DNA of 64,000 nt from a virus, in IMG/VR virus record IMGVR_UViG_3300027759_003961, positions 19,059-83,058 of that record; one strand, 5' to 3'. Of the stretch, positions 1 through 64,000 are shown piece by piece. A program made the translations under genes and the position numbers. Each line of letters begins with the position of its first letter. The stretch's first letter is position 1. The notes under the pieces are model-generated. The model saw only the letters and a list, made by a program, of their open reading frames with translations, ran no database searches and was not told where the DNA came from.

Positions 1-177
1 GCGAAAGAAACTGCGAGCCAGATTTGGAATAGTTTTATATTGTAGTAAGACACAGCCGTCAACAGGCCGACTGACCTTTATGTCACGACTAGTAAATTGA
101 GGCTGTTTTTTATTATCAAAGTAACTCTTTACTGTTGCTTTGGTCCAGCGTTCAATAAGGAATTCTTCAGCTCTCAT
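1..177 (-). CDS. Hypothetical phage protein, N-terminal part only
   Basis: An open frame starts with ATG at 177 and runs off the left edge, giving 59 residues. The start directly abuts the TAA of the gene upstream, as expected in a phage operon. Its N-terminus (MRAEEFLIERWTK) resembles the next gene's (MKAYEFITEKWSQK), so the two may share a short N-terminal element. No function can be assigned from this fragment. Confidence 0.6.
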   Translation of the reverse strand, partial: MRAEEFLIERWTKATVKSYFDNKKQPQFTSRDIKVSRPVDGCVLLQYKTIPNLARSFFR

Positions 178-1626
178 TTAGCAGTTCCAACGACGGCGTG
201 CCTTGCAAATAGCCTTGTCTGGAGTTTTAGCACATGAAATGTTGTGCATTTTCATTTGTCCACGTGATCGTGAGCAATAGCTCTTGCGACGCTTGCTGGC
301 CTTACTACCCTTCTTTAACTTGCTAGGCTTGGTAGTTACAGCAGTCTTTAACTTTGAACCTGGATTCTCTCTACGATAAGCGTTCACAGCTTTCTGACTC
401 ATGCCAGCAGTACGATCTTTCTTGTTGACCTTTTGCCAATCTTCGTTCAGTTGCGAAGTTACCGCAAATGCATACAGCTCGTCTTCTGTTAATGATTCTA
501 AATCATCCCACACTACTTCGGAATCTACACCATTTTGAGCAGCAATTTGATCAATGATTGATTCAATAAGATCAAACTCTTCGGCTAGTTCGTTGGATTC
601 GTGAACTGCAGGAGCATTAGGTTGTGCATTCCAAGTGTCGGCCCAATTACTGGCTTGAGCTTTTAACCATTTTTCAGTGCTTTGGCCTTCATCGCGAGCA
701 CTTAAACTAAATGCAAGCTGATCTTGGTCGTTGTAGTATTTGCGTATGCCACGATTGTCATCTGTTTGATAACCAAACCATTCTTCGTTGCCATTAGGAT
801 CAACCAACCAGGCTTCGCCTGAGTAGTAGTCGTTGGCAGTTTCGATAAATTGCCATCCTTTGTAACGATAAGTTTCAGTCTGATCATCGGAAGTTACTTC
901 AACATCATTGCCATCACCTTGTTCATGTATAGTTTGCCCAGACTTAGTTTTGTTTGGTCCCTGTCCTCGATTTTTTGTTTTTAGCAATGCTTCTACAGCA
1001 CCAAGTTGGTGTGCATATAGGTCGCCAAGACGATCAATATCCATGTCACCGCCGCCGTCCCATACCAATGGGTCCAAGAGGTTGACTTCAAACGAAGTTA
1101 ACTTTACTCCTAGATTAGCAAACTTTTTAAGTTGGCCATATATTTCTTGGACCCTTGCAGAATTTCTAATCATTTTAGAAAGATCTTGCCACTCTGGATC
1201 TCTGGTGTATTCATGAGTGTCTTGGATATCAGGGCTTAGAAATACATCGTTAAACACATTTAACTCACGCAAGGCATTTTCCCAGTCAGCTCCGTCACGG
1301 ATAAAACTTTCCGCCACACTTTCATTAGGCACACAGTTACGCACCTGTCCACCATTCTTGCCTTTTTTAGTGCCTTCTGCATGTTTGCCTGGCCAGCAAC
1401 GAGTATAACCGTTTGAGTCTTTTTGACCCTTTTTGATTTCATTGATATTGCCGTGTGTTTTGCACATGCCGCAGTCTTCACACACCATTTCCATCTCTGT
1501 ACTTTCATTGTGCTTTTTCCTACCAGCACAATGAGCCCGTTGACTAAACCCTTTAGGATGGCTACAGTTGATACTGCTCTTGTATTTTTGACTCCACTTT
1601 TCAGTGATAAATTCATAGGCTTTCAT
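178..1626 (-). CDS. Cys/His-rich phage protein with basic C-terminal domain
   Basis: A 482-residue protein. The N-terminal third is rich in Cys and His (PKGFSQRAHC, VCEDCGMC, YTRCWPGKH), which suggests zinc-binding knuckles. The middle is acidic. The last ~75 residues are very basic and end in a RRKSYCSRSRGQMK...RRWNC element that I recall from many phage proteins of unknown role. Its ATG overlaps the stop of the upstream 1,407-residue gene by ATGA, so they are probably translated together. A virion or head-associated role is possible but unproven. Confidence 0.8.
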   Translation of the reverse strand: MKAYEFITEKWSQKYKSSINCSHPKGFSQRAHCAGRKKHNESTEMEMVCEDCGMCKTHGNINEIKKGQKDSNGYTRCWPGKHAEGTKKGKNGGQVRNCVPNESVAESFIRDGADWENALRELNVFNDVFLSPDIQDTHEYTRDPEWQDLSKMIRNSARVQEIYGQLKKFANLGVKLTSFEVNLLDPLVWDGGGDMDIDRLGDLYAHQLGAVEALLKTKNRGQGPNKTKSGQTIHEQGDGNDVEVTSDDQTETYRYKGWQFIETANDYYSGEAWLVDPNGNEEWFGYQTDDNRGIRKYYNDQDQLAFSLSARDEGQSTEKWLKAQASNWADTWNAQPNAPAVHESNELAEEFDLIESIIDQIAAQNGVDSEVVWDDLESLTEDELYAFAVTSQLNEDWQKVNKKDRTAGMSQKAVNAYRRENPGSKLKTAVTTKPSKLKKGSKASKRRKSYCSRSRGQMKMHNISCAKTPDKAICKARRRWNC

Positions 1627-4600
1627 TCTTTGTGTTTCCTTTTCTGTCCTCTACGCATATTTAACTGCCAACGTGCCAGTTGTCCTTTACGACCTTTACT
1701 GTGTGATGCCTTTTCTAATTCTGCCATTGTGGCACCTTTGGGTATTCCGTGACGCTGACTATCGCCCGGACGTCCTGGCCCTTTGCCGTCAGCAAAGTTT
1801 TCTTCTAAACTGGATACGCTACGCAAATATATGTCTGCATCTGGATATCTAGTTTCAAGATTATCTTGCACTACATTGGCTTGGTTGTAACTGGCATGTG
1901 TCATTCTATGAATAACCTGACCAGTTATACGATTTACAAATTCCCAATCACGCGGAATGTCTGTAGCATCTTGTGGTGTGTCAAAGTTTTGAGCAACATC
2001 CGTTTCCACATCCTGCACACCTGGGGCATGGCCCGATGCGCGGTAGCCATAGTCTTCAGTTTCGTTAGGCAAGTTATTTTGTTTCAACCAACTTCCGTAA
2101 ACCTGATCGGCTTCCTGCGGAGTCTGTGCATAGAATCGGTCTACGACCTTGTAGGTGGTACGGCTCACTATGTCATAGTTGTAGTCTATTTTCTTGGTTG
2201 TGATACGCTTGGCCAACTTGGCTCTTGGAGTCATTGTAGCTGGATCTTCGTAAGGACGAACCTGGAATCCAATGCCTTGATCCACATACTTGTCATACAC
2301 AGCATCAGCCACTTCGCCTTTGCTCTTGCCTTTGACTATTTCAAGTGTAGCACCGGTTTTAACATCATACACTTCCCAGTCTTGTTCACCCATATTGACC
2401 AACTGATATTCGCCTGTGTCTAATGCTTCACGACCGTACTTGGCCCATACTCGCATTTTAACTTCACTTTCTGGATAGCCATTCCATTCTGCTCCAGGAA
2501 CTGGTTCCCATACACCGTCGACATTTTGATATAGTCTAAAACGTTGATTCATTTTCTTTTCTGTGCCAATGGTCTTTTCAGCCCACTTTTTCTTGAGTTG
2601 TTCTGCTGTGAGCTCACCTGCGGCAAACTGACTGAACAGGGCCAACTGACTGTCACCTTCGGGCGCTACCAACTTGTACAGTTTCTTAGCATACTCTCTG
2701 CGTTCTTCATTGGGGTTGGCCGCAAGACTCATGGCTCTAGCATAACGCAACATGGTGCTGGATAGTTTTTCAGGGTCAGCATTTTCCTCAGCCAACCAGT
2801 CACCGCCAGCACTACGGAATTCAATGTAGCCATTTTGTATATGTGCTGATGTGTACTTGCCTTCGCCTACACCTTTTTGTATCTCTCTATGTGCCAGTTC
2901 GAGCAGGCCACTTTGCATCAATTTGATTGCACCCATAGGATCAGCACGGCCACCTTTGATGTTTTCACGGAACTTGCTCATGGCTGACTTGGTGTAGGTG
3001 TTGGCCTCACGACCAAACGATTGTAACACGTATTCGTCACCCAGGAACAGGATCAGTTTCAAGTAGTCAACGTCACCACCTTTGAACGGCACACTAACGC
3101 CCATGTGTAGACCGGTTGAGTTGTTGGTATAACAGTTGCCCTCGTCTGAATTGGCCCAGTCACATACCGCTTCTAGTTTTTCTAATGCTTGTTCTAGTGG
3201 TAAAGGCGGACTTACAATTTCCAAGCCAAAGTCTTCACTGTCGTCGGGTTGTAAACTAGAATCAGGCTCTAAAATCCACACGCCTTCCTTGCGTGTGGCA
3301 CTGTGATAGTTGCTACTTACTTTAACCGGCATGTCTACAGCACTTTGTAAACTGTCGCCAATTTCATCCCATTCACGACTTCCGCCGTTACTACCACTGC
3401 CAGTCATGTAGGGCCAGTCTAGATCATAATTGCTAGCGATATCACTCATCCAGCGTAGGCCTGCATCATCAAAAAATCCTGAATCGTCATCTATCTGATA
3501 ATTATCTCGGAAGTCATCTAGAGCGGCATCCCAGTTTGCACCTTGTTTACGAACTTCATCTTCTATTAGCTCGTCTAGCAGGCCTTCAGCTTCCTCTTGT
3601 GCATCTAAATACTGTTGATACTGTGGATTGGCTTCTGCGTATGTTTGTTGTTCTTTACTTGACGTAAATTTAGGAGCCCGCTCACCGGCATTGATAATTG
3701 CATTTATTTTATCGTCGGTTAAATCCAATAATGCCAACTGTTTTTGTATTTCATTGTCAAGATCCCAATCACCTTCGTCAACCATAACTTTACGGATTAA
3801 ATCTTCAGCTTCGTTGCTAAAGTCTTTGATCATTTGCTCATCGTACCACTCGTAATATTGTTCGTCTAGGCCTTCTTGCAAGGCACGTTCTTGACGTGGG
3901 CTCAAGCCACCATAGTCACCACCTTGGAAAAAGTCTATGATTTGTTGGATGCTACGGCAACGTTCGTCCATGTCATAGTCAGGTTCCATGTCGTAGTCAC
4001 TGTCGTCACCGCTGTTGGTGTCACGGAAGATCATCTCTGCTTCAAAGCCGGCACGTATGCCCTGTGCTTCTGGACTCTGGGCCCACTTTTGCAAGGCCGA
4101 CGGGCTCATTTTAACTTCGTCTAGTTGCGTAGACTCGGCTACATTGTAGGTAGGATCTGTCTTTTGACGTTTCATACTCTTGGGCTGATTAGGATCAACA
4201 GGGTCAATATCGGTAGTAGTGAGTCCTAAGTTTTCTAAATCGTTGATATACTGGTGTTCTGTATCTTCGTCGCCAAATGATATAATAGTACTAGGAGGAC
4301 CTTTGCCAAATTGGCTTTTGTCTGCTGCTTTTAGATTACTAATGTTCTTGCCTAACTTGTACCAGTCATACATGTCGCTGACATCTACACGTATAGTACC
4401 TTTAGGCATGGTAGGTTTAGTTTCTGGGCCTGGCGGATTATCTGGGCTGTAATCCTCGTCGGCTATACCTTTTTTAAATCGGGCCAATTCTAAATTTAAT
4501 TTCTCAAACAGACCATTTGCTCGGGCAACCTGTGGAACGCCTTGCCGGTTGGTTTTTAAATTTAACTTGTTGGCTTCTTTGCCCAGTTGTCCGGGGCGAA

Positions 4601-5846
4601 TGTCTTGTGTGAGTGCCATGCTGAATCGCGGATCTCGAGCCTGCTTCTTTGTGGGGATATATCCACTTGCGCCTTCCTCTAGTTCAGTTTGACTGGCATC
4701 AAACAATTCTGGGTGCAAGCGACCATAGTCACGCATGAGTATGCCAGCACGGGCATTAGCTTCGTTTTCATATGGTGATCCAGTTTCTCCAGCATCACCA
4801 GGCACTGTTTCACGCTCGTGTTGATGTTTGTGTGTGAGTTCATGTGCCACAGTACGGAGCACATCCATAATATGACGTTGGCCAAATGCTACCTCCAGCA
4901 AATGTGCATCATTGATATAACGACCAAAAGTCTTATTCACCACTGACCACTGTGGGTCACGACGCAACTTGACTGTGGGCATTGATTTGATTTTTAATTC
5001 TGCTACACAAAATTTGATAAAGTCTTTTAGTATTTGTTCATCTGATAACGACGGGGTGTCAACTTCGGTTGTTTGTTCAACCACCGAGTTGGCTTCTTCG
5101 TGTTTGAATCCATATGTAAACACACTATGCGGTTGCCGACGTTCACGTAAACTCAGTTCTTGATCTTTGGCTGCATTACGAGCATCATATAGTTCTTTAA
5201 TCTTGCCTTGACTGCGTAACATTTTAAATGCTAGGTTTTCAGGACCAAATTCGCCGTGCTGTTCAAGTCCAGTCTGTCGCATCCGTTTAATCTTTTCAGC
5301 CATACGGGTCATGCGAGTTAAACTGCCCGACGCAATGGCCTTTTCAATTTGATGCCCTACAGTTTTAAATTTATTCTCAGTGCTAGTATCATCCACCACT
5401 GACTTAACACGACGCGGAACTTGAATCCAATCATCGGTTAATACGCTGTAGATACCTTGACTAATGTGTGGTTGATCTGCAGATTGAACATATAGTTCAA
5501 CATCGTAACCGCCAATTTTAATATTGTGTTGTTCGTTATACTGAAACTTCTTAGCATCAAATAACTCGCGATATACTTCATCCGTGGGCATTTTGACCAC
5601 TAGGTGTAGATCAATATCTGAGTTGGGAGTATATGTGTAGGCTGCATTTGACCCACTGATGGTTATGTCTTGCAAGTCAAGATCTATCACGCCTAGAAAC
5701 TCGCGAAAATCTTCAGCTATTAAAAGTAGCTGGGCCTTGACTTCCGGCTTTAAATGCTCAGTAGAGTCCCACAGTCTAGGATTCAAGCGATCATTGAACT
5801 TGACTGCGTCGTCAAGGTTGTAGGAATCTAGTTCTAAAATATTCAT
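1623..5846 (-). CDS. Multidomain protein: nucleotidyltransferase, metallopeptidase, amidoligase-like
   Basis: I place the start at ATG 5846 (MNILELDSYN), because the longer open frame would run back through the terminator and the upstream gene; this gives 1,407 residues. Residues ~40-240 look like a polymerase-beta-type nucleotidyltransferase (GS at 65-66, SDIDLH at 76-81). Residues ~265-390 hold a zinc metallopeptidase signature (HELTH at 335-339, with a downstream ENEA as possible third ligand). About 600-1050 resembles the COOH-NH2 ligase (Amidoligase_2) fold (GFEAEMIF, LEIVSPPLP, STGLHMGVSV, YIEFRSAGGDW). The C-terminus is basic and ends with a GRPGDSQRHGIPKG motif common in phage proteins. 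Three unrelated catalytic folds in one chain suggest a virion enzyme or a polyprotein that is later cleaved. Domain calls are from motifs only. Confidence 0.8.
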   Translation of the reverse strand: MNILELDSYNLDDAVKFNDRLNPRLWDSTEHLKPEVKAQLLLIAEDFREFLGVIDLDLQDITISGSNAAYTYTPNSDIDLHLVVKMPTDEVYRELFDAKKFQYNEQHNIKIGGYDVELYVQSADQPHISQGIYSVLTDDWIQVPRRVKSVVDDTSTENKFKTVGHQIEKAIASGSLTRMTRMAEKIKRMRQTGLEQHGEFGPENLAFKMLRSQGKIKELYDARNAAKDQELSLRERRQPHSVFTYGFKHEEANSVVEQTTEVDTPSLSDEQILKDFIKFCVAELKIKSMPTVKLRRDPQWSVVNKTFGRYINDAHLLEVAFGQRHIMDVLRTVAHELTHKHQHERETVPGDAGETGSPYENEANARAGILMRDYGRLHPELFDASQTELEEGASGYIPTKKQARDPRFSMALTQDIRPGQLGKEANKLNLKTNRQGVPQVARANGLFEKLNLELARFKKGIADEDYSPDNPPGPETKPTMPKGTIRVDVSDMYDWYKLGKNISNLKAADKSQFGKGPPSTIISFGDEDTEHQYINDLENLGLTTTDIDPVDPNQPKSMKRQKTDPTYNVAESTQLDEVKMSPSALQKWAQSPEAQGIRAGFEAEMIFRDTNSGDDSDYDMEPDYDMDERCRSIQQIIDFFQGGDYGGLSPRQERALQEGLDEQYYEWYDEQMIKDFSNEAEDLIRKVMVDEGDWDLDNEIQKQLALLDLTDDKINAIINAGERAPKFTSSKEQQTYAEANPQYQQYLDAQEEAEGLLDELIEDEVRKQGANWDAALDDFRDNYQIDDDSGFFDDAGLRWMSDIASNYDLDWPYMTGSGSNGGSREWDEIGDSLQSAVDMPVKVSSNYHSATRKEGVWILEPDSSLQPDDSEDFGLEIVSPPLPLEQALEKLEAVCDWANSDEGNCYTNNSTGLHMGVSVPFKGGDVDYLKLILFLGDEYVLQSFGREANTYTKSAMSKFRENIKGGRADPMGAIKLMQSGLLELAHREIQKGVGEGKYTSAHIQNGYIEFRSAGGDWLAEENADPEKLSSTMLRYARAMSLAANPNEERREYAKKLYKLVAPEGDSQLALFSQFAAGELTAEQLKKKWAEKTIGTEKKMNQRFRLYQNVDGVWEPVPGAEWNGYPESEVKMRVWAKYGREALDTGEYQLVNMGEQDWEVYDVKTGATLEIVKGKSKGEVADAVYDKYVDQGIGFQVRPYEDPATMTPRAKLAKRITTKKIDYNYDIVSRTTYKVVDRFYAQTPQEADQVYGSWLKQNNLPNETEDYGYRASGHAPGVQDVETDVAQNFDTPQDATDIPRDWEFVNRITGQVIHRMTHASYNQANVVQDNLETRYPDADIYLRSVSSLEENFADGKGPGRPGDSQRHGIPKGATMAELEKASHSKGRKGQLARWQLNMRRGQKRKHKE

Positions 5847-5868
5847 TGTGTAATATTTAGCGCACAAC

Positions 5869-5892
5869 AAAAAGCCGCTGTCAAAGCGGCTC
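5869..5892 (-). terminator. Rho-independent terminator after the glycosyltransferase gene
   Basis: On the minus strand a GC-rich 7-bp stem (AGCCGCT/AGCGGCT, arms 5873-5879 and 5885-5891, 5-nt loop) is followed by TTTTTG. It sits between the glycosyltransferase stop at 5914 and the ATG at 5846, and it supports the internal start chosen for the large gene. Confidence 0.8.
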
Positions 5893-5913
5893 TTGTTATG
5901 TTGGGTTATTATG

Positions 5914-6822
5914 TTACTTCTTTTTCTTTTTACTACTGGCCAATACTGTAGCTTCTGCTGGTTTAGCATCAACCGGTGCAGCCACTCCTGTTGGACCACC
6001 CAAAGCCACATTATTGGTTAGGGCTAGTGAATGCAGATCTTTGTACAGTTGATCTTGAGTCTGATAGTCAAACACATAAGTGCCGGTGTGCTTGAGTAGC
6101 ACACGCTTGTCTACCCAAATCTTGCCGCCTAAGTCTCTGTAATTTTCGCAGAATGTCCAGTCCTCTGAATAGTAACGATTTTCACGCACTGCTGTGTCAA
6201 AATAAGTTTTCATGTAAGGGTTTAATTCTGGCGGTAGACCAATGTCGTTTGCAAATGGTTTTGTAGCAGGATGTGCGTTGAGCTTTTCAAATACCGCACG
6301 TTTGATCAACATAAAACCTGTGCCGGTTTTTGATACTTCCTGTAGGCCATCTGGGCCTTCTTCAGCACCATCAAAGCCGTTTACACACCATTTGACTGGC
6401 AGACTTTTCATTGGGTATAATCCACCAATAACGTCCACGTCACGATTCAACATGACCAATAAATGCCAAGGTTCCCAACCAATGTCAGCATCAATAAACA
6501 TCAAATGAGTTGATTCTTTATTGTTAAGGAATTTGGCAGTGAGCGTGTTTCTAGCTCTGCTAATAAGACTTTCATTGGTCATGGTTTCCATGGTCCAATC
6601 AATGCCCAACTGGCGGCAGGTGTTGGCCCATTTGATATAGCTCATAAAGCATGACTCTGTAAGCATACCACCGTAGCATGGCATACAAATATGCACACGA
6701 GTGGTCTTCAAAAAGTCAATGTTTACTTGGATTTGTTGTTGTCCTGGCTGTGGTTGCTCAGTAACGTCGTTTACCTTTGCACCAGGTGTTTGTGTTGTGG
6801 GTGTTGCTTGGTTTTCAGCCAT
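5914..6822 (-). CDS. Family 2-like glycosyltransferase
   Basis: A 302-residue GT-A type transferase. The central region reads THLMFIDADIGWEPW, a DxD-type nucleotide-sugar/metal site, followed by DVIGGLYPMK and the TGTGFMLIKRAVF segment typical of phage GT2-like proteins. The N-terminus is Gln/Pro-rich and the C-terminus ends in a Lys tail. It probably moves a sugar onto phage DNA, a virion protein or a host glycan; the acceptor cannot be read from sequence. The start ATG has GAGGAA just upstream, and a terminator follows the gene. Confidence 0.8.
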   Translation of the reverse strand: MAENQATPTTQTPGAKVNDVTEQPQPGQQQIQVNIDFLKTTRVHICMPCYGGMLTESCFMSYIKWANTCRQLGIDWTMETMTNESLISRARNTLTAKFLNNKESTHLMFIDADIGWEPWHLLVMLNRDVDVIGGLYPMKSLPVKWCVNGFDGAEEGPDGLQEVSKTGTGFMLIKRAVFEKLNAHPATKPFANDIGLPPELNPYMKTYFDTAVRENRYYSEDWTFCENYRDLGGKIWVDKRVLLKHTGTYVFDYQTQDQLYKDLHSLALTNNVALGGPTGVAAPVDAKPAEATVLASSKKKKK

Positions 6823-6859
6823 GGATTCCTCTATTAAAGTGTCTGATATTTAATAGAGT

Positions 6860-7669
6860 TTAACACACTGGCTTATTTTTTCCTAGTCTTTTTTCGTCAA
6901 GATAATCAACAACAACAGGATCTTGCAAGTTTGGAACGGCCTGGCGTACTTGTGCCAGTTGTTCGCGTAGATATGTGATTTTTGCCAGCAAGTGTTCCTT
7001 GCGTTCACGCATCACGTTCACAGGATTATCACCAGCAAATACTGCTTCTTGCCCGTAAATGATGCCTTCTGCAGGATCATTTACACCTAAGCGTTGGTCA
7101 AATACAGCCTTTAACTCTGGGTCCGGTGTGCCATATAAGTCTGTGATAATTGCCAGACGATCATTATCATTGCCATCGCGATACAGTTTACGGATGTCAC
7201 TGGCACTGTTGGCATCTGCACCTTTGACTCGAAATTTTACAGTCGGAGTTATAGCAACGTAGCCATGTTTGGTCATTGGCTTCATGCCTTTTTTGTTCTC
7301 TGGCACAGGTTGTAAATAACCAGGTGATCCATCTTTCTTTGGAGCAAAATTAAATCTTTCAGCATCCTTGGCACTAACAGCAAATACCAAGACTGTGTTG
7401 GCTTTTTCTTCGTCTGACAAAGTTGATGTAATTTCTGTTGCCTGATAAGGATTTTTTACATTAACAACATGGCCGGCAGGAACACCTAATTTAGTAGCCA
7501 TTTTTACTTTGTCGCTGAACTCAAAGGGACTGGTCACAGGATCTTGAACATTGCTACTAGCAATATACACGTTGTTTTCACCAAATTGATTGGCCAACCA
7601 ATCATAGCTGGCTTTGTGTCCTAGATGGAAGGGATGGAATCTGCCGGGATATATTACAAGATAGTTCAT
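6860..7669 (-). CDS. HxGH-family nucleotidylyltransferase
   Basis: A 269-residue protein starting MNYLVIYPGRFHPFHLGHKAS, with the HxGH motif of the cytidylyl/adenylyltransferase superfamily (NMN adenylyltransferase, PPAT, glycerol-3-phosphate cytidylyltransferase) near residues 13-19. A SASDIRKLYRDG segment further on corresponds to the second nucleotide-binding motif. The family joins a nucleotide to a small phosphorylated substrate with release of pyrophosphate; NAD salvage is one option. The C-terminal ~80 residues are an extra coiled-coil-like tail. Confidence 0.75.
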   Translation of the reverse strand: MNYLVIYPGRFHPFHLGHKASYDWLANQFGENNVYIASSNVQDPVTSPFEFSDKVKMATKLGVPAGHVVNVKNPYQATEITSTLSDEEKANTVLVFAVSAKDAERFNFAPKKDGSPGYLQPVPENKKGMKPMTKHGYVAITPTVKFRVKGADANSASDIRKLYRDGNDNDRLAIITDLYGTPDPELKAVFDQRLGVNDPAEGIIYGQEAVFAGDNPVNVMRERKEHLLAKITYLREQLAQVRQAVPNLQDPVVVDYLDEKRLGKNKPVC

Positions 7670-7685
7670 TGTAATATATTTATGG

Positions 7686-8123
7686 TTACATGTGCTCTAG
7701 GAGCCACAGGTATATAGGTGTAGAGAATTTAAGACTCACAGTGCCGTTGCACCCCATTTCACTGTAAAACTTATCATGGGCAACAACGCTGGTTCCATTA
7801 AAATCGTGTGTATATACTGCTTGTTCTGTGACCATATGTCCAAGTTTGATTTCATCAAATGCCAGGTCTGTGATAATTAGCCTAGCATCGGTAACAATAC
7901 TACCAGCCTCATCCACCCGAGTGTGGTCAGAGGTTTTGTTTTTTAATACAAATCTAAGCTCGTGTTCACCATCGTCATCGGTAATTTCTAAAACAATCTG
8001 TTGTTGAGTTTGTACATGATCGGTGTCAAAAAACTTTTGATTGTCAACCCAGGCCTCAAATCCCAGTGTAGCTTCTGTGTTAGTTGTATCTAGGGTACAA
8101 GAAATTGTTACAGTGTTAGACAT
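7686..8123 (-). CDS. Hypothetical phage protein, beta-rich
   Basis: A 145-residue protein with alternating hydrophobic/polar segments (VTISCTLD, QIVLEITDDDGEHELRFVL) suggesting a beta-sandwich, possibly a carbohydrate-binding-like virion decoration. It lies 1 bp downstream of an equally beta-rich gene, and both are probably structural. No family recognised. Confidence 0.65.
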   Translation of the reverse strand: MSNTVTISCTLDTTNTEATLGFEAWVDNQKFFDTDHVQTQQQIVLEITDDDGEHELRFVLKNKTSDHTRVDEAGSIVTDARLIITDLAFDEIKLGHMVTEQAVYTHDFNGTSVVAHDKFYSEMGCNGTVSLKFSTPIYLWLLEHM

Positions 8124-8124
8124 T

Positions 8125-8490
8125 TTAGTATGCTGCAGTAATGGTTATAGTTCCACTTGAAAATTCAGTAATTTCTGCTCTAAGCCAAGTAAAGTTACCT
8201 ACAACATTTACAGGAATAGTTCCGGTATCAACGGTACTACCATCACCATATGTGGCCACTTCAAACCAAGGAGCAGATTCTTTAAGATCGTTCAAAGTCG
8301 CTTGGATGCTTATAACACCCACAAAATCTTGCAAACGATATGTGATGGTTTGTAGTGCGCCTTGCCCACCATAGTAGTTGGCCGCGGGTACAGCATTGCT
8401 GTACCAATCTTGGCTGCTACCATCGTAGTTACCTGATGCACTGCCATAAGTCACATCATCTACTAGAGTTTGTGTGGTGTAAATGGTCAT
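8125..8490 (-). CDS. Hypothetical phage structural protein
   Basis: A 121-residue Ser/Thr/Tyr/Gly-rich protein with few charges and a predicted all-beta make-up (YRLQDFVGVISIQATL, SSGTITITAAY), as in small tail or baseplate proteins. Its ATG overlaps the TGA of the preceding 54-codon gene (ATGA). Confidence 0.65.
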   Translation of the reverse strand: MTIYTTQTLVDDVTYGSASGNYDGSSQDWYSNAVPAANYYGGQGALQTITYRLQDFVGVISIQATLNDLKESAPWFEVATYGDGSTVDTGTIPVNVVGNFTWLRAEITEFSSGTITITAAY

Positions 8491-8651
8491 GCCTGTTTAA
8501 TTTCTACTAGAGTGCCAGCACCAGCCAATTCAGTTACCACTGCTTCTAATTGAGCCACAACATCGGCATCTAATAAAACGTGGGCAGGAGTGTCGTCTTT
8601 GACCAATTGGCTGACAGTGATTACAAGGGTTTGTTCGTTAATTTTTGCCAT
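8487..8651 (-). CDS. Small hypothetical protein (54 aa)
   Basis: ATG at 8651 opens a 54-codon frame reading MAKINEQTLVITVSQLVKDD and ending VEIKQA. It fills the gap between its neighbours and ends in an ATGA overlap with the next start, which is good evidence that it is translated. It is mildly amphipathic; no function seen. Confidence 0.65.
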   Translation of the reverse strand: MAKINEQTLVITVSQLVKDDTPAHVLLDADVVAQLEAVVTELAGAGTLVEIKQA

Positions 8652-8657
8652 AGTGTA

Positions 8658-9362
8658 CTATTTAGCCTGGATTATCTGCTGAGTTTTTCTTATTATTCCA
8701 GGATGTACCAGTGCCAGCATAGTCAACCACGACATTTCATCGTGATCTACAAAAAAATAGTCTTGTGTGCGATAGAATGTACTAGTAATCCAGGTTGCTA
8801 GTGCTGGGCTAATTCTAATACTGGATTGTTGATTGTTTAAAAAATTAATCAACGTGTTTTTTTGCTGATTGGTAATTTTGGTTATTTTAAAATAACTGCG
8901 GAATTGATGCCGGGGATTCTTTAATAAAATAGTATTTTTAGGACGATCGATCACAGCCTTGGAGTATTTTTTTCCTGTCAACATAGGCATGGGTTTTAAT
9001 TGACTGATCAACTCTAAGCTATTGGTATACACCCATCCACAGTTGGAACTGACTACTAATTTTAAATCCACTCCGCTGTTGCGTAGAACGGCAGCAAAAT
9101 CATACAAGTTTTGCTCAACTTCTTCGGTGATTTCATTCCACAGACGTGATTGTTGGGCATTGGGTTTCTGACCAAGGGTGTTCCATCGTTGGTGTGCAAC
9201 TTCGCGCCACTGTTTTCGACGCTCAAGCATGTGGCTGATACGGGTGCAATCAAGTTCTTGTTCTCGCAGACAACTGATTTCTGCCAAGCCAAAACTGATA
9301 CAGTATTGAAAACGATCGTAAAACAACCGATCCTTTACAACGGATTTAAACTTCAGGGTCAA
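8658..9362 (-). CDS. Hypothetical phage protein, overlaps clpA-like gene end
   Basis: A 234-residue protein with no motif I recognise. The first start (TTG at 9362) lies inside the end of the ClpA-like gene. A second TTG at 9329, preceded by AAGGA at good spacing, would give a protein beginning FYDRFQYCISFG and may be the true start. The many Trp, Tyr and Arg residues and charged helices suggest a cytosolic protein. Overlap with clpA suggests shared expression. Confidence 0.7.
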   Translation of the reverse strand: MTLKFKSVVKDRLFYDRFQYCISFGLAEISCLREQELDCTRISHMLERRKQWREVAHQRWNTLGQKPNAQQSRLWNEITEEVEQNLYDFAAVLRNSGVDLKLVVSSNCGWVYTNSLELISQLKPMPMLTGKKYSKAVIDRPKNTILLKNPRHQFRSYFKITKITNQQKNTLINFLNNQQSSIRISPALATWITSTFYRTQDYFFVDHDEMSWLTMLALVHPGIIRKTQQIIQAK

Positions 9363-11613
9363 GGACTATGTATCCATCTTCAGTCACCACGGCTGTACTG
9401 GTTGAAAGTTCTGTTACAAACTCAACTGCATCATCTTTCATTACAGCATGCATTGTACAATTCTCCAAACGATCAAACAAAATACGCTTACTCAATGGCA
9501 CACGAATTAGTTCATCAATCTTGCGTCCTAGGGGTCTAGCACCCATCTTTGAATCGTAGCCCTTGTCGGCCAGCATGTCAATCACTGGTTCTGATAATGT
9601 TAATTGAATATGCTTATTCATAAGACTGACCTTGAGTTCATCTACAAATTTCAGCACCACTTTCTTGATGGCTAGGGTATCTAACTTGTTGAACTTGCAC
9701 ACACAGTCAATACGATTGCGTAGTTCAGGTTTAAAAAACTCTTTCATGGCCTTATCTTCGCTACCAGTTTTTTCTAAACTCTGTCCAAAGCCAATGTTGT
9801 TGTTTTCGTTGTCTCTAGCACCCAAGTTACTAGTCATGATAATGATGCAGTTCTTGAGATCTACTGTTTTACCATTGCTTGATGTAATGCGGGCTTCATC
9901 TAACATCTGTAACATGATGTTGATTACATCGGGATGAGCCTTTTCAATTTCATCAAACAACAAGATACTAAATGGATGTTTGCTGACATCGCTAATTAAC
10001 TTGCCGCCACCAAGATTGCCATCTTCGAATCCAACATAGCCTGGAGGCGCACCAATCAAGCCTGACACTGTATGACGCTCTTGATACTCACTCATATCAT
10101 ACTTGAGCAGTTTCATATCCAGGTGCTCGCTGAGCAATTTGGCCAACTCTGTTTTGCCTGTGCCCGTAGGTCCTAGGAACAAAAAGCTAGCAATAGGACG
10201 TTTAGCATTGCCAATACCCGAGAAGTTGATGTACACTCTCTCCAATACGCGATCCACGGCGGCATCTTGTCCATACAACTTCTGTTTAATGTTGCTTTCC
10301 AGTTCTATAATCTTGGCACTGCTTTCATTTTCTAATCGATCCATAGGAACATCTGTAACACGGCTTAGTTGAGCCATGATCATGTCCTTGGTAATGGTCA
10401 CATTACCTGCATCTTTTACACGTTCCTTGGCACAAGCACCATCTAGCAAGTCAATTGATTTGTCGGGGTTCTTACGATCGTGTATGTAGCGACCGCTTAG
10501 TTCCACTGCAGATGTGATTGCATCTGTGTCGATCAACACGTTATGGAAGGATTCAAGTCTAGGACTGAGCCCAATCAGGATCTGTTCTGTGGTGCCAGCA
10601 TCTGGTTCATCAATCCCTACTCTATGGAAACGACGCATGAGTGCGCGATCCTTTTCAAAACTTTCGTAGTATTCTTCCCAGGTGGTTGATGCTATTACTT
10701 TTAAACTGCCCTTGGTTATGCTGGGCTTCAACATATTGGCCATGTCTAAACTGCTTTGACTACTTGCACCAGCACCCTTCATGGTGTGAGCTTCGTCCAC
10801 AAACAAGATGCAATTTTTCTTAGTTTCCAGTGCGGTAATAACTGCCTTGAACTTTTCTTCAAATTCACCACGATACTTACTGCCAGCTAATAGACTTCCT
10901 ACTTCTAGGCCCCATAGTTCATGTCCTTTAAGAAATTCAGGCACACGACCGGCTGTAATTTCTTGAGCCAAGCCTTCTACAATGGCAGTTTTTCCTACTC
11001 CAGGATCTCCGACCATGAGCACATTGGCTTTGAACTTGCGAGCCAACACTGTGATCATTTCGTCCAGTTCTTCTGCACGACCAATCATGGGCTCTAATCT
11101 ATTTTGTTGCGCTAAGGCTGTTAAATCAGTACAGTGTTCTGTGAGTATTTCTGTGGCTTGTTGATTTGTAAGTTTAACATCGCTTTGCTTGTAGTTGGCC
11201 TGATAGAACTCGGCAAACTCGGCTTTTTTGATTCCGTACTTGAGTAAAAAGTAATGAGCATGGCTGTTGTTCTCACTCATCATGGCCAGGTACAGATCTA
11301 ATGTACTAATAGTTCTACGGCCAGTAAACAGAACCTGTGTCAGGGCACGGTTAAACACACGCTCTAAGGCATTGGTTTTTTTGGGTTGCACATCTTTAGT
11401 AGTGACCAGATTGGCTAGACTAGCCAAGTAAGCTTCAATCTCTTGTTCCATGCGGACAACATCAGTACCAAATTTTTCTAGTACCTGGCGGAATGGTGCG
11501 TGACGTAGCAAAGCCACCAGCATATGTTCGGTTAGCACATATTCATGTTTACAATCACGTGCTATCTTGACTGCGGCGTCAACTATCTGTTCAATTTCAG
11601 GATTGTTTTGCAT
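9346..11613 (-). CDS. clpA-like: ClpA-type AAA+ unfoldase
   Basis: A 755-residue double-AAA+ Hsp100 protein, about the length of E. coli ClpA. An N-terminal repeat domain (1-145) is followed by AAA-1 (Walker A GDPGVGKT at 202-209, Walker B ILFVDEAH) and AAA-2 (GPTGTGKT at 481-488, LLFDEIEKAHPDV, EFFKPELRNRID). No long ClpB-type middle coiled coil is present. Residues 607-609 read IGF where ClpA/ClpX carry the IGL/IGF loop that docks ClpP, so it could bind host ClpP and redirect proteolysis; no clpP is in the window. A sigma70-like promoter lies upstream, and dnaJ-like precedes it. Confidence 0.92.
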   Translation of the reverse strand: MQNNPEIEQIVDAAVKIARDCKHEYVLTEHMLVALLRHAPFRQVLEKFGTDVVRMEQEIEAYLASLANLVTTKDVQPKKTNALERVFNRALTQVLFTGRRTISTLDLYLAMMSENNSHAHYFLLKYGIKKAEFAEFYQANYKQSDVKLTNQQATEILTEHCTDLTALAQQNRLEPMIGRAEELDEMITVLARKFKANVLMVGDPGVGKTAIVEGLAQEITAGRVPEFLKGHELWGLEVGSLLAGSKYRGEFEEKFKAVITALETKKNCILFVDEAHTMKGAGASSQSSLDMANMLKPSITKGSLKVIASTTWEEYYESFEKDRALMRRFHRVGIDEPDAGTTEQILIGLSPRLESFHNVLIDTDAITSAVELSGRYIHDRKNPDKSIDLLDGACAKERVKDAGNVTITKDMIMAQLSRVTDVPMDRLENESSAKIIELESNIKQKLYGQDAAVDRVLERVYINFSGIGNAKRPIASFLFLGPTGTGKTELAKLLSEHLDMKLLKYDMSEYQERHTVSGLIGAPPGYVGFEDGNLGGGKLISDVSKHPFSILLFDEIEKAHPDVINIMLQMLDEARITSSNGKTVDLKNCIIIMTSNLGARDNENNNIGFGQSLEKTGSEDKAMKEFFKPELRNRIDCVCKFNKLDTLAIKKVVLKFVDELKVSLMNKHIQLTLSEPVIDMLADKGYDSKMGARPLGRKIDELIRVPLSKRILFDRLENCTMHAVMKDDAVEFVTELSTSTAVVTEDGYIVLDPEV

Positions 11614-11645
11614 GGATTCCTTTTAAATATATATCCGTATGTTTC

Positions 11646-11674
11646 ATTATACTATAACTTGAATAAAAATGCAA
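11646..11674 (-). promoter_or_regulatory. Sigma70-like promoter of the clpA-like gene
   Basis: Minus strand: TTGCAT, 17-nt spacer, TATAAT, 33 nt before the ATG at 11613. The -10 is perfect and the -35 matches at four positions. Confidence 0.65.
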
Positions 11675-11687
11675 TCTATATGGTTAT

Positions 11688-12467
11688 TTATTGGTTGCGG
11701 GTTTGAGTAATAGCGTCTAAAATAGGTTGGGGAATATTGTCTGGAATACGGGCTTGTACACGCACCAATAAATCACCTGCGGCGCCGGATCTTTGGGCTA
11801 GACCACGTTCACGCAATCTAAATGTGGTACCGGGTTGTGTTCTAGCAGGAACAGTTAAACTGAGTGTGGCGCCTAAGATGTCTTGTACAGTAATTTCTGT
11901 GCCGGTGATTAGGTCCCAAACATCAATTGGGTGATCTGTTATCAAGTTTGGTCCTTGCCGTTCCCAACGCGGATTAGGATGTATTCTAAATGTAATCACT
12001 AGATCCATGCCTCCGGGTCCAATACCTGGATACTGTACACTGGCTCCATCGTCAATGCCAGGCGGAATTTCTATTTCCACGGTTATTGTGCCTTGATGTG
12101 TGCCTACACTGATGGTTTTTGGACCACCGCGAGCCACATCCGGCAAGGTGATCCACAAGGTCATCATGGCTCGTTGATGCTGACGTTGTTGTTGAGGGTG
12201 TTGAAATCTGGTACCAAAAACATCAAAGATAGATTCAAAATTAAATCCTTGTCCGCCCATATTACCAAACGGGCTTTGTGGACTGTCATGCATGGATCGT
12301 TTTTGTGGATTACTCAAGGTGTCATAGGCACTTTGTATTTCTTGAAACTTGGTTTTGTCCCCGCCTTTGTCGGGATGATGCTGGCTGGCCAACTTACGAT
12401 AAGCCCGTTTAATTTCGTCTGGAGTTGCGTTGCGATCAACGCCTAGAGTTTGGTAGTGATTTGACAT
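11688..12467 (-). CDS. dnaJ-like: DnaJ/CbpA-type J-domain co-chaperone
   Basis: A 259-residue class B J protein. Residues 1-65 are a J domain with the HPD tripeptide (YRKLASQHHPDKGGDK), then a Gly/Phe/Gln linker, then a DnaJ C-terminal substrate-binding domain (VEIEIPPGIDDGASVQYPG, GDLLVRVQARIP). It has no Cys-rich zinc domain, so it is like CbpA. It would stimulate host DnaK. It precedes the clpA-like gene, forming a proteostasis pair. Confidence 0.93.
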   Translation of the reverse strand: MSNHYQTLGVDRNATPDEIKRAYRKLASQHHPDKGGDKTKFQEIQSAYDTLSNPQKRSMHDSPQSPFGNMGGQGFNFESIFDVFGTRFQHPQQQRQHQRAMMTLWITLPDVARGGPKTISVGTHQGTITVEIEIPPGIDDGASVQYPGIGPGGMDLVITFRIHPNPRWERQGPNLITDHPIDVWDLITGTEITVQDILGATLSLTVPARTQPGTTFRLRERGLAQRSGAAGDLLVRVQARIPDNIPQPILDAITQTRNQ

Positions 12468-12476
12468 AGTAATGAA

Positions 12477-12522
12477 AAGTAGACAGCATAGTAATTATAC
12501 TGTCTACTTGGGGTGATGTCAA
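12477..12522 (-). promoter_or_regulatory. Sigma70-like promoter with inverted repeat, dnaJ-like gene
   Basis: TTGACA (12517-12522), 17-nt spacer, TATAAT (12494-12499). A perfect 10-bp inverted repeat (AAGTAGACAG/CTGTCTACTT, arms 12477-12486 and 12500-12509) surrounds the -10 box, with a 13-nt loop. It could be a repressor operator or a hairpin at the 5' end of the transcript. Confidence 0.7.
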
Positions 12523-12690
12523 TTACTTCTTGGTTGCTTTTTCTGGAACTTTGATTCCTTCAACTTTTTTGTGCTTTTTGACTTCTTTTTTCTGTGCCGC
12601 AGGTTTTTTAGCAGGTTCGGCATAGGCAGTGGTTTGGTAACCTACAAATGACCAAATTACAATGTTTGCGGCAATTAAAAACTTTTTCAT
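12523..12690 (-). CDS. Small secreted Lys-rich protein
   Basis: 55 residues from ATG 12690, chosen for the GGAAAG ribosome site 6 nt upstream. It begins MKKFLIAANIVIWSFVGYQ, a signal peptide with likely cleavage after AYA, and the mature part is only ~31 residues of Lys/Ala/Pro/Val. It probably goes to the periplasm. A similar small secreted protein lies at 50239-50418. Confidence 0.6.
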   Translation of the reverse strand: MKKFLIAANIVIWSFVGYQTTAYAEPAKKPAAQKKEVKKHKKVEGIKVPEKATKK

Positions 12691-12730
12691 TTTTATCTTT
12701 CCTTTTTTCATACAGTTAATGTTGCCATGA

Positions 12731-13111
12731 TTACTTTTTCCCGTTACCATTGTTGGATTGTTTCTCTTTGTGCTTTTCCAACTCTTGCACACGCCATATC
12801 AATGTGTCCAGCACTGCTTTGTTGGCACCGCTTCTTGCTAGTGCTTCTGTGTTGGATTGCATAAAGTCTTGGCGCAGTTTTTCACGAGCCAGTTCAGCAC
12901 CCATGTTTGGTGCTTGTTTGTTGTCTGATGTCACTACCAACTGCATCTTGCTTTCAAGAATGGTCAAGCTATGATTAACATTACTCAGCGCATTCATCAA
13001 GTACACCACACAGGCAAACATGATGGGCAACACTGCAAATGTTACCTTTTCAATCAGTGCGCCTTTGCTGGCGTTAGCACTCATCTGTTCCTTTATTTGT
13101 TCCAATTCCAT
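12731..13111 (-). CDS. Membrane protein with coiled coil, near the lysis genes
   Basis: 126 residues: a short N-terminal helix, one transmembrane segment (VTFAVLPIMFACVVYLMNAL, ~23-42), then a charged predicted coiled coil ending in Asn/Gly/Lys. The location next to the holin candidate suggests a lysis or membrane role; no family recognised. Confidence 0.65.
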   Translation of the reverse strand: MELEQIKEQMSANASKGALIEKVTFAVLPIMFACVVYLMNALSNVNHSLTILESKMQLVVTSDNKQAPNMGAELAREKLRQDFMQSNTEALARSGANKAVLDTLIWRVQELEKHKEKQSNNGNGKK

Positions 13112-13112
13112 T

Positions 13113-13232
13113 TTATTTTCCTTTGGCTATCATAGCCTGGATTTTTTCTTGAACGATTTTAGCCCAAAATGGTTGTGGAAAATTCCAACCTACAAATGCT
13201 CCTACTGCGATCCAAAATAATGTGTCTAACAT
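13113..13232 (-). CDS. Single-pass membrane mini-protein (39 aa)
   Basis: ATG 13232 with an AAGGAG site 7 nt upstream starts MLDTLFWIAVGAFVGWNFPQ, a membrane helix followed by a basic tail (KIVQEKIQAMIAKGK). The longer upstream frame lacks such a start. Placement between two membrane-protein genes suggests a lysis accessory or small holin-like protein. Confidence 0.55.
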   Translation of the reverse strand: MLDTLFWIAVGAFVGWNFPQPFWAKIVQEKIQAMIAKGK

Positions 13233-13245
13233 GATGAGTCTCCTT

Positions 13246-13701
13246 TTATAGTTCTGGTTGCTGAGCCACGGCTGGCCCAGTGGGTTTTGTACTGCCAAAC
13301 GCCGGCGCTGGTGCTGGTGTAAATGCTGAAGCAGTACTCGCAGTGTTGTTGCCTAGCGGAGTACTACCAAAGTTGGGTGTGGGTGTGCTTGTAGGTGCAG
13401 GCATTGTTGCACCAGCTTTATCACCTAACTTTTCTTGTGTACGACCGTAGGCCGCAATACCTAGAATAGCGCCCATGGCCATGTGAAACAAGCCTGCACC
13501 TTGTAGGGTGATTGGACTCCATTGTGTTTCCACTTTGCCGCCACCCACTACTTGGACTAAACTCCATAAGATAGGAAATATAACAAAGTCAGAAGTACAT
13601 ACCAACATGTACATCCAACCCATAGCTGGACGCCATTTTGAATTCATCCAGTCTTCTTGTTTTGTTGCGCTTTCTGATTTTGCGCATGTTTCTTCGGACA
13701 T
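13246..13701 (-). CDS. Holin candidate (3TM-holin-like)
   Basis: 151 residues. Residues ~22-95 contain two or three membrane segments (PAMGWMYMLVCTSDFVIFPI, LFHMAMGAILGIAAYG) arranged like the three-TM holin family, with the characteristic WRP start. The last ~60 residues are Pro/Ala/Thr-rich. Start ATG has an AAGGAG site. It would permeabilise the inner membrane and release the endolysin encoded 1.3 kb further upstream in the same direction. Confidence 0.65.
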   Translation of the reverse strand: MSEETCAKSESATKQEDWMNSKWRPAMGWMYMLVCTSDFVIFPILWSLVQVVGGGKVETQWSPITLQGAGLFHMAMGAILGIAAYGRTQEKLGDKAGATMPAPTSTPTPNFGSTPLGNNTASTASAFTPAPAPAFGSTKPTGPAVAQQPEL

Positions 13702-13742
13702 ACCTGCTCCTTATTATTATTTTTATATACTGCTATTTATTA

Positions 13743-14003
13743 CTAAACTACTGCGCTGGCAATGGTGATCAACCCAGTTAATACTGTGTTTAACTTTTCT
13801 TTAAACGCCAGCTGACTCATGTCTTCTAATATAACCAATTGACGTTGTGCATCCTCAAGTATTTCTTTTACTTCTGCATTGCTCAGTTGTCCTACTTTGG
13901 CCTGCTCAACAATCATGTTTATATCATGTGCAAATTGACTAAAAGTAGGATCGTTGACATTAACCATATCAGCCAATTGTTGTTGTATTTCGTTTAAGGT
14001 CAT
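13743..14003 (-). CDS. Small helical protein in lysis cassette
   Basis: 86 residues, largely amphipathic helix, with a hydrophobic C-terminus (LNTVLTGLITIASAVV) that could insert in a membrane. It overlaps the preceding lipoprotein gene by ATGA. Function unknown; its position suggests a lysis-timing or membrane role. Confidence 0.6.
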   Translation of the reverse strand: MTLNEIQQQLADMVNVNDPTFSQFAHDINMIVEQAKVGQLSNAEVKEILEDAQRQLVILEDMSQLAFKEKLNTVLTGLITIASAVV

Positions 14004-14404
14004 CTTGGTCTCCTGGCTACTACGTGTTGTATAACTGCGGCAGAGTTTTCAATACTTGCAAACTTTAATTTACAAAATAATGGTGATACTGATGTGTTGT
14101 GTTGATATTGAGTTTTTAAACCCTGAGCTATTGCATTTAAATTTTTACTGGAGTTAATTACGTTATCATTTTTAGGAATTTGCTCGCTGTAAAATTCAAA
14201 CAGTTGTGTTTTGTCTGCAATTAAAATAACATTAGATTCAGACATAAGTTTGTTGGCACACTGTTGTTTATAATTATAAGCATCTGTGCGAATCTCAGTA
14301 ATAATACGATATTCGTTGGGGTCGTAGCCGGTCATCATGTAGGCATCCCATACTGCACAGCCGTTTAATGTTAATGTTGCTAATATAACAAATAGTTTTT
14401 TCAT
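14000..14404 (-). CDS. Predicted lipoprotein in lysis cassette
   Basis: 134 residues. The N-terminus is a lipoprotein signal (MKKLFVILATLTLNGCAVWD) with Cys16 as the lipidation site. The rest is soluble with three further Cys. ATGA overlaps on both sides put it between the o-spanin gene and the small helical protein. Role unknown. Confidence 0.7.
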   Translation of the reverse strand: MKKLFVILATLTLNGCAVWDAYMMTGYDPNEYRIITEIRTDAYNYKQQCANKLMSESNVILIADKTQLFEFYSEQIPKNDNVINSSKNLNAIAQGLKTQYQHNTSVSPLFCKLKFASIENSAAVIQHVVARRPR

Positions 14405-14700
14405 TTAACACTCTCGTATATCTTTTTATGAGCATCATACCATTGTTGCCAAGCTTCGTATCGTTCCTTCAACTGATAATACATGCCACTGTTCTCGTTG
14501 GCATTTTCAATAAGATCAGTCAAGGTCTTTTTGTTGTCGGCTAAGGGTGTTAGATTACTTGCTGGTTGTTGTAGTTCTGCTGGTGCTTCCGGCCACTTCA
14601 TTTTTAACGGCACGGTTGTAGAGCACCCAAGCAGTGTCAGACAACTTACACTCAGCATTGATAGCACCACGACTCGCTTCAATTGCTTGATTATTGGCAT
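14401..14700 (-). CDS. o-spanin (Rz1-like) lipoprotein
   Basis: 99 residues with a lipobox LTLLGC at residues ~21-26, a Pro-rich stretch (PLKMKWPEAPAELQQP) and a C-terminal helix. It starts inside the preceding i-spanin gene in another frame and extends beyond it, the usual overlapping Rz/Rz1 design. It would sit in the outer membrane and pair with the i-spanin to fuse membranes at lysis. Confidence 0.75.
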   Translation of the reverse strand: MPIIKQLKRVVVLSMLSVSCLTLLGCSTTVPLKMKWPEAPAELQQPASNLTPLADNKKTLTDLIENANENSGMYYQLKERYEAWQQWYDAHKKIYESVK

Positions 14701-15043
14701 TGACCTTCTCCTTGACTATTTCAATTTTTGTTATTACTTTTTCTTTGATTGCGGCATTGGCATCTGCGGCTTTTTTCTCTGCAATTACCACTTGTTCATT
14801 GGCCCGTTTAATTTCAGCTTGCCATACAGCAGTGACTCCGGCACCACCACACATAAAGACTCCAAACACCACAGCAACCAGGCCTGAATATTTCACAGTA
14901 ACCGACAACATTTTAAGTTGGGGACTTGGAAAGCGAGCAATGAATCCACTAACAAAATAAGCGGCCACGCCAGCACCTGCGACAAACGTCCAAACCCATA
15001 CAGGCAAGTTACCAATGATATTTTGTATAATCCAGCTGAACAT
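14555..15043 (-). CDS. i-spanin (Rz-like)
   Basis: 162 residues: N-terminal membrane segments (LPVWVWTFVAGAGVAAYFV; SGLVAVVFGVFMCGGAGV), then a long Ala/Lys/Glu coiled coil (~75-125) that would cross the periplasm. The Rz1-like gene is nested from 14700. More membrane segments than classical Rz, so it may also have holin-like features. It abuts the endolysin gene, whose stop overlaps its start. Confidence 0.7.
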   Translation of the reverse strand: MFSWIIQNIIGNLPVWVWTFVAGAGVAAYFVSGFIARFPSPQLKMLSVTVKYSGLVAVVFGVFMCGGAGVTAVWQAEIKRANEQVVIAEKKAADANAAIKEKVITKIEIVKEKVNANNQAIEASRGAINAECKLSDTAWVLYNRAVKNEVAGSTSRTTTTSK

Positions 15044-15669
15044 TAGGCAGTTCCAAATACTTCAAGTGCGTGTTCATAATGTCGCTTACGATCTTCAAGG
15101 CCAATGGTTCCACCGTTGATGCGTTTGGTCATTGTCAGTATGTCTCCTGAATCAGCATATTGATTGAGATTGTTGGTTTCCCAGAACCAGCAGGCGCTTT
15201 GTATAGCACCCTCAAACGTTGCTAGGAATTCTGGAATTTGATCAACTGGAGTGTCAATGCTTTCGGCAAACTTGGTATAGTTCTGTTTGCCTGTTAACTG
15301 GATTAGTCCACGCCCACAGTAACGGAATCCGTCTCCACTTGCTTCATCACCGTTGCCCATGCGGTTGGCATAGACTCTGTTGGCAATTAATTCTTGTTTG
15401 TTGGGTTGACTGGCATACTGTTGAGCAGTAGCGTCATCTGGAAAATACTTAGGAAATACCTTGCGTAGTGTTTCTGCACGGTAGTTTAAATTTTCGTGTA
15501 GGGCTGTGAAGTTTCCACTTTCGTGTGCAGACTGAGCAATGAAAGCGGCAACACGTTCAGGCGTGTTAATATCATAATCTGGTAGTATTTTGTTTAAGGC
15601 TTCGGCCCAATGTTCTAGGTATGGGTTATTGCCGATACACTGCCCTAATTTTTGTTGTGTAATTTCCAT
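15043..15669 (-). CDS. Endolysin, glycoside hydrolase family 19
   Basis: 208 residues from ATG 15669, preceded by GCGGAG at good spacing. Family 19 chitinase/lysozyme motifs are clear: AAFIAQSAHESGNF with catalytic Glu50, ENLNYRAETL, and RYCGRGLIQLTGKQNY. It would cleave the peptidoglycan glycan strand. There is no signal peptide, so it depends on the holin. It heads the minus-strand lysis operon and is divergent from the sulfotransferase-like gene. Confidence 0.92.
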   Translation of the reverse strand: MEITQQKLGQCIGNNPYLEHWAEALNKILPDYDINTPERVAAFIAQSAHESGNFTALHENLNYRAETLRKVFPKYFPDDATAQQYASQPNKQELIANRVYANRMGNGDEASGDGFRYCGRGLIQLTGKQNYTKFAESIDTPVDQIPEFLATFEGAIQSACWFWETNNLNQYADSGDILTMTKRINGGTIGLEDRKRHYEHALEVFGTA

Positions 15670-15723
15670 TATTTTGCTCCGCAATATTGTGATGCTAATA
15701 TTTAGCTGAATAAGTAGTAGAAT

Positions 15724-16956
15724 ATGAATGTGCTTATTCTGACCCCAGATCGTGTGGGTTCTACTCTTTTACAGCGGCTAATTACAGTTTACATGATACG
15801 CAAAGGTTTTGATCGTCCTGTAATCAATCTGCACGAGCTGTCAAACGGATTAGAAAAGTACTTTAACAGCTCGTTGCAACAGGAAGTATTGGGCAAGCCA
15901 CAAGGTGTTGGCTGGGGTTACTTTCAGACTTTGCCCGAAGTTGTTGACTTATTAGATAGTGTTGACCATTATAAAACCAGCAGACTAGCACATTACCATT
16001 TGGTTAATCGTCAAGATAGTATAGGCGATCAAATCAAATTTTATGAATACCTTAATAAGAATTTTTTTATTATTAGTTGTCAACGAGAAAATCTATTAGA
16101 ACATGCACTGAGTTGGTTAATTAATTCGCACAGTAAAAGATTAAATGTCTATAGTCCTGCTGAAAAAGTTGATGTTTTTGCCAATTTGTATCAAGACGGA
16201 ATTACTGCCACTCAACAAAGTTTAGAAAAACATCTGGATAACTATGTAAAATACGATCAGTGGGTCAAACAGTATTTCAATGTACAATCTTACTTTAACT
16301 ATGATCACGATATAATTGCAATTGAAGATTATATTTTAAATTTAGATTTCATGCAAAATTCTACAGCCAATACCTGGAAGGATATGTTTGGGCAATCGTT
16401 TACTGATTGGAATGCGTGTCACAGACTTTTGCCCAATCTTTTACTAAGAGACCCGCCTGCGCAGTCAGATACAAAGACGTTAACCTTTGCTTCACAAAAC
16501 ATAACAGATCAAAAATGGAAAGAATTGCGTGGACCAGACTGGCCCGCAGATTGGCGCGAATTGTCAACTGCCAATTTACCTGCAGTTATTCAACAAGAAA
16601 TTGATCAACTGTTCAATACTGTATCAATTGCTGTTACACAAAATGAATATAATTTTTTAGCAGAACATATAGCAACATACAAAAATACAGTAAATGAAAT
16701 AGAAACACTAAAGGAGCATGGACACCTAGTAACTGGGGTTCCATTAAAGTTGCAATCACTGACAGAAAAAAAACACATCATCAAAAACTTTGATCAATGT
16801 GTTGGATGGTATAACCAGTGGGTAGAAAAAAATAACTTTGGTAAACTTTATACCCAGGATGAATTAAACACCCTGGCTATTGCTGAGGAAGAAAAGCTAA
16901 CTGCTCCCGTCGGCCAACAACTTGCGTACACTGGACACAAACGCCTGAGCAGTTAA
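15724..16956 (+). CDS. Sulfotransferase-like protein with GPDWP motif
   Basis: 410 residues. The N-terminus MNVLILTPDRVGSTLLQRL fits the PAPS 5'-phosphosulfate loop of sulfotransferases (RxGSTxLxR). The central part (FFIISCQRENLLEHALSWL) resembles the 3'-phosphate-binding segment with Arg and Ser. The C-terminal half carries GPDWP at 270-274, a motif shared with two other proteins here. It would transfer sulfate from PAPS to a glycan or protein. Its 3' end overlaps the convergent SGNH gene by 60 bp. Confidence 0.7.
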   Translation: MNVLILTPDRVGSTLLQRLITVYMIRKGFDRPVINLHELSNGLEKYFNSSLQQEVLGKPQGVGWGYFQTLPEVVDLLDSVDHYKTSRLAHYHLVNRQDSIGDQIKFYEYLNKNFFIISCQRENLLEHALSWLINSHSKRLNVYSPAEKVDVFANLYQDGITATQQSLEKHLDNYVKYDQWVKQYFNVQSYFNYDHDIIAIEDYILNLDFMQNSTANTWKDMFGQSFTDWNACHRLLPNLLLRDPPAQSDTKTLTFASQNITDQKWKELRGPDWPADWRELSTANLPAVIQQEIDQLFNTVSIAVTQNEYNFLAEHIATYKNTVNEIETLKEHGHLVTGVPLKLQSLTEKKHIIKNFDQCVGWYNQWVEKNNFGKLYTQDELNTLAIAEEEKLTAPVGQQLAYTGHKRLSS

Positions 16957-17694
16957 CAAATCGTAGTGAAAATTGTCTCTGGCTCGGTCAAGACGTGCTA
17001 TTTCCGGCACATGTTCGATACGATTTAATAGTTCTACATACACTTTAAAAAATTTATCTAATTTAAATTCTGCAAGTTCTAGTTCAACTTGCGGAGTCCA
17101 GGTACCCATTGGTGTAGTAGGCCAGTCTGGGCCACAAAGTTTATCCCACTCAGCTTGTACACTATCGCCAATTGCCCACCCGGGTATAAAAGAGTGTATG
17201 ACTCTAGTTGATTGACCAGCAGATTCAACTTGCTCAACTAACTTGATAAAATTTTCCAGTAAATCTGCGTGTGAAAGGGCAAGGTCGTAATATTGTAATC
17301 GACGGGCCTCGTCACTTAAATTACAATTAGTATTTTCTCCTCGCCAAATGAAACTCCACTGTATTACTATTGTTTTAGGGCATATTTCTTCTAATACTTT
17401 GATGGCTTTTCTTGCAATCCAATAATTACTGGCGCCGTCTAGACTAACATTAACAGTATTGTCCAACAGGTACGGCCAAGTGTGCTCGCGTGGACATCCT
17501 ATGCCCACAGTAAAACTATCTCCAAAACACCAAATTTTATCAGTTAGATCGTCTGGCCATGGGTCATCACGAAATCCACGATTGTTATATTGATAGGTGA
17601 TTGGATGTGGATAATTATTGTGCTTGGAGTCTATTCCACTGTAGTTGCACTGTTGATTGATTCGGCCAGGTAATACAAAATCCGGAAGTATCAT
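16897..17694 (-). CDS. SGNH/GDSL-type hydrolase
   Basis: 265 residues with block I IWCFGDSFTVGIGCP (catalytic Ser) and a C-terminal RARDNFHYD holding the Asp/His pair. The family removes or moves acyl groups on carbohydrates and lipids. It carries GPDWP at 188-192. It has no signal peptide, so it probably acts in the cytoplasm on a phage-made glycan. It lies just downstream of a small orphan and the APS kinase-like gene. Confidence 0.8.
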   Translation of the reverse strand: MILPDFVLPGRINQQCNYSGIDSKHNNYPHPITYQYNNRGFRDDPWPDDLTDKIWCFGDSFTVGIGCPREHTWPYLLDNTVNVSLDGASNYWIARKAIKVLEEICPKTIVIQWSFIWRGENTNCNLSDEARRLQYYDLALSHADLLENFIKLVEQVESAGQSTRVIHSFIPGWAIGDSVQAEWDKLCGPDWPTTPMGTWTPQVELELAEFKLDKFFKVYVELLNRIEHVPEIARLDRARDNFHYDLLTAQAFVSSVRKLLADGSS

Positions 17695-17697
17695 ACT

Positions 17698-17910
17698 CTA
17701 TCTAATTGTGGCCACTTCGTTGGCAATGGTCATATAACCGTAACAACACACATTCCATTTGGTAACACCATCTTCTACTGTAACTTCATCAAACATGGGT
17801 GCAGTTATTTTAAAACTTTTTACCAAGTGTTCTTGTCCGTTTTCAAACACACGCCAAACTAGATCAGATCCGTTATGCCCTGTATTAAAACGTATATGAT
17901 ACTTGTTCAC
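17698..17910 (-). CDS. Small hypothetical phage protein
   Basis: 70 residues with a beta-rich pattern (LVWRVFENGQEHLVKSFKI, KWNVCCYGYMTI). It overlaps the APS kinase-like stop by 4 bp, so it belongs to that operon. It may fold as a small cradle or beta-sandwich; function unknown. Confidence 0.65.
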   Translation of the reverse strand: MNKYHIRFNTGHNGSDLVWRVFENGQEHLVKSFKITAPMFDEVTVEDGVTKWNVCCYGYMTIANEVATIR

Positions 17911-18746
17911 TTTAATCCCAGCTCTTTACGAATCTTTGTAGCACTAATATCCGCAGTTGCTTCGTCAAACAACTCTTCTCCGCTGGTGTAGCCTACTCCA
18001 CGACCCCAACCAATGTGTACAATGTTAGGTACTACTTGTATTTCGTATTGTCCTTGGTAGATGGGATCTAAGTCATGTTTGATAAAGCTCTTGACTTTTT
18101 CTACTTCAAACGGATTGCTATCTTGCCATCCTTGCACATCACGTATTTGGATAACTACCTGTCCTGTCCGTGCTATTAGTCTTTCAAACAAGGCTCGATG
18201 ACCATCGTGCCAAGGTTGCCAACGTCCTAACATCTGCACTGTTTCTTTTTTCCAATCAAATACAGGACGACGACGATTTTCAATAATGTGTGAGCCAATA
18301 AATTCTGCCCACTTTTCACAATCTTGTTCTGTGATACGGAAATCATATTGTTCGGGTTCAACAAAGGCCGCGTTGGTATCTGCGTAACGTCCTTCGCGAA
18401 TAGTGTCTACCCAGATGGTCCAGTCTGCTTTGAAGTTGTTACGCTGTTCTACCAACGGTGCAACAAAGTCGCAAATAACATAGTCGCCACCTGCTTCCAT
18501 ACTGAACTGAAACATGCGGATACTTTGACGTATACGTCCGTCTTGGCTAAAATCCCAGTCGTTGTATTTGCGGCGGATGTCATCGGCGTTGAACCAATTT
18601 ACCGTGGCATTTAAACTGCCAATGTGTTCGTTAAGAGCACGACCATAACTGATGTCTCCGTGTTCTTCAAGATACTTTTTAAGAGCGCCTGCTAACATTG
18701 TTTTGCCAGCACCCGGTAAGCCCATAATTAAAATTCGTTGTGTCAT
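17907..18746 (-). CDS. APS kinase-like domain fused to HxGH nucleotidylyltransferase
   Basis: 279 residues. Residues 1-165 form a P-loop kinase (GLPGAGKT at 9-16) with NWFNADDIRRKYNDWDFS and IRQSIRM, matching the adenylylsulfate kinase family. Residues 170-279 form a nucleotidylyltransferase (WHDGH ending at 183, ISATKIR at 267-273). ATP sulfurylase also uses an HxGH fold, so the fusion could in principle make PAPS from sulfate, but the second domain looks closer to cytidylyl/NMN adenylyltransferases. Two sulfotransferase-like genes lie within 3 kb. Confidence 0.8.
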   Translation of the reverse strand: MTQRILIMGLPGAGKTMLAGALKKYLEEHGDISYGRALNEHIGSLNATVNWFNADDIRRKYNDWDFSQDGRIRQSIRMFQFSMEAGGDYVICDFVAPLVEQRNNFKADWTIWVDTIREGRYADTNAAFVEPEQYDFRITEQDCEKWAEFIGSHIIENRRRPVFDWKKETVQMLGRWQPWHDGHRALFERLIARTGQVVIQIRDVQGWQDSNPFEVEKVKSFIKHDLDPIYQGQYEIQVVPNIVHIGWGRGVGYTSGEELFDEATADISATKIRKELGLK

Positions 18747-18754
18747 TGTGTTCC

Positions 18755-19369
18755 TTAATAAACTTTTACTCTTACTTTGTGATCTGCATAGTTTTGTTCA
18801 TACTCTGCAGGAGGATGTGCTATCTTTAACCAATCGCATAATTCATGATTGTTATATACAAAACTGCCTAAATCCCAATAAGGTCTCATGGCTGTATTTT
18901 GTCTAGTAATTTCTGCGGCCATAAAATCTAAATCTTTGTAATATTTAGTATAGTCCGGATAGCTGATATTAAAACCGCCACAACGCACCCACCAGCCTAA
19001 ACTGGCATCATCACCACGGTGTACCAACACAATCGGGCAGTCTGGCCAGTGTTGCTTTAAGAATCCTACATGATACATGAACATATGGCTTTTGATTATT
19101 CTTACACCTAATCCAGAAAACGGTTGGTCAAATTCCTTCTCGCAATCTTCTTTAGAGTATTCATTTAATCGATCAAACCAAGAACCAAACTCCATACCAG
19201 GATCATAATAACTGCCCAGATGCATAGGCGTACCATTGTAGGCCACAGAGCTTGCGTATACTCTATCAGCATTGTCATCAGTTTGATCAATGTCAGGACT
19301 ATAATAAATGTTTTTTGCTACACTGCTCCATTTTGAACCAGGAGCTCCGGCCATAAAAATATACTTCAT
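18755..19369 (-). CDS. Sulfotransferase-like P-loop protein
   Basis: 204 residues. The N-terminus MKYIFMAGAPGSKWSSVAKN is a phosphosulfate-binding loop (GxPGSxWS). The middle CPIVLVHRGDDASLGWWVRCGG fits the 3'-phosphate motif (Arg...Ser). It is shorter than bacterial sulfotransferases but resembles phage and cyanophage versions I recall. It lies 8 bp upstream of the APS kinase-like gene, so donor synthesis and transfer may be coupled. Confidence 0.7.
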   Translation of the reverse strand: MKYIFMAGAPGSKWSSVAKNIYYSPDIDQTDDNADRVYASSVAYNGTPMHLGSYYDPGMEFGSWFDRLNEYSKEDCEKEFDQPFSGLGVRIIKSHMFMYHVGFLKQHWPDCPIVLVHRGDDASLGWWVRCGGFNISYPDYTKYYKDLDFMAAEITRQNTAMRPYWDLGSFVYNNHELCDWLKIAHPPAEYEQNYADHKVRVKVY

Positions 19370-20322
19370 TCAGATTTTATCTTTTTAGCAATTGGTTGCC
19401 ATACTTGACGTAGTCTTACCATACTGGCTCTAACACCTTCTGGTGTGTGCTCTGCTGGAGTAATAAACATCATGTTCTCTACAAATTTTTCATTGGATTC
19501 TTTGCTGTTAATAGCTGGAATAAAATTAGCACGATACCAGGCTTGTACATCTGCTGGAGTGCCCTTGGGCAGTACCATGTTCCAACAGCCGTGTATGTTA
19601 AGTCCGGGCACATAGGTCTTCATTAGTGGATACTTTTCAAGTCCTTTAATAGCAGTTTCATTGGCAATACCGATCAATTTTAATTTACCTGCCTGCACAT
19701 GAGGCCAGCCCACAGCAATAGGAGTAACAGCAAATTCAGCATGCCCACCCATGACGTCTAGCAAGGCTTGTGCTGGACCCTTATACATAGCAGTGATAAC
19801 TTCATCGTTGCCTTGAATTTTTAAACGATCTATTAAGTATTCAACTGCAAGTTTGTGCCCACCACCGCCAATAGCAAATGTGATTGGGCGTTTTTTAGCT
19901 TTGATGTCTCTGATTAACTCTTCAGGATTGTTAACTGTACTAGCGGGTTTGGCAAAAAATGCCAAGGGACTACGAGCAATGTTAGCCACTGGGTCAAATT
20001 CCATAGCATTGTATTTTACCGCATGAGGATACCATATTTCCGCTGTAACCCAGTTGCTTTGACAAGCCGGCACAGCTACAGTATATCCATCAGCAGGCAC
20101 AGTATTAAAATGGTTCATAGCTACGTTACCATCAACTCCAGGGCGGTGTTCGCTAACAAAACTGGCCCCAGTTTTCTTTTCTACCTGCGCGGCTACAATA
20201 CGAAAACTAATTTCATTACCTGCTCCAGGACCATTTGGGAAAATAACTGTAATAGGCTTAGTAGGTTGCCAAGCAAATGCCAAAAGAGGTGCCATGAGAA
20301 TGGCCAGTAATAATTTTTTCAT
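19366..20322 (-). CDS. tctC-like: Bug/TctC-family periplasmic substrate-binding protein
   Basis: 318 residues from ATG 20322, chosen for AAAGGAAC upstream and the signal peptide MKKLLLAILMAPLLAFAWQP. The mature part has the tripartite tricarboxylate transporter receptor pattern (KPITVIFPNGPGAGNE, GASFVSEHRPGVDGNVAM, KAKKRPITFAIGG). These proteins capture organic acids in the periplasm and are greatly expanded in Burkholderiales. No TctA/TctB gene is nearby, so it would have to feed a host transporter. A host-derived auxiliary gene is likely. Confidence 0.88.
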   Translation of the reverse strand: MKKLLLAILMAPLLAFAWQPTKPITVIFPNGPGAGNEISFRIVAAQVEKKTGASFVSEHRPGVDGNVAMNHFNTVPADGYTVAVPACQSNWVTAEIWYPHAVKYNAMEFDPVANIARSPLAFFAKPASTVNNPEELIRDIKAKKRPITFAIGGGGHKLAVEYLIDRLKIQGNDEVITAMYKGPAQALLDVMGGHAEFAVTPIAVGWPHVQAGKLKLIGIANETAIKGLEKYPLMKTYVPGLNIHGCWNMVLPKGTPADVQAWYRANFIPAINSKESNEKFVENMMFITPAEHTPEGVRASMVRLRQVWQPIAKKIKSE

Positions 20323-20417
20323 AAAAGTTCCTTTGTGTAAATAGTTATAGAAAATTACAGAGAGAGGTAAAATTTTTAATCCCTTTGTAAAATTATTTAC
20401 CATAATAGGAAATTTTT

Positions 20418-20441
20418 AATGAATACCAAAATTTTTAAACT
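20418..20441 (+). repeat. 24-bp direct repeat, copy 1
   Basis: Bases 20418-20441 are identical to 21318-21341, exactly 900 bp apart, and similarity continues for about ten more bases with a few changes. Copy 1 holds ATG at 20419 and a 12-codon frame MNTKIFKLIRKI whose TAA overlaps the ATG of the next gene (TAATG). It looks like a duplicated gene start left by insertion of the 293-residue gene. Confidence 0.85.
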
Positions 20442-20456
20442 AATTAGAAAAATATA

Positions 20457-21338
20457 ATGATAATAGTATTATTTCCGTGCGGCGGATTTGGTAGTACTGT
20501 TGAATACTGTCTGAGACAGTTTAGCAATGAATTGACAAAGATATCAGCCAATGTGCTCGACAATGGCAGTATGCATTCGTATACTAAAGAGTTTCATCCT
20601 ACTACAATTAACGAATTTTTAAAACTTAAAGATTCCAAATTTGAAATTGTTACTCCTATTTACCCTGGAAAAGATTATCAATCGCCTGCAGAAACAATAA
20701 CAGAATTTAAAAAAGTTATTAATCCAACCCAAAAAGTATTGTTAATTTGTTTAACTGACATGTGCATGGCCGAAAAAAATTGTCTATTTGCTTATCATAA
20801 AGTTCCTGTATTTTTAGACCTTATTTTAAAAGACAAACAAACCGCATGGAACACAAGTTATAGTTCGTGGCATGATATGCAACTGTATGAGCAAAGAGAA
20901 GCCTTAAGTTTTTATGTAGATTCAGAAATTGAAAAATTGGAAATTGGCCAAGTCATTGATAATAACTGGCTGTGCATTACCCCAGACGATTTATTATACA
21001 ATTTTAAAAATACAATTTTAAGAATAATTGACTATTTTGGGTTGACTGTTGATTTAACCCAACACATTGAAGAATTTTACAATATTTGGTTCAATAAACA
21101 ACAATACATTATTAATGAATTTAAAAAAATTAATAGTATAATAGATAGTGTTAATTCTAATCACACAATAATGTGGGATAAATTATCAATAGTCGGAGAA
21201 GCAATTATTCAATCAAGATTAAGAAAACAAGGAATAGAACTTGCTTGCTATAATCTTAACAAATTCCCAAGCAACACAGATGATTTAAAAAGTTTTACTT
21301 ACCAACCGGAAGCCAAAAATGAATACCAAAATTTTTAA
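20457..21338 (+). CDS. Sulfotransferase-like P-loop protein, possible insertion
   Basis: 293 residues starting MIIVLFPCGGFGSTVEYCL, a PxGGxGST loop like the sulfotransferase N-terminus. The rest is AT-rich and helical and not clearly alignable, so the call rests on the loop and the context. The gene lies between two copies of a 24-bp repeat that is also the start of the downstream methyltransferase, and its tail overlaps that start by 20 bp. Transfer into this site is likely. Confidence 0.55.
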   Translation: MIIVLFPCGGFGSTVEYCLRQFSNELTKISANVLDNGSMHSYTKEFHPTTINEFLKLKDSKFEIVTPIYPGKDYQSPAETITEFKKVINPTQKVLLICLTDMCMAEKNCLFAYHKVPVFLDLILKDKQTAWNTSYSSWHDMQLYEQREALSFYVDSEIEKLEIGQVIDNNWLCITPDDLLYNFKNTILRIIDYFGLTVDLTQHIEEFYNIWFNKQQYIINEFKKINSIIDSVNSNHTIMWDKLSIVGEAIIQSRLRKQGIELACYNLNKFPSNTDDLKSFTYQPEAKNEYQNF

Positions 21339-21341
21339 ACT
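21318..21341 (+). repeat. 24-bp direct repeat, copy 2 (methyltransferase start)
   Basis: The second copy contains the actual ATG (21319) and first codons MNTKIFKL of the methyltransferase. See copy 1 at 20418-20441. Confidence 0.85.
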
Positions 21342-22053
21342 GATTACAGAAAATTTAACAGAAGCTTTTGATTTGCCCAAATATCAAGACATTGTTATTG
21401 ATCAAAGCACTCAAGTGGATCTATTGCCATGGACCCCGGCTCGTTACAAGAAGTTTAAGGATGCGGTATGGGACGAACTGCAATTAACGTCTGACTATGT
21501 TGGCACAGTTAAAACTATTGTGGCTGAACTAAGTGAAACCTACACACATAGATTTTTTGCGGAAATTTGGAAACCCAGAACAGGCGAGTATGATCATTCT
21601 GGTTGGGCATTGGCCGAAGAAATTGCCAAACAAAATCCTAAGAATGTTTTAGATGTAGGTTGCGGATACCATCCTTTTAAAGGGCGTATTCCTAACTTGG
21701 TTGGTATTGATCCTTACAACAATTGTGCTGACTACGAAGTTGACATTTTAGAATATCAAGTTAAACCAGAAAGCCATGACCATATTATTGCTCTAGGATC
21801 AATTAACTTTAACAGTCGAGACGAAATTGAACAACGGTTTGCTCATTGTGTTAGTTTACTTGAAAAAGGTGGTAAATTTTATCTGCGAGCCAACCCAGGA
21901 CTGTCACATAAAACTGGACCATATGTGGATATCTTTCCGTGGACTTTTAAAGTTGTAAATGAATTTGCCGAAACATACAACCTTAAATTATTAGAATTTA
22001 AGAAAGAGCCCACTGAGCTCGGTCGTTTGTACTTTGTTTATATTAAATTATAA
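21319..22053 (+). CDS. Class I SAM-dependent methyltransferase
   Basis: 244 residues. Motif I is NVLDVGCGYHPF (~112-122), followed by NLVGIDPYN as the acidic ribose-binding strand and a later LLEKGGKFYLRANPG. Substrate unknown. Its position in the island suggests a small molecule or glycan rather than DNA. It converges with, and overlaps by 16 bp, an SGNH-type gene. Confidence 0.8.
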   Translation: MNTKIFKLITENLTEAFDLPKYQDIVIDQSTQVDLLPWTPARYKKFKDAVWDELQLTSDYVGTVKTIVAELSETYTHRFFAEIWKPRTGEYDHSGWALAEEIAKQNPKNVLDVGCGYHPFKGRIPNLVGIDPYNNCADYEVDILEYQVKPESHDHIIALGSINFNSRDEIEQRFAHCVSLLEKGGKFYLRANPGLSHKTGPYVDIFPWTFKVVNEFAETYNLKLLEFKKEPTELGRLYFVYIKL

Positions 22054-22718
22054 GATTTAATTAATTCAAAAGCTGCTTGATGGGCAGGTTCTAAAGGATG
22101 CAGGGTTTCTGAAATTGGAAACCCTTTTTCTTTGCTATATTCTAAAAACGTTTTTCCATCGAATGTAGTTATGTAAGGAAAAATACCCTCTTGTAAATGT
22201 TTTACTGCATCTGTACATTGCCATTGTGTTTCAAAAAGAATATTATCTATACAAGTCATAATAAATGAAATATTTTTTTGTTTTAAGGCATCAACGGCGG
22301 TTTTAATATAAATTAAATTAGTGAGTTTGTCGCGGTATTGACTGTGTAAATCATGATAGTAATTACGTGCTCTTGAATCAGTATCAATGGGCATGACTGT
22401 TTTCCATATTTCATTTTCTATGTATTCGCAAGGAACAGTGTGTTTAGTGGGTACTGTAGTATAGTCAAAACGGTCCAACCATGTCCACCCAATGACAAAA
22501 ATAGCAGGATCTTCTACTGCGGTTTGTGTTAATATTTTTTCAAGTATGCGTAAATTACCGGCACCGGCACCGGCATAGCATTCATAATCGTAACTTTTAC
22601 CTTTTGCCAACAATGCCGGCCAGGTCAGTTGACTTGGCTTTGCACTTAAAAAACCTCGGCCATCATCGGCCAAGTCGCTTCCGTAGATAAAACTACAACC
22701 AAAACTTTTTATTTTCAT
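22038..22718 (-). CDS. SGNH hydrolase-like protein
   Basis: 226 residues. Block I is FGCSFIYGSDL with the nucleophile Ser after GC, Asn and Gly follow in CYAGAGAGN, and a C-terminal HPLEPAHQAAF supplies the likely catalytic His. It is a different branch from the SGNH protein at 16.9-17.7 kb. It may deacylate a surface glycan. Confidence 0.7.
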   Translation of the reverse strand: MKIKSFGCSFIYGSDLADDGRGFLSAKPSQLTWPALLAKGKSYDYECYAGAGAGNLRILEKILTQTAVEDPAIFVIGWTWLDRFDYTTVPTKHTVPCEYIENEIWKTVMPIDTDSRARNYYHDLHSQYRDKLTNLIYIKTAVDALKQKNISFIMTCIDNILFETQWQCTDAVKHLQEGIFPYITTFDGKTFLEYSKEKGFPISETLHPLEPAHQAAFELIKSYNLI

Positions 22719-22749
22719 AGGTAATTATATACCTACTGTTAGAATACGA

Positions 22750-23310
22750 TTAAATTAATCCGGCTGCGGATTGAATTGCTTGTAGTGCTGGATCTTTTCG
22801 ATCATATGTAGTGACCACTGGCATGCCTGCGGCTGTGCGCATTTCGTTTAGATCTTTTTCGTAACGCTCACGATACGCTCTAGGAGTAAGTGGAACAGTA
22901 CTGTCAAATGCATCACGGCTAAATGGAATTTCTTTGCCGCGATAATGCATGGTCCAATCCGAGCTGTCTTCAAATTCGGTCAGGGTATTTAGGTCGTTTA
23001 ATAAAGTTTCTACATGCCCGCCGGCTGTGCTACGACGACGTATTTCCACATATACCAAATAACGACTGGGCTTGATTTCGCCTGGACTACGATCAGCATC
23101 TAGAACAAAGTCATAGCCTTTTTCAAACCACATCATGAGATCCTTGGCTGCTTGAGCATCACGCACAAAGAAACTCACAACAATAACGTCATCGTCGTCG
23201 CCCATTTTACTAGAGAATTCGTCCACGTGAACAGTGGGCTTTAACAAGCCTTCCATGTCCTTAAAACTTAGGCTTTCAAATAGTGGGCTGTTGGAGTTGT
23301 TGTTGTGCAT
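22750..23310 (-). CDS. Hypothetical phage protein
   Basis: About 186 residues. ATG 23310 with AGG six bases upstream is a reasonable start; ATG 23328 is the alternative. The protein is acidic and charged (GDDDDVIVVSFFVRD, RYLVYVEIRRR) with an alpha/beta pattern. It overlaps the preceding gene, so they are co-translated. It may be virion-associated, but no family is recognised. Confidence 0.7.
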   Translation of the reverse strand: MHNNNSNSPLFESLSFKDMEGLLKPTVHVDEFSSKMGDDDDVIVVSFFVRDAQAAKDLMMWFEKGYDFVLDADRSPGEIKPSRYLVYVEIRRRSTAGGHVETLLNDLNTLTEFEDSSDWTMHYRGKEIPFSRDAFDSTVPLTPRAYRERYEKDLNEMRTAAGMPVVTTYDRKDPALQAIQSAAGLI

Positions 23311-23860
23311 TTTGTGCCTGTTCATCATTTTGGTAACTTTCTTGATCTAACCCTTGTTCGTAAGCATCATCTAGGTCTGCTAGATCGATATCCTGATCTT
23401 CTAATTCTACTGAGCCTGTGCGTATGTCGCTCATCAAGCTCTTGGGCATGGTTATTTCTACCAACCATACTTTCTTTTCTATCAACCGAGCTTTTTTTGT
23501 GCCAGGACGATAATCACTAGGATCTTCAATCTTCATTGGCACTTTCATGTTGGTCTTTTTGTATTTTACATCGCAATCAAATGGCAATAATCTACGGCCG
23601 CCTCTTGGGTCTGGCATGAGCTTTTCGGGCCACATAAAAATACAGCTCACACGGTATTTGCCAATGGTTGGTCCTTGTACTAGTTCACCAATTTGCCAGT
23701 TTTTAAACGCATACAGATCTAGTTCATCCAACACTCTTTCAAAATCCAACAGGGTCAACAAGCTACCTTCGCTGAGATAGATATCCTGGATGTTCTGGGC
23801 CACTTGCCAGTAGTCTTCCCCATTCTTGAATATAGCTTGATCTATAGTTTTATGTGTCAT
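23276..23860 (-). CDS. Hypothetical phage protein
   Basis: 194 residues: a helical N-terminus, a beta-rich middle (KYRVSCIFMWPEKLMPDPRGGRR) and an acidic, Gln-rich disordered tail. It is the first gene of a two-gene minus-strand unit divergent from phoH. Function unknown. Confidence 0.7.
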   Translation of the reverse strand: MTHKTIDQAIFKNGEDYWQVAQNIQDIYLSEGSLLTLLDFERVLDELDLYAFKNWQIGELVQGPTIGKYRVSCIFMWPEKLMPDPRGGRRLLPFDCDVKYKKTNMKVPMKIEDPSDYRPGTKKARLIEKKVWLVEITMPKSLMSDIRTGSVELEDQDIDLADLDDAYEQGLDQESYQNDEQAQNAQQQLQQPTI

Positions 23861-23982
23861 ACGATTATTTATGGTGATTTGATAAGTGCTAGTAGTTTGA
23901 AGATTTTGTGAACAGTATAATACTTAGCAAGTTTTTATCTAAATTAGTACCCACATTAAATGATTTTGCATTGTTCTGTAAA

Positions 23983-24013
23983 TATTTCTAACAGCATGTC
24001 GCTGTTAGAAGTA
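23983..24013 (+). promoter_or_regulatory. Hairpin in the leader of the phoH-like gene
   Basis: A perfect 10-bp inverted repeat (TTCTAACAGC/GCTGTTAGAA, arms 23986-23995 and 24001-24010, loop ATGTC) extends to 13 bp with one wobble pair. It ends 25 bp before the phoH ATG. No T-run follows on either strand, so it is more likely an operator or leader regulator than a terminator. Confidence 0.55.
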
Positions 24014-24038
24014 ACCTAACCCACTACACGGAGTATTA

Positions 24039-24779
24039 ATGAGTAGACAAAAAGCAGTTAGTAAATCACAAAAGCGTCAACAAATGACACAACAAGAAAA
24101 CACCATAAGATTTGATCAGGTAAAACCAGTAAAGCAACGGCCTATTGATATCGTGCCTCGTTCACGCAATCAAGAACGCTTGGTTTTGGCTTTACAAAGT
24201 GCAGATCAACATATTGTGGTCACAGCAGGGCCAGCAGGAACAGGAAAAACTTATCTCTGTATGTTGGCCGCTGTTAAAGCACTAAGAAACGGAGATTGTA
24301 AAAAAATAGTACTGACTAGACCAGCAGTTGAGGTAGAAGAAGAAAAACACGGATTCCTGCCCGGCGATTTAAATCAAAAAATGATGCCTTGGTGTATTCC
24401 TTTGTTAGATGTATTAAAAGAGTATTATCGAGAGCAAGATGTTGTTGCCATGATTGATGATGGTACTATTGAAATTGCTCCGTTGGCATTTATGCGTGGA
24501 AGGACGCTGAAAGATGCTTGGATCATAGCTGACGAATCTCAAAATATGACTCCAAAACAAATGGTAATGTTGTTGACTCGCATTGGCGAAAACAGCAAAA
24601 TCACTGTGACCGGTGATGTGGAACAAACTGACCGTATTAAAGGCAACAATGGCCTCGTAGACTTATGCGAAAGATTGAAGAAAGGGGGTGTAAAAGGAAT
24701 TGCTGTGTGTCATTTGGATAACAAAGACATTCAGCGGCATACTATCATTGATAGTGTGCTTCGACTTTACGCTGACTGA
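24039..24779 (+). CDS. phoH: PhoH-like P-loop ATPase
   Basis: 246 residues. Walker A is GPAGTGKT at 64-71, followed by IVLTRPAVEVEEEKHGFLPG and the Walker B/DE-box AWIIADESQNM, all diagnostic of PhoH, then ITVTGDVEQTD. PhoH is very common in phages; an RNA-helicase or phosphate-stress role has been proposed for the family. It is one of few plus-strand genes here, with GGAG before the ATG and a hairpin leader. Its end overlaps the convergent HAD gene by 13 bp. Confidence 0.93.
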   Translation: MSRQKAVSKSQKRQQMTQQENTIRFDQVKPVKQRPIDIVPRSRNQERLVLALQSADQHIVVTAGPAGTGKTYLCMLAAVKALRNGDCKKIVLTRPAVEVEEEKHGFLPGDLNQKMMPWCIPLLDVLKEYYREQDVVAMIDDGTIEIAPLAFMRGRTLKDAWIIADESQNMTPKQMVMLLTRIGENSKITVTGDVEQTDRIKGNNGLVDLCERLKKGGVKGIAVCHLDNKDIQRHTIIDSVLRLYAD

Positions 24780-25375
24780 CCGGTTATCACCTCGTAAATG
24801 TGCTTCCAATTTTTTACGATGGTGATGCCTTCATGATAATAGTGCATGTTGTGGCCGTGCTCTACGAGCAAACATTTTAGTCCTGCTCTATAGCCGGCCT
24901 CGGCATTCTCGGGCTTGTCCTCAATCCAATAGAGTCCAGTGCCTTCGTATTCTTCTAAGGCTTCGTCTTTGTGAGCACCAGTATCCAAGCATACAATTCT
25001 TTCAAACGCCGTTTCGCCAAACAATTTATGAATGTTCATTTCACGTAGTTTGATTGCATTAGGGTCTAAGCTCACACTAGTGATTGCATGAAACCAATAA
25101 CCATGTTCTTCGTGCAAGCGTTTGATATAATACATGGCATCACGTTGTGCCGGAAGGAATCCAATTGCGGCACTTTCATTGAACACCTTGATCAATTTGA
25201 CCACTTGTTCTCTGCTGATACCATATCGTAGGCCCATATCGTAGCTGAGTTTGCTACCGGGCACTTCTTCAAAACCGTGCTCTTGCATCCAAACGTTAAA
25301 GGCCCACTCCCAGTCAAGGCATACACCATCGCAGTCAGTTAGGATGATTTTTTTGTTCTTAAATTTTGATTTCAT
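24767..25375 (-). CDS. HAD-superfamily phosphatase
   Basis: 202 residues. Motif I is ILTDCDGVCLDWEW (nucleophile and acid Asp near 14 and 16), a Thr/Ser appears in HAITSVS, and IEDKPENAEAG supplies the acidic motif IV. The layout suits small 5'-nucleotidase-type HADs, which trim nucleoside monophosphates, but substrate is not certain. It is expressed from a promoter embedded in an inverted repeat. Confidence 0.8.
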   Translation of the reverse strand: MKSKFKNKKIILTDCDGVCLDWEWAFNVWMQEHGFEEVPGSKLSYDMGLRYGISREQVVKLIKVFNESAAIGFLPAQRDAMYYIKRLHEEHGYWFHAITSVSLDPNAIKLREMNIHKLFGETAFERIVCLDTGAHKDEALEEYEGTGLYWIEDKPENAEAGYRAGLKCLLVEHGHNMHYYHEGITIVKNWKHIYEVITGQSA

Positions 25376-25410
25376 AGTACCATTATACTATGAAATGACT
25401 TTTTGGTCAA
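25369..25410 (-). promoter_or_regulatory. Sigma70-like promoter within an inverted repeat, HAD gene
   Basis: TTGACC (25405-25410), 17 nt, TATAAT (25382-25387). An 11-bp perfect inverted repeat (arms 25369-25379 and 25386-25396, 6-nt loop) covers the -10 box and the start codon at 25375, so the mRNA would be nearly leaderless and could be controlled at an operator or by the hairpin. Confidence 0.7.
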
Positions 25411-25691
25411 CCGGCTGGAATTTCGGCTTTTATATCAACAGGGTGCCCGTTTTCTTTAAATAGGCGTTCCATGATAGCAGGATAAAATGGGTAGTAATAT
25501 CCAACAATCCGATCCCAGTCTTTAGGAATGGTTGTATCACGCAAAGCGGCTTTGATAACTTTGAGTTCTTTGAAGTCCAGAATTACGCTGGCAGTTTGCG
25601 AATCTTTGGTTCTAACTCGAGTGGTCACAGTCATACCTTCATCAATTTTACCATTGGCTTGGTAGTAGTAGGTTAGTATTAAATATCTCAT
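25407..25691 (-). CDS. Small hypothetical protein after clamp loader
   Basis: 94 residues from ATG 25691, chosen for the ATGA overlap with the clamp-loader stop; ATG 25700 is the alternative. It has an alpha/beta look (YLILTYYYQANGKIDEGMTV, ASVILDFKELKVIKAAL). Possibly a replication accessory by position only. Confidence 0.7.
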   Translation of the reverse strand: MRYLILTYYYQANGKIDEGMTVTTRVRTKDSQTASVILDFKELKVIKAALRDTTIPKDWDRIVGYYYPFYPAIMERLFKENGHPVDIKAEIPAG

Positions 25692-26608
25692 AGTTGACAT
25701 AATTCCGTAATTGTTGCTGATAAATTTATCTCTTGATCGGCTACTAATGGCACGTTGACTAAGCCATTGCGAATAATAACAATTGCTTGATCTTGTTTGT
25801 GCGGATCAGTTGACCACAAATCTAAGTTGTCGTACATCCAACGAAATATTTCATCAGCTTCTTCTGGAGTACTTTGCTGACACATTAAAGTACGAGCTTC
25901 ACGAATCTTGCCATCTTTAAATAACTGTACACAATCTAACTTCCAATCACCAACGCTTCGATCTGTGCTATTTGGCGCACTTAATTGACCATTCTGACTG
26001 TTTTGTTGTACAAGATTTAAACATTTACGCAGGTCTGGATAGGTGGCACGAACATAACTGTCCAAGGTATCAATGTCAAAATCAATTTCTTCTGTGACTA
26101 GGACTGTGGCCACCCGAGCTGTGAATTCTGTGTGATCTGTTTTAAGGATATGCAACTGTTGTAGTCTGCTATGTATCGGTGGAATAATCTTGTTAGGGTA
26201 GTTACAGGTCAGAATAAATCTCACACTGTGACTGTAGTCTTCCATTAAGTTACGCATAGCTGGCTGTACACTCTGCGGATTCATGTAATCCGCTTCGTCA
26301 ATTAGGACTACTTTGAATTTGCCAAATGGCATAGTTTGACAAAATGTAATTAGTTTATCAACCCATTCGATTTTTCTAGCTTCTTTACTTCCATTAGCAA
26401 ACATCACATCATATTCATCTACTCCTAGTTCATTGATCAACAACTTGGCCAACGTAGTTTTGCCTGTGCCCGGACTACCGCTGAATAACAAGTGCGGAAT
26501 AGTTCCGTCCCGAATCCACGATTCGACTTGTTGACGTTGGCTGTCATCTACAAACACATAACCATCCACTGTGTTTGGCCTATATTTTTCTACCCATAAT
26601 TCTTTCAT
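25688..26608 (-). CDS. Sliding-clamp loader ATPase (T4 gp44-like)
   Basis: 306 residues from ATG 26608, coupled to the upstream stop as TGATG. This is an RFC/DnaX-type AAA+ protein: WVEKYRPNTVDGYV at the N-terminus, Walker A SGSPGTGKTTL (~42-52), Walker B KVVLIDEADYM, sensor-1 FILTCNYPNKI, and an IPPIHSRLQ arginine-finger region. It would load the phage clamp at replication forks. The small subunit (gp62) and clamp are not recognised in the window. Confidence 0.9.
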   Translation of the reverse strand: MKELWVEKYRPNTVDGYVFVDDSQRQQVESWIRDGTIPHLLFSGSPGTGKTTLAKLLINELGVDEYDVMFANGSKEARKIEWVDKLITFCQTMPFGKFKVVLIDEADYMNPQSVQPAMRNLMEDYSHSVRFILTCNYPNKIIPPIHSRLQQLHILKTDHTEFTARVATVLVTEEIDFDIDTLDSYVRATYPDLRKCLNLVQQNSQNGQLSAPNSTDRSVGDWKLDCVQLFKDGKIREARTLMCQQSTPEEADEIFRWMYDNLDLWSTDPHKQDQAIVIIRNGLVNVPLVADQEINLSATITELCQL

Positions 26609-26964
26609 CAATTGCCCTTTGCTTTACAGTTTGGATCTTGAGGACGTTCACGGCACCAACGAGCTCGGCCGTTGTCATCCCATATTTGTTGGCGTAATTC
26701 TTGTTTTTTATTTGTAAACCATGTGCGTTGTTCTTGTTCCTTAAGATCCATATATTCATTATATGTTATAGTTCGTTCAGGATCAGTACCGCAATGATCA
26801 CAGTTGAGAATAATTATTCGTTGTCTAGGACGTTCGCTGGGCACATGTGTAATCCACATGCCCATGGCCGTTATAACGACCACAACGCCAATTATAACCA
26901 ACACTTGTTGTATGCGATTTAATCCGCGATACCACGGGGTCAGTCGACATACCAAGTAATACAT
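26608..26964 (-). CDS. Single-pass membrane protein
   Basis: 118 residues: an N-terminal basic segment, one membrane helix (VLVIIGVVVVITAMGMWI, ~22-39) and a hydrophilic C-terminal domain with CDHCG and a late Cys pair, which could bind zinc or form disulfides. Stop/start overlaps link it to both neighbours. Unknown function. Confidence 0.65.
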   Translation of the reverse strand: MYYLVCRLTPWYRGLNRIQQVLVIIGVVVVITAMGMWITHVPSERPRQRIIILNCDHCGTDPERTITYNEYMDLKEQEQRTWFTNKKQELRQQIWDDNGRARWCRERPQDPNCKAKGN

Positions 26965-27167
26965 TACACTATTTCTTCTATGATGCCAAATACTTCAGCA
27001 ACCACAATTAGGAGGCCACTGTACATAAGGTATGGATTTCTTTCAAGCCATCCACCCCCAGCTAGGCCTAGGCCTGCGGCAATTCTAACAGCACTTTTTG
27101 CAAAGCTGATATACTTGTGCTTGCGTGGATCTGGAAGTTGTGATTTGGTTGGTCTAGTTAATGCCAT
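26964..27167 (-). CDS. Small membrane protein
   Basis: 67 residues: a basic N-terminus, then two hydrophobic stretches (IAAGLGLAGGGWL and YSGLLIVVAEVFGIIEEIV). Translationally coupled by TAATG to the next gene. It is followed by small zinc and membrane proteins of the same operon. Function unknown. Confidence 0.6.
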   Translation of the reverse strand: MALTRPTKSQLPDPRKHKYISFAKSAVRIAAGLGLAGGGWLERNPYLMYSGLLIVVAEVFGIIEEIV

Positions 27168-27168
27168 T

Positions 27169-27321
27169 TTATTTTCCTTTAAAAAAATTAATCAAGTTTG
27201 TAAATCTTGTTTTAAATTGCAAGCTATCCATCCAAGCCGTATGATGCGGACAACGACCTTGCATGTAGTCGCACATGGGCGAATACTCTCGACCGCAAGT
27301 TTTACAAATTATTTGTTTCAT
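27169..27321 (-). CDS. Mini zinc-ribbon protein (50 aa)
   Basis: The ATG at 27321 (or 27324) opens a 50-codon frame starting MKQIICKTCGREYSPMC and containing GRCPHH, so CxxC plus C/H pairs form a plausible zinc ribbon. A sigma70-like promoter with TATACT ends 6 bp before the start, so the transcript may be leaderless. It may be a small transcription or RNA-binding regulator. Confidence 0.6.
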   Translation of the reverse strand: MKQIICKTCGREYSPMCDYMQGRCPHHTAWMDSLQFKTRFTNLINFFKGK

Positions 27322-27327
27322 CATAAT

Positions 27328-27356
27328 AGTATAAACGATTTTACTAAATTTAGCAA
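27328..27356 (-). promoter_or_regulatory. Sigma70-like promoter for the 26.6-27.3 kb operon
   Basis: TTGCTA, 17-nt spacer, TATACT. The 10-bp palindrome CTAAATTTAG overlaps the -35 and spacer. Confidence 0.55.
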
Positions 27357-27369
27357 TAACGTTTGGAAG

Positions 27370-27768
27370 TTATTGAGTTTGTTTTGGTATATGTACTGCG
27401 TCGCTCATGGTATCGTCTTGTGGGCGATCTGCACTGTCAGAAATCAACAGGATATCTTTAGGATCAATTTTACGAATAGTTCTTTTATGTGCAGTTTGAC
27501 CATCTTCAATATCAATACCACGTGTCCAACGTCCATGGGCTACACAGATCCACTGCCCTACTTGAACATCCTTTTGATCTTTGCCTATAGCATACACACG
27601 ACCCCACCGTGGACGAATACCTAGGCTAGTACCGTTGTCGTTGGGCAGAATTAATCCTGATTGTGTGATGCGAGTATCAAATTCCATATCTGCTACCAAC
27701 ACGTTATCGTGTAGAGCTTTGATCTGTTCTTGAGTAATTTGGTGTGGTGCAAATGCTGCTTTGGTCAT
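27370..27768 (-). CDS. GroES-like co-chaperonin (T4 gp31-type)
   Basis: 132 residues. LHDNVLVADMEFDTRITQSG corresponds to the GroES roof/mobile-loop start, SGLILPNDNG to the mobile loop, and RWGRVYAIGKDQKDVQVGQW to the beta-barrel with KVGD-like turn. In T4 the gp31 cap replaces GroES so that GroEL can fold the large capsid protein; the same role is likely here. Confidence 0.8.
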   Translation of the reverse strand: MTKAAFAPHQITQEQIKALHDNVLVADMEFDTRITQSGLILPNDNGTSLGIRPRWGRVYAIGKDQKDVQVGQWICVAHGRWTRGIDIEDGQTAHKRTIRKIDPKDILLISDSADRPQDDTMSDAVHIPKQTQ

Positions 27769-27776
27769 AGTTCCTC

Positions 27777-28244
27777 TTAAATTTTTCTTAGGCCTTGGCC
27801 TTGTTGTTGTTGACGACGTGTTTTTTCTAATTCTTGCTTGACTTCTCGCTGACGTGCAATCGCTGCTGCTAGTCCGCCTTCGGGAATTTTACCAGGAGTG
27901 GCAATATTTTGTACTGGTGGTGAGACTACAGCCACCGGGGTTTGTTCCTCCACCGGGACTTGTTCCTCTACTACTGGAGTTTGTACTTCAGCATGTGCTC
28001 TTCTGGCTTTTTTGGATTTGGTAGCACTGGTCTGTACCGGTTCGGCCGACACATTGGTAATACGGGCATTCTGACGTTGGATCTGTCGTGGTTTAGTTTC
28101 AATCACACGATTGTTTTGATCTAACTTGTCACCGCGAGCATTTACATTCATATTGCCAACAGCACGAACATGTTCGTTTTGCAACATAATTGTTCCTAGA
28201 TCAACGGCCTTGCCTTGTGCAGTTCTATAAACTTTACTGGTCAT
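27777..28244 (-). CDS. Hypothetical structural/scaffold-type protein
   Basis: 155 residues. The N-terminal part (MTSKVYRTAQGKAVDLGTIM, NEHVRAVGNMNVNARGD) is a pattern I have seen in many T4-like and jumbo-phage proteins. The middle is Pro/Val/Glu-rich and disordered, the end Gln/Arg-rich. Next to the co-chaperonin, which fits a head-assembly role, but that is inference. Confidence 0.65.
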   Translation of the reverse strand: MTSKVYRTAQGKAVDLGTIMLQNEHVRAVGNMNVNARGDKLDQNNRVIETKPRQIQRQNARITNVSAEPVQTSATKSKKARRAHAEVQTPVVEEQVPVEEQTPVAVVSPPVQNIATPGKIPEGGLAAAIARQREVKQELEKTRRQQQQGQGLRKI

Positions 28245-28270
28245 GATTATTCCTTTGGATTATAGTCTAT

Positions 28271-28792
28271 TTAACGTAAAAACTCATGTACGTCTAAATT
28301 ATAGAAAATGCTATCTATACGGTGTACACCTAATTTATACAGCACATAACTGGCCACACTACTTCCTCGTCCTACTCCCCAAATTATTTTGTTTTCGGTC
28401 ATAATATCTACCAGATACTTTAGATATTTTAGCAAGTTAAACAGGGCACGTTCTTGATACAACAGTAATTCTTCGCCACACCGTTGTAATTCAGCTTCGG
28501 ATTCACATAAACCTAATACATGTGCCGCTATGTCCAACTGCTTGTATTCCTTGGGCATGTGCCAATTCATCTGTTGCGTTAAATGAAACTCTGGCACCAA
28601 TGTGCCTTGGTGGTAAGGAAATGCCCAAGTTAGTAATGAGTCTGGTCGTTCAATGTACATAACCAGTTCTTCAAGATTTACAGTTTGATCAACAACAACA
28701 TGTTTCAATGAGTCAATGTTGTGCCCTTGCATGAGCAAATCGCACATGTCGTTTTCTGAAAAAACTAGTTCACCAAAGTTATTTTGCTTCAT
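28271..28792 (-). CDS. DnaE (PolIII alpha) palm-fragment-like protein
   Basis: 173 residues from ATG 28792; an upstream TTG exists. The last ~65 residues read LLLYQERALFNLLKYLKYLV...IIWGVGRGSSVASYVLYKLG...NLDVHEFLR, which matches the start of the C-family polymerase palm (DnaE GRGSSAGSLVAY motif, here at 139-147). The catalytic Asp triad of DnaE lies beyond this point and is absent, so it cannot be a working polymerase. It may be a regulator, decoy or nucleotide-binding remnant. The N-terminal 110 residues are unique. Confidence 0.65.
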   Translation of the reverse strand: MKQNNFGELVFSENDMCDLLMQGHNIDSLKHVVVDQTVNLEELVMYIERPDSLLTWAFPYHQGTLVPEFHLTQQMNWHMPKEYKQLDIAAHVLGLCESEAELQRCGEELLLYQERALFNLLKYLKYLVDIMTENKIIWGVGRGSSVASYVLYKLGVHRIDSIFYNLDVHEFLR

Positions 28793-29387
28793 CGGGTTTT
28801 TTAAAATCAGCAAATACTACAACATTGCCAGATTCTTCGCCGGCAATATCATCTGTCCACGCCATATCTAACTCTCCCCAGGCTGTGGCTTGTAGTATAG
28901 CAACCACATTGTCTGAGTTTGCCGGCGCAACCTCGCTGTGATTTAGATCCGCAGTGTCCCACCATTCGGGTTGTACATACCCTACAGTGTGTTCTTCTTC
29001 ACTGTGTAGATAAACCATGTATTCGCCCACAGCACTGGACAATTCAGTTTCAAACACAATCATGCGATTTTCCATCACAGCATTTAGTTTATGGTACAGC
29101 ATGATTCCAATCAGCTGATCAACCGGAGCTCCGGGCATGGTTGTAATGCGTAGTCCTGCTTGTACATATTGATCGCATTGTTCCGTTTCAGCAGCATCAA
29201 TAAAAATAGTACTTTCCATGCAGGTGTAGATAAAATATTTGAGTCGTTCAAATGCTGTGGTTTGATCGTCGGGATCCTCACTCACCGTGGCCATTAATAC
29301 CCTAAGGGTATAGTTGTTCATGTAAAAATTGCCATTATGATAAATGCCAGCAGTAAAAGGAAAGTCGTATTTGAGTCGCACGTTCAT
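28779..29387 (-). CDS. Hypothetical phage protein
   Basis: 202 residues, acidic, alpha/beta, with no known motif (FPFTAGIYHNGNFYMNNYTL, VFETELSSAVGEYMVYLHSEEE). Overlaps the DnaE-like gene at its 3' end and the next upstream gene by ATGA. It may act together with the DnaE-like fragment. Confidence 0.7.
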   Translation of the reverse strand: MNVRLKYDFPFTAGIYHNGNFYMNNYTLRVLMATVSEDPDDQTTAFERLKYFIYTCMESTIFIDAAETEQCDQYVQAGLRITTMPGAPVDQLIGIMLYHKLNAVMENRMIVFETELSSAVGEYMVYLHSEEEHTVGYVQPEWWDTADLNHSEVAPANSDNVVAILQATAWGELDMAWTDDIAGEESGNVVVFADFKKPDEAK

Positions 29388-29605
29388 GATATGTCGATCA
29401 CATTGTTAAATTCATTATCGGGATTCTTGCGAATTTTTTCTTGGTACTTGGTTTGATGACTTTCAATGGCCATTCTGATTTGATTACAAAGGTCAGCATT
29501 GCCCATGCGGTAGGCTATGCCCAATTTGCGATTGAGTTCGGTAATTTTTTCTTGCAGTTGCTCTGGAGTAAAATCTTCCAGACTGCCAATTAAAGGGTGT
29601 TCCAT
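29384..29605 (-). CDS. Small coiled-coil protein
   Basis: 73 residues (MEHPLIGSLEDFTPEQLQEK...) forming two predicted helices, common among T4-like phages. Its promoter overlaps its own start codon, so the transcript is probably leaderless. First gene of the 28.3-29.6 kb operon. Confidence 0.65.
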   Translation of the reverse strand: MEHPLIGSLEDFTPEQLQEKITELNRKLGIAYRMGNADLCNQIRMAIESHQTKYQEKIRKNPDNEFNNVIDIS

Positions 29606-29640
29606 ATACCTATTGTATATGATCGCTACAACAAAGTCAA
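29603..29640 (-). promoter_or_regulatory. Sigma70-like promoter with inverted repeat
   Basis: TTGACT (29635-29640), 17 nt, TACAAT (29612-29617). The -10 box lies in a 7-bp perfect inverted repeat CATATAC/GTATATG (29603-29609 and 29615-29621) that also contains the start codon. Confidence 0.65.
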
Positions 29641-29650
29641 TGGGGTTTGG

Positions 29651-30529
29651 TTAAGCGAATGCGGCACCGTTGTTGCCAATACAGAACCATTTGGCATTGA
29701 CATATTGTAAGGTACAAGCTTCACCGGTGGCATTAAATGTAATAGTTCCTGCGCCACCCCACCCTGGATTGGCCACGGTGATTACCATGTTTCCAGATTG
29801 TTGGTACATGACAAAAGTTTTGATCTGACCATTTACCCCTGCCGCTAAAGTTGCTGTGGTGGAGGTGACTGTACTAAAATAACTAGTAGTCAATGCCAAA
29901 TTGGCTGCCGCTGTATCAGCTAAGTCCTCACTGCTGTTGTTAAAAGGTTGAAGTTGCTTGTTAACTTCGCTGATAGTTATTGTAGAGCCACCGTTGCTGG
30001 TAACAAATTGGAAACTGTACACACCGGTTGAAACAAACGTAATAGTGTTAGTTGATGTATTCAATCCTTGGATACCAAGGCCGTTAACTGAAACAGCGGC
30101 AGGAATTTGTAAGGTGTGGGCAACGTTGGACACTGTAACTTGTACCACTACCGTGCTTGCTGTTCCTGCTACAGAAAAATTACTAAATGCCAAGCTGACT
30201 GAGCCGTTAGTGGTCAATGTTTGATAACTGCCTAGTGCATAGTTAATCGTAACCGAGCCACTTAATGTGCCTAGTACTACTACAGTTTCGCTCATGTCTT
30301 GTAATTGCGCATTACTCAACAGGCTGCCTTGCATGTCGTTGTTTAAGACTGTACCAGCCAGGGCACTTTTAAGCACGGCATTATTTTGCAAATCCGTTAT
30401 TTCATCAGCTGCGTATTGAAAATTAGTAGATGTATTGGTAAAATTATCGCGAAATCCTTGCGAGTTATTGTCCTGCCCGGCTACTGGATACGCACCGTCA
30501 ATGTTGTTTGGATTAATATTTGAAGTCAT
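29651..30529 (-). CDS. Tail/fibre-associated structural protein
   Basis: 292 residues, low in charge and rich in Ser, Thr, Asn and Val with repeated beta-strand patterns. The N-terminal INPNNIDGAYPVAGQDNNSQGF region resembles openings of other phage tail proteins. It is the last of three consecutive large structural genes read in the minus direction. Probably a tail-fibre or baseplate appendage component. Confidence 0.75.
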   Translation of the reverse strand: MTSNINPNNIDGAYPVAGQDNNSQGFRDNFTNTSTNFQYAADEITDLQNNAVLKSALAGTVLNNDMQGSLLSNAQLQDMSETVVVLGTLSGSVTINYALGSYQTLTTNGSVSLAFSNFSVAGTASTVVVQVTVSNVAHTLQIPAAVSVNGLGIQGLNTSTNTITFVSTGVYSFQFVTSNGGSTITISEVNKQLQPFNNSSEDLADTAAANLALTTSYFSTVTSTTATLAAGVNGQIKTFVMYQQSGNMVITVANPGWGGAGTITFNATGEACTLQYVNAKWFCIGNNGAAFA

Positions 30530-30557
30530 GTGTATAATTCCTATTTATTGCTGTTAT

Positions 30558-33161
30558 TTAGCTAGTTTGAGGTACACTATCAATTATGTTATACTTAGGG
30601 AACAACAGGTATTTGTCATACTCTGTAGTATTGTTATTAGTATACATATCAACAGGTGCAGTAAATTGTAGGCTGTTACCATCAAATACCGTAGGCACCC
30701 CAGGTACTGTTTTAATATCCCAAGTGGCACCAGTGCCTGTGCCGGTGATATTTGTTCCTACTATGTTATAATAAAAAACACCTGCGGTATTAAACGTAGC
30801 AACTCCGTAGCAAAATGCACTTTGTATAGTGCCTAATTCATCTACGGTATTTACAGTGAGCACAATATTGTTTACGTTGTCTAGCCCTCCAACTTGAGAT
30901 CCTAAGATTAATATACGATCGCCGGCATAAACAATGTCTCCATTTTGTGCTCGTTCAACCCCACGATATCCTGTGCCTCCATTAAATGCCAAACTACTGT
31001 CGTTTGGAATGGGCAACTGGTAATGGCTGTTCACGTCAAATGTTTCTAACTCTGGAGGTTGTGGTACCCAATGTTGTCCAGCGCGGTCCCAATTCTTGGT
31101 TAAGAAGTTGTCTAGCTCATATCGATCTGCTTTAAAGTCTACCAAGTTAAGTTGTGTACCAAATTGTGTTTGGATGTTGTAGGCGATTTGTCCGCTTTGC
31201 CCAGGAGCGGTATAGGCTATTACCCAAGCTGGCGTAAACCCTAATACCCTACCATTGGCTTGGCGACTCAGCATCCATCTAGGCAACACATTACTAACTT
31301 GTCCTACAACATCAATTACTTGATCTCGCATGTTTTGTAGGCTATTAGGATATACCGAATCAATTTCAGTGCTGTCGTTGGCATTAATTGGGAAGGCCAG
31401 TACTACTTGTTTGTCCACACTTTCACCAGCATTGTTTACCAAGTCGTCTATGACTTCGCTATAAACTACTTCGTAAATCACATTGCCTGCGTCATCCAAG
31501 GCTTGCGCTGTTTTGATGTTGCCCAGCACCAAGTTTTTCCAATAATGATTGAGATTTAGACTGGCCAAATAATCATCCAAAGTAGCAGCTGTAAGACCGT
31601 AAGCATGATTATACACCACGTTACGAGCCACACCAAAGTTAGGATCATCTGCGCGATAAATCAAGTTGGGTGTAAAAATTGTTGGATTTTGTAACAGGCT
31701 GGCTACCAGGTCGCGATCATCCTGTGGTGGCATGGCCTGTATGTACAGATTATCGTAGGGTTCTTGGTAACGACGTACCACAGTGATTGAGAATGTTTTG
31801 TTCACGTTAACCAAGCCATTTACACTAAATGCGTTGACTGTAAACGTGGCCATCATGTCAAATGTGGTTGGTTGACGCACAGTATTAAGATTCACGTCAA
31901 ACACTGTGGTGCCGCCATCTAAACAAAATGTATCAAAGCTGACACGCCCTGCAATATGTCCGGATGTTAACAGTTGTAGGCCCTGTGGTAGTCGGCTGTC
32001 GCTGCCAGACAACAGTCGATACTGTAGTGAAATGCCAGATACATTAACTGCTTCAACATAAAAGGTACTGGTTGCACCGTTGTCAATAAATCCTAAACTG
32101 CTAGGAACTCTGGCTCTCTCAGCTTCGTCTGTGGGTGTTAACCAAACTACATCTGAGTTTACCGGGCCGTTTATAGTCAAACTAAATGTGTAGGGATAGC
32201 TGTAGTTTGCAGGATTGTTGACTTCTCTTACTATAAGATCAAATGAATATTCGTTGGACAATATGCCCTCATATGGGATATACCCATAAATCCACCCTGA
32301 AATAGGATCAAGCGTTAGACCGGGTGGTAGAGCGGTAATGTTAATAAACTCAAATGGATTATTAGCAAAATCCAATCCAGTAAATTCAAAAGCATAGAAG
32401 TTGTCACTGCGAGTGGATCCAATACTTCCAACGGGTGTGGTAATAATAGGTGGTTGTACAGGAGCCGTATCGGCTGTGATGAATGTGTTGTCTGCGGTTA
32501 CATGAGTGTTATCCGCAGTCATGGTACTTCTAGCATACACTAGTATGTTAAAACTTCTTGTATCACTGGAGACACCATTGCTGACTCTGAGAGTAAATGA
32601 ATACGTGGTTGAGGTTACAGTAACATCGGTGTTGGGTGTGATATATCCTGAGATTACACCAGCAGTAGATACAGTAAGTCCAGTAGGCAGTGCCCCAGCA
32701 ATTAAGGTCACTATGTTGACAGCAGAGATATTAGGATCTGTATAACTTACTGTAAGGTCAGTAATCTGAGACCCGTCAAAATAAGTACCTATAGTACCAG
32801 CTGGAGTAGTCCAAGACACTGTGCTAGCGCCTGCTATGGTCAAAGAGAAGGTGCGATCTGCTAGTTTATCAATTACCGGCACACCGTTGACTACAAGTTC
32901 AGTATATGCTCGTACTGCAAATTGACTGGTGGTATCCACAACCACATCCGCAGGAACTCCTTGTACTGTGCTGACAGCCGAAGGATTGCCGGATAATACT
33001 CCAGTTTCATTGATTTGTATGCCTGGTGGCAACCGGCCAGCAATTACACGATAACGTACTGTGTTGTCGGATGTGGCCACTAAAGGGACACGATAAAACA
33101 CCCCTTCGGGTATGGTTCCTAGTGTGCCTGCAGGAGTGACCCAATTTGGTATGGTAGACAT
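30558..33161 (-). CDS. Large tail protein with Ig-like (He_PIG-type) repeats
   Basis: 867 residues. Several modules follow the putative-Ig pattern 'PxGTxGT...LPPGLxxxxxGxISG', for example LPPGIQINETGVLSGNP, LPTGLTVSTAGVISGYI, LPPGLTLDPISGWIYGYI and LPQGLQLLTSGHIAGRV. Such domains bind carbohydrate surfaces and are common in tail fibres. The C-terminal half (from ~430) is a different, more mixed domain. It lies directly after the fibre gene (1-bp gap). Confidence 0.85.
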   Translation of the reverse strand: MSTIPNWVTPAGTLGTIPEGVFYRVPLVATSDNTVRYRVIAGRLPPGIQINETGVLSGNPSAVSTVQGVPADVVVDTTSQFAVRAYTELVVNGVPVIDKLADRTFSLTIAGASTVSWTTPAGTIGTYFDGSQITDLTVSYTDPNISAVNIVTLIAGALPTGLTVSTAGVISGYITPNTDVTVTSTTYSFTLRVSNGVSSDTRSFNILVYARSTMTADNTHVTADNTFITADTAPVQPPIITTPVGSIGSTRSDNFYAFEFTGLDFANNPFEFINITALPPGLTLDPISGWIYGYIPYEGILSNEYSFDLIVREVNNPANYSYPYTFSLTINGPVNSDVVWLTPTDEAERARVPSSLGFIDNGATSTFYVEAVNVSGISLQYRLLSGSDSRLPQGLQLLTSGHIAGRVSFDTFCLDGGTTVFDVNLNTVRQPTTFDMMATFTVNAFSVNGLVNVNKTFSITVVRRYQEPYDNLYIQAMPPQDDRDLVASLLQNPTIFTPNLIYRADDPNFGVARNVVYNHAYGLTAATLDDYLASLNLNHYWKNLVLGNIKTAQALDDAGNVIYEVVYSEVIDDLVNNAGESVDKQVVLAFPINANDSTEIDSVYPNSLQNMRDQVIDVVGQVSNVLPRWMLSRQANGRVLGFTPAWVIAYTAPGQSGQIAYNIQTQFGTQLNLVDFKADRYELDNFLTKNWDRAGQHWVPQPPELETFDVNSHYQLPIPNDSSLAFNGGTGYRGVERAQNGDIVYAGDRILILGSQVGGLDNVNNIVLTVNTVDELGTIQSAFCYGVATFNTAGVFYYNIVGTNITGTGTGATWDIKTVPGVPTVFDGNSLQFTAPVDMYTNNNTTEYDKYLLFPKYNIIDSVPQTS

Positions 33162-33162
33162 A

Positions 33163-35265
33163 TTATACGATTACAGCTAGAATAACTTTCTCACCATCGC
33201 TATTGTTGGACTCTAGCGATTTGGCAAATACGGCTTGACCGTACACTCGCTCTCGGCCGATACTGAATGCCACACCTGGAGTAGTTGAAGTGACTAAACT
33301 ATCGCCTTTGGTCACTGGGCCAATTAATCGTACAGGTACCTTACCGCGTAGTGCTACTGGAAGTCCCGGTTCACCAGAGTTCATCAAGTATGCAGGATTG
33401 GTACTGATTACTCCAGCTACACGTTCATCAGCTGCTTCTGTAGTGACAGTAATTTCTTGTTCGCCGCCAAATATAACCACTGTACCAGGCGCATAGTTTG
33501 CATCGGCTAGATAGTTTTCAGCCAAGTCAGCATATTGAGCACTTGTTGCTTGGGCAAACACAGTATTAAAATAAAGTGTGTCACTACCAATATTTCCAAC
33601 ACCATTACCATTAGCATTGACAATATTGCCAACGGTCAATGCATCGCTGGTAATGTTGCCTGTGGTTGATATGGTGTTTGATCCAAATGCAGACAACAAT
33701 GTGGTTACATTGCTGTTGCCGTAGGATGCTGATAGTCCTGTGAGTTGACTACCATTACCAAGAATATAATTGCCGGTAATATTGCCAGTAGCACTAACTG
33801 TGCCACCTGTGGCTACATTGCCAGCTGTAACAGTACCAGTTGCTGAAATTATACCTGTTGTAGTTTGCCCAAGCGGTGTAAAAATTACAAGAGGAGAGAT
33901 ACCATTCACATTGATTGACACATTACCTGCGCTGGTACCAACCAACACGTTTGAATTGCCATTTTGGATAGTGTTAGTTGAAGGTAATGCCCCGTTGGCA
34001 AATGATATGTTACCTAAAATATAATTTCCAGTAACATTACCGGTGGCACTAACTTGTCCGACGGTGCGAATATTTCCACCAGTAATGTTGCCACTTAGAC
34101 TGGCGCCGGTTCCTGTATAACTTGTAGCTGTAATATCTCCGCTGACATTGATATCTTGTCCGACAAACAGATAGTTAGAAGTTCTAATGTTGCCGGTGGC
34201 ACTTACTTGGCCCCCAACTGTTGCATTACCAGCTATTCTGGTGGTACTGTTTGCGTTAGCAATATAAACATTGCTGGAATCGCCGCCAAGCCATATCGTG
34301 GTAGGATATGTGTTTCCTAAAAACAAGGTAGTGACTCCTGATGGTACACCAATTTGACCACTGCTGGCGTGTATTGTGGTACCAGTTATTGTTGCACTAG
34401 AATTAATATTCCCAGTGGCGCTGACTCGTCCAGCCGTGCGTAAATTGCCAGCTTGAACATTACCTTGGCTACTGATAGTGCCCAATACAGTTAACAAATT
34501 TGGTCCACCAGTATCAAAAGTGAATCCAGCTACCGCATCTGCATTTCCACTGGTGTTGAATATAACCTGTGTGGTACTACCAGGAACTACAAAGTTTCCA
34601 GTAATATTGCCAAAAAAGTTTCCAACAAAATATTGATCTGTGATAATATTTCCGGTAGCACTTACTTGCGCACCTGTGGTTAAATTTCCACCCGAGACAT
34701 TACCGGTGGCACTAACTTGTCCACCGGTAACGTTACCAGTAGTTGAAATAACATTGGATCCAAATGCAGACAATAATGTAACTACGTTAGCATTGGTATA
34801 GGTTGCTGGCAGTCCTGTGAGTTGGCTGCCATTGCCTAAAATATAACTACCACGTATATTGCCGGTGGCGCTGACCAGTCCAGCAACGTATTGCCCTGTG
34901 CTGGCCACCACTACCACGTTTGAAGTTCCACCTATACTAGTAGTAGCATTTCCATTGACACCGGCAATTTTTACATTACTGGTACCGTTGTTGATTGAGC
35001 TTACCGATATATTACCTACCTGCGTTACTTGCCCCCATATGGTACTGTTGCCAGTATAGTTGGCAAAACAATAGTAAAAATAAGTTGAATCCACTGCATA
35101 CATTCCAGGAATATCACCAGTTGACCCTGTTAAAGATGCTGGCGGCGTAACTTGGTACCGAGCATACAGCTCGTTAAAATTGCTGTTGCAATAGTTAAAT
35201 GCAGTTGCTAATGGTGTACCATCACCAGAATTAGTAGGTGTAGTAACAATGGTCAGTTGAGTCAT
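33163..35265 (-). CDS. Tail fibre with SATGN-type repeats
   Basis: 700 residues. The N-terminus (NSGDGTPLATAFNYCNSNFNELY) is a fibre-attachment type segment. Residues ~100-560 consist of repeats built on SATGNI, GNYILGNGSQLTGL and TLLSAFGSNxISTTGNI, typical of trimeric beta fibres. The C-terminal ~130 residues (ADLAENYLADANYAPGTVVIFGG, RVAGVISTNPAYLMN, VALRGKVPVR) are a conserved fibre-tip-type domain. A second fibre gene on the plus strand at 62.7 kb uses the same repeat modules. Confidence 0.88.
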   Translation of the reverse strand: MTQLTIVTTPTNSGDGTPLATAFNYCNSNFNELYARYQVTPPASLTGSTGDIPGMYAVDSTYFYYCFANYTGNSTIWGQVTQVGNISVSSINNGTSNVKIAGVNGNATTSIGGTSNVVVVASTGQYVAGLVSATGNIRGSYILGNGSQLTGLPATYTNANVVTLLSAFGSNVISTTGNVTGGQVSATGNVSGGNLTTGAQVSATGNIITDQYFVGNFFGNITGNFVVPGSTTQVIFNTSGNADAVAGFTFDTGGPNLLTVLGTISSQGNVQAGNLRTAGRVSATGNINSSATITGTTIHASSGQIGVPSGVTTLFLGNTYPTTIWLGGDSSNVYIANANSTTRIAGNATVGGQVSATGNIRTSNYLFVGQDINVSGDITATSYTGTGASLSGNITGGNIRTVGQVSATGNVTGNYILGNISFANGALPSTNTIQNGNSNVLVGTSAGNVSINVNGISPLVIFTPLGQTTTGIISATGTVTAGNVATGGTVSATGNITGNYILGNGSQLTGLSASYGNSNVTTLLSAFGSNTISTTGNITSDALTVGNIVNANGNGVGNIGSDTLYFNTVFAQATSAQYADLAENYLADANYAPGTVVIFGGEQEITVTTEAADERVAGVISTNPAYLMNSGEPGLPVALRGKVPVRLIGPVTKGDSLVTSTTPGVAFSIGRERVYGQAVFAKSLESNNSDGEKVILAVIV

Positions 35266-35328
35266 AGATCGGCGTCCTCTTGGTAGTATTTACCAGAGTT
35301 TACCGCTGTTGGTCTTTGGGTGTTTTGT

Positions 35329-35655
35329 TTATTCTGGACTAAAACTACTGCCGCAACCGCAGGTGGTTACAGCCTGGGGATTTTTAATACTAAAAGTAGC
35401 ACCGTATTGGTCTTCTTTATAGTCTACTTCTGCACCTTGAAGATAGCCGCCACTCATTGAATCAACTAAAACTTGGACTCCGTTATAGTCTAAATCCCAA
35501 TCATCTTCGTTTTTCACTTCATCTAAGGTAAACCCGTAGCTCATTCCGCTACACCCGCCACCCTGAACAAAAACACGGAGTTTAATATTAGGGTTATTTT
35601 CTTCGGCAATAATATCTTTAATTTTTGCTACTGCGTTTTCTGTAATTGTAATCAT
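35329..35655 (-). CDS. iscA-like: A-type Fe-S cluster carrier (IscA/ErpA/HesB)
   Basis: 108 residues, normal length for the family. The three cluster-ligating cysteines are present: C35 in [13 protein letters not shown] and C99/C101 in the C-terminal TTCGCGSSF. These proteins pass Fe-S clusters or iron to client enzymes; possible clients here are the radical SAM protein and iron for the superoxide dismutase. Overlaps the SOD stop by ATGA as last gene of the IF-1 operon. Confidence 0.93.
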
Positions 35656-36191
35656 ATTCTCTCCGAGCAGACATTCCAGTTAATAATTTTCCACATATTA
35701 TCTAAATATTGTTCTTTTTCCCACTGATAATCCGACCATGCATGTTCCCACCAGTCCACGAGCACACAGATATCTGTTCTAACTGCATGGTTCTTGATTG
35801 TTTTAATCGTGCCCGATGTGCTAAGATATACCCAGCCTGACCCCTGGACAGCCATGGCCACCTTTTTAAATTCTGCTTTAAAGTCTTCATAAGTTTTAAA
35901 ATTACTTTCGATAAGTTCTAATACAGCGCCTTTAGGACGATTAGCACCTTTGGGTGGTTGTAATTGTGGGAAAAACTTGTTGTGTAAAAAGCTGCCGGCG
36001 CGGTTAAATTCTGGATCACCCTCACCTGCATTGTAGCGTTTTGCATAGCCTTTGGCTAGATGTTCGTAGTGATAGATAATATTATTTTTGCTCAGTACTG
36101 GATCTAAACCGTCTTCTGCATAGGACAGAGGTGTGGTTTCCAACTTGGCCGGTCGTGTAGTTTGTTCTATTAGATTGATTTGTTCACGCAT
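35652..36191 (-). CDS. sodB-like: Fe/Mn superoxide dismutase
   Basis: 179 residues, slightly shorter than E. coli SodB. All four metal ligands are visible: H41 ([12 protein letters not shown]), H70 (SFLHNKFF), D146 and H150 ([10 protein letters not shown]). It converts superoxide to peroxide, which AhpC/AhpD encoded at 49 kb could then remove. It lies between an unknown gene and the Fe-S carrier in the IF-1 operon. Confidence 0.92.
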
Positions 36192-36198
36192 AGGGTAT

Positions 36199-37206
36199 TT
36201 AGTTTAATGCAGAGCTAAAGCCAATCATTTTTGACTTGTAAGTGTTGTCAGGCCGATACAATACAAAGTCCCAGTCCTGATCAATAAAAGTAGTGTGTTC
36301 TAAATCTACCCATATTAAAAATTCACTTAGATCAATGTCTCTTGGATGTTTGACATAGAGTACATGTTGTTTGTTTTCTGCTCCGTAGTGATTTCTTGCT
36401 AGTCTTTCTAGATGTCCTGGAAGGAACAACTGATGTGCAAGATGGCTAATGTCTCCGGCTACACGATAGTCCCAAACAGCTAGACTATCTGAAATTAACT
36501 CTGGCCAATCTGTATAAATTTCTAACTGTGGACGTGGGTATCTTATTTTCCATTGCTGTAGTTTGTTTAGCGTGTCCAAATTTGATAGCTCTTGAGAGTT
36601 TTGATACCCTTCTAACTCTTCATCAATTACACCGTGCAAAAATAAACGAGTATGATTGTTTATTTGTTTCAACACAGCAGAAAGTTGTATCGCTGGACTT
36701 TGTCTAGGATTATATGCTAACCCAAGTACAGTATGCAGTTGTTGGTCTGAGGTTACTTCGACAGGATTATCAATCCACTGAGAAATATCTGAGCCTGCTT
36801 GATCAAAAAACAGTGCTGTAAGTTGTTCTGGATCCTTTTTAGTTAGGCCACTAGCAAGTATTCGGCCGCCGCCTGTTGCCCACTCGGGCTCATTGTCTAT
36901 CATATTAACACATGCTGGCCATTTCCACTCAGTAGTAAGAGCAAGTCTAGTCATACGCAATCTAAAATCTGAAAATTTTTCTGTAGCAGCTGTGGGTGCA
37001 TTTAATTGTTCAAGAAACTGTTGTTTACGTTCTTGGAATAGTTGATTAAAATATATTTTATTAATGGTGCCATGATATAATCGTCCAAATACATGTAATA
37101 ACGGCAAGAGCTTGTGGTCGCCTGAGTTTTCAACAGTGACACGAAGAGCTATACTACCTGCTTGTAATGGAATCGCATGATAAAATCCATGCTGATCTTT
37201 TATCAT
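36199..37206 (-). CDS. Unknown protein in IF-1/SOD operon
   Basis: 335 residues, no recognised motif. The first ~80 residues (GSIALRVTVENSGDHKLLPLLHVFGRLYHGTI) are beta-rich, the remainder mixed alpha/beta with many Trp and His. It overlaps infA by ATGA and is followed 7 bp later by the SOD gene, so it is co-expressed with them. Confidence 0.75.
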   Translation of the reverse strand: MIKDQHGFYHAIPLQAGSIALRVTVENSGDHKLLPLLHVFGRLYHGTINKIYFNQLFQERKQQFLEQLNAPTAATEKFSDFRLRMTRLALTTEWKWPACVNMIDNEPEWATGGGRILASGLTKKDPEQLTALFFDQAGSDISQWIDNPVEVTSDQQLHTVLGLAYNPRQSPAIQLSAVLKQINNHTRLFLHGVIDEELEGYQNSQELSNLDTLNKLQQWKIRYPRPQLEIYTDWPELISDSLAVWDYRVAGDISHLAHQLFLPGHLERLARNHYGAENKQHVLYVKHPRDIDLSEFLIWVDLEHTTFIDQDWDFVLYRPDNTYKSKMIGFSSALN

Positions 37207-37421
37207 CTGCGCCTTGTGATGCGTCCACGATTTAAATCATACGGGCTAAATTCTAGCTCTACTGTGTCGCCGGCTAGCACTTTGATATTGTTTTGTCTCA
37301 TTCTACCACTGAGATTGGCAAGCACTAGTCGTTCAAACCCTTCCATTTGGACTCGGTACATGGTGTTGGGTAATACTTCTGCAATAACACCTTCCATTTT
37401 TATAACATCTTCTTTGCTCAA
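37203..37421 (-). CDS. infA: Translation initiation factor IF-1
   Basis: 72 residues, exactly the bacterial length. The sequence tracks E. coli IF-1: KMEGVIAEVLPNTMYRVQ, LSGRMRQNNIKVLAGD, PYDLNRGRITRR. It is an S1/OB fold that sits in the ribosomal A site at initiation. The start codon is TTG (37421) with an AAGGAG site 12 nt upstream; no ATG is available before Met9. Rare starts are sensitive to initiation factors, so autoregulation is possible. It is the first gene of the operon with SOD and IscA. Confidence 0.93.
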   Translation of the reverse strand: MSKEDVIKMEGVIAEVLPNTMYRVQMEGFERLVLANLSGRMRQNNIKVLAGDTVELEFSPYDLNRGRITRRR

Positions 37422-37455
37422 TTGTGTGCTAATCTCCTTAGTGTTTTACTTATGA

Positions 37456-37851
37456 TTAACGACGCATAGAACTAATATCTATAGCTTCTTGATCGGTAAA
37501 CACCGGAACACCATTAGATTTATGAAGAGTAGCTATGCCCTTTACCTTGGTTCCGGTATATTCGTTATCTTTGACTTTTACACAGGGCACCCAGCCAGTG
37601 TCTTGGCTAGCAACATGAGGAGTTTCTCTCCCAGGCGGAGTCTTGGGCATAAAGTCCTGTATAGTCTTTTTGGGTGCATTATAAGGGCCAGTACTAAATC
37701 GAGGCGCCATCTTATCAAACTTCACCAGCTTGCTATCCCATTCGGCTTGGCGTTGTTGAGCTAGCTTTTTGGCTTCGGCGCTGGCCCATCGTTTAGGACC
37801 TTTTTTCTTGCCTGTTGTGCTTAACCAAGGGCCTTCAAGATGCATGGTCAT
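37456..37851 (-). CDS. Hypothetical phage protein
   Basis: 131 residues from ATG 37851 (MTMHLEGPWLSTTGKKKGPK). Basic N-terminal half with many Lys and Trp, and a VPCVKVKDNEYTGTKVKGIA segment. Conserved-looking phage orphan of unknown role; the basic N-terminus may bind nucleic acid. Promoter with inverted repeat lies directly upstream. Confidence 0.65.
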   Translation of the reverse strand: MTMHLEGPWLSTTGKKKGPKRWASAEAKKLAQQRQAEWDSKLVKFDKMAPRFSTGPYNAPKKTIQDFMPKTPPGRETPHVASQDTGWVPCVKVKDNEYTGTKVKGIATLHKSNGVPVFTDQEAIDISSMRR

Positions 37852-37863
37852 AAAAAGAACTCG

Positions 37864-37912
37864 CAAGTGTTATTCATACTACTATTATAACACTTGACGA
37901 GTTTTGAGTCAA
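37864..37912 (-). promoter_or_regulatory. Sigma70-like promoter with inverted repeat
   Basis: TTGACT (37907-37912), 17 nt, TATAAT (37884-37889). A 10-bp inverted repeat CAAGTGTTAT/ATAACACTTG (37864-37873 and 37887-37896, 13-nt loop) overlaps the -10. Its 10/13/10 geometry equals that at the dnaJ-like promoter although the arms differ. Confidence 0.7.
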
Positions 37913-39114
37913 CCTAATAATTTGTATAATTCGGGCAGATAATCATGCAGTCTAATACCTTTCCAACCGTCCTGTTTAGTTATGCTTACTTGGAATTTTT
38001 TATAGTTAATCTCATCTTGATCTGTGTGTTTAGATAATAACGCTGTTATAGATGAATCATTTATTTTTTCTAATATTATTTTTTTAACTGAATACGGCAA
38101 CGAGTTTGGACTAAATTGTTCTGGAGTGTAAACTGGATTTACAATATATTTGAGTTGGTTTTGCTCAAACCATTTAATAGTATCAGTAAAATACAATATA
38201 TTAAGATTACTCACGGTATAACTCACACTAGGTATAATTCCATGAGTTTTACAATAATTAATATTTTTTAATAATAATTCCCACTTGAGCGGATACCTAA
38301 GATACTCAAACACCGGTCCAACCCCATCAATACTAAAACACATATTAGTATTTGTAAATTTTGATAGAATGTTTTTTTGTTGTTGAGTAAGTTTAACGCC
38401 GCCGTTTGTGGTAAAATTTATAAAACAATCAGTATTACCGTGCTCTATTAATTTCTCTAAAATTTTAAAATTAGTAGCACTGAGTAATGGCTCACCACCA
38501 CGAAACCCAACAGACTTTGCTTTTTTAAAATCTATATCTGGCATCACTTGGTCTAAGGTCAATGACCAATTTTTACTTGTTTTAATTCCGTTGCGACTTT
38601 CAAGTTGTCCCCACAAACTACTACTCTTACTATTACAGGTTATGCAAGTTGAATTACAGGTATTACTAGTATCAATTTTGTAGTGAACTGTTGCATTTTT
38701 ACCTTGCTGGCATTCTTCAAATAATTGTGCTAGGTCTCGATCAAAATAAAAATCCAAAGTTTCATTTTTAATAATGCGATCACTTTTAAAGCCAGCACCT
38801 TCTAAATTCCAACATTTTTGACAAGCTGTAGGACGTTGCCCATCAAGCATGTTGCGTTTAATTAAATCAATATCGTAATCTTTTGCTAACAAACAACATG
38901 GTGTCTGCGACGGTAACTCTATACCAAAAAACGGTAATACACAATACGCAATATTATTAAGGTTGCGGGGACCGGTTAGCATCTCGTCAATTTCTGCGTA
39001 CACAAATGATTCCACAGATTGATTTAACTGAAAATCAGCATAACTGGGCCAGTCTGGTCCAGCTACAGCTTCGTAATCGCGTTGAGTAATGCTTTTATAT
39101 TTTTCTAAATTCAT
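37909..39114 (-). CDS. Radical SAM protein with GPDWP motif
   Basis: 401 residues. The 4Fe-4S/SAM motif is CNSTCITC (C153, C157, C160), followed by GFRGGEPLLS and FTTNGGVKL as in SPASM/twitch-type radical SAM enzymes. Upstream, CC at 73-74 and CQKCW at 98-102 may hold an extra cluster or zinc. GPDWP at 19-23 is shared with two proteins in the sulfation island. Substrate unknown; peptide or sugar modification is plausible. Needs Fe-S supply, which the IscA-like carrier could support. Confidence 0.85.
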   Translation of the reverse strand: MNLEKYKSITQRDYEAVAGPDWPSYADFQLNQSVESFVYAEIDEMLTGPRNLNNIAYCVLPFFGIELPSQTPCCLLAKDYDIDLIKRNMLDGQRPTACQKCWNLEGAGFKSDRIIKNETLDFYFDRDLAQLFEECQQGKNATVHYKIDTSNTCNSTCITCNSKSSSLWGQLESRNGIKTSKNWSLTLDQVMPDIDFKKAKSVGFRGGEPLLSATNFKILEKLIEHGNTDCFINFTTNGGVKLTQQQKNILSKFTNTNMCFSIDGVGPVFEYLRYPLKWELLLKNINYCKTHGIIPSVSYTVSNLNILYFTDTIKWFEQNQLKYIVNPVYTPEQFSPNSLPYSVKKIILEKINDSSITALLSKHTDQDEINYKKFQVSITKQDGWKGIRLHDYLPELYKLLG

Positions 39115-39135
39115 CTTGTGGCTAGGATCCTACGT

Positions 39136-39450
39136 TTATTTAAATAGGATCATAGCCATCAATACAGCTTGGGTAATAAACCCTGCACCAATGGTGATAA
39201 TGTTAAGTGCGTCTTTGAGCACTACTGCCCGCATGAACAATAGTACCAGTCCGGCCCACATGAACAAAACAATGTCTAGGTTTGGCACGTTATCACTTAG
39301 ACCTGTGAGCAAGGCCAACAAGGTTGGTATTGTAGCACAATGTATAAGAACTACTGCTAACCAACCTAGGGTATCAGCACTTACCTTGGGCAAGTGTTGT
39401 TCTAACCAAGTTCTTAATGAATTCAATAAATTTTCTAATTTGATTATCAT
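39136..39450 (-). CDS. Small polytopic membrane protein
   Basis: 104 residues with three predicted membrane helices (LGWLAVVLIHCATIPTLLALL, IVLFMWAGLVLLFMRAVVL, IITIGAGFITQAVLMAMIL). Overlaps the SleB-like hydrolase gene by 4 bp, which suggests a second holin or hydrolase partner. Not a family I can name. Confidence 0.65.
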   Translation of the reverse strand: MIIKLENLLNSLRTWLEQHLPKVSADTLGWLAVVLIHCATIPTLLALLTGLSDNVPNLDIVLFMWAGLVLLFMRAVVLKDALNIITIGAGFITQAVLMAMILFK

Positions 39451-40007
39451 ATTTTGTCCGCATAAAAAATGTGTCTCCCAAATTTACCTACTTGTGGTTT
39501 ACCCCATTGTGGTGTTACATAGTCCGCATGGAAATACAATGCATTCTTCATGCTAGGCAATCGGAAACCTTCTAGTAGGACCTTTTTTGCTACTTCTTCT
39601 GATTCTTTCCAGTGTGCTGGATAGATTGGTCGTATCTTGCTAGAACCGTCGCACATCCAACTAAACTGGCAAACGACTTTCTCAGCAACGACATTCTTTT
39701 GATAAACTACACCGCAAATATCAGATGCAAATTTGCCTGAGGCTACACGATTAATAGTAACCTGGGCCACTGCTACTTTGCCTTCAAATGGCTCAGTTGC
39801 ACTTTCCCAATAGATGTTGCGTGTAAGGCACTCTAATTGGCGAGTGCGATCTGCTGCACTAACAAACCCTTGTCGTTGAACTTCATTAGAAGCTCTAAGG
39901 GTGTCTAGCTTGTTTGTGGTTACCGTGGTTACAGCAAATACTACGGCAACAAAACTAAACAATTTAAAAACTTTACTACCTAAATTGGACTTTGAAATTG
40001 ACTTCAA
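39447..40007 (-). CDS. Cell wall hydrolase, SleB/CwlJ type
   Basis: 186 residues. TTG start with AAGGAG six bases upstream. A membrane anchor or signal (VFKLFSFVAVVFAVTTV) is followed by the Hydrolase_2 domain: LTRNIYWESATEPFEGKVAV with the catalytic Glu, VAQVTINRV, CQFSWMCDG and HIFYADK. It cleaves peptidoglycan. As it has its own export signal it may act during entry or as a virion/lysis helper in addition to the GH19 endolysin. Confidence 0.88.
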   Translation of the reverse strand: MKSISKSNLGSKVFKLFSFVAVVFAVTTVTTNKLDTLRASNEVQRQGFVSAADRTRQLECLTRNIYWESATEPFEGKVAVAQVTINRVASGKFASDICGVVYQKNVVAEKVVCQFSWMCDGSSKIRPIYPAHWKESEEVAKKVLLEGFRLPSMKNALYFHADYVTPQWGKPQVGKFGRHIFYADKI

Positions 40008-40354
40008 TGTCTTCTCCTTTCAGCTATAGTGAGCTGTTCACCGGAGTTGCCCAGGATGGGCGCATTGACATTGTCGCAGGACAGAATAAGACCTCGGGCC
40101 TCAGTGCCATACTCTCTAAGCGCGGTTTTGTTTCTCACCGGGCTCATACCATTTGTCAATGAAGAGGATTTCCGAAGTCCTCTTTGATACTGGACCAGCT
40201 TTGCGGCACTGGCCATCCGTTTTGGAGTAGATCTAAGATTATAATCCTCCGCTAAACATAAGTTAGCCTGGTTTGTTTTTCTACTCTCTAAAATACTTAG
40301 CTCTGGAGTAGGGTCCTGGGCTAATAACTCCAAATTTTGATATGTTTTTACCAT
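40004..40354 (-). CDS. Hypothetical basic protein
   Basis: About 116 residues from ATG 40354 (40363 is an alternative). Basic and rich in Arg, Leu and Ser (RSTPKRMASAAKLVQYQRGLRK), with no recognised motif. TTGA overlap with the following hydrolase start supports translation. Possibly nucleic-acid binding. Confidence 0.5.
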   Translation of the reverse strand: MVKTYQNLELLAQDPTPELSILESRKTNQANLCLAEDYNLRSTPKRMASAAKLVQYQRGLRKSSSLTNGMSPVRNKTALREYGTEARGLILSCDNVNAPILGNSGEQLTIAERRRH

Positions 40355-40365
40355 AATATACATAC

Positions 40366-40394
40366 ATTATAGTATAAATTCTATTATTAGTCAA
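40366..40394 (-). promoter_or_regulatory. Sigma70-like promoter for the SleB-like operon
   Basis: TTGACT, 17-nt spacer, TATAAT. The -35 box overlaps the end of the preceding gene, and the -10 ends 12 bp before ATG 40354. Confidence 0.65.
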
Positions 40395-40842
40395 TCACCG
40401 GCGGTGGCATGGCCTTTAAACGGTCCCATGTGGCCTGTTTATCTTTGATCTGTTGCTCAAGTTCTCTATACTTCTTGCCCAATGCATAAAGTTCTTCCCA
40501 TTCTGCTTCCAGGGCGGTGTTTGGTTGCAGTAAGTTAAGTCTGTTTTGTATTTCTTGCATGGTTTTGAGCAGACTAATTCCATTGATCTCAATGTCAGCA
40601 TCCGCACCATCTAGCTTAATTTTAGAACTGGTTGTATTAGCCCACGGACTAGTATTAATTCCTGTGCCGGCGCTGAAGGTATATGGGCTGGTATAAGTTG
40701 CACCTATTCCTGCGGTAAGACTAACATTTGGCACAGCGTATGTTCCGCTAGCACTCATAGTATCTGAGTAATTAAGCACAGACAACGTAATAGTGTCGCC
40801 ACCTAGTATCGTAATACCGGATAAATCTAATTTGGGTTCCAT
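40387..40842 (-). CDS. Hypothetical structural-type protein
   Basis: 151 residues from ATG 40842 with AAAGGAA upstream. Residues 1-95 are beta-rich (LSGITILGGDTITLSVLNY, GTYAVPNVSLTAGIGATYT), and 96-151 a helical coiled coil (LLKTMQEIQNRLNLL, KKYRELEQQIKDKQA). The mix suits a virion component; no family name. Confidence 0.65.
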   Translation of the reverse strand: MEPKLDLSGITILGGDTITLSVLNYSDTMSASGTYAVPNVSLTAGIGATYTSPYTFSAGTGINTSPWANTTSSKIKLDGADADIEINGISLLKTMQEIQNRLNLLQPNTALEAEWEELYALGKKYRELEQQIKDKQATWDRLKAMPPPVID

Positions 40843-40860
40843 AGTATTCCTTTGAGAAAT

Positions 40861-40881
40861 AGAGTGGGCAAAACCCACTCT
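40861..40881 (-). terminator. Hairpin, probable terminator
   Basis: An 8-bp perfect stem (AGAGTGGG/CCCACTCT, loop of 5) lies between two minus-strand genes. The minus-strand tail is ATTTCT, a weak T-tract, so termination may be partial. Confidence 0.5.
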
Positions 40882-40886
40882 CCTTA

Positions 40887-41078
40887 TTACTTGGCTGTGG
40901 CCAATGCTTCTTTTTCTGCGGTGATTTCTTTGCGGCGCTCTTTGATTGCTTTGCTCATTTCCTGTAGGGCTTTTCTAGCACGGGCGGCACTGGCTTTAAC
41001 GCCTTTGCCTGTGAACTTTTCGTTCTCTGCAATGTATGAGTCAAATGCTGTTTTGATTGCGTCATGATTTACTGACAT
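40887..41078 (-). CDS. Small basic helical protein, histone-like
   Basis: 63 residues (IAENEKFTGKGVKASAARARKALQEMSK...) with Lys/Ala/Arg-rich helix, reminiscent of the short H1/Hc1-type proteins found in betaproteobacteria and phages. May bind DNA or RNA. Its own sigma70-like promoter lies upstream. Confidence 0.65.
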   Translation of the reverse strand: MSVNHDAIKTAFDSYIAENEKFTGKGVKASAARARKALQEMSKAIKERRKEITAEKEALATAK

Positions 41079-41116
41079 TTTATTTCCTTTATTGTAAAGT
41101 GCCTGAGCACCAGTTA

Positions 41117-41144
41117 ATTATACACTATAAAGGTGGTTTGTCAA
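41117..41144 (-). promoter_or_regulatory. Sigma70-like promoter of the histone-like gene
   Basis: TTGACA and TATAAT, both consensus, with a 16-nt spacer. A GTGC/GCAC hairpin occurs just downstream in the leader. Confidence 0.65.
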
Positions 41145-41383
41145 ATATTCACGTGCCGTTTTGCCCAAGGGTCCCATACAACCACATGGTCCCAACCGTG
41201 TGTCCAGGTCATTAAGAACAAGCTAAAAGTATTGTGATCGTATATGTGCATACGGTTATCTTCTACACGGCACTGAATTGATCGGCTGGTCTTGGACCAT
41301 TTGTTAAGACGGTCGTTGGCCGCAGAGTCACGATGTACGACTGTAAAAATTGGTTCAGAAGAACGGTGGTTTGATAATGACAT
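41141..41383 (-). CDS. Small hypothetical protein
   Basis: 80 residues, His/Trp/Asp-rich toward the C-terminus (MTWTHGWDHVVVWDPWAKRH). Starts immediately after the stop of the next upstream gene. Unknown function. Confidence 0.6.
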   Translation of the reverse strand: MSLSNHRSSEPIFTVVHRDSAANDRLNKWSKTSRSIQCRVEDNRMHIYDHNTFSLFLMTWTHGWDHVVVWDPWAKRHVNI

Positions 41384-41620
41384 TTAATGTAGAGGTTGAT
41401 CAACAGGACGAGGCGTGTTGATTTGCTCCACATATTTAACAAATTCTTCATCTAATACCAATCGTTCATTGTCGTGCTTTTGAGCCGTACTGTCGGACAC
41501 TCCAAGAATACGCATGACTCCACCTATGTGTACTTCGGTGATGCCACAGTCGTACAGGACCACCATGAGGTTTAGTATGGACAAGCGTATGGATTGGTCT
41601 AATTCAATATCATCAAGCAT
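41384..41620 (-). CDS. Small HTH-like protein
   Basis: 78 residues, mostly helical. VHIGGVMRILGVSDSTAQKHDNE could be a helix-turn-helix, but the match is loose. It might regulate genes or be a small structural protein. Confidence 0.55.
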   Translation of the reverse strand: MLDDIELDQSIRLSILNLMVVLYDCGITEVHIGGVMRILGVSDSTAQKHDNERLVLDEEFVKYVEQINTPRPVDQPLH

Positions 41621-41633
41621 GCAAATACTTATA

Positions 41634-41957
41634 TCACTTGTATTTGGATTCGATTTCTTCTACTGTGGATGGCTTGACGCCTGTGGTGGTTACTGTAAGT
41701 TTAAACTCAGTCTGTTTGTCTTGGCAGACAACTTCATCTCGGAGCATTCGCGTCATTCTACAGTCCTGGCTAGTCACTGTACTGAACACATGATCTGTGA
41801 TACTTTTGCCAGTGGTTTCTTGAGTGGCAACACTGCCTACACTGACTCCTGTTAACAATAAAGGAGCGGCACACCCAGATAATAATAATAGAAAAGATAC
41901 CGCAAGTATCTTGTACATAATAAATTTGGAGGACTTACGGATTGCTCCGGCCTCCAT
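41634..41957 (-). CDS. Predicted lipoprotein
   Basis: A lipobox (LLLLSGCAAP) follows a hydrophobic segment. ATG 41957 is coupled to the upstream stop and gives a 14-residue N-terminal extension; ATG 41918 (MYKILAVSF) gives a more classical signal but has no ribosome site. The mature part is ~80 residues with three Cys. Function unknown. Confidence 0.6.
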   Translation of the reverse strand: MEAGAIRKSSKFIMYKILAVSFLLLLSGCAAPLLLTGVSVGSVATQETTGKSITDHVFSTVTSQDCRMTRMLRDEVVCQDKQTEFKLTVTTTGVKPSTVEEIESKYK

Positions 41958-41960
41958 TTA

Positions 41961-42284
41961 TTAAACTGCTACTTTTTCTGCAGATTTAGCAGAAGTCTTA
42001 ACAGCCTTGACCTTTACTTCACCGCGTTTAGCAATCTTGGACTTTTCGGCCAATTTGTTTGCTACAGCATACCCAGCATCACCTGCGACACCTTGCTCGG
42101 TCAAATACTGAAGAGCTTGGAGTTTGGTCATTGGGGTTGGCAATTCTACCAAGTTGATTGCTGTACAACCAGCCTTGTTCAAAATCTTAATACGAGCCAC
42201 CAAGTCGTTTGCAAAACGAGCTTTAGTAGTACCATTAGGATTTGTTGCTGTACCTGCTACTGTAAATAATTTATCTTGTGACAT
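41961..42284 (-). CDS. Hypothetical phage protein
   Basis: 107 residues (KLFTVAGTATNPNGTTKARFANDLVARIKILNKAG split by short loops) with a conserved phage look and an Ala/Lys-rich basic tail. The N-terminal region could be a small nucleic-acid-binding fold. A consensus promoter precedes it. Confidence 0.65.
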   Translation of the reverse strand: MSQDKLFTVAGTATNPNGTTKARFANDLVARIKILNKAGCTAINLVELPTPMTKLQALQYLTEQGVAGDAGYAVANKLAEKSKIAKRGEVKVKAVKTSAKSAEKVAV

Positions 42285-42344
42285 GATGTTGCCTTTCTAA
42301 GTTGCCTATTAAGTTGATTTAAACTACTACTCACTACAATAACA

Positions 42345-42373
42345 ATTATACTTGAATTCGGTATTAAAGTCAA
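42345..42373 (-). promoter_or_regulatory. Sigma70-like promoter, 41.9 kb operon
   Basis: TTGACT, 17-nt spacer, TATAAT, 61 nt before ATG 42284. The long leader has no clear structure. Confidence 0.65.
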
Positions 42374-42407
42374 CCATAATTGCTATATTTGGTTATCCAA
42401 AACTGCC

Positions 42408-42536
42408 TTATTTGGCAGCCTCTTTGGATACTTCTTGGACTTTGGCTACCCCGTTGTCTAGGATCTTGGCGATTCCGGATAGACCAACAGTGCAGATCAA
42501 AATACCAAAAACGGTTCCTAGCACGAATGCTTTCAT
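42408..42536 (-). CDS. Single-pass membrane mini-protein (42 aa)
   Basis: ATG 42536 with a perfect GGAGG seven bases upstream opens a 42-codon frame: MKAFVLGTVFGILICTVGL is a membrane helix, then a short amphipathic tail (KVQEVSKEAAK). It overlaps the preceding gene by ATGA. Could be a small antiholin or membrane regulator. Confidence 0.6.
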   Translation of the reverse strand: MKAFVLGTVFGILICTVGLSGIAKILDNGVAKVQEVSKEAAK

Positions 42537-43186
42537 ACTGCCTCCTGTACGAGTTTGACACGGTTGAGTTGAGTGCTACGGTCGTTGTGTCGTTTGACCG
42601 TACCACGAATAGTTGCATGAGTTTCTGACTTGATTTCCTCACGGTATGCAAAGTAAACCGAATAGTTATCTTTGGTGATAGCACTTACAAACCAAGTATT
42701 GTACTTGGCACTGTAGTTGCTACGCAAGATCTCCACAGCTAGTTCAACCTTGTCGCCAAGTTTACCAATGGTTCCTTGGCAACGGGCTAATCTAGCATCC
42801 ACAGATTCTTTACGTAGTTGCTTGACATAGCTCTGTGGCATGGCTGTGATTACAGAAAGGTCATAGTTGCTGGCAATTGTATCCAGCTCGCATACTCGAG
42901 CAGTAATCTTTGACCATTCACCTAATTCGGTTTTAAGAGCTTGCATGGTTACGGCACTGGCCATATACCTACGACAATCACGAGCCTGCTCACGGTCAAC
43001 ATCAGTAATCAGCGAAAGATTTTCCAAACATCTGCGAACAAGCTCACGGTTAGTTGGGCGAATTACTTGATCACCAATGACCTCTGGTTCTTTAAGATAA
43101 CCCGAGTTCAAGCGATACGCTGTGCAAGCCGCGGACCATACTAGGTCGGCATCTACAGCATCGATTGTATCGTATTTCTTTTTCAT
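42533..43186 (-). CDS. Hypothetical phage protein
   Basis: 217 residues. The first ~130 are helical with several Cys; the C-terminal ~60 (YNTWFVSAITKDNYSVYFAY...ATIRGTVKRHNDRSTQLNRVKL) looks like an OB-type or small beta domain that may bind nucleic acid. Promoter upstream is closely similar to that of the 46.1-46.4 kb gene. Confidence 0.65.
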   Translation of the reverse strand: MKKKYDTIDAVDADLVWSAACTAYRLNSGYLKEPEVIGDQVIRPTNRELVRRCLENLSLITDVDREQARDCRRYMASAVTMQALKTELGEWSKITARVCELDTIASNYDLSVITAMPQSYVKQLRKESVDARLARCQGTIGKLGDKVELAVEILRSNYSAKYNTWFVSAITKDNYSVYFAYREEIKSETHATIRGTVKRHNDRSTQLNRVKLVQEAV

Positions 43187-43221
43187 AAATGTATAATGTT
43201 CTTTTTATTAACTATACAACT

Positions 43222-43250
43222 ATTATAACAAATTGGTAATTTTTGGTCAA
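43222..43250 (-). promoter_or_regulatory. Sigma70-like promoter, duplicated module A
   Basis: TTGACC, 17 nt, TATAAT. The stretch from TTTACCAAAAGGTTGACC through the -10 nearly repeats the one at 46456-46484, beyond what the boxes alone require. Confidence 0.7.
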
Positions 43251-43267
43251 CCTTTTGGTAAACTATT

Positions 43268-43293
43268 AATCTGTTGTTTTTAGGCAACAGATT
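43268..43293 (-). terminator. Hairpin at the end of the DUF4214 gene
   Basis: A perfect 9-bp stem (AATCTGTTG/CAACAGATT, 8-nt loop) overlaps the stop codon of the large surface-type gene. It lacks a clear T-run, so it may be a weak terminator or an RNA-stabilising hairpin. Confidence 0.45.
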
Positions 43294-45235
43294 ATCCTAT
43301 CCACTCTTGATAAACAATTCCGCCGCCAATTAATCCGATAGTGTTAGCATTATTTTCAAGTGATTCTGAGAATCCTACTAGTACTGCCTCGCGACTGGTA
43401 CCGTTTGACAAGGCTTGGTTCCAAAATTCATATCCAACTGCATCAGGATTACGGTCTAATACATTGTGGTACAATGCCGTGACAAATGTGGCATTAGAAC
43501 CATCGCCATAAAAATTGTTGCGAAATTCTGTGCTGTTTACAAACCCACCGGCAACATCCTGTAAGGATACGCCGCGGTCTAGTGCGTTGATCCAATGACC
43601 CAATCCTTCTGCGTCAGGTACTCGATCCAAGGCTGCTTTATACAAGCGATAGGCCTGACCAGCATTGCCGTTGATGTCAATGGCAATTACACCATCATCA
43701 AATTTGAACCTTTCTACATTGACAAAACTATCTTGGCCATCACGTCCGATCACCTTGTCAGTGGTGGTTATTTGTCCAAGGCTATTGGTTGTAATTTTGT
43801 AGTCGCTAAACTTGCCTGAAAAAATAGCAGTATCCACGCCTGCTCCGCCATCCCAAGTCTTGTCTGCTAACGCAGTAACAAATTTATTATTGTCATTGAT
43901 ATTGAAAGCTGGACTGTCAGATAAAAAAGTTCGTACTTCTTCACCTATTGTACGAGTAGGAGGATTTGGATATACACCTCGTGTAGCTACAACATCAACG
44001 GCTCCATCATTATTGGCATCAAAAAAGAAAGGACTTAGTGTGTACCAGTCTGGAAAAGATTCTTTAGTGTTAAACATAGGCGTTTTAGGATGCGTAAAAT
44101 GCCCAGTTCCGTCATTGATAAAAACATACTGATCAAAATTAGTAGGGCGAGCAAACATACTAGAGATCCAAAAATCTACATAGCCGTCCAAATTGAAATC
44201 TTCAAAAAATAAAGGAGCTCCGGCTGTGTTGTCTCCGTTGTAAAAAGTATTATCTGCAACTAGCTTTCCCGAAGCATCTTGAAAGTACACGGAAAAAACA
44301 CTATTACCTAAATCGCCATATCTAGCTGTTTGTGGGGTACCCGACATATTGGACATGCCATCATCGATTCCACCACTTTGTTCGGTTTCCCAAACTACTA
44401 ATAGATCTTCACGACCATCGCCATTGAGATCCATATTAAACATGTCACTTGCGCCATAATTGCGCTCACGAGCAGATCCTAAGTTTGGTCGCGCTAGGGT
44501 ATAGGACTCTACAAATTGACCGTTTTGTTGGGTTAGGACTGACAATGGGAGCGTTTTCATATCGCCCGGCCATGTCCTATATGCACCAGCCACAATGGCG
44601 TATTGCCCGTTTAGCTCTATAAAAGTAGTACCAGAAACACTGTATTCATAATTATTAAATTTTGCTGGCAACGTATCTTCACGCCAAGTGAATTTAGCTG
44701 AGCCAGAATTTTGATAAATTCTAAAATCAAAAAAACAAGCGACCACAATATCAAGATCACCATCACGATCATAGTCGGCAGCATCAGCAATATGATTAAA
44801 TGTCCTTACACCATTTGTATTGGTGAGCCAGCTGTCTAAATTCTGCCATGTGAGACCATTTTTACCACCCAATAACAATGCAGGATCACCTTTGTTGGGT
44901 GTGGTTCTGTTGTTCAGCTCCCATCCTTGATCAACTTGAAAGTAATCTGTGTAACCGTCATTGTTAAAGTCTCCAGCAACACTGTCACGAAAATACTGAT
45001 ACGGGCTGGTATTTTTTATAACACTCGGATTGGCTGTAAAAACGCCACCTTGGTTAGTCCATGGAACGGGAGCCATGGAAGTGTTCAATACAAAATTAGA
45101 AGGGAATGTGACCAGATCCAAATATCCATTGTGATCAATATCACTAATAATGACTGCATTAGTCTTTCCAAAAGAGTAGGACAATGATGGCTTTGGATCT
45201 AGGTACTGCGCTGAAAGATAGGATGTTTTAAGCAT
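43292..45235 (-). CDS. FG-GAP/VCBS-type propeller protein with DUF4214 tail
   Basis: 647 residues. Residues ~20-430 contain repeated Asp-rich calcium loops (DIDHNGYLDLVTF, DFNNDGYTDYFQV, DYDRDGDLDIVVA, DLNGDGREDLLVV, DFNLDGYVDFWI, DANNDGAVDVVA) as in FG-GAP beta propellers. Residues ~520-640 are DUF4214-type helical repeats (AYRLYKAALDRVPDAEGLGHW, ALYHNVLDRNPDAVGYEFW), usually found in exported bacterial S-layer or adhesin-like proteins. This is an unusual phage gene, probably host-derived, and could be a receptor-binding or surface protein. No signal peptide is seen. Confidence 0.85.
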   Translation of the reverse strand: MLKTSYLSAQYLDPKPSLSYSFGKTNAVIISDIDHNGYLDLVTFPSNFVLNTSMAPVPWTNQGGVFTANPSVIKNTSPYQYFRDSVAGDFNNDGYTDYFQVDQGWELNNRTTPNKGDPALLLGGKNGLTWQNLDSWLTNTNGVRTFNHIADAADYDRDGDLDIVVACFFDFRIYQNSGSAKFTWREDTLPAKFNNYEYSVSGTTFIELNGQYAIVAGAYRTWPGDMKTLPLSVLTQQNGQFVESYTLARPNLGSARERNYGASDMFNMDLNGDGREDLLVVWETEQSGGIDDGMSNMSGTPQTARYGDLGNSVFSVYFQDASGKLVADNTFYNGDNTAGAPLFFEDFNLDGYVDFWISSMFARPTNFDQYVFINDGTGHFTHPKTPMFNTKESFPDWYTLSPFFFDANNDGAVDVVATRGVYPNPPTRTIGEEVRTFLSDSPAFNINDNNKFVTALADKTWDGGAGVDTAIFSGKFSDYKITTNSLGQITTTDKVIGRDGQDSFVNVERFKFDDGVIAIDINGNAGQAYRLYKAALDRVPDAEGLGHWINALDRGVSLQDVAGGFVNSTEFRNNFYGDGSNATFVTALYHNVLDRNPDAVGYEFWNQALSNGTSREAVLVGFSESLENNANTIGLIGGGIVYQEWIG

Positions 45236-45399
45236 TATGCTGTTTCCTTTGTGGCCGCCATAAACACGTTTACTGCCGATCGTTGTTCAACTGGCAAGGT
45301 TTTATAGTTCTTGACCATCAGCTCGATACCACCCAAGCTGTCTGTGTCATGAGCCACACTGTAGGCAATAATTTCCGCTAGGGCTTGATCTATGTTCAT
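45235..45399 (-). CDS. Small hypothetical protein (54 aa)
   Basis: ATG 45399 opens a 54-codon frame (MNIDQALAEIIAYSVAHDTD...) whose TAA overlaps the next ATG (TAATG) and whose start overlaps the previous stop (ATGA). This coupling strongly suggests translation. Helical, no function known. Confidence 0.65.
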   Translation of the reverse strand: MNIDQALAEIIAYSVAHDTDSLGGIELMVKNYKTLPVEQRSAVNVFMAATKETA

Positions 45400-45587
45400 G
45401 CTTGACTCCTTGCTAGTGCGTCACGGGCTTCACGGCTAATGTGTACTATCACAGCTGGTCCTGCCACTGGATGTACACGGGCCATATGGGTAGTGTGACT
45501 TATGGTGTTTTTGGTTGCTTGCTCCACAGGTGCAATTAAATGCAATCCCGGAGTGCTGTACCAAAGGCTTATTGGATTCACTTTCAC
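45396..45587 (-). CDS. Small hypothetical protein
   Basis: 63 residues with a beta-like middle (PVAGPAVIVHIS) and a basic C-terminus. Overlaps the next gene by ATGA and lies 1 bp from the preceding one. Unknown. Confidence 0.6.
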   Translation of the reverse strand: MKVNPISLWYSTPGLHLIAPVEQATKNTISHTTHMARVHPVAGPAVIVHISREARDALARSQA

Positions 45588-45588
45588 A

Positions 45589-45930
45589 TTAGTCTAACCT
45601 TGATCCAGCATAGGCCTTAAATCCATATCGTTCAAAAACTTTGGCAGCCGCTTCGGCACCAGCTTCCAGTGTGTCAATATTTTGCACACCAATATCTGCA
45701 GGATTCCAAATTTGATAGCTACCGGTGTAGCTCTTACGAATGCCTGCGGCCTTAAGGGCTTTACCAAGACGAGTGTTGCCTTTGATGCCGTAGATGTCAC
45801 ACCAGGCAAAACCACACGAGTATTGATCTACACCGCCTAGCTTCTCTTGGAAAAACTTTTCAGCGGCTTGGCGAGCTTCTGCTTTGGCTTCGGCCAGGAT
45901 GTTTTCAACTTCGATTTGAGTATAGTTCAT
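45589..45930 (-). CDS. Hypothetical phage protein
   Basis: 113 residues from ATG 45930, directly after the preceding stop. Long Ala/Glu helix, then a Tyr/Gly-rich region (QYSCGFAWCDIYGIKGNTRLGKAL) and a short C-terminal helix. A familiar small phage type, without known function. Confidence 0.65.
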   Translation of the reverse strand: MNYTQIEVENILAEAKAEARQAAEKFFQEKLGGVDQYSCGFAWCDIYGIKGNTRLGKALKAAGIRKSYTGSYQIWNPADIGVQNIDTLEAGAEAAAKVFERYGFKAYAGSRLD

Positions 45931-45931
45931 A

Positions 45932-46087
45932 TTAAACTCCACAGGCTGTAAAGAAACGATCAAAGTCAAATCTTGGATTGACTGAGCGAGCTACTTGGGC
46001 AAATGCCTCGGCTGCAATCTTAGCTGACTTACGATCTGGCATTTGGCTAATCTCTTTTGCCATTGCGATAAAGTGTTTTTTTGTCAT
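45932..46087 (-). CDS. Small hypothetical phage protein (51 aa)
   Basis: ATG 46087 begins MTKKHFIAMAKEISQMPDR; the frame ends RFDFDRFFTACGV. I recall similar ~50-residue proteins in many phages and gammaproteobacterial prophages. A consensus promoter lies upstream and the next gene starts right at its stop. Confidence 0.7.
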   Translation of the reverse strand: MTKKHFIAMAKEISQMPDRKSAKIAAEAFAQVARSVNPRFDFDRFFTACGV

Positions 46088-46118
46088 TTTCTGCTCCGTT
46101 TTTTAACTGTATGTAACT

Positions 46119-46147
46119 ATTATACCCTAAATGCCTTTTTTGGTCAA
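46119..46147 (-). promoter_or_regulatory. Sigma70-like promoter, 45.2-46.1 kb operon
   Basis: TTGACC, 17-nt spacer, TATAAT, 31 nt before ATG 46087. The -35 follows shortly after the preceding gene's stop at 46153. Confidence 0.7.
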
Positions 46148-46152
46148 CCGAA

Positions 46153-46425
46153 TTACATGCTCCAATAAGATTCGCTAGCAGGCGAGCAAAAATGTGGAGT
46201 ATCGTAACGCTCGGTGAACTCCTTGCCACCCATTAGATTTGTTTTGGTTACAAAGGTTTCGTGTAGTTCAACAATAAAACCTTGTGCAATCTTGTCCGAT
46301 ACCACTGTTTGGATGTAATCACGGGTAACTGGGCAGAAGTCCTTCTTTTCAATCAATCGCTGACCCGCTTTAATACGACGATCGGCTTTGTAAATTTCTA
46401 CTGTGTATGCTGTAAGTTTTGACAT
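46153..46425 (-). CDS. Hypothetical phage protein
   Basis: 90 residues from ATG 46425, preceded by AAAGGAG. Alpha/beta make-up (LTAYTVEIYKADRRIKAGQ, YIQTVVSDKIAQGFIVELHE). Single-gene transcription unit between two promoters. Unknown function. Confidence 0.65.
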   Translation of the reverse strand: MSKLTAYTVEIYKADRRIKAGQRLIEKKDFCPVTRDYIQTVVSDKIAQGFIVELHETFVTKTNLMGGKEFTERYDTPHFCSPASESYWSM

Positions 46426-46455
46426 GTTCTGCTCCTTTATGTTCACTATAATAAT

Positions 46456-46484
46456 AGTATAACAAATCGGGCATTTTTGGTCAA
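46456..46484 (-). promoter_or_regulatory. Sigma70-like promoter, duplicated module B
   Basis: TTGACC, 17 nt, TATACT. Shares its upstream element and much of its spacer with 43222-43250, and lies just after the terminator of the glycosyltransferase gene. Confidence 0.7.
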
Positions 46485-46501
46485 CCTTTTGGTAAAGCCA
46501 G

Positions 46502-46525
46502 AAAAAAGCCCGTTTTACCGGGCTA
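46502..46525 (-). terminator. Rho-independent terminator of the PlcP/Agt-like operon
   Basis: Minus strand: AGCCCG, 6-nt loop, CGGGCT, then TTTTTTC. It begins 14 nt after the glycosyltransferase stop (46539), so the lipid-remodelling pair has a defined end. Confidence 0.85.
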
Positions 46526-46538
46526 AAAGGTGTTGTTT

Positions 46539-47549
46539 TTAGACTACAGAACAGTCTATTAAATTTTCTTCAAATATACGCCAACATTCGGCCCAAGTCC
46601 ACTGCAAACTGGCATCTTCTACATCCGCGCGGTCTAGGGTCAAGCATTGTTGCACTGCCAATCGTAAATTGTCGTTAAGGAATCCGGTTAAGCCAGGCTC
46701 AATAATATCCTTGGGGCCAGGTACTGGATATGCCGCCACAGGAGTTCCACAGGCCAGTGCTTCGATGTTGACCACTCCAAAGGTATCGGCACGGCTAGAG
46801 AATACAAACACATCGGCCTGAGCATAGTAACGGGCCAACTCGGTTCCTGTCTTGGCACCCGCAAATTCGATGTCAGGATATCTGCGTTCGAGTTCTCTGC
46901 GATACGGACCATCACCTACTACAATTTTAGTAGCACCCGGCATGTCCAGCTGACAAAAATCATCAAGTCCTTTTTCAACACTGACTCGGCCTACTGAAAG
47001 TAGCACAGGATAGCCTGCTACAGTTTCTACTCGATGACTGCTGTTGAAGATGGTTCGGTCTACACCGCGAGTCCATACACGCAGATTAGCGAACCCACGT
47101 GACACTAAGTCTTGCCTGATACTTTCTGTAGTGACCAACACCCGATGACTGTGCTTATGGAACCAACGCAGATACCACCAGGTCCATGACTCAGGAACGC
47201 CATACATCCGTTTCAAGAACTTGGCAAAATCAGTATGATAGCTAGTATTATAAGGAATATGATTCCGCTCACACCACCACCGGGCAAATAATCCTACTGG
47301 CCCTTCGGTCGCAATGTGAATATACGACGGCTGTATCGCCTTAATCTTTTTACTAATCCCGTGTGGCCAGCAGAGTTTAACTTCAGGATAACCAGGGCAA
47401 GCAAAATGAGGGAACTGCCTGGGATTAATATATACAATATGATGCCCGTTACTACTAGCGTGATCTTCCAGGGCTTTGAAAGTTGTGACCACTCCATTGA
47501 TTTGATCTGGAACATTGTCAGTGACTACTAGGATTATTTTTGTTGACAT
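46539..47549 (-). CDS. GT4 glycosyltransferase, Agt-like (glycolipid synthesis candidate)
   Basis: 336 residues of GT-B fold. The N-terminal domain has QINGVVTTFKALEDH; the C-terminal domain has LLSVGRVSVEKGLDDF, IVVGDGPYRRELERR, FVFSSRADTFGVVNIEALACGTPV (the EX7E-type donor site). This resembles MgtA/Agt enzymes that glycosylate diacylglycerol. It follows a PlcP-like phosphoesterase, the same pairing as the bacterial phosphate-starvation lipid-remodelling genes, where Agt makes glycolipid from the diacylglycerol that PlcP releases. Acceptor specificity is inferred from context. Confidence 0.85.
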   Translation of the reverse strand: MSTKIILVVTDNVPDQINGVVTTFKALEDHASSNGHHIVYINPRQFPHFACPGYPEVKLCWPHGISKKIKAIQPSYIHIATEGPVGLFARWWCERNHIPYNTSYHTDFAKFLKRMYGVPESWTWWYLRWFHKHSHRVLVTTESIRQDLVSRGFANLRVWTRGVDRTIFNSSHRVETVAGYPVLLSVGRVSVEKGLDDFCQLDMPGATKIVVGDGPYRRELERRYPDIEFAGAKTGTELARYYAQADVFVFSSRADTFGVVNIEALACGTPVAAYPVPGPKDIIEPGLTGFLNDNLRLAVQQCLTLDRADVEDASLQWTWAECWRIFEENLIDCSVV

Positions 47550-47680
47550 TGTGCGTGTACCTTAAATCCTTCAAACTTGAGCCAGTATTTAACTGACTCA
47601 CGAGCTGACTCGCATGCTCGTTCCGTAGCAAACTCAAGGCTTACTCTTCCTGGTACGTCGTTTGGATTGTTTATGTTCAC
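47534..47680 (-). CDS. Possible small overlapping gene (48 aa)
   Basis: A GTG at 47680 opens a 48-codon frame (VNINNPNDVPGRVSLEFATE...) ending CQQK. It overlaps the end of the phosphoesterase gene by 47 bp and the glycosyltransferase start by 16 bp, bridging the only gap between them. The make-up looks protein-like, but the start lacks a clear ribosome site. Confidence 0.4.
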   Translation of the reverse strand: MNINNPNDVPGRVSLEFATERACESARESVKYWLKFEGFKVHAQCQQK

Positions 47681-48458
47681 TGCCAACAGTATCAGTATCC
47701 ACATCGTCGTGCTCCTTGGTCCAGGTTATTATTTCCCATGCTCCTGAATGATGTTCGACCAAGGCAGTCATGCTTTCAACCCAGTCACCATCATTCATGT
47801 ACATTATACCATCTATCTCTTTAATTTCTGCATGGTGTATGTGTCCGCATATTACACCATCATAGCCACGCTTGCGGCAATAACGAACAAGATTAAGCTC
47901 AAACTGAAACATAAAATCAGCGGCTTTTTTGACCTTATGCTTGAGATACCTAGACAAACTCCAATAACCAAAGCCCATCCTGTGACGTATCCAATTAAAC
48001 CTGCTGTTAAGGCTGAGAACGAAGTCATACAATTTGTCTCCCAAAAAACTCAGCCAAGGGGCCAAGCGTGTAATGCCATCAAACAGGTCACCATGTGTGA
48101 CCAAGTAATGTTTGCCATCTAGACCAATGTGTTCTGTTTGATTTACTATTTCTACTGCGCCAAATCCCATGCCATAAGGAATAAGTGGGCGCAGGAATTC
48201 ATCATGATTACCTGCCACATAGATTACTCTAGTGCCACGTTTGGCATGCCCCAGTATACGACGCACAACATTGGTATGGCTTTGTTGCCAACGCCATCGG
48301 TTCTGTTGAATTTTCCAGGCATCGATTATGTCGCCTACTAGATATAATGTTTCGCAGGTGTTGTGTTTGAGAAAGTTGTTGAGTGCTTCGGCCTTGCAGT
48401 CGCGAGTGCCTAAGTGAACATCCGAGATAAAGATTGAACGGTAGGTTTTCTCTGGCAT
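47634..48458 (-). CDS. PlcP-like metallophosphoesterase (LpxH-related)
   Basis: 274 residues, the length of PlcP. Calcineurin-type motifs are complete: SDVHLG (D13, H15), VGDIIDAW (D43), GNHDE (84-87), THGDLFD (H122) and CGHIHH (206/208 His). The NVVRRIL, DGKHYLVTHGDLFD and MNDGDWVES segments fit the family annotated as UDP-2,3-diacylglucosamine pyrophosphatase, which includes PlcP, a phospholipase C that splits phosphatidylcholine/ethanolamine to diacylglycerol during phosphate starvation. The adjacent Agt-like transferase supports this over lipid A synthesis. The C-terminal ~25 residues are basic. Confidence 0.85.
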   Translation of the reverse strand: MPEKTYRSIFISDVHLGTRDCKAEALNNFLKHNTCETLYLVGDIIDAWKIQQNRWRWQQSHTNVVRRILGHAKRGTRVIYVAGNHDEFLRPLIPYGMGFGAVEIVNQTEHIGLDGKHYLVTHGDLFDGITRLAPWLSFLGDKLYDFVLSLNSRFNWIRHRMGFGYWSLSRYLKHKVKKAADFMFQFELNLVRYCRKRGYDGVICGHIHHAEIKEIDGIMYMNDGDWVESMTALVEHHSGAWEIITWTKEHDDVDTDTVGSEHKQSKRRTRKSKP

Positions 48459-48503
48459 ACGCTTATTTACTGCAATGCCAGAGAAAAAGATATTACACTT
48501 GTG

Positions 48504-48662
48504 TTACACCCTTACAAGTGTCCATTTACCATCAAATGATTTGCCTGCGGCCTTGTGCTTAACGATCTTGGCGAATTCCTTCTTGCGAAGTTCCTGCTGT
48601 TTCTCAGCGTCATGGTTGATGCAGGCCTGATACACTTTACGAATCAATTTATTCTGTTTCAT
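48504..48662 (-). CDS. Small basic protein (52 aa)
   Basis: ATG 48662 with GGAGG nearby starts MKQNKLIRKVYQACINHDAE; the product is Lys-rich and helical and may bind nucleic acid. It lies between a terminator and the PlcP-like gene under its own weak promoter. An 8-bp inverted repeat (ACACTTGT/ACAAGTGT) spans its stop codon. Confidence 0.6.
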   Translation of the reverse strand: MKQNKLIRKVYQACINHDAEKQQELRKKEFAKIVKHKAAGKSFDGKWTLVRV

Positions 48663-48687
48663 TGCCCTATCCTCCTTTTGTAATAAA

Positions 48688-48717
48688 ACTGTAACACAAG
48701 TATATATCAAAAGTCAA
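48688..48717 (-). promoter_or_regulatory. Weak sigma70-like promoter
   Basis: TTGACT, 18-nt spacer, TACAGT, 26 nt before ATG 48662. It would drive the small basic gene and perhaps the PlcP/Agt-like pair. Confidence 0.5.
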
Positions 48718-48737
48718 TCAAAGAATTGTGACAAAGA

Positions 48738-48759
48738 AAAAAGGACCGAAGTCCTTTTT
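48738..48759 (-). terminator. Rho-independent terminator after ahpD-like gene
   Basis: A 9-bp stem AAAAAGGAC/GTCCTTTTT with a TTCG tetraloop on the minus strand, followed by TTTC. Marks the end of the ahpC-ahpD transcript. Confidence 0.85.
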
Positions 48760-48837
48760 GATTCTGGTTACGAGCTCCAGAGACACTCTATCTTTGTGTC
48801 CGGTTGAGTTATTTACTTTTTGAATGTTACGGTTGTA

Positions 48838-49350
48838 TTACGAATTCAACACCTTTGCTACGCTGTTGATCACTGCAGCAATACGTCCAATGTCACGAAG
48901 TTGTTCTACTGAATAGCCCATCTTCTTTAATCCATCGTAGTGTGCTCGAACACAAAAGTGACACTTGCCCACAATACTTGCGGCCAAACTATAAGACTCA
49001 AAGCGTTCTTTAGTTGTGCCACCGTGTGACGCAATAGCATTCATACGCAACTGAGCAGGCAAGCCACTTAGGGCATCATCACCGGCCATTTCAACATATG
49101 GGTACCATACATTGTTTTGAGCCATGATTGCCGAAGCTGTCATTGCGGCGTCACGTTCAGTGGCATCTTCCATGCTTGACTGTATAAATGTAACGAGTTT
49201 GCCATTACCTGTTGCCATTGCGGCTGCAAGAGCACATCCGTTAGCTTCAACAACATCAAGGGTGCTACGATTAATAACACCATCAAGATTAAGTCGTGTG
49301 TCTTTGGCATAATCAGGCAAGGCCTCTTTGATCGTATCTACCCATGACAT
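48838..49350 (-). CDS. ahpD-like: AhpD-like alkylhydroperoxidase
   Basis: 170 residues, usual AhpD length. The catalytic element is KCHFCVRAH (C130, C133, H137) with ERFESYSLAASIV just before it. AhpD recycles oxidised AhpC in actinobacteria and some proteobacteria. The stop/start junction with ahpC is only one base, so the two are co-translated. Together they remove peroxides, possibly those made by the phage SOD. Confidence 0.92.
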   Translation of the reverse strand: MSWVDTIKEALPDYAKDTRLNLDGVINRSTLDVVEANGCALAAAMATGNGKLVTFIQSSMEDATERDAAMTASAIMAQNNVWYPYVEMAGDDALSGLPAQLRMNAIASHGGTTKERFESYSLAASIVGKCHFCVRAHYDGLKKMGYSVEQLRDIGRIAAVINSVAKVLNS

Positions 49351-49889
49351 TACAGTGTCTCCCCACCTACTGTGCGGTTACATGCACAGAGCTCACCTGT
49401 TTGAAGTGCGTCCAATACACGCAATGTTTCTTCTGGGCTACGACCAACATTCAAGTTGTTGACAGTAACATGCTGAATAACATTGTCTGGGTCAACAATG
49501 AATGTGGCACGAAGTGCGGCACCAGCTGGTGCATAGAATACACCAAGTTGTTCAATCAAGCTCAACTCACCACGCTGTGTGTCAGCGAATTGGTTGTGTG
49601 TGATCTTCTTTAAATCACTGTGGGCTGTTTGCCAGCTAACTTTACAGAACTCATTGTCTGTGCTACCTGTGAGCAGGACTGCGTCACGGTCAGCAAAGTC
49701 ACGTGTCAATTTGTCATAGGCTACAATTTCTGTTGGGCATACAAATGTAAAATCTTTTGGATAGTAAACAATTACTTTCCACTTGCCAGCAAATGATTCT
49801 TCTGTGATATCAAAGAACGCATCTTCTGGTTGCCCTGGCTTGACGCCGGTTACTACAAACTTCTCTAATTTATGTCCTACTGTTTTCAT
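49350..49889 (-). CDS. ahpC-like: AhpC-type peroxiredoxin
   Basis: 179 residues from ATG 49889, chosen because AAGGAG sits six bases upstream (the ATG at 49895 would touch it). Peroxidatic Cys51 is in DFTFVCPTE, and C168/C170 in TGELCACN, the two-Cys C-terminus typical of AhpC types that work with AhpD rather than AhpF. RATFIVDPDNVIQ and RSPEETLRVLDALQ also match. Forms an operon with the ahpD-like gene. Confidence 0.93.
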   Translation of the reverse strand: MKTVGHKLEKFVVTGVKPGQPEDAFFDITEESFAGKWKVIVYYPKDFTFVCPTEIVAYDKLTRDFADRDAVLLTGSTDNEFCKVSWQTAHSDLKKITHNQFADTQRGELSLIEQLGVFYAPAGAALRATFIVDPDNVIQHVTVNNLNVGRSPEETLRVLDALQTGELCACNRTVGGETL

Positions 49890-50051
49890 GCACATCTCCT
49901 TAAGTTAAAATTGGTGACTCAGTGTTAATACTGATATATTGATTGTACATTAATTTATCCTATTAATCTACGATTTTAATAGATTTTTTCAGAATATTTT
50001 TTAATAATGCTTATAGATTTTTTTAATAACGTAACCAAAGAAAAAGGGCTG

Positions 50052-50306
50052 TTAACCCCATTTCTCATGATACCGTTCTAAAGCCCGTTTACGGGCCAAA
50101 ACAAGTCTAAGTTTTATTTCGTCTGATAAATCATCCTGTACTTCTGCTGACTGATTGACCAACTCTGGACGACGATACCCAACTTGAAATTCTGGAACTT
50201 CATTGTAGTAGTCAGGTTCGTCGTCTTCGAGTCGAAGATTACTTAGCGGCTTTTGCGTCCTTGGCAGGTGCTGTCTTGGCTTCGCTTTTTGCAGGCGCTT
50301 TAACAT
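50052..50306 (-). CDS. Small hypothetical protein overlapping a secreted-protein gene
   Basis: 84 residues if the ATG at 50306 is used; that start lies in another frame within the Ala/Lys/Pro protein gene and has only AAAGG right next to it. The last ~55 residues (EPDYYNEVPEFQVGYRRPEL, DDLSDEIKLRLVLARKRALE) look like a genuine conserved phage domain. Expression may involve re-initiation or, less likely, a +1 frameshift from the overlapping gene. Confidence 0.55.
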   Translation of the reverse strand: MLKRLQKAKPRQHLPRTQKPLSNLRLEDDEPDYYNEVPEFQVGYRRPELVNQSAEVQDDLSDEIKLRLVLARKRALERYHEKWG

Positions 50307-50418
50307 CCTTTGCAGGTGCTGTTACAGCAGGCTTGGCTTCTTCTTTCTTGGCAGGAGCTGTCTGTGCAAAAGCTGTCAATGCAAATACACTTGCTACGAT
50401 TGCGAGTAATGATTTCAT
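50239..50418 (-). CDS. Small secreted Ala/Lys/Pro-rich protein (59 aa)
   Basis: ATG 50418 opens a frame with a signal peptide (MKSLLAIVASVFALTAFAQ) and a mature part of repeated APAK units (TAPAKKEE, TAPAKD, KAPAKSE). Such short APAK-rich periplasmic proteins are frequent in Burkholderiales, pointing to host origin. It overlaps the preceding zinc-ribbon gene by ATGA. It parallels the secreted protein at 12523-12690. Confidence 0.65.
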   Translation of the reverse strand: MKSLLAIVASVFALTAFAQTAPAKKEEAKPAVTAPAKDVKAPAKSEAKTAPAKDAKAAK

Positions 50419-50570
50419 TTTGAATTTCCTTTAAGGTTAAGTATGCTGGGATGACTACAAGGTCCGCTACGCCGTTTATCACAGTCAGGGCATTTCATTC
50501 GCAAATATGAATCTTGCGTAGAGTATCCTACTTTAGGATCTTTGTAGTGGGGTTTTGTAGTTGTTAACAC
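50415..50570 (-). CDS. Mini zinc-ribbon protein (51 aa), GTG start
   Basis: A GTG at 50570 is preceded by AGGAGG at ideal spacing. The frame reads MLTTTKPHYKDPKVGYSTQD and then MKCPDCDKRR...CSH, giving CxxC plus C/H ligands. It ends in an ATGA overlap with the secreted-protein gene. The ribosome site can pair with an upstream CTCCTA (see 50576-50605). Confidence 0.6.
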   Translation of the reverse strand: MLTTTKPHYKDPKVGYSTQDSYLRMKCPDCDKRRSGPCSHPSILNLKGNSK

Positions 50571-50575
50571 GATGC

Positions 50576-50605
50576 CTCCTAGCATACTATATTAACGCTT
50601 AGGAG
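50576..50605 (-). promoter_or_regulatory. Possible ribosome-site-sequestering hairpin
   Basis: On the minus strand CTCCTA-A-GC can pair with GC-TAGGAG, eight pairs with one bulge, burying the AGGAGG of the zinc-ribbon gene. Translational control is possible. Confidence 0.4.
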
Positions 50606-50626
50606 TTACACTAAGTTGACAACTGT

Positions 50627-51691
50627 TTACTCTTTTTTGCCTATATATTCGTGACTGTAGCAAACACGGTCTGCATCCCTTAGAGCAATTTGAGCATTGC
50701 CACCATAGCCCGGCATGGCTCTGATGCTGCCATCTTTGAGTAGATAACTGCCTTTTCTACTTTTTTTGTTAGTACTGGTGGCACGCCACAAAGGACTCTT
50801 TTCTCTGTGCTCACCAAAGCTGGGATGGGCTGTTTTACTGAAGTATCTCAATCCACGGCCAACATAGATTTCGGCAATGGCATCACTGAAGGCAGTGCCT
50901 ATACCCATGCCCTGAAACTCAGGTAAGATCACAGTTCTATGACCGCGCCAGTAACTGTGAATGTCTCGGTTAGTTGAATGTATGGCAGCATGGAACCCAA
51001 TGGGCTTGTCACCCAACAATAACACATAGCAATGAACGCTACGGCTCATACGTGTGTCTAGATAGTGATACTTACTGAAATATCGCCAATAGTCCGGACC
51101 TGTGCTTCGGATGGTGAGTGCAAGTTGTGGTCTTGTCCCCAATCGATAAAGTGACCTCCGGTTTTCAAGTTTCTGCAGGTCAGTATCATACACCCATTCT
51201 GGGTCTAACCAGTCAATTATATCTCTATGGCAACTTGCAATATATAGTGGATCTGTAGTGCCGCGTTGATCATAAAATTTACGAATACTCAACGCTAGAC
51301 TCTTAGCAGTGTCACGATCTACCACACTAGTAAATTCATCTACTGTGCTGAGTCCTTGATCCAAACACATGGCCATTTCAAAGCGGTGGTGTTCGCCATT
51401 GCTCAGGGTATGTGGTGGACGGAACCAAGTTGGTATGCTACGCAAGCCACAGGCCAGTAATAATTCTTCGCCGCGTTCAGGTGTAGAGAAGTTTTCAACA
51501 ACCGTATTATAAAATTCAACTTTGGGTTGAACATGCTTGCCTAGACTACGTAGAATAGTGCTTTTACCGCTACCTGACGTACCTACAATTAATACAATGC
51601 CATCTTGTGGAAGCTCTGGAATGACTACCGACGTTTCCTTATAATCAGTGATGTCGTACTTGCGTTTAATTTCTTCTAAATAGTTAGTCAT
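50627..51691 (-). CDS. ABC-type ATPase fused to GNAT acetyltransferase
   Basis: 354 residues. Residues 1-185 are an ABC ATPase: Walker A VGTSGSGKST (~36-45), signature LSNGEHHR, Walker B with LSTVDEFTSVVD and switch ASCHRD. Residues ~195-345 are a GNAT fold: LLLGDKPIGFHAAIH, and VILPEFQGMGIGTAFSDA as the acetyl-CoA loop. No membrane subunit is nearby, so it is not a transporter. It follows a ParB/DGQHR-like gene and an unknown gene in one operon. A DNA- or nucleotide-modifying enzyme is possible, as phage GNAT proteins such as Mom modify bases; that is speculation. Confidence 0.8.
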   Translation of the reverse strand: MTNYLEEIKRKYDITDYKETSVVIPELPQDGIVLIVGTSGSGKSTILRSLGKHVQPKVEFYNTVVENFSTPERGEELLLACGLRSIPTWFRPPHTLSNGEHHRFEMAMCLDQGLSTVDEFTSVVDRDTAKSLALSIRKFYDQRGTTDPLYIASCHRDIIDWLDPEWVYDTDLQKLENRRSLYRLGTRPQLALTIRSTGPDYWRYFSKYHYLDTRMSRSVHCYVLLLGDKPIGFHAAIHSTNRDIHSYWRGHRTVILPEFQGMGIGTAFSDAIAEIYVGRGLRYFSKTAHPSFGEHREKSPLWRATSTNKKSRKGSYLLKDGSIRAMPGYGGNAQIALRDADRVCYSHEYIGKKE

Positions 51692-52260
51692 TATACCACT
51701 CTAAAAAAGTCAAAATGATCTTGTAAAGTCCACGTGTCAAGATCTACAACCGATTGTCCGTTGTATGTTTCAATTGCAATATCAGCTAGGGCAATTTTAT
51801 AGCGTTTAAAAAAGAACCAACCATCCGGTGTACTGTCATGTAACCCTTTTTGTCGTAACATGGAATCAACCCGGCGACTTACGCGACATGTAGGAACATT
51901 TAATGCTTGATTAATTGAAAGCTCGCCTGCAATTAATTTGTCTCGTATAGTTGATGCTGGAATCACGTGTTCAAATATACAATCTTTAGCAGATAAACTT
52001 ACACCACGCTGATGGTAATGGCTTTTAATTTTACCTTGAATAGCATATTTGTGATATCTACGAATCCAATGATCAATGCTGTCTCTTAGTAATCTTGCTC
52101 GCATATCATCTTCAATTACAGTATTTCTATACAGATCAAGTAATCTTTCAAGTTCTTCGGTAGTAGTCAACAAAGCCTGCTCGTATGCTTTGTCGTTACG
52201 TTTAACATTAACATATTTTTTTCCACGCATGTTTTGCATGTTTTCTTGTAAGGTAGGCAT
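51691..52260 (-). CDS. Unknown protein, possibly HNH-like
   Basis: 189 residues. The central IFEHVIPASTIRDKLIAGE and NVPTCRVSRRVDSML could be a degenerate HNH-type core (His, then Cys/Arg), and GWFFFKRYKIA follows. The first ~70 residues are helical and basic. It shares one base with the ABC-GNAT gene and lies 1 bp after the ParB-like gene, so they probably act together. Confidence 0.65.
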   Translation of the reverse strand: MPTLQENMQNMRGKKYVNVKRNDKAYEQALLTTTEELERLLDLYRNTVIEDDMRARLLRDSIDHWIRRYHKYAIQGKIKSHYHQRGVSLSAKDCIFEHVIPASTIRDKLIAGELSINQALNVPTCRVSRRVDSMLRQKGLHDSTPDGWFFFKRYKIALADIAIETYNGQSVVDLDTWTLQDHFDFFRVV

Positions 52261-52261
52261 A

Positions 52262-53467
52262 TTAGTACAAGTCCTTTCGAGCAGGAATAAACGGAGTACT
52301 AGCGTTCAAGGTAGGTATGCGTCCACCCGTCCAGGTCTTAGATAATTGGTGCCACAAAAATGTGCCGCCTGTATTCCAGTTCTTAGCTACCTTAACATGC
52401 TTGGGTTGGTGCTGTGCTGGCATACCTGCATAGTATTGTTTGTGCCAATTTTCGTAAGATGTACGAATCTTAATCCAGAAATCACTACTTTCATGAAAGT
52501 CTGCATCAAACAGTTCATGCAAGTGATCTCCTAAACTAACAATTTCATCATCGGTATAGTCAATGCCATCTTCCTTGGCCATATTAAACCAAGCGCACAT
52601 GATCTCAATTTCTTGAGAAACAATATTGCGTGGATTAGGAATAGTAGTAGTGTACATACAGAACTTACGAATTATGTCGCTAGTGTACTTGTCAATTTCT
52701 GCCATACGACTGATAGCGCCTGGCATATGAGTATCACCAAATTTTTCTGCGGTAACAAACAATCCCGCCTGTTCTAGGTACTGTTGTTTACGTTCTGCTT
52801 CAAGCCATTCGGCTTTTTTATTACCATCAAGGCGCACACCTAATACCATCTGACGAAACAGATCAATACTATCCAAACGCAATTTGCCAATGTCACTGTT
52901 ACCACTAACAAAGTTTTCGCGAATATCTGCACGATTTTTAACCTTGTATAAAATACTAGGAACCATAACCTTTTTAGGGTCCTGACCAAAAATCATTACT
53001 GCAATAATCCAATACACAATTGCGGTATGCTGTGCGTCCCAACTTGCAAACAGTTTAGTGCCCACTGGGTAGATTTTGGCTAAATCTCCCCCGGCTGTAA
53101 CTTCGTATAGTTTGATAGGATCAGCTTGTGGTTCGCGGAAGTTCTTGAGAATTTCAATAACCCAAGTCAGGTTAAGCACTCGCTGGATTGTAATATCAAT
53201 TAAGATATCCGACATAGGGGTAAGACCGGCTACACATAATTGCAAGTCTTCAAAACATTTAACCAGTGGATTGTTTTTTTGGAATACTTTAATAGCATTC
53301 TTGAGTTGACTGCGTACTCCTGCGCCTTTCATGGGCTCAAGTATAGAAACAGTGTCGTTGAATCGTTGATTTAAATCAACATATTTAGAACCAGTATGAT
53401 TATACTGTGCGTTCTGCTGTGCCGCATAACTTTGCGGTATTGCTGGTGAAATAAAATTTGTTGCCAT
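52262..53467 (-). CDS. ParB/DGQHR-like domain protein
   Basis: 401 residues from ATG 53467 with AAAGG upstream. Residues ~85-165 follow the ParB superfamily pattern: LIDITIQRVLNLTWVIEILKNF, then KLFASWDAQHTAIVYWI where ParB/DndB relatives have DGQH(R/T). The remaining ~230 residues are helical with a YTDDEIVSLGDHLHELF segment. Such proteins bind or cut DNA or bind nucleotides. It heads an operon with the ABC-GNAT fusion under a strong promoter. Confidence 0.65.
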   Translation of the reverse strand: MATNFISPAIPQSYAAQQNAQYNHTGSKYVDLNQRFNDTVSILEPMKGAGVRSQLKNAIKVFQKNNPLVKCFEDLQLCVAGLTPMSDILIDITIQRVLNLTWVIEILKNFREPQADPIKLYEVTAGGDLAKIYPVGTKLFASWDAQHTAIVYWIIAVMIFGQDPKKVMVPSILYKVKNRADIRENFVSGNSDIGKLRLDSIDLFRQMVLGVRLDGNKKAEWLEAERKQQYLEQAGLFVTAEKFGDTHMPGAISRMAEIDKYTSDIIRKFCMYTTTIPNPRNIVSQEIEIMCAWFNMAKEDGIDYTDDEIVSLGDHLHELFDADFHESSDFWIKIRTSYENWHKQYYAGMPAQHQPKHVKVAKNWNTGGTFLWHQLSKTWTGGRIPTLNASTPFIPARKDLY

Positions 53468-53551
53468 TTTGTAATACCTTTCCAAGTTGTGATTTTCTCC
53501 GGCGTAGCCAGTGGCATGTCCATTGATAATTTAAATTTTTACTACGATTAC

Positions 53552-53580
53552 AGTATAACACAAATACTTAGTTGTGTCAA
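53552..53580 (-). promoter_or_regulatory. Sigma70-like promoter of the ParB-like operon
   Basis: TTGACA, 17-nt spacer, TATACT. A 6-bp inverted repeat ACACAA/TTGTGT lies between the boxes. An ~85-nt leader follows to ATG 53467. Confidence 0.7.
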
Positions 53581-53832
53581 CCCCCACATAATAGAGTGCT
53601 CTGCAACCCCCGGTGGTCAATTATACCCTTATCTTTCGCAACACCCCTCTCGGTGTCGCCTCTGGTTATCCGATAGGATTCAGCAGAGAAATAAAGCAAG
53701 TCCTCACCCACTCACGACAGGGTCCGTTACGCATTGCCAGCGCCAGTTGGGGTTTGACTGGGACCATCCGCGGTTGACTAAACCACTTATCGTGCGGATC
53801 ACACTAGCCCAGAGTCACCCGGGCGCAAACTT
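53581..53832. ncRNA. Structured non-coding block, candidate RNA or origin
   Basis: About 250 bp without a coding frame and visibly more GC-rich than its surroundings. Three structures are visible in plus-strand coordinates: (1) a nested stem, GCGCC/GGCGC (53740-53744/53822-53826), CTGGG/CCCAG (53758-53762/53808-53812), ATCCGC/GCGGAT (53766-53771/53794-53799) and GGTT/AACC (53772-53775/53781-53784); (2) CTCTG/CAGAG enclosing ATCC-GATA-GGAT (53660-53688); (3) GCAACACC/GGTGTCGC with one wobble (53638-53659). It fits none of tRNA, tmRNA or RNase P. Strand is not decided; a minus-strand RNA after the 53833 gene, or a replication origin, are both possible. Confidence 0.45.
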
Positions 53833-54024
53833 TTATTGTAGCGTATCTCCTTCGATACCGTCAAATACACTACAACCACGTTGTTCTGCTTCGTACATCA
53901 ACTTGTCTGTTGCGGCATCGCAGGCAATTTCAAACAGTTCATCAATCTCCGCTTGAGTTAGGTGATATTCTGGAATCTGGCCTGCCATTACAGCTTCTGC
54001 TATCATGAGTCGGTCTTCAGTCAT
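53833..54024 (-). CDS. Small acidic protein (63 aa)
   Basis: ATG 54024, preceded by AGGAGA, starts MTEDRLMIAEAVMAGQIPEY. Acidic and helical. Its start lies inside the end of the preceding 59-codon gene. Unknown role. Confidence 0.65.
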   Translation of the reverse strand: MTEDRLMIAEAVMAGQIPEYHLTQAEIDELFEIACDAATDKLMYEAEQRGCSVFDGIEGDTLQ

Positions 54025-54196
54025 TTTGTATCTCCTGGAATCTTTCTGTAAATGCCTCAAGCAAACAACTGTATTCTTGTTGAGTTTTGGTATTGTAATA
54101 ATACACAGTCAACCCTGCAGGTGTTTGTATGACTTCGTTGACTCCAAAGATCCGACCTTGACTGTCGGTGAATTGTTTTCGAAATTGTGTTGTCAT
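54017..54196 (-). CDS. Small hypothetical protein (59 aa)
   Basis: ATG 54196 opens a 59-codon frame (MTTQFRKQFTDSQGRIFGVN...) ending QEIQND, overlapping both neighbours (TAATG upstream, 8 bp downstream). Beta-rich middle, helical end. Coupling makes it convincing. Confidence 0.65.
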   Translation of the reverse strand: MTTQFRKQFTDSQGRIFGVNEVIQTPAGLTVYYYNTKTQQEYSCLLEAFTERFQEIQND

Positions 54197-54552
54197 TAGT
54201 ATTGTGCCCGTGCTAATCTTTGTTCTCTATGAGCATGCCAACTTGCTTCTAAGTCAGCATCATGTTTAAAAAGTTTTTGGTATGCCCGGTCTGTGACTCC
54301 GTAGCCTTCATTCATGGAGCCATGTTCAAAAAAGTCATAGTCCACAGTCCAGCGTGGAATGATATCCCCTTGTGCGTCACCGTCGTGCAATATAGGTATT
54401 TGTTTCCACTGAAATACCAAGCTGTCAATGACCTGTTGCCAATAACCTTTTGCCCAGGATTTTCTTTTGGCCTGTTTATAACAAGCCCGAGCATGGTCTA
54501 ACCGGTTACCAAGTATTTCTATCTCGTTGCCAAAGTGTCTGTAATTTTTCAT
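54196..54552 (-). CDS. Hypothetical phage protein
   Basis: 118 residues, basic and Trp/His-rich (YKQAKRKSWAKGYWQQVIDS, HDADLEASWHAHREQRLAR). First gene of a short operon behind a promoter. No family. Confidence 0.65.
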   Translation of the reverse strand: MKNYRHFGNEIEILGNRLDHARACYKQAKRKSWAKGYWQQVIDSLVFQWKQIPILHDGDAQGDIIPRWTVDYDFFEHGSMNEGYGVTDRAYQKLFKHDADLEASWHAHREQRLARAQY

Positions 54553-54561
54553 AGTAATAAT

Positions 54562-54590
54562 AGTTTAACAAAAAGATATTTTATGGTCAA
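54562..54590 (-). promoter_or_regulatory. Sigma70-like promoter, 53.8-54.5 kb operon
   Basis: TTGACC, 17-nt spacer, TAAACT. The -35 box lies directly downstream of the FkbM gene's stop codon. Confidence 0.6.
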
Positions 54591-54591
54591 C

Positions 54592-55338
54592 CTATGCTGA
54601 ATCAGACAAAATGGTTATTGCACCTTGTTTTTCCTTGGGCATACACAGCATGTTTTGGTAGTCAACTATAAAAAACTCATAATTTTCAACTGAATTCAAC
54701 ACCTGTTTGATTGGGTCTACTCCGGTAATAAAATATTCAACCCAAATCCAAGGACGATGTCGTTTAATTGTTTCAAGTGCTCCGGCAAGTGCTGGGATTT
54801 CATAACCTTCTACGTCTAACTTAAAAAAATCTAATCTAGGCAATGCCATGGTATCAATACTGACAATGTCCACCACACGATCCTCCATCCACCCATCTTC
54901 GTTGACAGTGGTTTCATCACTCAGCGACACGGTACCAAAGTCTTGGGCTATGCTGTAGTCCACTGCGGGCAGTTGTGCCGTCCCAGGTTCCGCTCCTAGT
55001 CCACAGTTGTGTAGATACACGTGACGGTATCCGTTGATAGCTAAACTACCGCCTAGTGCTTGAAATAGTTGACGCTGTGGTTCAAAACTGACGATTCTAG
55101 TGCCGCGCCCTTGAGTTCTATGTGCCACAGGCACAGTAAAAAATCCAATGTTGGCACCACCGTCAACGATTACAGCATCATTGGGCAGGGTATCAACAAT
55201 GGCAAAAATATTGTTTAATTCACTTTCAATATGAGTGCGGCCTGTTTTGACTAATGCTTCAGCTTGGAACAAACAGGTTCTAGCCACAATAAATTTGCCA
55301 TACACACTGTCTAGCACTACAAAATTATCTACCTTCAT
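54592..55338 (-). CDS. FkbM-family methyltransferase
   Basis: 248 residues from ATG 55338, coupled to the upstream stop as TGATG. Motif I is IVDGGANIGFFTVPVA, followed by RIVSFEPQRQLF, LNNIFA-type N-terminal strand and FFKLDVEGYEIPAL (post-motif DVEG typical of FkbM). FkbM proteins O-methylate sugars or small molecules. It could modify a phage or host glycan. Confidence 0.85.
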   Translation of the reverse strand: MKVDNFVVLDSVYGKFIVARTCLFQAEALVKTGRTHIESELNNIFAIVDTLPNDAVIVDGGANIGFFTVPVAHRTQGRGTRIVSFEPQRQLFQALGGSLAINGYRHVYLHNCGLGAEPGTAQLPAVDYSIAQDFGTVSLSDETTVNEDGWMEDRVVDIVSIDTMALPRLDFFKLDVEGYEIPALAGALETIKRHRPWIWVEYFITGVDPIKQVLNSVENYEFFIVDYQNMLCMPKEKQGAITILSDSA

Positions 55339-55601
55339 CACATCCATTTCATTGTAAATGCTAAACAATCACGTTCTGAATCAAAGTAAAAAATATATCT
55401 TCCAGGTTTATGATCGCTACTTACTTCAACTAGTTGCCAGCGCCATTCTGCTGACAGTTCTTCTTTGCACCAATCCAATACCGATTCAAGCACACCAAAA
55501 GGTTTGGCTATCTCTTGTGCGTGACGAAAACTGTCTCGATCCCTTGTGTACTGCATGGGACTTTTTAACAAGGGTTCTGGGCGGATTTTACGCAAGGTCA
55601 T
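55338..55601 (-). CDS. Small hypothetical phage protein
   Basis: 87 residues with a conserved-looking end (GRYIFYFDSERDCLAFTMKW), alpha/beta. Its start overlaps the GGCT-like gene's end, and its stop overlaps the FkbM start. Unknown. Confidence 0.65.
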   Translation of the reverse strand: MTLRKIRPEPLLKSPMQYTRDRDSFRHAQEIAKPFGVLESVLDWCKEELSAEWRWQLVEVSSDHKPGRYIFYFDSERDCLAFTMKWM

Positions 55602-55992
55602 GCAAGGATTCGGTTAACAAATTTTGTGGCAGTTGCCAGAATACATAACTGTCACGAATGTCTAGCACATAGCCCTCACTGGGCTTTCCTGATTTAGGAC
55701 TAGTCATTTCATAAAAGAAAAACTGAATATCATCTTGTATCCAAGTGCGTTTGGTATAATAACTTGGATAGCCTTCAAACGCATCTAAACTCTGTTCGCA
55801 TTCGGGAGTAATTTCCCATAGTACACCAGCTACTTGGTTGCCTCGCTTGGGCTCAATAGTGGCGTGATTATAAAATTTAAGTTCCCAGTCACGAAGAATA
55901 AATGCCTGTCGTGCCAGGGCTTTGGGACAACGCCACTCCATTTGTCCTGGGTGCATGTTTGCCCCATACGCAAAATATAGATTCTTTAACAT
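55588..55992 (-). CDS. Gamma-glutamylcyclotransferase-like protein
   Basis: 134 residues. LYFAYGANMHPGQM is the family's YGSNM-type loop, and DAFEGYPSYYTKRTW contains the expected catalytic Glu. These enzymes release 5-oxoproline from gamma-glutamyl amines or peptides. A role in glutathione turnover or in trimming gamma-glutamyl adducts is possible, and may relate to the amidoligase-like domain at 1.6-5.8 kb. Confidence 0.82.
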   Translation of the reverse strand: MLKNLYFAYGANMHPGQMEWRCPKALARQAFILRDWELKFYNHATIEPKRGNQVAGVLWEITPECEQSLDAFEGYPSYYTKRTWIQDDIQFFFYEMTSPKSGKPSEGYVLDIRDSYVFWQLPQNLLTESLHDLA

Positions 55993-56207
55993 GTTACCTC
56001 ACTAAACTTCAATTTAAAAATAAATGCATCTTTTGGATTACGGAATGACCATGTCATCTTGTCCGGACCGATATCTGTAATGAATCGATCACCTGGGCAA
56101 CCAAACATTTCAATACTGGAGGCACAAAGTTCATTCCAGTAATGCATGGTGTCTGCGCCCTGTCCCCAATGCACTGAGACCGGATAGGCAAATTCAGGAT
56201 CTGTCAC
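55986..56207 (-). CDS. Small hypothetical phage protein
   Basis: 73 residues with GADTMHYWNELCASSIEMFG and a hydrophobic C-terminus. Overlaps both neighbours. Same general look as the 87-residue gene nearby. Unknown. Confidence 0.65.
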   Translation of the reverse strand: MTDPEFAYPVSVHWGQGADTMHYWNELCASSIEMFGCPGDRFITDIGPDKMTWSFRNPKDAFIFKLKFSEVTC

Positions 56208-56452
56208 AGATAAGTCTTTTCAATATACTGGTCTGCCCAATCTATGCCGCCTGTGTTATAAAACAGGTGATTGTCATGTAACCCAAATCGATTACAAAAA
56301 CTTTGTCCGTATCGTTGTCCGTGTAAGGCTTCCCAAATGAAATCTTCTTTCCATTGCAAGTATTCCTCACGATCAATCTTGCCAGACCAAACTTTCAATG
56401 GAGTATTGGTTTGTTGCATTGCAGTTACCATTTGTTCAAACGAATTTGTCAT
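56204..56452 (-). CDS. Small hypothetical phage protein
   Basis: 82 residues, Trp/Tyr/Gln-rich (DREEYLQWKEDFIWEALHGQ). First gene of the 54.6-56.4 kb operon. The promoter -10 ends 6 bp before the start codon, so the mRNA is likely leaderless. Unknown. Confidence 0.65.
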   Translation of the reverse strand: MTNSFEQMVTAMQQTNTPLKVWSGKIDREEYLQWKEDFIWEALHGQRYGQSFCNRFGLHDNHLFYNTGGIDWADQYIEKTYL

Positions 56453-56455
56453 ATA

Positions 56456-56989
56456 CTATTTTAACACACTTTCGCCATTTGTGTCAACTTCTGTCCAGGT
56501 ATAATCACCTAGCCATTTTACTCTGCAAACATATTCATAATAGTCGGGTTTGGTTGTGGTCCACTCCGTCGGTCCGGTTTGGACTAGGATGGTACCACCA
56601 TGTCTATGATCGCGGGCCAACCAATAGCACTGACCATGGTATATTTGAAAACTATATTTGGCTGCATGCACTAGGTCGGTAATATCCAACCGCTTACGCA
56701 CATCATCTGCTTGGCGTTGTAGTACTTCAACCAACTCCATGATACGACGGTATTCCTGATGTCCATGCATACGGGCCACATTGACCATCTGATCCTTTTG
56801 TTTTTCAACGGGAATAAGTTCAAATGCAGGGCCACCAACTTCGGTAGGGTAAGGTGTTACACTCCGGTTAAAGAATTGAATTAGCTCGCCGGTTGATTCG
56901 CTGTCGTAACTGTCGCGACCATCGGCAAGATTACTTTTCTTCTTGCTCTTAGGGTTGCGTGGATCGTCGGGCGGCAAGGTTAGTCCCAT
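56456..56989 (-). CDS. DUF2452-like protein
   Basis: 177 residues. PYPTEVGGPAFELIPVEKQKDQM, then a helical region, then YSFQIYHGQCYWLARD...PDYYEYVCRVKWLGDYTW, the pattern I recall for DUF2452. Function unknown. Acidic/basic N-terminal 40 residues look disordered. Upstream lies the plus-strand HNH gene. Confidence 0.7.
   Translation of the reverse strand: MGLTLPPDDPRNPKSKKKSNLADGRDSYDSESTGELIQFFNRSVTPYPTEVGGPAFELIPVEKQKDQMVNVARMHGHQEYRRIMELVEVLQRQADDVRKRLDITDLVHAAKYSFQIYHGQCYWLARDHRHGGTILVQTGPTEWTTTKPDYYEYVCRVKWLGDYTWTEVDTNGESVLK
56458..56487 (-). promoter_or_regulatory. Sigma70-like promoter, 54.6-56.4 kb operon
   Basis: TTGACA, 18-nt spacer, TAAAAT. Overlaps the end of the DUF2452-like gene. 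Confidence 0.55.
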
Positions 56990-57075
56990 TATTATATTTT
57001 CTTAGGTAAATAAAAATGCCAATCGCGATACTCGACATATCCACCGGCTCTAACAGTTGAAAAGGAACTATCAGC

Positions 57076-57747
57076 ATGATATTTATAAACAACAAATATA
57101 CCCGTTGGTATTACGGCATTATTGATAATGCTACCAACCGTATCAATAATTCTTACACCGAATGTCATCATATTATTCCAGAATGTTTTTTTAAGCATCG
57201 AATAAGGAAGGGACCTGCTGGTTGGGTCGAAGGTAATCCTGAGGATAAATCCAATAAAGTAAAACTTACGGCTAAAGAACATTTTGTATGTCATCATCTT
57301 TTGACTAAAATGCTTGCTGAAACTCGCCCAAGAGCACAAATGATTAAAGCGTTGGAACGAATGACTGTTGGAAACAAAAATCATAATCGTTATACTATAA
57401 CAGCCAGGCTGTTTGAACAAATTCGAATCAATGCCGCACAAGCACATTCAATATTAGTTAAAGGCAAACCCGGGCATTCAAAAGGTAAAAAGTGTCCAAA
57501 CATATCAATAGCTAAAAAAGGTAAATCAATCATTCTTCCACCGAGGACCAAAGAACATCAAGATAAAATTTCTAAAAGTCTCAAAGGTAAACCGGCGTGG
57601 AACAAGGGCAAAAGTTATACAAATAAAAAGTATAAACAACTTACTTGTCCTCATTGCGGCACAGAAGGTATAATTGCTAATATTAAACGCTGGCATATGG
57701 ATAATTGTAAATCAATCCCAATGGGCACGGAAATATTTTCCAAATAA
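57076..57747 (+). CDS. HNH homing endonuclease
   Basis: 223 residues. The HNH core is YTECHHIIPECFF ... VKLTAKEHFVCHHLLTKM. Residues ~130-190 are NUMOD-type DNA-binding repeats (GKPGHSKGKKCPNISIAKKG, TKEHQDKISKSLKGKPAWNK) and the end has a zinc finger-like CPHCG...H...C. AAAGGA precedes the ATG. It stands alone on the plus strand and overlaps the end of the 57712 gene by 36 bp, as expected for a mobile gene placed at a gene end. No intron is apparent. Confidence 0.88.
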   Translation: MIFINNKYTRWYYGIIDNATNRINNSYTECHHIIPECFFKHRIRKGPAGWVEGNPEDKSNKVKLTAKEHFVCHHLLTKMLAETRPRAQMIKALERMTVGNKNHNRYTITARLFEQIRINAAQAHSILVKGKPGHSKGKKCPNISIAKKGKSIILPPRTKEHQDKISKSLKGKPAWNKGKSYTNKKYKQLTCPHCGTEGIIANIKRWHMDNCKSIPMGTEIFSK

Positions 57748-58386
57748 TCTAAAACCATTTTGCATGCGATCTGACCAGACCCTATGACCTTCTTTGTCAT
57801 ACTTAACTTTACTTACGGCATTGGTCATGTCATCTAACCATTCGTTTGTGCCACGCTTGCTGGACTCATAAGCACTATGATCAAAGAACTGGCCTTCGGC
57901 ATCATCCTTACAAAGTTGTTCAAACGCCCATATTTCTTCTGCCAGCACCCAATCCCAACGCATGAACCAAAGACTATCAGTGTCCCATTCATTTTCCTTG
58001 GGCTGTGCCATTGTGCTACGCAGGTATTCGGGCACATCTTCATCGTCTACATGTGGAGCACCATGCTTGGTGGCCTGTAATTGTTTGAGCATGGGCAAAA
58101 TAATGTCGCCCAGGGTATGATCCATCGACCAGGTATCATAGCGATCAATCTTGACGTAGTTAACGGGTGGATGCACAAGATCCAATACCCATTGAATTGC
58201 ACGACAAACAGGACTAATATATTTTGTAATCGGTTCTACCCAAGCTGGATGGTCAACGTAGTCTGCATCTTCAACAATGCTTCGTTTACGCCCACACCGA
58301 CTCCACGCAGTCCAAAAGAACACATATTCTATAACAGTGTATGGGCTAATCCAATGATTACGGTAACAACTTTTATAAACTTTCAT
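57712..58386 (-). CDS. Conserved hypothetical phage protein
   Basis: 224 residues: YRNHWISPYTVIEYVFFW at the start, DRYDTWSMDHTLGDIILPML and FMRWDWVLAEEIWAFEQL in the middle. I have seen this pattern in many phages but know no function. The last 12 codons overlap the convergent HNH gene. Rich in Trp and Asp. Confidence 0.8.
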   Translation of the reverse strand: MKVYKSCYRNHWISPYTVIEYVFFWTAWSRCGRKRSIVEDADYVDHPAWVEPITKYISPVCRAIQWVLDLVHPPVNYVKIDRYDTWSMDHTLGDIILPMLKQLQATKHGAPHVDDEDVPEYLRSTMAQPKENEWDTDSLWFMRWDWVLAEEIWAFEQLCKDDAEGQFFDHSAYESSKRGTNEWLDDMTNAVSKVKYDKEGHRVWSDRMQNGFRLFGKYFRAHWD

Positions 58387-58763
58387 TACAATCCTTTATC
58401 TTCCATGCCCTGGACCAACCACTCGGTTAATGGCTCGCCGTGCGTTAATTTAATTTTTAACATACGACCATCCATGAACAGGGCTCGATATTCTTCTTGG
58501 TCTTCTTCTGACCTATAATAGTAAAAACGTATTTCACCATCAAAATCATCACAGCGTACCCAACGCTCGTTGCTTTGAACTATGGTTCCGCCAAGGAACC
58601 CGTCCGCACTGTCAACCCATTCTGAGTCGTATTCTTCGTGCCACAAGTACCAATGCCCCGACGTTTGATCCTGTTCGATCTTGTAATTATCCAGAGTTTG
58701 TAAGGGCGTATCTTTAGTTTGATACTGCCGACCCTTGTACTCGATATTATCAAACATGCCCAT
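58386..58763 (-). CDS. Hypothetical phage protein
   Basis: 125 residues starting MGMFDNIEYKGRQYQTKDTP, a common phage opening, with the acidic, Trp/Tyr-rich remainder ending LTEWLVQGMEDKGL. The same C-terminal motif (PLTEWYKTGVEAKGL) ends the 61.1 kb protein. Function unknown. Confidence 0.75.
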   Translation of the reverse strand: MGMFDNIEYKGRQYQTKDTPLQTLDNYKIEQDQTSGHWYLWHEEYDSEWVDSADGFLGGTIVQSNERWVRCDDFDGEIRFYYYRSEEDQEEYRALFMDGRMLKIKLTHGEPLTEWLVQGMEDKGL

Positions 58764-58765
58764 GA

Positions 58766-59038
58766 TTAACTCCAGGCCAAACGAAAAAAGGTTGCCAAAC
58801 TATCTGACGCAAATCTATAACCTGATTCGGTTTGCTGATAATCTCTACCGCACTGATAACCGTGATCAACTAACCACTGACTCATGCCCTGAGTTTTTTC
58901 CTGTATTTCTTCGCGGATCTGAACCCGTTCAGCGGCACCACCATGGCGATGGGCACGACCATAACGGCGAACCAAGTCCGCATAAAACGGTTCGGTATCT
59001 ACAGCAACACAAAGGTGTGGGTATAGTAGTTGACTCAT
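58766..59038 (-). CDS. Small hypothetical protein
   Basis: 90 residues, Arg/His/Gln-rich helical protein with no motif. The promoter -10 ends 6 bp before its start, so it is likely leaderless. First gene of the 57.7-59 kb operon. Confidence 0.65.
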   Translation of the reverse strand: MSQLLYPHLCVAVDTEPFYADLVRRYGRAHRHGGAAERVQIREEIQEKTQGMSQWLVDHGYQCGRDYQQTESGYRFASDSLATFFRLAWS

Positions 59039-59043
59039 ATTGT

Positions 59044-59073
59044 ATTATAGCAGAATTGTCTATTTTGGGTCAA
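59044..59073 (-). promoter_or_regulatory. Sigma70-like promoter, 57.7-59.0 kb operon
   Basis: TTGACC, 18-nt spacer, TATAAT. The -35 is inside the preceding gene's last codons. Confidence 0.65.
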
Positions 59074-59311
59074 CCTTGATGCCCAATGTGGCTGGTGCGT
59101 GATCAACACAGGCACCCGTTTCATCTGAATAAAAGAACGCATCTGGGTCTATGATCTGAACCCGCATATCACTGTGACGGAGATCGTAGTCCACAAAATT
59201 ATGGTATAGATCATAGATTCTAAACACATAGCGATCTCCGCCACACCAGATCAGTAGGCCTTCGCGGCCGTCGGCTGATTCAATTTTTACGTTACCAACT
59301 TCCATCATCAA
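59060..59311 (-). CDS. Small hypothetical protein
   Basis: 83 residues, beta-rich and acidic (EGLLIWCGGDRYVFRIYDL, MRVQIIDPDAFFY). Overlaps the next upstream gene by 20 bp. Unknown. Confidence 0.65.
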   Translation of the reverse strand: MMMEVGNVKIESADGREGLLIWCGGDRYVFRIYDLYHNFVDYDLRHSDMRVQIIDPDAFFYSDETGACVDHAPATLGIKVDPK

Positions 59312-59483
59312 TCCATAATCTAACTGTTACAAATAAAAATCTAGCCGACCATGTACGCTCGTTGGGACCAGCCCATTCATCTGTGAACACACGACCAGCT
59401 TGAGGAATCCAGGCCCAGTGCGAGGGATTAACAGTAATAGCTACACTTGCTCCTGAATACCTTAACCATTTATACATTTTCAC
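59292..59483 (-). CDS. Small hypothetical protein
   Basis: 63 residues with seven Trp (MYKWLRYSGASVAITVNPSH, RFLFVTVRLWIDDG). Overlaps neighbours on both sides. Unknown. Confidence 0.6.
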   Translation of the reverse strand: MKMYKWLRYSGASVAITVNPSHWAWIPQAGRVFTDEWAGPNERTWSARFLFVTVRLWIDDGSW

Positions 59484-59817
59484 GTCTCCTTGCTGATTGT
59501 AAACGCATCTTCATTGCGGCTCCCGACAGAAACTGATCATCCGGATCAAAGCTGACACTATTCAAATAGAATTTTTTCAACACACGATCGCCATTCCACC
59601 AACTACGTTGACACTGAATATACCCTTCATCTTCCAACTGATTGCGTAAGGCTTTGAACTCCTCACTGTCGTCTGTGCCCATGACACTACGATTGCCCTT
59701 GCCCTGTAACACTTTAACTAAATCGTCATTGGTTATTGTATCTTTGTCGGCGTAGTCATTCCACTGACGATGATAGTGTGGATGCCAATCTAGGGATTCA
59801 TCTAGCTCAAAAACCAT
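59470..59817 (-). CDS. Hypothetical protein
   Basis: 115 residues. DDSEEFKALRNQLEDEGYIQCQR resembles a winged-helix recognition region, but evidence is thin. Its start overlaps the metallophosphoesterase stop. Confidence 0.65.
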   Translation of the reverse strand: MVFELDESLDWHPHYHRQWNDYADKDTITNDDLVKVLQGKGNRSVMGTDDSEEFKALRNQLEDEGYIQCQRSWWNGDRVLKKFYLNSVSFDPDDQFLSGAAMKMRLQSARRRENV

Positions 59818-60737
59818 TAGACCTCCAAGTATTGTAGTTTAAAAAAGTCTGCAATAGACTCGTAGCCAACATAGCCTCTAGGGTTACATACCACACGGGT
59901 TTCGCCAATCCAGTAGTTGAAGTTATGATGCGTGTGTCCGTGCAACCATAATTTAATCTGTGGGCGGGCCTCAATAAAATCATCTAAACTGCTGCGGAAT
60001 GCACCATTTAGCAAGTTACCTTTGTACATGTCAGCTACACTCAGTTCGCTAGGGCAATGATGCCCGACCACAATGTAACTGCCAGGATCGCGGGTTGCAT
60101 GATTAATATAGGCCATCATTTTCTCATGATCCTCTACGCTATCTTCTGGACTCCAACGAGCCGGCTCTTCTTTGAATTTAACGCCATTAGGAACCAGGTT
60201 GCCTTTTTCATCCTTGATATATTTTCCGCCGTTTTTACCATCTTCAGTATAGAGCAAATTTTCCATATACACCGGCACCTGGCGAACAACCATACGATTA
60301 CTATTTTTAACTTCGCGGAAGTCATTCATGGCATCTTTACAGTAGCTCAATGTTAAGCTATTACTGTCATCCATATTGGTCCACAAGGTACCACACACAA
60401 AGGTATGACCTTGATGTTGCCATGTTTCTTTTTCAAGAATATGTAAGTTGCTGTAATCCAAGTGTTCTCTAAGAATGTTGTAAGTATGAGCCGCATCTCC
60501 TGAGTAGTGTTCATGATTGCCCATGATATACACCACTTGAGGAAATTCTTGGCACACATGATCAAAGAACTGTCTATACTCTTTTGCTAAGTGTTGCATA
60601 TATGTAGGGCGACCATCCACAAAATGTTTGGCCACACAGATGTCGCCGGCAAGAACCAAGACATCAGCACCCTCGGTATTATCAAGGGTGATGGGTCCGA
60701 ATTCTAAATGTATATCACTGGCTAGAGCTATTTTCAT
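59817..60737 (-). CDS. Calcineurin-like metallophosphoesterase
   Basis: 306 residues with all family motifs: ASDIHLEFG (D8, H10), VLAGDICV, YIMGNHEHYSG, VGHHCPSELS and LHGHTHHNF. Hydrolyses phosphomonoesters or diesters; related phage proteins are seen as nucleotide or 3',5'-cyclic phosphodiesterases. Separate from the PlcP-like gene, which has a different sequence type. Overlaps the membrane-protein gene by 23 bp. Confidence 0.9.
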   Translation of the reverse strand: MKIALASDIHLEFGPITLDNTEGADVLVLAGDICVAKHFVDGRPTYMQHLAKEYRQFFDHVCQEFPQVVYIMGNHEHYSGDAAHTYNILREHLDYSNLHILEKETWQHQGHTFVCGTLWTNMDDSNSLTLSYCKDAMNDFREVKNSNRMVVRQVPVYMENLLYTEDGKNGGKYIKDEKGNLVPNGVKFKEEPARWSPEDSVEDHEKMMAYINHATRDPGSYIVVGHHCPSELSVADMYKGNLLNGAFRSSLDDFIEARPQIKLWLHGHTHHNFNYWIGETRVVCNPRGYVGYESIADFFKLQYLEV

Positions 60738-61092
60738 TGATGCCCAACTTTAATAATTCTGTTTTAAATTCAGCGATTACTCTTGGATCGCCGCCGGCCA
60801 GGTATGCTGTCTTGCCTGGAAAGCGAGATTGGAATGCAGTACGAATTTCTGCTACTGTTGTACCTTGACATACAAACTGCTTGTCTTCATTATTATAACA
60901 GAAATAAACACCATTGTCTACTTCAATATCCAGACCAACCAAGTCGGTTTGGGCTTGTTGGATGATTTGGTTGACCATGTGATCTACACGACCTCGGATA
61001 CGCTGAAACAAAATCCATATGTAAAGGCCCAGCATTATGAAGCCGATACCTATGCCCATCAAAATTCCACCTACGATCTCATTTAGTTCCAT
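60715..61092 (-). CDS. Membrane-anchored hypothetical protein
   Basis: 125 residues with one N-terminal membrane helix (ILMGIGIGFIMLGLYIWIL) and a soluble domain (VYFCYNNEDKQFVCQGTTVAEIRTAF split over two strands). Shares a base with its upstream neighbour. Unknown. Confidence 0.7.
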   Translation of the reverse strand: MELNEIVGGILMGIGIGFIMLGLYIWILFQRIRGRVDHMVNQIIQQAQTDLVGLDIEVDNGVYFCYNNEDKQFVCQGTTVAEIRTAFQSRFPGKTAYLAGGDPRVIAEFKTELLKLGINENSSSQ

Positions 61093-61610
61093 TATGCTAG
61101 TCCTTTGGCTTCAACGCCTGTTTTGTACCACTCGGTTAAGGGTTCAGGTTCTTCGTACTCTTCGTAGCCCCAGACATCGCTGGCTATTTCTTTATAACGA
61201 GCCGGATCACTGCCACAGTCCACGTCATCTGTGTCCAAATACTCACCATCGTATGCGGTAGTGCCTACAAATCCTGCACCGGGTTCCCAATATTCCAAAC
61301 TGAACTGTACTCGTCCATCTGACATGGCCCAAGTAGTAAATGCTTCCACCGGCGGAGCCCATGCCGTACTAAATGAGAATTCAATTGAGTCCGGTTCATC
61401 ATCCGTGTCAATGTAGACATCACTTAGTGACCACTTGGTTCCCCAATTATTTACACGCCACATGTACCAGTCTTGCTCACCCGCAAAATTAGGCTGTGGA
61501 ACCATCCAGGCCAACAACTCACCTTCCGGATCGTTGAGTATTACTCGGATTTCATCGATTACCGGACTTGGTCCTGTAATAGTTGCACGGCACGAACACC
61601 AATTAGGCAT
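61092..61610 (-). CDS. DUF1281/Api92-like protein
   Basis: 172 residues starting MPNWCSCRATITGPSPVIDE, typical of the ferredoxin-like phage family named after Api92. Acidic, Trp-rich (FSFSTAWAPPVEAFTTW). Such proteins are widespread on phages and plasmids; role unknown. First gene of its operon behind a consensus promoter. Confidence 0.78.
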   Translation of the reverse strand: MPNWCSCRATITGPSPVIDEIRVILNDPEGELLAWMVPQPNFAGEQDWYMWRVNNWGTKWSLSDVYIDTDDEPDSIEFSFSTAWAPPVEAFTTWAMSDGRVQFSLEYWEPGAGFVGTTAYDGEYLDTDDVDCGSDPARYKEIASDVWGYEEYEEPEPLTEWYKTGVEAKGLA

Positions 61611-61642
61611 ATCAACTCCTTGAGTTACAATAATATATAGCT

Positions 61643-61671
61643 ATTATACAAGAAACGGAATTAATGGTCAA
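61643..61671 (-). promoter_or_regulatory. Sigma70-like promoter, 59.1-61.6 kb operon
   Basis: TTGACC, 17-nt spacer, TATAAT. Starts directly after the terminator at 61677-61699. A short ATAATA/TATTAT repeat lies around the -10. Confidence 0.7.
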
Positions 61672-61699
61672 GAAAAAACCCCAGCATTGCACTGGGGTT
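61672..61699 (-). terminator. Rho-independent terminator after the HTH-like gene
   Basis: Minus strand: AACCCCAG, 7-nt loop, CTGGGGTT, then T-run TTTTC. A second 6-bp hairpin (TGTCCG/CGGACA) lies between it and the gene's stop at 61740. Confidence 0.88.
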
Positions 61700-61739
61700 T
61701 GGGCTCAGTGTCCGGTCTGAATCGGACAGCGTCGAGGTA

Positions 61740-62003
61740 TTAGATACCTAATGCAAGAGCGCGATAGCCAGCGGCTACCAATTTACGTGAAGGTTTGCCC
61801 AACACGTATTCTGTAACATTTACACCGTTGCCAGCTTTGCGTGAGTTTGTGTAAACTGCAAAACCATGGCTACGGATACGACTTACTTCAGCTGACAGGT
61901 TTTTTACGCCCATCTTGCTTGCCTGGCTAGCTGTCAAAGCCTTGCCTTCTTGTAATGCGGAAAATACACGGTACGTCTTGGTTTCTGGATTAATAAATTT
62001 CAT
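61740..62003 (-). CDS. Small winged-helix-like DNA-binding protein
   Basis: 87 residues. TYRVFSALQEGKALTASQAS then VSRIRSHGFAVYTNS and VTEYVLGKPSRKLV fit a small winged helix as seen in many phage regulators. May control transcription. Monocistronic, ended by a strong terminator. Confidence 0.72.
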   Translation of the reverse strand: MKFINPETKTYRVFSALQEGKALTASQASKMGVKNLSAEVSRIRSHGFAVYTNSRKAGNGVNVTEYVLGKPSRKLVAAGYRALALGI

Positions 62004-62105
62004 TTGATACCTTTCTATGTTAAACGCTGTTTAACAACAGCATATATACATAATACACTGATTAAGTAGAGTTAGCAATACTGTTTGGCAAAATTAAATA
62101 CTATT

Positions 62106-62600
62106 ATGACATATTATGTTTACGCATATCTCCGAAAAGATGGAACCCCTTATTATATTGGTAAAGGAAAAGGATTACGGGCATACGAAAGACATGATAC
62201 TATTCCGTTACCGGGCGATCCCATCCGAATTATTATGCTTGAAACTAATTTAACCGAATTAGGAGCCCTGGCTATTGAGCGTAGGATGATTCGCTGGTAT
62301 GGTCGTAAGGATTTAGGAACTGGTATTTTGCGTAATCGCACAGACGGTGGCGATGGTGCAAGTGGTTTAAAAAGGTCTAAAGAATCTAATCAAAAAACGT
62401 CAATGACCATGACAGGAAAAATAAGAGGCCCGTTAACTGAGGAACATAAAGACAAGTTACGTGGGAAAAGAAAATCAACAGGCCCTAGATCAGCAGAAAC
62501 TATTGAAAAGATTCGCCTAAAATTAACAGGTAGAAAACTAACAGATCAGCACAAACAAAATTTATCAACCGCTAAAAAACAATATTACAGCAGTACATAA
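62106..62600 (+). CDS. GIY-YIG homing endonuclease
   Basis: 164 residues from ATG 62106. The catalytic fold begins [19 protein letters not shown] (GIY-YIG variant), with Arg in [10 protein letters not shown] and Asn in ILRNRTDGG. The C-terminal part has NUMOD3-type repeats ([38 protein letters not shown]). A free-standing mobile nuclease on the plus strand, placed just before the fibre gene. Confidence 0.9.
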
Positions 62601-62656
62601 TGTAGCCGTTAGGATAGCTATTTTACCATAAATAACTAAAAAGGCTAACTCCAACC

Positions 62657-64000
62657 ATGACACAGTATGTAATCAACATTGGCGCAGTACCAAACGATGG
62701 CACGGGCGATCCACTACGCACTGCTTTTAACGAAACCAACCTGAATTTTGATCAGGTTTTTGCCGCAGGACCAGTTTTAAGCAACATTCAGATAGCCAAC
62801 AACAAAATCTTAACCACTAATACCAATGGAAACTTGGTCCTAGCACCAAATGGTACAGGTGTAGTACAGAGCAATGTCAGCATTGTTCCAAACACAGCCA
62901 ATATTCGCAATCTAGGCAGTGCCACACAGCGTTGGGCCACAGTTTATACTCAATATTTAAATGTCACTTCAGGCACGTCAGTGAACGGTAACTTGACTGT
63001 TGATGGTAATTTGATAGTGATGGGCAATGTCATCAACATGGGCAACATTGTCACAGATACCTTGACCATACAGTTGGCCAACACCACAACAACTGCCAAT
63101 GCGGCCAACGGTGCTGGTATCACTGTAGGAACCAATGACGATATTGCTACTATTTTATACAATTCTACCAGCAACGTCTGGACCACAAACATTGGACTAA
63201 GTTCAGTAGGCAATATCTCTGCACCATATTTGTTTGGCAACGGAAGCCAACTGACCGGATTGCCGGTACAATATGGCAATGCCAATGTGGTCACATTGTT
63301 GGCAGGATTTGGCTCAAACACTATTTCAACCACTGGTAATATCACAGGTGGATTTATTTTCGGTAACGGCAGTCAATTAACTGGATTACCAGCAACGTAT
63401 GGCAATGCCAATGTTGCCACATTCTTGGCGTCATACGGTAGCAATACTGTCAGCAGTACAGGCAACATCACGACCACTGCCAATGTCTCAGGTGGATTTA
63501 TTTTAGGAAACGTGGCATTTGCTAATGGATTACCAGCAACTTATGGTAACGCCAACGTAGTGGCCAATTTGGCTGCATTGGGATCAAATCCAGTAAGCAC
63601 CACTGGCAACGTTTCCGGTGCCTACATTAAAGGCAACGGCAGTGAGTTGACCAGTTTACCAGCTCCTGTAGTCACACAAGATATTAGCTCCAACGGTAAC
63701 ATGAGTATAATGACCTATGATGGCAACATAAAATATGTAAACTATGCCACAGTTGAACCCTCCAGTGGCAACATTGCAGGCGGCAACATTAGTACTACTG
63801 GATTGGTCAGTGCTACAGGCAACATCACCGCTGGTAATATCAGCACTGGAACTATCACACTCACCAACGGTGCAGTGATTCGAGATACCACAGGTGATGC
63901 AGTAGCATTTGGTCAAAATGCTGGTGCAACTGGTCAAGGCCTGGTTGCAATAGCCATTGGCGACTCGGCTGGTAATGTCAATCAAGGTAATATATCAGTG
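62657..64000 (+). CDS. Tail fibre protein, N-terminal part (runs off the window)
   Basis: ATG 62657 opens an unbroken frame of 448 codons to the window edge. It begins MTQYVINIGAVPNDGTGDPL followed by RTAFNETN, similar in layout to the fibre at 33.2-35.3 kb (NSGDGTPLATAFNYCN). The same modules recur: GNGSQLTGLPATYGNANV, SNTISTTGNITG, VSATGNITAGN. A second receptor-binding fibre on the opposite strand is likely. Confidence 0.85.
   Translation, partial: MTQYVINIGAVPNDGTGDPLRTAFNETNLNFDQVFAAGPVLSNIQIANNKILTTNTNGNLVLAPNGTGVVQSNVSIVPNTANIRNLGSATQRWATVYTQYLNVTSGTSVNGNLTVDGNLIVMGNVINMGNIVTDTLTIQLANTTTTANAANGAGITVGTNDDIATILYNSTSNVWTTNIGLSSVGNISAPYLFGNGSQLTGLPVQYGNANVVTLLAGFGSNTISTTGNITGGFIFGNGSQLTGLPATYGNANVATFLASYGSNTVSSTGNITTTANVSGGFILGNVAFANGLPATYGNANVVANLAALGSNPVSTTGNVSGAYIKGNGSELTSLPAPVVTQDISSNGNMSIMTYDGNIKYVNYATVEPSSGNIAGGNISTTGLVSATGNITAGNISTGTITLTNGAVIRDTTGDAVAFGQNAGATGQGLVAIAIGDSAGNVNQGNISV

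Follow-up and report, generated by a model that had tools for sequence, protein, structure and literature searches.

The stretch of viral DNA described here very probably carries a phage version of the PlcP-Agt operon for lipid renovation. This stretch, which we refer to as the window, spans 64,000 nucleotides (positions 19,059-83,058 of the 83,058-bp record IMGVR_UViG_3300027759_003961). What we observe directly are the genes, their placement in protein families, their conserved adjacency, purifying selection, the architecture of the promoter and a linkage to pstS. On balance we also favour a wider reading, held less firmly, in which large T4-like phages have a phosphate-starvation regulon of their own and would use it to strip phosphate from the host membrane for DNA. 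In this regulon, plcP and a small overlapping gene would be joined by a lipid glycosyltransferase of either of two unrelated types, and frequently by pstS and a desaturase; host PhoB would read the promoters, and a structured RNA element would lie where the units end. The features of the locus are as follows:

46507..46524, minus strand: terminator-like hairpin with a T-run, just 3' of the glycosyltransferase gene
46539..47549, minus strand: Agt-like GT4 glycosyltransferase, predicted from Pfam, identity and tree; 336 aa, ATG start
47534..47704, minus strand: overlapping ORF of 56 aa, conserved at viral plcP-glycosyltransferase junctions
47634..48458, minus strand: plcP-like metallophosphoesterase, predicted from Pfam, identity and tree; 274 aa, ATG start
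48464..48508, minus strand: Pho-box-like plcP promoter, TGTAAC-N5-TGTAAT-N22-TAAATA
48504..48662, minus strand: conserved ORF of 52 aa directly upstream of plcP (cluster 4, 18/80 loci)
48678..48695, plus strand: second Pho-box-like repeat, TTGTAATAAAACTGTAAC, upstream of the 52-aa ORF
48763..48805, minus strand: two-stem RNA-like element, followed by a hairpin/T-run terminator at 48759..48738

Reading along the minus strand, the phosphoesterase gene is followed after 84 bp by the transferase gene and then by a G+C-rich hairpin with a T-run. Both proteins score above the Pfam cut-offs, the phosphoesterase for Metallophos (44.5 bits) and the transferase for Glyco_trans_1_4 (75 bits). Compared with close viral relatives both genes have dN/dS values of 0.04-0.12, indicating purifying selection, and so are not chance ORFs. 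The original prediction had described a metallophosphoesterase of 274 residues with all the calcineurin motifs, followed by a GT4 enzyme and a terminator, and this arrangement was borne out, with both ORFs in place, every metal ligand present and the hairpin and T-run at 46524..46507. The two-gene layout was incomplete, as a third ORF (47534..47704) that overlaps both genes had been missed. The 52-aa ORF upstream of plcP has no Pfam match above cut-off. Directly upstream are AhpD-like and AhpC-like peroxide-reduction genes (48838..49895, minus strand), and genes related to these lie close to plcP at 17-18 of 80 viral loci. The same phage has a second metallophosphoesterase gene (59817..60737, minus strand), and a 647-aa protein with FG-GAP repeats and DUF4214 is encoded at 43292..45235 (minus strand).

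The phosphoesterase is 54.7% identical over 243 aa to the Pseudomonas aeruginosa PA3219 copy and 47.0% identical to the Sinorhizobium meliloti PlcP copy. Our P. aeruginosa reference is a plasmid copy with a neighbourhood matching PA3223-PA3217; we take its synteny with this region of PAO1, on which the identification of PA3219 and PA3218 depends, as given. The S. meliloti reference lies beside an AHL synthase and a LuxR gene and is presumably SMc00171. Equating these copies with the characterised genes rests partly on assumed synteny. The two copies share 47% identity with each other, in agreement with the 46% reported for PA3219 and S. meliloti PlcP (PMC8528852). The record CP090106.1, titled S. 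meliloti pSymB and 3.7 Mb in length, has the AHL synthase and LuxR genes beside plcP and looks like a mislabelled chromosome.

All seven calcineurin metal ligands (D13, H15, D43, N84, H122, H206 and H208) are present in the window phosphoesterase, and they are invariant across 123 viral and 80 bacterial relatives. The same family is often annotated as UDP-2,3-diacylglucosamine diphosphatase, as had been pointed out beforehand and as database names confirm. This raises the possibility that the enzyme is of the LpxH type and that the pair acts on lipid A or LPS. The closest solved folds are also those of LpxH, and there is a weak match to an NCBIfam LpxH model. However, the window protein scores only 48.2 and 39 bits on the two NCBIfam LpxH models, far below their cut-offs of 134 and 190. 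Against the cut-off of 134, bacterial PlcP-like proteins score 39-57 bits and true LpxH 248-322 bits, and an LpxH search found a separate protein in the latter range in seven of eight bacterial genomes with a PlcP-like gene. All 123 viral phosphoesterases carry GNHDE where LpxH has GNRD. In a maximum-likelihood tree, a branch with support of 100/100 separates eight LpxH sequences (that of E. coli and seven from genomes that also carry a PlcP-like gene) from the window protein and the PA3219 and S. meliloti copies, and a clade supported at 100/99 holds 21 of the 22 viral phosphoesterases. A grouping with LpxH, which would have overturned the PlcP call, did not occur. On the score below cut-off, the separate true LpxH and the tree split we reject an LpxH identity, and we regard action of the pair on lipid A or LPS as highly improbable. 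Sequence comparison therefore supports identification of the phosphoesterase as PlcP rather than LpxH.

The transferase and the PA3218 (Agt1) copy share 39.9% identity over 328 aa. In the GT4 tree, a clade with support of 99 contains the viral proteins (themselves supported at 100), the bacterial Agt proteins linked to plcP and the PA3218 copy. Outside it fall Acinetobacter MgtA and E. coli WaaB, WaaG, WcaC, WcaI and WcaL. This tree was built by a quick method and flagged for long outgroup branches. The predicted Agt resemblance would have failed had the protein grouped with LPS or capsule GT4 enzymes; no such grouping was seen, and on its placement we reject that identity. In mutation tests on GTcp, changes at His104, Arg163, Trp320 and donor-site residues led to loss of activity (PMC8231724). 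We mapped the catalytic (H104/D256), donor and diacylglycerol (R163, W320) residues by motif and alignment, and not on GTcp itself. The positions of His104, Arg163 and Trp320 and those of the donor site are kept in the window protein, where Trp320 corresponds to Trp319, and in 85/85 viral GT4s. At the Asp256 position the window protein has Asp, as do 57 of the viral GT4s, and the other 28 have Glu. The Gly16 position, a Gly right after Asn18, is invariant in the alignment, and the PA3218 copy has Lys in place of Arg163. Taken together, the alignments support an Agt-like GT4 with its predicted catalytic and diacylglycerol-binding residues kept.

Predicted models of the phosphoesterase and transferase (mean pLDDT 77 and 87) were searched with Foldseek and matched LpxH folds and general GT4 folds, respectively. 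These predicted folds do not decide the substrate of either enzyme.

The pair is not an oddity of one contig. Searches of viral contigs returned at least 597 relatives of the phosphoesterase and 49 of the transferase. At the 76 viral plcP loci with 1.2 kb of downstream sequence, the next gene is a GT4 in 37 and an unrelated GT2 in 36, together 73/76. Conversely, plcP lies upstream in 41/41 viral GT4 loci with enough upstream sequence. The viral loci are related to each other, and these counts are not independent events. Among the nearest bacterial plcP-like loci, Agt adjoins plcP in 49 of 80. An example of the GT2 replacing the GT4 after plcP is found at L073:6901-7620; in phage and plasmid collections, relatives of the GT2 gave weak matches alone. 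It is conceivable that the GT4, or the GT2 that replaces it, glycosylates another acceptor, for example polyprenyl phosphate or a surface glycan, and that its position after plcP is incidental. The GT2 variant shows a weak resemblance to GtrB-like enzymes of O-antigen conversion, and GT4 folds are broadly similar. Placement of the GT4 in the Agt clade, retention of the diacylglycerol-binding residues and the presence of plcP immediately upstream at every testable viral GT4 locus argue against another acceptor, and we consider it improbable.

The junction between the two genes contains the 56-aa ORF (MWILILLAVNINNP...), which shares approximately 71 bp with the 3' end of plcP and 16 bp with the start of the glycosyltransferase gene. 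It is present in 93 of 107 viral plcP-glycosyltransferase adjacencies, of both GT4 and GT2 types, and in 0/48 bacterial pairs. Its N-terminus is a hydrophobic stretch; we found no Pfam match and only a weak match to PHROG 3766. Among the other neighbours of viral plcP are PstS (421.8 bits against a cut-off of 339) and a DesA-family fatty-acid desaturase (396 bits, just below the cut-off of 400), the latter near 20/80 viral plcP loci. Only five phage records hold a PlcP-like gene. Among them Mosig and S-SRM01, a Pelagibacter phage and a cyanophage, have no transferase beside it, and in Mosig the gene adjoins a phosphate-transporter gene.

The record itself encodes a T4-type DNA polymerase B, a sliding clamp and a clamp loader. 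We identified the polymerase and clamp by eye from the listed ORFs; the loader was assigned by PHROG 168 and has 51% identity to its counterparts in PA5oct-like jumbo phages. We looked for phage hallmarks, and on the record itself these three genes supply them; the 83-kb fragment gave no capsid or terminase match. We also searched 14 records, this one included, that were picked for containing the cassette or a viral plcP, with contigs reaching 525 kb. A T4-like Gp23 capsid was found in 10/14 (E 1e-78 to 1e-143) and a terminase in 9/14. We reject host contamination on the basis of the phage replication genes and the related capsid-bearing records. Upstream of plcP on a 207-kb phage contig lies a Polynucleobacter-1 RNA (L028:5450-5595; RF01718, 102.5 bits), a possible hint of the host, and another viral contig has a permuted tmRNA beside pstS/plcP (L065:4428-4780).

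The DNA upstream of the viral plcP genes has a pair of TGTMAY repeats at a distance of 11 bp, with a TAAATA hexamer close to the start codon. The upstream regions were made non-redundant at 75% identity (n=59 loci) and up to two mismatches were allowed. The spacing x in TGTMAY-N5-TGTMAY-Nx-TAAATA peaks at 11 (23/59) and at 21-22 (13 and 16 loci), with all other spacings in the range 6-27 found in 0-4 loci each. Elsewhere, 1.17 million strand-bp contained 17 sites with x=11, many of them preceding pstS. In PhoB-activated promoters the Pho box replaces the -35 element, and the predicted spacing layout of the viral plcP promoters equals that of such promoters, though we have no PhoB-binding data. 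The promoter in the window has no mismatches and ends 5 nt before the ATG, with the caveat that it belongs to the 22-bp class and not the canonical 11. The second Pho-box-like repeat (48678..48695) is the sole match in 64 kb, where 0.19 would be expected. A T4 late promoter, TATAAATA, was rejected as the source of the conserved TAAATA, as the full motif occurs in only 2/122 upstream regions.

A scan of IMG/VR contigs with the DNA pattern, blind to protein content, gave plcP as the next gene at least 35 times and PstS at least 26 times among the matches listed. Also among the matches listed were an unidentified family (at least 7), another (at least 3) and pairs or singles, with a Na/Pi cotransporter (PF02690) as one of these. 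In L257 and L278, Pho boxes precede phage genes that encode such a cotransporter and an unidentified membrane protein in which the motif NDSVQTLGT occurs. The Pho-box promoter and the co-occurrence with pstS tie the operon to phosphate starvation, and from its sequence it looks like one switched on by the phosphate-starvation signal of the host. PhoB does bind cyanophage promoters, yet Pho-box prediction in a cyanophage was found unreliable without binding tests (PMC10976474). The consensus used here is stricter than the one in that study, again in the absence of binding data; a Pho-box promoter, as a further criterion for PlcP, is supported by sequence alone.

The two-stem element of approximately 43 nt is found in the window, in L374, L384 and L391 and in others. 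Its first stem is variable, with 21 different stems, and pairs in 56/59 copies compared with 6/59 when shuffled, while the second is fixed (CTGG..CCAG). A hairpin and T-run often lie 3' of it. In an independent pattern scan, 35 of 37 copies lay within 2.5 kb of a viral plcP or pstS, and the usual position was just after pstS. Rfam gave no match at the gathering threshold and only chance-level hits (E 1-2), and on this result we reject a known RNA family.

We propose the following mechanism, in which catalysis, PhoB binding, phosphate release to the phage and any advantage that it gains are all inferred, with no activity, lipid or expression data. In a phosphate-starved, infected host, phosphorylated PhoB would bind the Pho boxes before plcP and recruit RNA polymerase, as the promoter architecture implies. 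PlcP, judging by its 55% and 47% identity to proven PlcP enzymes, would cleave the phosphorylated head group off phospholipids, for example phosphatidylglycerol and phosphatidylethanolamine, leaving diacylglycerol. Homology to Agt and conservation of the mutation-tested residues suggest that the transferase would then add a sugar to the diacylglycerol from UDP-glucose, UDP-galactose or UDP-glucuronate. Membrane area would be kept by the phosphate-free glycolipid, and the freed phosphate, together with PstS uptake in related phages, may feed nucleotide and genome synthesis. It is also possible that the enzymes are indeed PlcP and a lipid glycosyltransferase and that the benefit lies in an altered envelope, through a block to superinfection or easier assembly or lysis, and not in phosphate supply. 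The desaturase near a quarter of the viral plcP loci and a slot that takes two unrelated transferases would fit such a role, and lipid renovation in P. aeruginosa has been discussed as altering phage interaction (PMC9804370). However, the Pho-box promoter, with pstS and the Na/Pi cotransporter under the same promoter type, points to a phosphate cue, and we think an envelope role alone unlikely. We therefore retain phosphate supply as the preferred reading.

If this is true, infection would alter both the lipids of the cell and its phosphorus content. The phage pstS genes and PhoB control known so far serve the uptake of external phosphate, but the source tapped by this cassette would be the membrane of the host itself. 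The probable stripping of membrane phosphate with replacement by sugar, in large lake and ocean phages, would be a new route to feed DNA synthesis under scarcity. Since at least 597 viral contigs have a relative of the phosphoesterase, this could be a common process where waters are poor in phosphate, and the cassette may bear on the amount of phosphorus returned by lysis. In virome surveys such as PMC9611531, genes called 'lpxH' may also be plcP placed in the wrong pathway.

Bacterial PlcP-Agt renovation and PhoB-controlled phage pstS are already known. What is new, as far as our literature search reaches, is the extension of phage phosphate-starvation genes to membrane lipids. With incomplete coverage, we found no description of phage PlcP, phage PlcP-Agt or phage lipid renovation, and the original prediction that no phage had been described with the pair stands only within that limit. 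LpxH shares with the phage phosphoesterase its nearest solved fold and metal-site layout, and differs in its clade and in the GN(R/H)D motif, with the phage protein scoring under the LpxH family cut-off. The PhoB-controlled genes of cyanophages (pstS of P-SSM2 and the S-PM2d set, PMC10976474) are likewise phage genes under the host phosphate two-component system; no lipid-renovation genes are reported in that set, and the repeats in the present loci depart from the cyanobacterial Pho-box consensus. In Pelagibacter HTCC7211 and marine heterotrophs (PMC4796936, PMC8231724), plcP is followed by a GT4, GTcp or Agt, that makes MGDG or GADG and has the key residues in common with the phage enzyme; unlike the phage pair, these genes are cellular. 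The closest parallel is the P. aeruginosa PlcP-Agt1 pair (PA3219-PA3218; PMC8528852), which has the same families, order, adjacency on one strand and upstream Pho box, with 55% and 40% identity. In contrast, the phage version occurs in large T4-like phages, includes the extra overlapping small ORF and may hold a GT2 in the transferase slot, and in related phages pstS or a desaturase is often adjacent.
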